Below are positions 1-17,878 of a DNA stretch of 17,878 nt, in pieces. The position numbers and the translations under genes were made by a program. The notes beneath the pieces were generated by a model. The model did not search any database. It saw only the letters and a program-made list of their open reading frames with translations, and had not been told where the DNA came from. The stretch lies in assembly GCA_001790855.1 (NCBI GenBank), contig MGDH01000023.1:17750-35627 (forward strand), given 5' to 3'. The DNA is from Candidatus Schekmanbacteria bacterium RIFCSPLOWO2_02_FULL_38_14. Its GTDB lineage: Bacteria; Schekmanbacteria; GWA2-38-11. The stretch's first letter is position 1; each line of letters opens with the position of its first letter.

Positions 1-591
1 CGCAGAGCCAGCCAGGTCCGGGAGGAATTGGCCGGTCGGCTGCTGACATTGTATCAAAGCCACCGCTCGGACGAGTGGCGTTGGTATGAAGACAGGTTGG
101 CCTATTGCAACGCCGCGTTACCACATGCCTTGCTCATGTGTGGCCAGTGGATACCGAATAACGCCATGACCGAAGCCGGACTAGAGGCGCTCTGTTGGCT
201 GACCGATTTGCAGCGCGCTGACGCAGGTGGGGGTCATTTTATCCCTATCGGCTCCAACGGTTTTTATCAGCGGGGCGGTGAGCGCGCTCGCTTTGATCAA
301 CAGCCGGTGGAGGCGCAAGCCATGGTCTCGGCCTGCCTCGAAGCCTACCGGATCACAGGCGACAAGAGCTGGCGCAAGGAAGCCCGCCGCGCCTTTGAGT
401 GGTTCCTCGGACGGAACGACCTGAATCTGCCCCTCTATGACCCGACGACGGGCGGCTGCCGGGACGGTCTGCATCCCGACCGGCCAAATGAGAATCAGGG
501 AGCGGAATCAACGCTGGCCTTTCTCCAGTCCTTGCTGGAACTGCGGCTGGCTGAGAATATTCTTATATCTATGGAGGCCCGAACCCAATGA
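1..591 (+). CDS. Glycosyltransferase-associated C-terminal alpha-barrel domain protein, 5' truncated by window edge
   Basis: The reading frame is open from base 1, so this is the last 196 residues of a larger protein; the first in-frame alternative start (TTG at 28) is not convincing. Visible signatures are a DQQPVEA segment, a helical stretch with AFEWFLGRNDLNLPLYD, then TGGCRDGLH and NQGAESTLAFL. From memory, this pattern forms the (alpha/alpha)-barrel C-terminal half of bacterial glycosyltransferase-like proteins that commonly sit beside GH130 genes; the catalytic GT domain would lie left of the window. The stop overlaps the next gene's start as ATGA, implying translational coupling. Base composition is clearly GC-richer than the backbone at the right. 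The glycan made or handled cannot be read from this part. I am confident of the coding call and family resemblance, not of the substrate. Confidence 0.78.
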   Translation, partial: RRASQVREELAGRLLTLYQSHRSDEWRWYEDRLAYCNAALPHALLMCGQWIPNNAMTEAGLEALCWLTDLQRADAGGGHFIPIGSNGFYQRGGERARFDQQPVEAQAMVSACLEAYRITGDKSWRKEARRAFEWFLGRNDLNLPLYDPTTGGCRDGLHPDRPNENQGAESTLAFLQSLLELRLAENILISMEARTQ

Positions 592-1562
592 ACAACAAAC
601 ATCCTGAACTTTTTCACCGTCATAAGCTCAATCCCATCTTGACCGCCGCCAACTGGCCCTATCCGGTTAATAGTGTGTTTAACCCTGGCGCTACGTTGTT
701 GCCCGATGGGACAACCCTGCTCTTGTGCCGTGTGGAAGATCGGCGCGGGCATTCCCATTTGAGTGCGGCCCGCTCTGCCAATGGCATAGACGACTGGAAG
801 ATCGATTCCCGTCCCACCCTACTGGCCGATCCGGAGCATTTTCCTGAAGAGCTGTGGGGCATTGAGGACCCACGTATCACCTACGTTCCCGAATTAAACA
901 AGTATGCCATCGTTTACACCGCCTACACCAGCAGCGGCCCGGGCATAGCCCTGGCGCTTACGGAAGATTTCCACACCTTTGAGCGTTATGGGATGATCAT
1001 GCCACCGGAAGATAAAGATGCGGCCCTGTTTCCGCATCGGATTGGCGGCTATTGGGTTTTGGTCCATCGCCCGGTCAGTTATCACGGCGCGCACATGTGG
1101 ATGTCCTATTCGCCCGACCTGCGACACTGGGGCAGTCACAAGCTGATGCTGGAAGCCCGGCGGGGTGCGTGGTGGGACGCGAACAAAATTGGCCTCTCGC
1201 CTCCGCCCATCGAAACTGCGCAGGGGTGGCTGGTGATTTACCACGGTGTGCGACAGACCGCGGCTGGCGCCCTTTACCGGCTGGGACTGGCGCTGTTTGA
1301 TTTGCAGACACCGGAGCATTGCCTGAAACGCGGCAACGAGTGGGTCTTCGGCCCGGAAGAACGCTACGAGCAGCGCGGGGATGTGAGCAACGTCGTCTTT
1401 CCGTGCGGCTACACAATTGCTCCTAATGGCGATACTATCCACCTGTATTATGGCGTGGCGGATACGAATATTGCCCTGGCCACCGGCAGTATTCACGCCA
1501 TTCTGGAATGGCTTGATCGCCAGCCGCCATCGGACCGCCGGCAGCGCCAGACTGTGTCATAA
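588..1562 (+). CDS. GH130-family beta-mannoside phosphorylase/hydrolase-like protein
   Basis: A 324-residue protein with the five-bladed-propeller GH130 signatures: VFNPGAT (30-36), CRVEDRRGHS (47-56), WGIEDPRIT (90-98), KDAALFPHRIGG (143-154), WWDANKIGLSPPP (195-207), GWLVIYHGV (213-221) and a late YYGVADTNIALAT (287-299). In this family the Asp of the EDPR motif (D94 here) is taken as the general acid; phosphorylases cleave beta-mannosides with phosphate, while some members hydrolyse. I cannot separate the two activities by eye. It is a cytoplasmic-type protein with no signal peptide. It starts four bases inside the preceding GT-type gene (ATGA), so the two likely form one operon for a mannose-containing glycan. 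The last codons (QTVS and stop) fall in a terminal inverted repeat, so the native C-terminus may have been replaced. Confidence 0.9.
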   Translation: MNNKHPELFHRHKLNPILTAANWPYPVNSVFNPGATLLPDGTTLLLCRVEDRRGHSHLSAARSANGIDDWKIDSRPTLLADPEHFPEELWGIEDPRITYVPELNKYAIVYTAYTSSGPGIALALTEDFHTFERYGMIMPPEDKDAALFPHRIGGYWVLVHRPVSYHGAHMWMSYSPDLRHWGSHKLMLEARRGAWWDANKIGLSPPPIETAQGWLVIYHGVRQTAAGALYRLGLALFDLQTPEHCLKRGNEWVFGPEERYEQRGDVSNVVFPCGYTIAPNGDTIHLYYGVADTNIALATGSIHAILEWLDRQPPSDRRQRQTVS

Positions 1563-1698
1563 CCCCAATTTTGGTAGGCGTAGGCTTCCTGCCTGTTGGC
1601 AGACAGGTAGCCTGCGGTAAAAATATATTGTAATTATAAGGAGTTTCGCAACCTAAAGGTTGCGGCTACCAGTCATCTTGGCAATTATGACACAGTCT
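1549..1698. repeat. MITE-like element with 14-bp terminal inverted repeats
   Basis: AGACTGTGTCATAA at 1549-1562 is perfectly inverted at 1685-1698 (TTATGACACAGTCT), bounding about 150 bp with no ORF. The left end supplies the stop codon of the GH130 gene. The leading 17 bases recur in direct orientation at 3425-3441. No transposase is inside. It may be a miniature non-autonomous element or a chance pairing of two dispersed-repeat ends. Confidence 0.5.
1583..1612. repeat. Palindromic hairpin, CCTG/CAGG family
   Basis: GGCT-T-CCTG-C-CTG, loop TTGG, CAG-A-CAGG-T-AGCC folds with two single mismatches. Related palindromes lie at 1712-1728, 3655-3681, 7166-7198 and 15515-15532. It lies 20 bp after the GH130 stop and could double as a transcription or mRNA-end structure, but no U-run follows. 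Confidence 0.6.
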
Positions 1699-1711
1699 CC
1701 TTGCGGGACCT

Positions 1712-1728
1712 GCCTACCGCAGGTAGGC
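1712..1728. repeat. Palindrome GCCTACC-GCA-GGTAGGC
   Basis: A perfect 7-bp inverted repeat with a 3-base loop, just outside the 14-bp terminal repeat ending at 1698. It is a second member of the CCTG/CCTACC palindrome family, and nearly the same core (CTACCGCAGG) recurs at 3661-3670. No gene overlaps it. Confidence 0.55.
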
Positions 1729-1830
1729 GAGAAGCAGAGTGACGAAGCAATCTCAAAAAGTCAATCTCTTCTGATAGGATTGGATTCAGCGAAGAATTCG
1801 AAGGGTGGTTGTATTTCTAATTTTTAAAAA

Positions 1831-1918
1831 TCTCCGTGATCTTTCCCAAATCTCTGTAATCAATTCACCAAATTTTCTTGACAATGTAGTTTGTGGTGGT
1901 AGTTTTAAAAGCATAAAA
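1831..1918 (+). repeat. Direct repeat, copy A (with TTGACA box)
   Basis: Aligns without gaps to 3541-3628 (offset 1710) with 9 mismatches in 88 positions. It contains two tandem AAATCTCYGTRATC-like units about 20 bp apart and then TTCTTGACAATRTAGTTT. TTGACA could be a -35 box, but the best -10 candidates (TAGTTT, TTTTAA) are imperfect. Copy A precedes the 52-codon ORF and copy B precedes the DUF5661 gene, so it may be a mobile promoter-bearing repeat. Confidence 0.75.
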
Positions 1919-2067
1919 ACCTATCTTTCCTTTAAGGAGTTATTACTATGGGGTAGTAACTGCTACTAAAAATGTTCGGGCTTTAAATCGCATTCATTTA
2001 ATAAACTCAGTAAACATCAAGTTAGGGTATCCTATACTTGAAATCAGAAGTCCGATGGAGGTGGTTT

Positions 2068-2226
2068 ATGAAGGCTAAAAAGTTTGATGCTATAGAAATG
2101 AAGCGTAGATTGCAAAAAGAAGCTGAACATAAGTTATCTAAATTGTCAGAACAAAAACAGCTTGAGTTTTTAGCTAAAAAATTTGGATACTTAAGAAAAC
2201 AAAAGAAGGTGGTACATCTCGCCTAA
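2068..2226 (+). CDS. Small lysine-rich antitoxin-like protein (52 aa)
   Basis: The start at 2068 is chosen because GGAGG (2057-2061) stands 6 bases before this ATG; a TTG 30 bases further up has no such site. The product begins MKAKKFDAIEMKRRLQKEA and is strongly charged and helical (LSKLSEQKQLEFLAKKFGYL). The KFDxxEMKRxxQ opening reminds me of small antitoxin-like proteins encoded immediately upstream of PIN-domain toxins. No PIN ORF follows: after the stop come 23 bases and a hairpin. If the family guess is right, this is an orphan antitoxin or the remnant of a toxin-antitoxin pair. It could instead be an unrelated small regulator. Its own frame is intact and well initiated, so the coding call is firmer than the function. 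Confidence 0.6.
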   Translation: MKAKKFDAIEMKRRLQKEAEHKLSKLSEQKQLEFLAKKFGYLRKQKKVVHLA

Positions 2227-2249
2227 AAAAATGGGGAATCATTGTGTAA

Positions 2250-2273
2250 TAGGGGACAGCCTACCGTCCCCTA
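2250..2273. terminator. Hairpin TAGGGGAC/GTCCCCTA after the small ORF
   Basis: A perfect 8-bp stem with loop AGCCTACC, followed by TTTTGTATTTT, suitable as an intrinsic terminator for the 52-codon gene. The ACCGTCCCCT arm is shared with the larger inverted repeat at 7541-7609, so it may be a dispersed repeat recruited as a terminator. Confidence 0.5.
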
Positions 2274-2364
2274 TTTTGTATTTTACCAATTTATAGGATT
2301 TTAGACACCAAATGGACACTATAGTGAGACAAGAGGGGGGAATTCAGAAAAAACCACTGAGAAT

Positions 2365-2401
2365 AAAAAAGGGGAAAAGGATTAAACCTCTTCCCTTTTT
2401 T
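2365..2401. terminator. Bidirectional terminator downstream of the secreted-protein gene
   Basis: The arms 2365-2380 (AAAAAAGGGGAAAAGG) and 2387-2401 (CCTCTTCCCTTTTTT) pair around ATTAAA with two mismatches or bulges. Read on the minus strand it lies about 30 bp after the stop of the 2433-3047 gene and ends in TTTTTT. It also works on the plus strand, so it can end transcription from both sides. Confidence 0.65.
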
Positions 2402-2432
2402 AGGTTCTTTTAGATTATAAAAATATAAAATA

Positions 2433-3047
2433 TTAATTTTGTGGAGAATATTTACCAAAACCAGAAGAATAGGGACTTACATACATAATCCCATGGCTGC
2501 CTTCTCCTGTGTCCTGTAAAACTTGCTGTACAATAGCAAATTCTTCAAAAATAACTTCTCCGATTTCTGTACCATCTGCACTATACCATACACCACCTGC
2601 TTTAGTAGCATTCGCTGGAGCAGCAACAATTTTTACAAAATATTCCCATTTCTGTTTTTTACCTTGGGTATCAATATAGGTTTCCTTCTGATGGTTTGTC
2701 AACCATGCTCCTGAACCTATATAGGAGGCATAACCGTAGTGTCTATCAAGTTTTCCATCGCCATTACAATCCTGATTGCTAAGCCATGTATCGTTCCATT
2801 TCATAGTAAGTTCAATGTTCTTGTAAGGCTCGCACCAGAGTGCTGAATTGTCAAAAGCATCGCAGTATTCACCGTTGAAAATACGAGCTTGGTAATTATA
2901 TCCCTTTACATTGAAGCCTGTTTGGATGACACTACCATCGCTTGCTAAGAGTGTTCCGCTCTGAATCGCAGTACACTCAGCAAATGCCATGCTCGCAAGA
3001 GGTATTGATGCGAGTATAAGTAAAAAAAATTGTAATATCTTTTTCAT
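2433..3047 (-). CDS. Secreted protein of unknown function with a calcium-loop-like motif
   Basis: A start 18 bases upstream (TTG) is possible, but ATG at 3047 has GGAG (3053-3056) 5 bases before it and begins a clean signal peptide, MKKILQFFLLILASIPLASM then AFA before the predicted cleavage at E24. The mature part (about 181 residues) has four cysteines (25, 62, 72, 94), many aromatics, the acidic loop DCNGDGKLD (93-101), which resembles an EF-hand or dockerin-type Ca2+ loop, and conserved-looking GSGAWLTNHQ, YFVKIVAAP and GGVWYSADGTEIG segments. I have an impression of similar uncharacterised secreted proteins in environmental genomes but know no function. It stands alone, with its own terminator and, unusually, a sigma-54-type promoter upstream. 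No lipobox, PEP-CTERM or membrane anchor is visible. Disulfide-stabilised export is inferred. Confidence 0.82.
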   Translation of the reverse strand: MKKILQFFLLILASIPLASMAFAECTAIQSGTLLASDGSVIQTGFNVKGYNYQARIFNGEYCDAFDNSALWCEPYKNIELTMKWNDTWLSNQDCNGDGKLDRHYGYASYIGSGAWLTNHQKETYIDTQGKKQKWEYFVKIVAAPANATKAGGVWYSADGTEIGEVIFEEFAIVQQVLQDTGEGSHGIMYVSPYSSGFGKYSPQN

Positions 3048-3071
3048 TTTTTCTCCTTTCAGCAATTTTAT

Positions 3072-3097
3072 GTTTCAACATCTTGAAACTGTTTCAA
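3072..3097. promoter_or_regulatory. Triple alternating half-site GTTTCAA/TTGAAAC/GTTTCAA
   Basis: GTTTCAA (3072-3078), TTGAAAC (3083-3089) and GTTTCAA (3091-3097) form two overlapping perfect palindromes, with spacers of 4 and 1 bases. They sit between the predicted sigma-54 start site and the ribosome site of the secreted-protein gene. Possible roles are a repressor operator or an RNA hairpin near the ribosome site. Confidence 0.45.
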
Positions 3098-3131
3098 TTT
3101 AGACCTTCAAAAATGCTTTCGTTTTATTATT

Positions 3132-3148
3132 ATGCAATAATTATGCCA
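3132..3148 (-). promoter_or_regulatory. Sigma-54 (RpoN) -24/-12 promoter for the secreted protein gene
   Basis: On the minus strand the sequence reads TGGCAT-AATTA-TTGCAT (-24 at 3148-3143, -12 at 3137-3132). The invariant GG and GC are exactly 10 bases apart, as the sigma-54 consensus TGGCAY-N5-TTGCW requires. The predicted start near 3122 leaves a leader of about 75 bases before ATG 3047. Orientation, spacing and location all fit. Confidence 0.65.
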
Positions 3149-3255
3149 GAAAACCTCTTTTTAAAAATAATTATGTAATTACTTGATTTATAAAGGAATA
3201 TTTTTCTAAAAGAGGAAACTGTTTTAAAAAAATCTATATATTAATTTTTAAAAAC

Positions 3256-3272
3256 TGTCCAAAAATTCGACA
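3256..3272. promoter_or_regulatory. Candidate activator site 1 (TGTC-N9-GACA)
   Basis: TGTCCAAAAATTCGACA is a near-palindrome bounded by TGTC and GACA, about 140 bp upstream of the predicted sigma-54 start. That is the distance range used by enhancer-binding activators. Its flanks AAAAAC and CTTTTT are shared with site 2. Confidence 0.4.
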
Positions 3273-3373
3273 CTTTTTTGGTATTTTTTTTAATATTTTT
3301 AAATATTAACAAGAAATATTATTTATTATCAATAAATTAACCTATAATTTTTTTATATTTTTCTTCAAAAAAC

Positions 3374-3390
3374 TGTTCAAGTTTCAGACA
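3374..3390. promoter_or_regulatory. Candidate activator site 2 (TGTT-N9-GACA)
   Basis: TGTTCAAGTTTCAGACA repeats the pattern of site 1 in the same orientation 118 bp further upstream, with the same flanks. Paired distal sites are usual for oligomerising sigma-54 activators; which activator binds is unknown. Confidence 0.35.
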
Positions 3391-3424
3391 CTTTTTCAAA
3401 ATCCCCCTCACCCTCCTCTCTTCG

Positions 3425-3517
3425 AGACTGTGTCATAACCCTCTTTTGTCATTGCGAGCGACTGAAGGGAGCGTGGCAATCCGACGAAGTCGTTGCGAGC
3501 GATAGCGAAGCAATCTA
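3425..3517 (+). repeat. Dispersed repeat: AGACTGTGTCATAACCC then GTCATTGCGAGCG...GCGAAGCAATCT
   Basis: The first 17 bases equal 1549-1565. The rest (3448-3517) has GTCATTGCGAGCG and GCGAAGCAATCT, an intergenic repeat type I recall from many unrelated environmental genomes; a worn copy is at 1741-1753. It is preceded by a CCCCCTCACCCTCC stretch. Together with 3541-3628 it forms composite copy B. Confidence 0.6.
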
Positions 3518-3540
3518 AATCCTAATTAAAAATTTAGAAA

Positions 3541-3628
3541 TCTCTGTAATCTTTTTCAAATCTCTGTAATCAAGTCACTAAATTTTCTTGACAATATAGT
3601 TTGTGGTGGTAGCTTTAAAAACATAAAA
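3541..3628 (+). repeat. Direct repeat, copy B (with TTGACA box)
   Basis: About 90% identical by position-by-position reading to 1831-1918. TTGACA lies at 3589-3594, followed by TAGCTT at -10 distance, a weak match. It lies upstream of the DUF5661 gene. Confidence 0.75.
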
Positions 3629-3654
3629 TTATATAATTTTTTAAAGACCGACTT

Positions 3655-3681
3655 ACCTACCTACCGCAGGCAGGGATAGGT
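3655..3681. repeat. Imperfect palindrome ACCTACCTACC-GCA-GGCAGG...AGGT
   Basis: An imperfect member of the CCTG/CCTACC palindrome family, with the CTACCGCAGG core shared with 1715-1724. It abuts the inverted repeat at 3681-3699. Confidence 0.45.
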
Positions 3682-3726
3682 ATTGCAAAAATTGCAATAT
3701 TTGTCAGATTATTTAGGCCGTATAAT
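3681..3726 (+). promoter_or_regulatory. Inverted repeat operator and -10 box before the DUF5661 gene
   Basis: TATTGCAA-AAA-TTGCAATA (3681-3699) is a perfect 8-bp inverted repeat. A consensus TATAAT follows at 3721-3726, 27 bases before the first ATG. No good -35 stands at 16-18 bases (the best is TATTTG at 3699), which suits an activator-dependent or repressed promoter with the palindrome over the -35 region. Confidence 0.45.
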
Positions 3727-3753
3727 ACATGTTGGGGCAAGGAGGGTATGCGG

Positions 3754-4200
3754 ATGAAAATTCAGGAATACATCTCAAAGGAGGAGGTCAAACGCGTCTG
3801 TCGGGAACTGGGCCTCCAAGACTGGTCTGTTCTAAAGGAACCAGGCATTCCCACTGAGGAAGCGGAAGCGGTTCTTAGCGCGCTTGATGTTCCTACGATG
3901 AAGATAGACTCTTCTATCTTCAAAGCGGGGCTTGAAATAGAGTTGGAGCATGGTACCCGCTATCCCGAGGCCAATGTCACGAACAACCACCCCCTCATCA
4001 CGGGTCGAATCGTCGTGGCTCATCTTAAGGAGTCGATGGACTACTACCTTAGACTTGCTGTTGCGGAGGCTGAGGGCGATTTGTTTTCCGCCATTCTTGC
4101 TGGAGACGGCAAACGAGCCGTTAGAAAGATCCACACCCTCTCAGAAGCTCGTGCCGAAGTAGCTCAGTCGGAGCAAACGCAGCTTAAAAACATGCCCTAA
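3754..4200 (+). CDS. DUF5661 family protein
   Basis: Two in-frame ATGs exist (3748, 3754). GGAGGG at 3741-3746 is one base from the first and 7 from the second, so 3754 (MKIQEYIS) is preferred, giving 148 residues. The centre reads FKAGLEIELEHGT (57-69), ANVTNNHPLITGRIVVAHL (73-91) and MDYYLRL (95-101). These match the conserved core I associate with DUF5661 (ELEHG, NVTNDDP, TGKIALAHL, DYYTRL). The function of that family is not established. The N-terminal 50 residues look like a separate small helical region. It has its own candidate promoter. Its last 60 bases overlap the convergent GT-C gene in antisense. GC content is higher than in the flanking repeat region. Confidence 0.8.
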   Translation: MKIQEYISKEEVKRVCRELGLQDWSVLKEPGIPTEEAEAVLSALDVPTMKIDSSIFKAGLEIELEHGTRYPEANVTNNHPLITGRIVVAHLKESMDYYLRLAVAEAEGDLFSAILAGDGKRAVRKIHTLSEARAEVAQSEQTQLKNMP

Positions 4201-5805
4201 CCAACGCATTGAGCCTACTCGAAACCCGCTCCGAGTTTCCTCTACTCGTCTTGTACCAGTCGTCTTACGACGCATAATCGAGCAACCTTTCGTCTGTAAA
4301 ACTGTCACATAGTCCTCACGAAGAATAGCATCAAGCTCGGAAAACTCATCTGAACATCCTGCTCCGTGAGGGCGCCATGATTCAAACTTCAGCACAAGAC
4401 TCGGCTTGTCGTCTCTAAATTGCGAAATAAGTTCCTTTCGCAAATCCAATATGTATTGAGTGGAGGTATGGTGATAAAAATGAAAATCATATATGAACCG
4501 TCCATAGAGAGGACGACGGATTTTGTAGAGAGCATGAATTGCTCCCGAGGTCACATCAAGGGGCATGATGGTATCTGAGAGAGTCGCATTTTTTTGAAGA
4601 TACGAGGAAACGAGGCTTACGTGACCTTTTTTGACCTCATGCGTCTTTCCTTCTCTCCATATCAAGAACTCCTGGCCAAGGCTTGCGAAGGGTAGACTTG
4701 TCGCTATGGCCACACAAAGAATGGCCGCCCGCCAACGCGACTCGCTGTAATGATGCAAAAGGCCTCGACTGAGTGTCATCCCAGCACACAAAGATACGCA
4801 GTAGTAAAGTGGAAACTTGTGGTAAGGCCAGAATTTGCCACCGATAAAAACATAGAGAAGGGCGCAGAGTACAAGTGCAAACAGAATCGCATTTTGTGTG
4901 CGCAGGCGTCTATCTGTCATTCTGCTGCCCCATGATACACCCAGACATGCCACGATAGAGAAGGGGCAAAGCAGAAGGGGGATCATCTCTACTCTATACC
5001 GTTTCAAGAGCTGAACAACGCCGGCTGAACGGACCATTCCGCTACCGTCAATCTCGGCATACAGCGGGTAGTAGTGGCGTGCCATGTCAAGAAAGGCCGC
5101 AAGAGCATGATTGTAGGATAGCCACCCAGCAACCAGAAGTATAGGCAAGAGCATCCCAGAGAATACCAAGATAGCGGTCTTCAGCAGCCTCAACAGGAAG
5201 CGCCTTCGTTCTATGCTTGTGTCGCAACCGGTGAAACATGCGGCCTTGACCATGAGGGGAACCCAGCACAGTATCATGGGGGGCTTAATGGTCAGCACAA
5301 CCCCCGCGAGGATGCCGCAGAGGAACAGGGAATACCATCTCGGAGCATCGGAACTGTTCGTTCTGAACACCAGAGCGATGGACATGGCTAGTGGCAACAC
5401 GCATAGGTACTCGCGCTGGAGCGCGAGAATTGCACCTCCTGACAGATAGGCGGCTGCGAAACAGGCCGTAGCTAGAATCCCAGATTTCAACCCATGACGA
5501 CTCAGTGCCAAACACGTGAACACTCCAATAGCGACCAAGACGCTCAAGTCCAGGATCCTGCAAGCAAATGATGCGCCTGCAGTGATCTGATGAATGGCGC
5601 TGTACAGCAGCATCGTTCCTGGTGGATTAATATCGAAGAAGTCACGATATGGAACCAAACCCGCGTCATGAACCAGAAAGCCTTCGTAGAGCATGATCGG
5701 GAGATCATGAACGACTGGCCAGCGGAGACTCAGGACAAACAAAAGAAGGGCGAATGTTACTGCCATACATATAGCAACAGTCGAAAAGTGGGTTTTTTTC
5801 ATCAT
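4141..5805 (-). CDS. GT-C type integral membrane glycosyltransferase-like protein
   Basis: 554 residues from ATG 5805, chosen because it overlaps the methyltransferase stop as ATGA; an ATG 24 bases upstream is possible. A first membrane helix (VAICMAVTFALLLFVLSL) is followed by a loop with HDLPIMLYEGFLVHDAG and LVPYRDFFDINPPGTML. That Asp-rich loop with DINPPG resembles ArnT/PMT-like (GT39/GT83-type) transferases, which use polyprenyl-phosphate sugars outside the membrane. About nine more hydrophobic segments follow, then a soluble C-terminal region. The final ~30 residues (after CSIMRRK) are rich in Arg and run antisense into the DUF5661 gene; they look non-native, as though the original stop was lost. 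The sugar and acceptor are unknown. It forms a two-gene operon with the methyltransferase. Confidence 0.75.
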   Translation of the reverse strand: MMKKTHFSTVAICMAVTFALLLFVLSLRWPVVHDLPIMLYEGFLVHDAGLVPYRDFFDINPPGTMLLYSAIHQITAGASFACRILDLSVLVAIGVFTCLALSRHGLKSGILATACFAAAYLSGGAILALQREYLCVLPLAMSIALVFRTNSSDAPRWYSLFLCGILAGVVLTIKPPMILCWVPLMVKAACFTGCDTSIERRRFLLRLLKTAILVFSGMLLPILLVAGWLSYNHALAAFLDMARHYYPLYAEIDGSGMVRSAGVVQLLKRYRVEMIPLLLCPFSIVACLGVSWGSRMTDRRLRTQNAILFALVLCALLYVFIGGKFWPYHKFPLYYCVSLCAGMTLSRGLLHHYSESRWRAAILCVAIATSLPFASLGQEFLIWREGKTHEVKKGHVSLVSSYLQKNATLSDTIMPLDVTSGAIHALYKIRRPLYGRFIYDFHFYHHTSTQYILDLRKELISQFRDDKPSLVLKFESWRPHGAGCSDEFSELDAILREDYVTVLQTKGCSIMRRKTTGTRRVEETRSGFRVGSMRWLGHVFKLRLLRLSYFGTSF

Positions 5806-6470
5806 CTCATGCCCATACCTTTTCTGCATACATAGAGCACATGGGGATATGGAAGAATGTCTAGAAGGGCATGGATCTTAACATCAAATCCCACACTTTC
5901 AAGTAGGTTTTGCATGCTGACTGTATCAACATAGCAGGGAGGCTGCCGAGGATTCATGAGAATGTCGAGAATCCATGTAAAAGCCACTTTCCATCGCGGT
6001 AAAGCGGCGATGTCTTTGAGAATGAGGACCCCACCTGGGGCAAGATGCTGAAATATGATGTCTAGTAATGGCCTATGCCTTTCCTTCGGGAGGTGGTGGA
6101 TAAGGTCGAGCATGTACGCTGCATCACACGACACCGATTGAGCGATCAACGTTTCGGCTGTGCGATTCTCGAAGGAGACACGCGTAGACAGATTGAGCAC
6201 TTCGGATGTTGAACGTGCCGCGTCGATGCGGAGACGGTTGACATCTATGGAGACGAAACGTCGGCCAGGCGAAAGCAAGGCATAATACAGCGTGAAGAGC
6301 CCAAAGCCACACCCGATATCTAGAATACGACCATTAAGGGGAAGATACTGACCAATCTCCTCCAGTATTCGCATGTTCATGATCTGGAAACGCAGCGTGC
6401 AGTACGTTCTGATGACCCAACTGTTATATGCGCGGATGACCTGCGCTTTTATCGAATCGTGTTTTGTCAT
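5802..6470 (-). CDS. Class I SAM-dependent methyltransferase
   Basis: 222 residues with motif I ILDIGCGFG (49-57), the acidic end of strand 2 at D76 (SIDVN), an YMLDLIHHLP segment (119-128) and LAPGGVLILKD (143-153), typical of small-molecule or lipid methyltransferases of the Methyltransf_11/25 type. A hydrophobic stretch (162-172) may touch a membrane or a lipid substrate. An AAGGTGG ribosome-site-like sequence precedes the ATG, and a TACAAT -10-like box lies at 6519-6514, without a clear -35. The ATGA overlap with the following GT-C gene implies joint expression, so methylation of a polyprenyl-linked or glycan intermediate is a reasonable inference, not shown by the sequence. Confidence 0.8.
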   Translation of the reverse strand: MTKHDSIKAQVIRAYNSWVIRTYCTLRFQIMNMRILEEIGQYLPLNGRILDIGCGFGLFTLYYALLSPGRRFVSIDVNRLRIDAARSTSEVLNLSTRVSFENRTAETLIAQSVSCDAAYMLDLIHHLPKERHRPLLDIIFQHLAPGGVLILKDIAALPRWKVAFTWILDILMNPRQPPCYVDTVSMQNLLESVGFDVKIHALLDILPYPHVLYVCRKGMGMR

Positions 6471-6766
6471 GTGTGTCTGTCCACCTTGGTCAACTTGAAG
6501 GCTGAGCGATTCGATTGTACCTCATGCATCACGCACGTTTGGTGGCATCGAGGGCCCTGTTTGCCCACCGCCGCTTTGGGTTTTGCACTTGTTCGTCTGG
6601 GACCTGTCAACTCAAATACTCTTTAGTGTAAAGTGTTTGCGCCCCATGATCTACCCCAGATCACGACATGTTCGGGGGGCCTGCGGCAGATCCCGGTGCC
6701 AAGACTGTAAGCCGGATCTAACAGGTCCCGTCCGTCGAACATTAATTTTTATACTTATTATCACTA
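6471..6766. other. Gene-free spacer left of the IS remnant
   Basis: This is the upstream region of the methyltransferase gene. Apart from the TACAAT box (6514-6519), a minus-strand TTGACA (6603-6608) and the possible ugd fragment, I see no gene. The AT-rich sequence after about 6741 marks a composition breakpoint. Confidence 0.4.
6680..6742 (-). pseudogene. Possible UDP-glucose dehydrogenase C-terminal fragment
   Basis: The minus strand reads MFDGRDLLDPAYSLGTGICR from 6742. FDGRxLxDP...GxGxxRR resembles the last segment of UDP-glucose 6-dehydrogenases (FDGRNLYDP...YYGIGR). Nothing of the rest of the enzyme is present: sequence beyond 6742 turns abruptly AT-rich. It would be a rearrangement scar beside the methyltransferase/GT-C pair. 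The match is short, so this is tentative. Confidence 0.3.
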
Positions 6767-7235
6767 CTGTCCAAATGTTATTTAAAAAAATATCACATAA
6801 TTATTTGAAATACAAGGATTAAATGAGCAAAAAAACATTTTTCGATTTGAAATTCAATAGCTACCATGATTCATCATATAATTTTCCTCCAAACCTTTTA
6901 AGGAGGAAAGAAGATGAATTCTGGAAAGACTGTATTTGCTCAACTACTTCAGTTTCTACCAAGCTACGAGTTCAACAAATGTGTTATTCGATATCAAGGG
7001 AATTACAAGGTTCAAACCTTTTCGTGTTGGGATCAGTTTTTATGCATGTCCTTTGCCCAATTGACATATCGGGAAAGCCTGCGGGACATCGAAACCTGCC
7101 TGAACTCTCATCGTCAAAAGCTTTATCATATTGGTTTTCATGGTCAAGTATCCAAGTCTACTCTGACTTATCTGCCTGTGCGTTGCACGCAGACAGGTGC
7201 CAACGAAACTCGAGACTTCCGCATCTATCAAGACT
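6767..7235 (+). mobile_element. Left part of a decayed IS4-family (DUF4372-type) insertion sequence
   Basis: The span includes the transposase N-terminus and its leader. CTGTCC at 6767-6772 with the following AT-rich leader is a plausible left end, but I cannot prove the exact terminus. No catalytic DDE part or right end is found; homology stops near 7235. Confidence 0.45.
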
Positions 7236-7306
7236 TGTGGAAAAAAGACCACCTTCTGCGCCACGTTTATAGAAGCCTTGTCCAATCTGCTGTTCCTGGT
7301 ATATGA
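6914..7306 (+). pseudogene. Truncated IS4-family transposase (N-terminal domain) with a palindromic insertion
   Basis: AGGAGG (6901-6906) precedes the ATG by 7 bases. The first 84 residues read MNSGKTVFAQLLQFLPSYEF, then KCVIRYQGNYKVQTFSCWDQ and FAQLTYRESLRDIETCL, then the HGQVSKSTL segment. This is the DUF4372-type N-terminus of a common IS4 transposase group. In intact members STL is followed by ADANE-type residues; here 11 codons (TYLPVRCTQTG) come from a palindromic insertion, then ANETRDFRIYQD resumes in frame. After RIYQDL the family resemblance ends, and a further 23 unrelated codons lead to the stop at 7304-7306. The DDE catalytic domain is absent, so the protein cannot be an active transposase. 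Confidence 0.8.
7166..7198. repeat. 33-base palindromic insertion inside the transposase remnant
   Basis: The insert has a CTGCCTGTGCGT arm and an ACGCAGACAGG arm and folds with a small bulge. It replaces two expected codons and keeps the frame. It belongs to the same CCTG/CAGG palindrome group as 1583-1612 and 15515-15532. Confidence 0.55.
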
Positions 7307-7540
7307 CAGGGTTCTTTTTTACTGGGAATCGGTACTCTTGGACTGGAACGAAGCTTTTGCGAACAATGAAAATTACCGCATTAGAAAAGACACGATTAAC
7401 AGGGAGCATTGCAGCAATACGAAATCCTGCTTCATGAAGTTTCTTTCTGACCTCTTCACATCAGCTAGCGGGTTTTACCCCGCTTCCTATAGTATGACGG
7501 ATAAAAGCATTAAGAGGATTGCTGACCTTCCACTTAACAT
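7307..7540. other. Gene-free stretch right of the IS remnant
   Basis: No intact gene. On the minus strand 7457-7311 is open and reads EEVRKKLHEAGFRIAAML then PVNRVFSNAVIFIVRK, which has the look of a protein C-terminus (possibly a methyltransferase) but begins right after an in-frame stop. It is probably a gene scrap; I do not assign it. Confidence 0.25.
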
Positions 7541-7609
7541 AAAAAGGGGACGGTTCTCTTTATTCTTTGAAAAATAAAAAATTAAGAAAAAGAGAACCGT
7601 CCCCTTTTT
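7541..7609. terminator. Perfect 21-bp inverted repeat (GGGGACGGTTCTC family), bidirectional terminator-like
   Basis: The arms 7541-7561 and 7589-7609 are exact inverted copies around a 27-base AT-rich loop. Each arm ends in a T-run on its own downstream side (CCCCTTTTT on both strands), so it can end transcription from both directions. The GGGGAC/GTCCCC core recalls hairpins associated with REP-associated transposases; no such transposase is in the window. Confidence 0.65.
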
Positions 7610-7617
7610 GTAATTCC

Positions 7618-7646
7618 TTGACAATGCACTCTGAATTCCTTTAAAA
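7618..7646 (+). promoter_or_regulatory. Sigma-70-type promoter for the ftsB-dpp gene string
   Basis: TTGACA (7618-7623), a 17-base spacer, then TTAAAA (7641-7646). It lies just after the terminator-like repeat and about 78 bases before the FtsB-like start, so it is the natural first promoter of the backbone gene string. Confidence 0.5.
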
Positions 7647-7723
7647 ATAGACAAGAGATAAGGTATTATATTATTAATTTTATTAGCTATATTAGGTTTT
7701 AATATTAACATTCCCTCCTTATA

Positions 7724-8056
7724 ATGATAAAAAAAGTTAAAAAGATAAATAATAGTCTGGGAAGCGGAAGATTTAAACTCACAATATATCTGGTAGTTTT
7801 TTATTTTGTTTTTCTTGCTTTGAATTTTGTTTTCGGGGACAAGGGATATTTCAGGATGAAGGAACTAAATACAAAGAAAGAAGAATTGATTGCTGAGATG
7901 GAAAAAGTTAGCCAGGAAAATGAGCAGTTAAGCAATGAGTTGATAGCTGCAAAAAACAGTCAGTTTTGGATTGAGAAGGTTGCAAGGGAAGAACTTGACA
8001 TGGTCAAAGACGGGGAAATTGTTTTTAAGTTTTATGAGAAAGAGGGTGGAAGGTGA
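7724..8056 (+). CDS. ftsB: FtsB/DivIC-family septum formation initiator
   Basis: A 110-residue protein: basic N-terminus, one membrane helix (about 20-38, LTIYLVVFYFVFLALNFVF), a coiled coil (about 44-78) and a C-terminal VAREELDMVKDGEIVFKF (86-103). This is the standard FtsB/DivIC layout; these proteins link FtsL and FtsQ in the divisome at the inner membrane. An in-frame TAA at 7706 leaves 7724 as the furthest upstream ATG, yet no Shine-Dalgarno precedes it, so translation may be weak or unusual. The stop overlaps the next gene as GTGA. Linkage to a peptide importer has no obvious mechanistic meaning. The family call rests on architecture and the C-terminal motif. Confidence 0.75.
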   Translation: MIKKVKKINNSLGSGRFKLTIYLVVFYFVFLALNFVFGDKGYFRMKELNTKKEELIAEMEKVSQENEQLSNELIAAKNSQFWIEKVAREELDMVKDGEIVFKFYEKEGGR

Positions 8057-9714
8057 GGGGGTTTGTAAGGGTTTTATTTGGAATAATTTTGATACTGATT
8101 TTTGCTTTTGGTTGTTCACAGAAGAAGGCTAAAGAGGAAGGAGAAAAGGAGAGAGGGAAAACAATTTCAGCATCAGCAGGAGAGCCTGCTTATGGTGATA
8201 CGATTATTGAAGGAAGCATTGGAGATGCCTCAAATCTTATTCCCCACATTTCATCAGACAGCGCCTCACACGAAATAACAGACCTTGTTTATAACGGACT
8301 GGTGAGATATAATAAAGACCTTGTCATAGAGGGTGTTCTTGCGGATAGCTGGGATATCTCAGAAGACGGGCTCACCATTACATTCCATCTCCGCAAAGAC
8401 GTGAAATGGCACGATGGTGTGCCTTTTACGGCTGATGATGTGATGTTTACATACAAGACAATGATAGACCCAAAGACACCGACTGCTTACAGCGGGGATT
8501 TCCTTCTGGTAAAAAAAGCTGAGGTTGTAGATAAACACACTTTCAGGGTAACTTACAACAAACCCTTTGCTCCTGCCCTTATAAGCTGGTCAATAGGGAT
8601 TCTGCCAAGCCACCTCTTAGCAGGAAAGGATATTACTAAAAGCAGTTTGGCAAGAAGTCCGATTGGCACAGGACCGTATAAATTCAAGGAGTGGAAAACA
8701 GGGGAAAAGATAGTTCTTGAGTCAAACCGCTATTATTTTGAAGGAAGGCCTTATATTGATAAATATGTATATAGAATTATACCTGATAGCGCAACAATGT
8801 TTCTTGAGCTTAAAGCAGGAGGCATAGACTGGATGGGGCTAACTCCTCTCCAGCATAAGAGGCAGACTGATGATTCAAAAATAAAGAAAAATTTTAATAA
8901 GTTCAAGTACCTCTCTTTCAGTTATACTTATCTTGGTTTTAATCTTCTTGACCAGAAATTTAAAGATAAAAGGATAAGAGAGGCAATAAACTATACGATT
9001 GACAAGCAGGAACTGATTGATGGTGTTTTAATGGGGCTTGGAGTAGTGGCTGACGGACCATACAAGCCTGATATGTGGGCATATAGCCAGAATGTTAAGA
9101 AATATCCATACAATTCTGAAAAGGCAAGGGAACTTTTAAAAGAAGCTGGATGGGTTGATAAGGACAGAGACGGAATACTTGAAAAGGGCGGGAAAAAGTT
9201 TGAATTTACAATTTTGACTAATCAGGGAAATGATATGAGGAAAAAGACTGCTGAGATAATTCAAAGACGGCTGAAAGATGTTGGCATTTCAGTTAAAATA
9301 AGGATTGTTGAATGGGCGGCTTTTTTAAAGGAATTTGTTCATACAAAAAAATTTGAAGCCCTGATTTTAGGCTGGAACATACCTCAGGACCCGGATTTAT
9401 ATGATGTATGGCACTCAAGCAAAACCGGTCCGGATGAATTAAACCATATCTCATTTAAAAATGCAGAGGTTGATAGGCTTCTAATAAAGGCAAGAGAGAC
9501 ATTCAGCCAGGAAGAAAGAAAAAACTATTATTTTAAAATCCAGGAGATACTTGCTGAAGAACAGCCCTATGTCTTCTTATACATTCCAGAAGCATTACCT
9601 ATTATACATTCAAGATTCAGAGGTATCAAACCTGCCCCGGCTGGTATTACTTATAATTTTATCAAATGGTATGTTCCAAGGTCTGATCAGAAATATGTTG
9701 AAACTGCACAATAA
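8053..9714 (+). CDS. Peptide/oligopeptide ABC transporter substrate-binding lipoprotein (SBP_bac_5)
   Basis: 553 residues starting with GTG, overlapping the ftsB stop as GTGA and preceded by GAGGGTGGAAGG. The N-terminus is a lipoprotein signal (hydrophobic 7-19, lipobox FAFGC, C21), followed by a charged linker. The SBP_bac_5 signature runs from [19 protein letters not shown] (98-116) through [18 protein letters not shown] (117-134). Further family landmarks are [23 protein letters not shown] and a late [10 protein letters not shown]. It would be anchored outside the inner membrane, capturing peptides (or, less likely, nickel or sugars, which related proteins bind) for the two permeases downstream. 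Fourteen bases separate it from the first permease gene. Confidence 0.9.
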
Positions 9715-9728
9715 ATAGGGTTTTTATA

Positions 9729-10703
9729 GTGTTTTCATATCTTCTGCAAAGACTTCTGATGATGTTTCCCCTGCTAATAGGTATTACATTAATCTCGTTC
9801 ATAGTAATTCATCTTGCACCGGGCGAGCCTACTGACCTTCAAACCCAGTTTAACCCTAAAGCCTCAAGTCTCGCAAAGCAGAGGCTTAGAGAGATTTACG
9901 GGCTTGATAAGCCGTTGCATGTTCAGTATTTGATGTGGCTGAAGCGGATTGTTTTGCTTGATTTTGGAAGGTCATTCTCGCCGGATAACAGGAAAGTACT
10001 GGATAAGATAAAGGAAAGAATACCAATAACAATAACAATTAATATTTTGTCTTTGTTTATTATCTTCTGTATTTCAATCCCCATAGGAGTCCTGTCTGCA
10101 AGATTTCAGTATTCATTCTTTGATAAGGTTATAACGCTTTTTGTTTTTGCAGGGTTTGCAATTCCTACATTCTGGCTTGCTCTTCTTCTTATGATTTTCT
10201 TCGGGGTTAATATGGGATGGCTTCCGATATCGGGGCTTCATTCTATGAATTACCAGGAACTTTCTCTTTTAGAAAAATTTTTTGATATGGCAAAACATCT
10301 TATTATGCCATTGTTTGTTGCCACATTTGGGGATCTGGCAAGCCTGTCAAGATATGCAAGGTCCAATATGCTTGAGGTTATCAGGCAGGATTATATTACC
10401 ACTGCCCGCTCCAAAGGGCTTTCTGAAACAAAGGTCATTGGAAAACATGCGCTCAGGAATGCCCTTCTTCCTGTTGTAACAATACTTGGATTTTCAATAC
10501 CCGGACTAATAGGAGGGAGTGTTATATTTGAAACAATTTTTGCGATACCTGGGATGGGTCAGCTTTTTTATATGAGCGTAATGGCAAGGGATTATCCTGT
10601 GATAATGGGCATACTTGTAATAGGTGCTGTTCTGACAATGATTGGGAACCTTGTGGCTGATATCTCATATGCGGTTGCTGACCCGAGGATAAGGCTGGGA
10701 TGA
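9729..10703 (+). CDS. dppB: Peptide ABC transporter permease, DppB/OppB type
   Basis: 324 residues from GTG 9729. It shows the DppB N-terminus ([19 protein letters not shown], then HLAPGEPTD), REIYGLDKP (54-62), about six membrane helices and the EAA coupling loop [20 protein letters not shown] (221-240) followed by ALRNALLPV, then [14 protein letters not shown] (267-280). It lines the membrane channel with the DppC-type partner and docks the ATPases through the EAA loop. The length is normal for the family. The ribosome site is weak (TAGGG). It is followed by a structured spacer instead of the usual tight junction with dppC. Confidence 0.93.
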
Positions 10704-10768
10704 GGGAGTGATTAGACTCTTTAATGTCAAAGGATAAAGCTCAAAGTTCAAATAAAAAAGTTAATGAT

Positions 10769-10826
10769 GGTAGAGCGGGGTCTCCAGACCCCGCTGGAAG
10801 TTAGGGTCAGGAGACCCTAACCTACC
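10769..10826. repeat. Double-hairpin element between the two permease genes
   Basis: AGCGGGGTCT-CC-AGACCCCGCT (10774-10795) and TTAGGGTC-AGGA-GACCCTAA (10801-10820) are both perfect inverted repeats, closed by outer GGTAG (10769-10773) and CTACC (10822-10826), so the whole can fold as two hairpins on one stem. It may be an intergenic repeat or an mRNA segmenting structure; no T-run follows. Confidence 0.6.
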
Positions 10827-10884
10827 CATCTTGTTTATAATACTCTGAATCGAAACTATTCAGTTTCATAAAGAAGGTATGGCA

Positions 10885-11736
10885 ATGGGAAAAGAGACTT
10901 TCTGGATAATCTTCTGGAGAAATTTTAGAAGAAATAAGCTTGCGATAGCAGGAGGGATTATTGTCATTACTTTATTCCTGGTTTCTATATTTGCGCCGTT
11001 TATCTCTTCTTCTGACCCTGGTAAAATAGAGGTAAAAGAGATTCTGATGCCTCCAAGTTCAGAACATATTTTTGGGACAGATGAGCTTGGAAGGGATGTT
11101 TTCAGCCGTGTAGTTTATGGTTCACGAATTTCACTTAAAGTGGGATTTGTAGCAGTCGGCATAGCAACAGTTATTGGGATTATCGTTGGTTTGATTTCAG
11201 GATATTATGGAGACTTAATAGATGGCGTAATGATGAGATTTGTTGATATTATGCTTTGTTTCCCGACATTTTTTTTAATTCTTGCTGTTATAGCAATACT
11301 GGAGCCAAGTATTTATAACATAATGATTGTCATAGGTATAACAGGATGGATGGGCGTTGCAAGGCTTATCAGGGCAGAGGTGCTGAGCCTGAAGGGCAGG
11401 GAGTTTATTCTTGCTTCCAAATCTGTCGGAGCGGGTGATTTTGTTATAATAATAAGGCATATACTCCCAAATGCTATGGCTCCTGTGCTTGTTGCCGCAA
11501 CACTCGGAGTTGCAGGAGCAATACTGACTGAATCTGCTTTGAGCTTTCTTGGTATCGGGGTTCAGCCTCCCACACCGAGCTGGGGAAATATCCTGACTTC
11601 AGGAAAAGATAATATAGAAATTGCCTGGTGGCTTTCCCTGTTTCCGGGACTTGCAATCCTGATAACGGTCCTCGGATATAATCTTTTAGGAGAAGGCATA
11701 AGGGATGCAACAGACCCGAGGCTGAGAGGAAGATGA
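10885..11736 (+). CDS. dppC: Peptide ABC transporter permease, DppC/OppC type
   Basis: The ATGs at 10879 and 10885 are in frame. GAAGG (10873-10877) is one base from the first and 7 from the second, so 10885 is preferred (283 residues). The N-terminus FWRNFRRNKLAIAGGIIVI and the FGTDELGRDVFSRVVYGSR segment are hallmarks of DppC; the EAA loop is EFILASKSVGAGDFVIIIRH followed by ILPN. The end DATDPRLRGR is typical. It pairs with the upstream permease. The usual dppD/dppF ATPase genes do not follow; a sugar-phosphate mutase does, so ATPases must come from elsewhere in the genome. A short hairpin with a T-run follows the stop. Confidence 0.93.
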   Translation: MGKETFWIIFWRNFRRNKLAIAGGIIVITLFLVSIFAPFISSSDPGKIEVKEILMPPSSEHIFGTDELGRDVFSRVVYGSRISLKVGFVAVGIATVIGIIVGLISGYYGDLIDGVMMRFVDIMLCFPTFFLILAVIAILEPSIYNIMIVIGITGWMGVARLIRAEVLSLKGREFILASKSVGAGDFVIIIRHILPNAMAPVLVAATLGVAGAILTESALSFLGIGVQPPTPSWGNILTSGKDNIEIAWWLSLFPGLAILITVLGYNLLGEGIRDATDPRLRGR

Positions 11737-11747
11737 ATTGAAGTTTA

Positions 11748-11773
11748 TCTGAAATCTGGTATTTCTGATTTTT
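11748..11773 (+). terminator. Weak intrinsic terminator after dppC
   Basis: TCTGAAAT (11748-11755) and ATTTCTGA (11761-11768) pair with one mismatch around CTGGT, followed by TTTTT. It is AT-rich and weak, possibly giving only partial termination before the mutase gene. Confidence 0.35.
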
Positions 11774-11836
11774 GCCTGGCAAAATTTACAGGTAAATATA
11801 GTTTGTCAAGACAGGAAAGGAAGAAAAGATAAAGAT

Positions 11837-14020
11837 ATGATTTATCCGGAGCGCATTCAGGGTACAGACGGGATAAGGGGAAGGGTTTTGAAATCTTCAG
11901 AACCTGAGGTGTCAGGATTATCTCCATTGGAGATTTTTTTAGAGAAGGGAATAATCACTGAGCAATTTATTGAATTATATACTTACTGTTTTGTGCTGCT
12001 TTTAATGAAAAAGAAAATTGCAAAAAAAGGAGAAGAGATTGCTGTCGGGTGGGATCCAAGAGATAAAGGGGGGATTTTTACAGGTGCGGCTATAAGAGGA
12101 ATCAGGAAGGCTGGCGGTTGTGCAGTGAGACTTGGGATAATCCCAACCCCTGCGCTTCCGGTATATATGACATACAGGGGCATTGATGCCGGAGTAATGA
12201 TAACAGCATCTCATAATCCTTCTGACCAGAACGGTATAAAGCTATTTCTTTGCCCGCCGGGCATTAAATTTTTTCCTGCAGATGATAAGCTTTTGACAGA
12301 TGCGATTATTAAAACTGATTATAAGAACATAAAATCCAAAAAGTTATCAGGGGGGCTTAAAGACAGTCACAATGAATGCATCAGTGTGTTTCTGGATTTT
12401 ATCTGTGACCCGAGAAATTCATGGGTTGAAAATAAAGAATTGCTGAAAAATGGAATTTTGATTGTTGATTCTGCGAATGGGTCTTATTCTGAAATTGCTT
12501 CAGTTATATTTAAAAGACTCGGGTTCAGGAAAGTGATTGAAGTTGGCAATGATTTTAAAGGAATGGTTAATCAGAACTGCGGGGTTTCTGACCTTGATGG
12601 AATATCAAGAATTTTACCTTCAATGGTTTTTAAAGATGAATGTGGCGGGTTTCCAAAATTTGCTGAGAATTTTACTCTGAAAAAAATTTTCAGGACAGGA
12701 AGGAATTGCCGTGCCAAAATCTTAAAAAATGAGGCTTTTGTTTCAGGAGCAGTTTTTGATGCTGACGGAGACAGATTCTTCATGCTCGAATATGATGCTT
12801 TGAAAGACGAGGTCCTTGTTTTGACAGGTGATGATACGGCATTTATTCAGGGGAAATATCTTATAAAAGAGAGGCACTCTGATTTTAAAGATTCATATTA
12901 CACGAATACTGTTGAGAGTGATATTCAGGCGTCTTTCTGCGCCAGAGAGTTGGGTTTCAGAATAGAAACAACAGGGGTTGGGGATAAATGGATTTTAGCA
13001 AATTCAATGACAGAAATTTTAAATTCATTTGTCAGGTTTATTTTAAAGAAAAATGTCAAAAACAAAAACAAGATGGATGAGATTAGAAATACTGCTGCAC
13101 AGATAAGAAATTTAAACTCAATAAGTGCGTTTAAAGTGGCTGATGCTTTTGAAAATATAAACTCATTCAGGAAAATTTTGGGAGAAGATGAATTCAGAGA
13201 ATGGATTAAAGAGATTCCTTCCTGTCACGCAGTTGGTTCTGAGGAAAGCGGGCATAATATAACAGTGGGATATTTGGAAGACTGCAAGGGAAGGCTATAT
13301 CCGGTTTTTACCGGCAATGGTTTAAAAAGCGCAATTAACACATTTGTTTCTGCACTCAGTTTGTATTCAGGAGGCAGATTTAGTTATAAAAAGTATATAA
13401 GTTTTTTAAGATGCCCGTTTAAAGCGGGTATAAAAAAGAGTTTATATATCTATTATACAGATAAAAAAAGATTTTCAAACGGATGCAGGGAATGGAAGGA
13501 AGCAGGAAAAATTACAGAGAATTTAGTTGAAAAAAAATTCAGAGGCAGAATAAAGCTGAAAATCCAGATTAAGAAGGAAGAACCTGACCTTCTGTATTTT
13601 TCTTTAGTAGACCCTGATGGAAATATAAGGGGAGCTATATTTGTCAGAAACTCAGGCACTGAGGATAAAACAGGGGTTGGCATCAGGGGGAAAAGAGAGG
13701 ATGAAAGAATGTTGACTGAAATTGGCGAGAAGATTGCAGGATTTTTGAGAAAAGCATTAAAGGATTATAAAAACCCTTATGCGAAACTTCAAAGGTCAAT
13801 AGTTGAAAAAGTGAGTCAACACAGGAAAATAGAAAAAAGTTTGCTGCTGGGTCTTGTTTCTGAGAACACAGAAAAAACATACGGGATAATTAACAAGGTT
13901 TTAATGGAAACAGAAAAAAAGGAGGGCCTTATTAGACGGGTTATAAAAAAAGGCTCTGAAGAAGATTTTTATTCTATTACTGACAGAGGGAGGATATGGC
14001 TGGGAAAAAAAACGAATTGA
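11837..14020 (+). CDS. Long phosphohexose mutase (PMM/PGM/GlmM superfamily) with winged-helix-like C-terminal extension
   Basis: All four catalytic landmarks are present: substrate start IQGTDGIRG (7-15), phosphoserine loop TASHNPSDQNGIK with S125, metal loop FDADGDRF (307-314), sugar loop GSEESGH (467-473) and phosphate loop VRNSGTED (603-610). It should interconvert hexose-6-P and hexose-1-P (glucosamine, mannose or glucose). At 727 residues it is far longer than the usual ~450. The extra length sits in lysine-rich inserts around 265-305 and 385-460 and in a tail beyond about 640. The tail ends KEGLIRRVIKKGSEEDFYSI then TDRGRIWL, which looks like the wing of a winged-helix domain. It overlaps the GlmU-like gene by 25 bases, pointing to a nucleotide-sugar role, so GlmM-like activity is a fair guess. 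I cannot fix the substrate. Confidence 0.85.
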   Translation: MIYPERIQGTDGIRGRVLKSSEPEVSGLSPLEIFLEKGIITEQFIELYTYCFVLLLMKKKIAKKGEEIAVGWDPRDKGGIFTGAAIRGIRKAGGCAVRLGIIPTPALPVYMTYRGIDAGVMITASHNPSDQNGIKLFLCPPGIKFFPADDKLLTDAIIKTDYKNIKSKKLSGGLKDSHNECISVFLDFICDPRNSWVENKELLKNGILIVDSANGSYSEIASVIFKRLGFRKVIEVGNDFKGMVNQNCGVSDLDGISRILPSMVFKDECGGFPKFAENFTLKKIFRTGRNCRAKILKNEAFVSGAVFDADGDRFFMLEYDALKDEVLVLTGDDTAFIQGKYLIKERHSDFKDSYYTNTVESDIQASFCARELGFRIETTGVGDKWILANSMTEILNSFVRFILKKNVKNKNKMDEIRNTAAQIRNLNSISAFKVADAFENINSFRKILGEDEFREWIKEIPSCHAVGSEESGHNITVGYLEDCKGRLYPVFTGNGLKSAINTFVSALSLYSGGRFSYKKYISFLRCPFKAGIKKSLYIYYTDKKRFSNGCREWKEAGKITENLVEKKFRGRIKLKIQIKKEEPDLLYFSLVDPDGNIRGAIFVRNSGTEDKTGVGIRGKREDERMLTEIGEKIAGFLRKALKDYKNPYAKLQRSIVEKVSQHRKIEKSLLLGLVSENTEKTYGIINKVLMETEKKEGLIRRVIKKGSEEDFYSITDRGRIWLGKKTN

Positions 14021-14781
14021 ACGGAGGTTATTCATATCAGGTTTCTGCAGTGATTCTTGCTGCAGGCAAAGGTACAAGGATGAAATCTGACATTCCAAAG
14101 GTTTTACACCAGGTCTGCGGGAAACCAATAATTAACTATGTAATCAGGACGGTTGAGAATCTGAGATGTAATCCTGCAGTCATTGTTGTCGGGTATCAGG
14201 AGGAGAAGGTAAGAGAGGTTTTAAACGGGAAAAAAGTGATTTTTATTTCACAGAAAGAGCAATTAGGCACCGGACATGCCGTTTTGCAGACAGAGAATGC
14301 TTTGAAGAATTATGAGAACGATGTTCTGATTCTTTGTGGAGATATGCCCCTTGTAAAACCGCAAACACTGAAAGAATTCATTGATGACCATGTGGACACA
14401 GAGTCAACGCTTTCTATAATTACAACTAATACGGAGAATCCTTCAAATTATGGGAGGGTTGTGAGAGATGATGATTTCAGGATAATTAAGATAGTAGAAG
14501 AGAAGGATGCATCGGAAGAGGAAAAAAGCATAAAGGAAATAAATACCGGGATTTACTGTGTTAACAGGAATTTCCTGTTTTCTACTCTGAGAAGATTGAA
14601 ACCTGAAAACCGGCAGAATGAATATTATCTGACAGACATAATTGCAAAAGCAGTTGAAAAGGGGATTGATGTTAATTCTTTCAGAGTTAATGATGAGAGG
14701 GAATTTATGGGGATTAATACAATAGATGATTTAAAAGATGTTGAGGAGTTAATGATTCATGTCAATCAGGCTCTTAATTGA
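13996..14781 (+). CDS. glmU: GlmU-type UDP-GlcNAc pyrophosphorylase domain, without acetyltransferase domain
   Basis: 261 residues with the complete uridyltransferase active site of GlmU: LAAGKGTRM (21-29), K35 in SDIPKVLH, QLGTGHA (89-95), GDMPLV (115-120, D116), NYGRVV (151-156), EEKDA then EINTGIY (181-187), EYYLTDIIAKA (209-219) and GINT (239-242). It transfers UMP from UTP to GlcNAc-1-P (or a related sugar-1-P), making UDP-sugar. The left-handed beta-helix acetyltransferase half of full GlmU (~450 residues) is missing: the frame ends at 14781 inside the next gene's start. AGAGGG precedes ATG 13996 by about 5 bases; the frame overlaps the mutase by 25 bases. The short form recalls GlcNAc-1-P uridyltransferases that rely on a separate acetyltransferase. 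Confidence 0.88.
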   Translation: MAGKKNELNGGYSYQVSAVILAAGKGTRMKSDIPKVLHQVCGKPIINYVIRTVENLRCNPAVIVVGYQEEKVREVLNGKKVIFISQKEQLGTGHAVLQTENALKNYENDVLILCGDMPLVKPQTLKEFIDDHVDTESTLSIITTNTENPSNYGRVVRDDDFRIIKIVEEKDASEEEKSIKEINTGIYCVNRNFLFSTLRRLKPENRQNEYYLTDIIAKAVEKGIDVNSFRVNDEREFMGINTIDDLKDVEELMIHVNQALN

Positions 14782-15286
14782 TGGCTATAATCTTATAGGC
14801 GCCTATGGTTTGATGAGGAATAAAAACCTTGAAGATGAGAGAAACGGGCTGATAAAAAAACTTTGTGAATACAAAAAGATAAAAAATTATGAGATAACCG
14901 TTGTCTTTGACGGTACAGGAAACAGTAGTCCGTTTGAAGGCGGAGACAGAATGGGAGGTATCTCAATAATTTATTCAAGAATTGGTGAAAGTGCTGATGA
15001 CCTGATAAAGAGAATTGTAAAAGACTCAGGAAGCGGAGAGGGTTTTATAGTTGTTACATCTGATAGAGAGATATCAGGTTTTTGCAGTGGATATAATGCA
15101 ACTGTAATCTCTTCAGGTGAATTTAAAAGCAGGCTGGAGATGGCAAGTTTTTATCAGAATAAAGATTTTGATGATGATGAAGAAAATGGATATTTACCGC
15201 TCCATATAAGTACTAAAAAGAAGGGAAACCCGAGAAAGCTGTCAAAGACTGAGAGACAGAAAAAGTCTAAACTGAGAAAACTATAA
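14759..15286 (+). CDS. NYN/YacP-type PIN-like ribonuclease
   Basis: 175 residues with the YacP-NYN motif order: LLIDGYNLIG (5-14, D8), VVFDGTG (48-54, D51), GESADDLIKRIV (76-87, with D80/D81) and VVTSDREI (98-105, D102). These acidic residues form the metal site of PIN-like nucleases; the relative Rae1/YacP of Bacillus cleaves ribosome-bound mRNA. The C-terminal tail (about 145-175) is very basic (KKKGNPRKLSKTERQKKSKL), which would suit RNA or ribosome binding. It overlaps the GlmU-like gene by 23 bases; GAGGAG lies 10 bases before the ATG. It is the last gene of the string and lies just before the rRNA operon; a translation-linked RNA-decay role is inferred from family and context. Confidence 0.85.
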   Translation: MSIRLLIDGYNLIGAYGLMRNKNLEDERNGLIKKLCEYKKIKNYEITVVFDGTGNSSPFEGGDRMGGISIIYSRIGESADDLIKRIVKDSGSGEGFIVVTSDREISGFCSGYNATVISSGEFKSRLEMASFYQNKDFDDDEENGYLPLHISTKKKGNPRKLSKTERQKKSKLRKL

Positions 15287-15310
15287 GATAAATATAACGC
15301 GCCATATCCC

Positions 15311-15330
15311 AACAGATTTTAGCATCTGTT
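15311..15330 (+). terminator. Hairpin AACAGAT/ATCTGTT after the NYN gene
   Basis: A perfect 7-bp stem with loop TTTAGC, 24 bases after the stop and followed only by TAATC. A candidate 3' end for the upstream transcript, but the T-run is poor. Confidence 0.4.
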
Positions 15331-15381
15331 TAATCAGGAGAATTCCCGGATGCTTTGCGCTGAGGTATAACCAGCCTTCTT

Positions 15382-15549
15382 TGTCATTGACCCGAAAATT
15401 CCATTTTCATAACCCTCTGTGAGCCAAAGGCTCGTAACGATTCCCGTTCCCATTTCCGTAAGGGTAAACTCCAGTGGGAATCCAGAAAAATGAAAAGTCT
15501 GGATTCCTGTTTTCGCCTGTCTGCCGACAGGCAGGCAGGCATGACAGAG
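15382..15549. repeat. Compound inverted-repeat element upstream of the rRNA promoters
   Basis: The outer TGTCAT (15382-15387) inverts at 15541-15546 and CCTCTGT (15414-15420) at 15543-15549. The inner GGAATCCAGA/TCTGGATTCC stem (15477-15486/15498-15507) and GCCTGTC-TGCC-GACAGGC (15515-15532) are perfect. The layout resembles dispersed 'GTCATTCCCG...GGGAATCCAG' repeats seen in many bacterial genomes. An 84-codon minus-strand frame through it is only a repeat translation. Confidence 0.6.
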
Positions 15550-15631
15550 GATAAGATTATTAAAGCTTTTTGATATCTCGCAGCTCTGTGGCGGCGTAGT
15601 TTATTTTTTTTTAATATTTCTAAAATAGGGC

Positions 15632-15660
15632 TTGACAAAAAAATGAAATATATGTTAGAA
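15632..15660 (+). promoter_or_regulatory. rRNA promoter P1
   Basis: TTGACA (15632-15637), 17-base AT-rich spacer, TTAGAA (15655-15660), preceded by an A/T-rich tract that could act as an UP element. Confidence 0.6.
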
Positions 15661-15699
15661 AATCATTTCCCTAAAACAGACCATAAGTTTTAGTATGTC

Positions 15700-15727
15700 T
15701 TGACAAATTATAGTTAAGACTTAAAAT
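15700..15727 (+). promoter_or_regulatory. rRNA promoter P2
   Basis: TTGACA (15700-15705), 16-base spacer, TAAAAT (15722-15727). It lies 68 bp after P1, about 115 bp before mature 16S: the tandem arrangement typical of rRNA operons. Confidence 0.65.
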
Positions 15728-15740
15728 AGTATATAGAAAC

Positions 15741-15755
15741 TGTTCTTTGATAATT
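15741..15755 (+). promoter_or_regulatory. boxA-like antitermination site in the rRNA leader
   Basis: TGTTCTTTGATAATT closely matches the boxA core (TGCTCTTTA/GA) bound by NusB-NusE. It lies just after promoter P2 and before the processing stem, as expected for rRNA antitermination. Confidence 0.6.
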
Positions 15756-15756
15756 C

Positions 15757-15778
15757 AGTATGAGATTAACTAGCTTGG
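15757..15778 (+). other. 5' strand of pre-16S processing stem
   Basis: Nineteen of 22 bases are complementary to 17479-17500 beyond the 3' end of 16S. Such stems are RNase III substrates that release pre-16S. A second leader segment, 15793-15806, is complementary to 17542-17555 at 13 of 14 positions. Confidence 0.7.
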
Positions 15779-15849
15779 CGGTGAACAATACGAGTTTACT
15801 GGCTGACTTGTTAAAAGTAATTCAAAAATTGCCAGAAATCAGATTTTTA

Positions 15850-17702
<1,853 letters not shown>

Positions 17703-17791
17703 AAAAATTTGCACCTGCAAATTTACTTGTAGCTTGTAGCCTATAGCCATTAGCTAAGAGTAATTAGCTATAAGTGCGGCATAGCCGCCTT

Positions 17792-17864
17792 GGGGGTGTA
17801 GCTCAGTTGGGAGAGCGCCTGCCTTGCACGCAGGAGGTCAGCGGTTCGAACCCGCCCACCTCCA
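17792..17864 (+). tRNA. tRNA-Ala (UGC anticodon)
   Basis: 73 bases: acceptor GGGGGTG/CACCTCC (one G-U pair) with discriminator A, D arm GCTC/GAGC, anticodon stem CCTGC/GCAGG with loop CTTGCAC (anticodon TGC), T arm AGCGG-TTCGAAC-CCGCC. The first T-stem pair is A-C, a mismatch. CCA is not encoded. A GCGGC-ATA-GCCGC hairpin stands just upstream (17776-17788). 23S rRNA is expected beyond the right edge. Confidence 0.96.
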
Positions 17865-17878
17865 AAAAAGTACGATTG

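Follow-up and report, generated by a model that had tools for sequence, protein, structure and literature searches.

A predicted PrsR-type sigma-54 regulon in Schekmanbacteria that includes a secreted-protein gene lacking a PEP-CTERM tail

The window analysed here (17,878 nucleotides of contig MGDH01000023.1, from Candidatus Schekmanbacteria bacterium RIFCSPLOWO2_02_FULL_38_14) carries a solitary gene for a secreted protein behind a putative sigma-54 promoter with two distant sites. A preliminary description, made from the sequence alone, noted that no activator gene is nearby, which holds for the window. Which activator would then act on this gene, and with which other genes would it be expressed? 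Our analysis suggests that the gene is very probably a single-gene member, outside the PEP-CTERM class, of the PrsK/PrsR-RpoN (PEP-CTERM box) regulon as it occurs in the Schekmanbacteria lineage.

The window gene, its control region and its product

The features of the locus, in window positions, are as follows.

2372..2395, minus strand: intrinsic terminator-like stem-loop, directly 3' of the gene
2433..3047, minus strand: secreted-protein gene, 204 aa, with a Sec-type signal peptide and a DCNGDGKLD calcium-loop-like motif, PEP-CTERM tail absent
3053..3058, minus strand: ribosome-binding site AAGGAG
3133..3148, minus strand: sigma-54 -24/-12 promoter TGGCATAATTATTGCA, GG-N10-GC, predicted transcription start near 3123
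3176..3188, minus strand: IHF-like site AATCAAGTAATTA (exact WATCAANNNNTTR), 40 bp upstream of the -24 element
3256..3272, minus strand: proximal activator box TGTCGAATTTTTGGACA, exact TGTC-N9-GACA, predicted PrsR box
3327..3339, plus strand: IHF-like site TATCAATAAATTA (exact WATCAANNNNTTR, opposite strand), between the two boxes
3374..3390, minus strand: distal activator box TGTCTGAAACTTGAACA, TGTC-N9-AACA, predicted PrsR box

The ATG at 3047 is preceded by AGGAG at 3057-3053 on the minus strand, and the stem-loop at 2395-2372, right after the gene end at 2433, is consistent with a single-gene unit. The minus-strand TGGCAT-N5-TTGCAT element was confirmed at 3148-3133, 101 bp before the ATG, with the exact GG-N10-GC spacing reported for it (GG at 3147-3146 and GC at 3135-3134, exactly 10 bases between). 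The 17-bp boxes, spaced by 118, are located 124 and 242 bp upstream of the promoter, leaving a gap of 107 bp between the proximal box and the promoter. Both had been described as TGTC...GACA sites; this is exact for the proximal box, whereas the distal one is one base off (AACA for GACA). The flanks said to be common to both, AAAG...GTTT, are present.

Several other sequences were observed around the gene. The leader that separates the promoter from the ATG contains a perfect palindrome, TTGAAAC-A-GTTTCAA (3083-3097, minus strand), with GATGTTGAAACA after it; a repressor operator is one possible role. The gene and its control region are flanked by a 114-nt direct repeat (84%; 1823-1936 and 3533-3646), with further short repeats on both sides (1708/3655 and 1743/3506; inverted, 1685/3424). 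The AT-rich gene region is bracketed by GC-richer blocks (positions 1-1600 and 3750-6500, ~50-60%) encoding a GH130-like protein, DUF5661 and a methyltransferase, which suggests acquired islands.

The protein begins with a signal peptide, MKKILQFFLLILASIPLASMAFA, recognised by inspection, and ends with SPYSSGFGKYSPQN; the TIGR02595 model of the PEP-CTERM tail (PEP motif, transmembrane segment, basic tail) gave no match to it. Searches against Pfam, NCBIfam and PDB sequences gave no match either, and a protein-only scan of genome contigs found no relatives. An alignment-based scan, however, identified 68 loci in Brocadiaceae, Deltaproteobacteria, Patescibacteria, Bacteroidetes, Chloroflexi, archaea and others, so the label of orphan does not apply to it in family terms. 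Conserved in the family are C25, GYNYQA, MKWND.WLSN.DC.GDG.LDRH and GSGAWLTNH, and by our reading DCNGDGKLD resembles EF-hand or dockerin calcium loops. The AlphaFold2 model is confident (pLDDT 89.5) and strand-rich, and neither Foldseek nor VIA-align 2 matched it clearly to a solved structure (best E 0.47; best Z 4.5). Thus, we draw no function from the model; the missing match is no evidence of a new fold.

The control module across the genome

The promoter pattern TGGCAYN5TTGCW has 38 matches in the 2.68-Mb genome, compared to 2 when the pattern is reversed. Judged by their sequences, the genes downstream of these promoters include classical sigma-54 targets, namely those for glutamine synthetase, an ammonium transporter and a pilin-like protein. 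The genome does encode rpoN (202.9 bits), the gene whose absence had been named as a point against sigma-54 control.

The short site TGTC-N9-GACA had been proposed as a genome-wide marker of the regulon. By itself it failed: GTGTC-N9-GACA has 8 matches, compared to 22 for the reversed control, and just the longer, flanked form is informative. A relaxed box with one mismatch was also rejected, being at the control level (77 vs 78), so that only pairs of boxes or the full module discriminate. The longer box recurs upstream of seven of the 38 promoters, and the box search added three, bringing to ten the places in the genome with a full module, that is, two TGTYGG-W5-TGRACA boxes plus the -24/-12 element (contigs C21, C22, C23, which is the window, C24, C25, C26, C28 twice, C29 and C37). 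The consensus of the 20 boxes is AAA-TGTCGG-(A/T-rich)-TGAACA-NTTT. The gap between proximal box and promoter ranges from 83 to 140 nt across the modules, and helical phasing is seen for the proximal boxes (best period 11.1 bp; simulated p 0.0005, or 0.009 with repeated distances dropped). The phasing of the inter-box spacing is weak (p 0.03, or 0.30 with repeated distances dropped) and was given no weight. Leaders 3' of the promoter, compared across modules, have no common sequence (best z 2.9), and the palindrome at 3083-3097 is absent from the leaders of the other modules.

Could the window module be a chance resemblance in an AT-rich intergenic region? The lack of enrichment of TGTC-N9-GACA alone would fit this, but the counts refute it and leave it a negligible probability. 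Scored with a weight matrix that left the window out and used the other nine modules, its boxes obtain 20.9 and 31.9 bits, and of the 111,712 positions scanned, window included, only these two reach 20.9 (next best, 20.4 and 12.5). Moreover, the promoter count is 38 against 2, and the strict triple pattern occurs in one order, with no control matches.

The modules precede mostly genes for proteins with signal peptides. PEP-CTERM genes are found behind those on C21, C24 (two in tandem), C25 and C28, with tails of the VPEPST, VPEPAT or VPEPGT type, then a hydrophobic stretch and basic residues. Six PEP-CTERM tails are encoded in the genome; five belong to full-length genes, all behind these four modules, and the sixth lies in a degraded-looking frame. 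Thus, every full-length PEP-CTERM gene of the genome is behind a module, and membership of the window gene in the known biofilm-type surface-protein regulon of PrsK/PrsR is the most likely reading. With ten modules of the same design, and five PEP-CTERM genes among their targets, the earlier guess of a genome-wide regulon for surface or extracellular proteins holds. The sixth tail sits in a 44-aa open frame immediately 3' of prsR (L066, G000:C9:82660-82728), apparently what is left of a disrupted PEP-CTERM gene.

Tail-less genes behind modules are the window gene, one on C29 for an SdrC-like, Asp-rich secreted protein, and one on C22 for an 85-aa protein without signal peptide; the second C28 gene runs off the contig end, its C-terminal tail not being in the sequence. 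At C37 a 52-aa open frame (MSNKEKIKTEEKKAIGIPKKKAFVEPKLKVYEPLIDITLFTSTANVGGGTFF), 70 bp after the promoter (L045), precedes a gene for a 1042-aa protein, and at C26 (L076) a very short open frame of ~21 aa (MKSNKKSYQKPLLPAPYPSVR) precedes one for a secreted 501-aa protein; both short frames resemble precursors of modified peptides. The C22 protein (L051:3398-3655) and its 97-aa ortholog in a sister genus (G001:C86, L083) have no signal peptide and no family match. This small gene keeps a related module in the two genera (z 6.9 between boxes), and its product may assist the PrsR system from the cytoplasm. The secreted SdrC/SdrD-like repeat family is also behind a two-box module in two genera (C29, L077:3854-4321; G002:C4, L096). 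Its proteins end in an Asp run or CCP, and a similar protein on C26 (L035) has a sigma-54 promoter without boxes.

The two IHF-like sites of the window also recur. In the inter-box spacer, WATCAANNNNTTR with at most one mismatch is present in 20 of 24 modules, some of which are interrelated and so not fully independent (shuffles gave 5.6, with a maximum of 13 in 200), and exact copies in 7 modules against 0.26 expected, most of them with 32 bp between their start and that of the distal box. This inter-box pattern was noticed before testing; the region between proximal box and promoter had not been inspected for it beforehand, and it contains 8 exact copies, compared to 0.55 expected. In most modules an IHF-like site lies 29-43 bp before the -24 element. 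Note that sigma-54 promoters without boxes, such as those of glutamine synthetase and the ammonium transporter (L038, L039, L031, L047 and others), also have IHF-like sites, ~38-42 bp upstream of -24; hence, a site at this distance may be a general feature of the genome.

PrsR as the probable activator

The genome encodes the following proteins in one 9-kb stretch of contig C9.

C9:83154-84494: PrsR, 570 bits (curated cut-off 502.6)
C9: PrsK, 426.6 bits (cut-off 300)
C9: PrsT, 565 bits (cut-off 312.2)
C9: EpsI, 62 bits (cut-off 42.8)
C9: exosortase, the only one in the genome, 169 bits (TIGR02602 cut-off 105.55)

In Proteobacteria, the PrsK/PrsR/PrsT/exosortase set has been tied to a sigma-54 box preceding PEP-CTERM genes (Haft 2006, PMC1569441). 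RpoN dependence was shown for the PEP-CTERM gene pepA of Aquincola (PMC9850573), and D. vulgaris DVUA0057, a predicted regulator of PEP-CTERM genes, binds PEP-CTERM promoters directly by DAP-chip (PMC3333781). Since rpoN and the PrsK/PrsR/PrsT/exosortase/EpsI set are present in the genome, the activator that seemed to be missing is most likely PrsR, encoded elsewhere, in the exosortase locus. The fact that rpoN, the promoter and the boxes are all found supports the proposal of an enhancer-controlled sigma-54 gene, to which PrsR would bind and whose transcription would depend on RpoN.

Another possibility could be that this is a true sigma-54 enhancer module read by a different NtrC-type regulator, for example the AtoC-like one beside prsT. 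About a dozen other NtrC-like regulators are encoded in the genome, at least 11 of them scoring 390-425 bits against the PrsR model, and TGT...ACA half-sites are common to several regulator groups in D. vulgaris (PMC4641369). These scores are, however, below the cut-off; PrsR is the sole regulator of the genome above it, the module occurs only in the order's four PrsR-bearing genomes, and the boxes mark PEP-CTERM genes, which are known PrsR targets in other bacteria. We consider this alternative unlikely.

With PrsR as the activator, the control would proceed as follows. PrsK, a membrane kinase, would sense a signal and phosphorylate PrsR, dimers of which would bind both 17-bp TGT-N11-ACA boxes. 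An IHF-like protein may bend the DNA between the boxes and again ~40 bp before the promoter, and the AAA+ ring of PrsR would then open the promoter held by the RpoN-RNA polymerase. Under PrsR-RpoN control the secreted protein would be made together with the exosortase substrates and would probably join the same extracellular matrix, although the exosortase itself would not sort it.

Conservation, origin and meaning of the control region

All 4 genomes of the order carry the strict pattern of two boxes plus -24/-12, against none of 56 others, and the reversed control gave 0 matches. PrsR exceeds its cut-off in the same four genomes and in one other, G030, in which the strict two-box pattern was not found. 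Two-box modules also stand before PEP-CTERM genes and other genes for secreted proteins in G001, G002 and G003, which belong to the same family or order, G001 being from a sister genus of the same family. The only close ortholog of the window gene, in G001, is on a contig that ends before the promoter region, and homologs in other phyla gave one -24/-12-like match in 67 other loci, without boxes. Thus, PrsR control appears as a trait of the lineage, not of the protein family. The preliminary description had named lack of conservation of the promoter and sites in relatives with the protein as a refutation, and this is partly the case, namely outside the lineage; the design of the module itself is kept throughout the order. 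Other points that speak against PrsR control of the window gene are the absent PEP-CTERM tail, the proximal gap beyond the proteobacterial range, the other NtrC-type regulators of the genome, the truncated G001 locus and the combination in G030 of PrsR with no strict pattern.

The window control region is related to that of the C28 PEP-CTERM gene. Box spacing and proximal distance are 118 and 124 in the window, compared to 118 and 123 at C28, and the two regions align (70% over 273 bp, E 4.7e-28). The box-free spacers are also related, both between window and C28 (z 3.6 and 8.4) and between the window and a gene for a secreted protein in G001 (z 6.5 and 6.7), the median over all pairs being near 0. 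The control region therefore behaves like a cassette common to different coding regions. This kinship, and the other-phylum relatives without the promoter, would also be expected if the region were a relic duplicated from a PEP-CTERM gene, with the real transcription coming from a sigma-70 promoter and PrsR control being unimportant. However, the boxes, both IHF-like sites, the -24/-12 element and their spacing are intact while the spacers have diverged to ~70%, and sigma-70-like matches in the control region are at the shuffled level (6 vs 6.1). A relic is thus very improbable.

How does the PrsR-controlled module compare with known systems? It shares with the PEP-CTERM box regulon (PMC1569441, PMC9850573) the -24/-12 promoter, a 17-nt box of the TGT-N11-ACA type, a long intergenic region and single-gene units, as well as PrsR, PrsK, PrsT, the exosortase and boxes before PEP-CTERM genes (5/5 full-length). 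In the work of Haft 2006 (PMC1569441), however, the box was seen only in Proteobacteria, was sometimes repeated, ended in TTTACA and lay at a mean of 62.8 nt from the promoter (range 32-92); here it is outside Proteobacteria, two boxes are the rule, the end is TGRACA, and the ~107-nt gap, 83-140 across modules, is taken as a variant, the proteobacterial range being a description and no defining trait. The IHF-like sites at fixed places and the tail-less secreted cargo also set the present system apart. Since the same study mentions a few boxes before non-PEP-CTERM genes, this cargo represents an extension, not a break. The DVUA0057 regulon of D. vulgaris (PMC3333781, PMC4641369), from a different phylum, is likened to it by regulator type and targets: a PrsR-type regulator binds there to PEP-CTERM promoters and some others. 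IHF-assisted sigma-54 promoters (D. vulgaris orp, PMC3897727; review, PMC7057263) likewise have a bend-site consensus between activator site and promoter, but the present modules differ in having another IHF-like site in the inter-box spacer, mostly 32 bp from the distal-box start. We found no report in the literature of a PrsR-type regulon in the candidate phylum Schekmanbacteria. The kind of system is known; its occurrence in this lineage is new, as are the longer-spaced two-box arrangement, the fixed placement of IHF-like sites and the secreted cargo outside the PEP-CTERM class.

More tentatively, and with somewhat less than even confidence, we propose that PrsR control regions in Schekmanbacteria combine, in this order, box, IHF-like site, box, IHF-like site and -24/-12, and that such a composite is duplicated whole, like a cassette, and has captured secreted proteins that are not exosortase substrates, including the widespread, unnamed calcium-loop-like family. 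The regulon would then be a general extracellular-matrix programme instead of a PEP-CTERM one.

With its probable membership in the PrsR regulon, the seemingly isolated window gene gains an activator, and a surface-protein regulon already known elsewhere is extended to a candidate phylum. The sequence definition of the regulon (two boxes, two IHF-like sites and -24/-12) can find further members, including tail-less secreted proteins that tail-based searches miss. Finally, an unnamed secreted family of many bacterial phyla and archaea would be tied, in one lineage, to extracellular-matrix expression, a first clue to its role.
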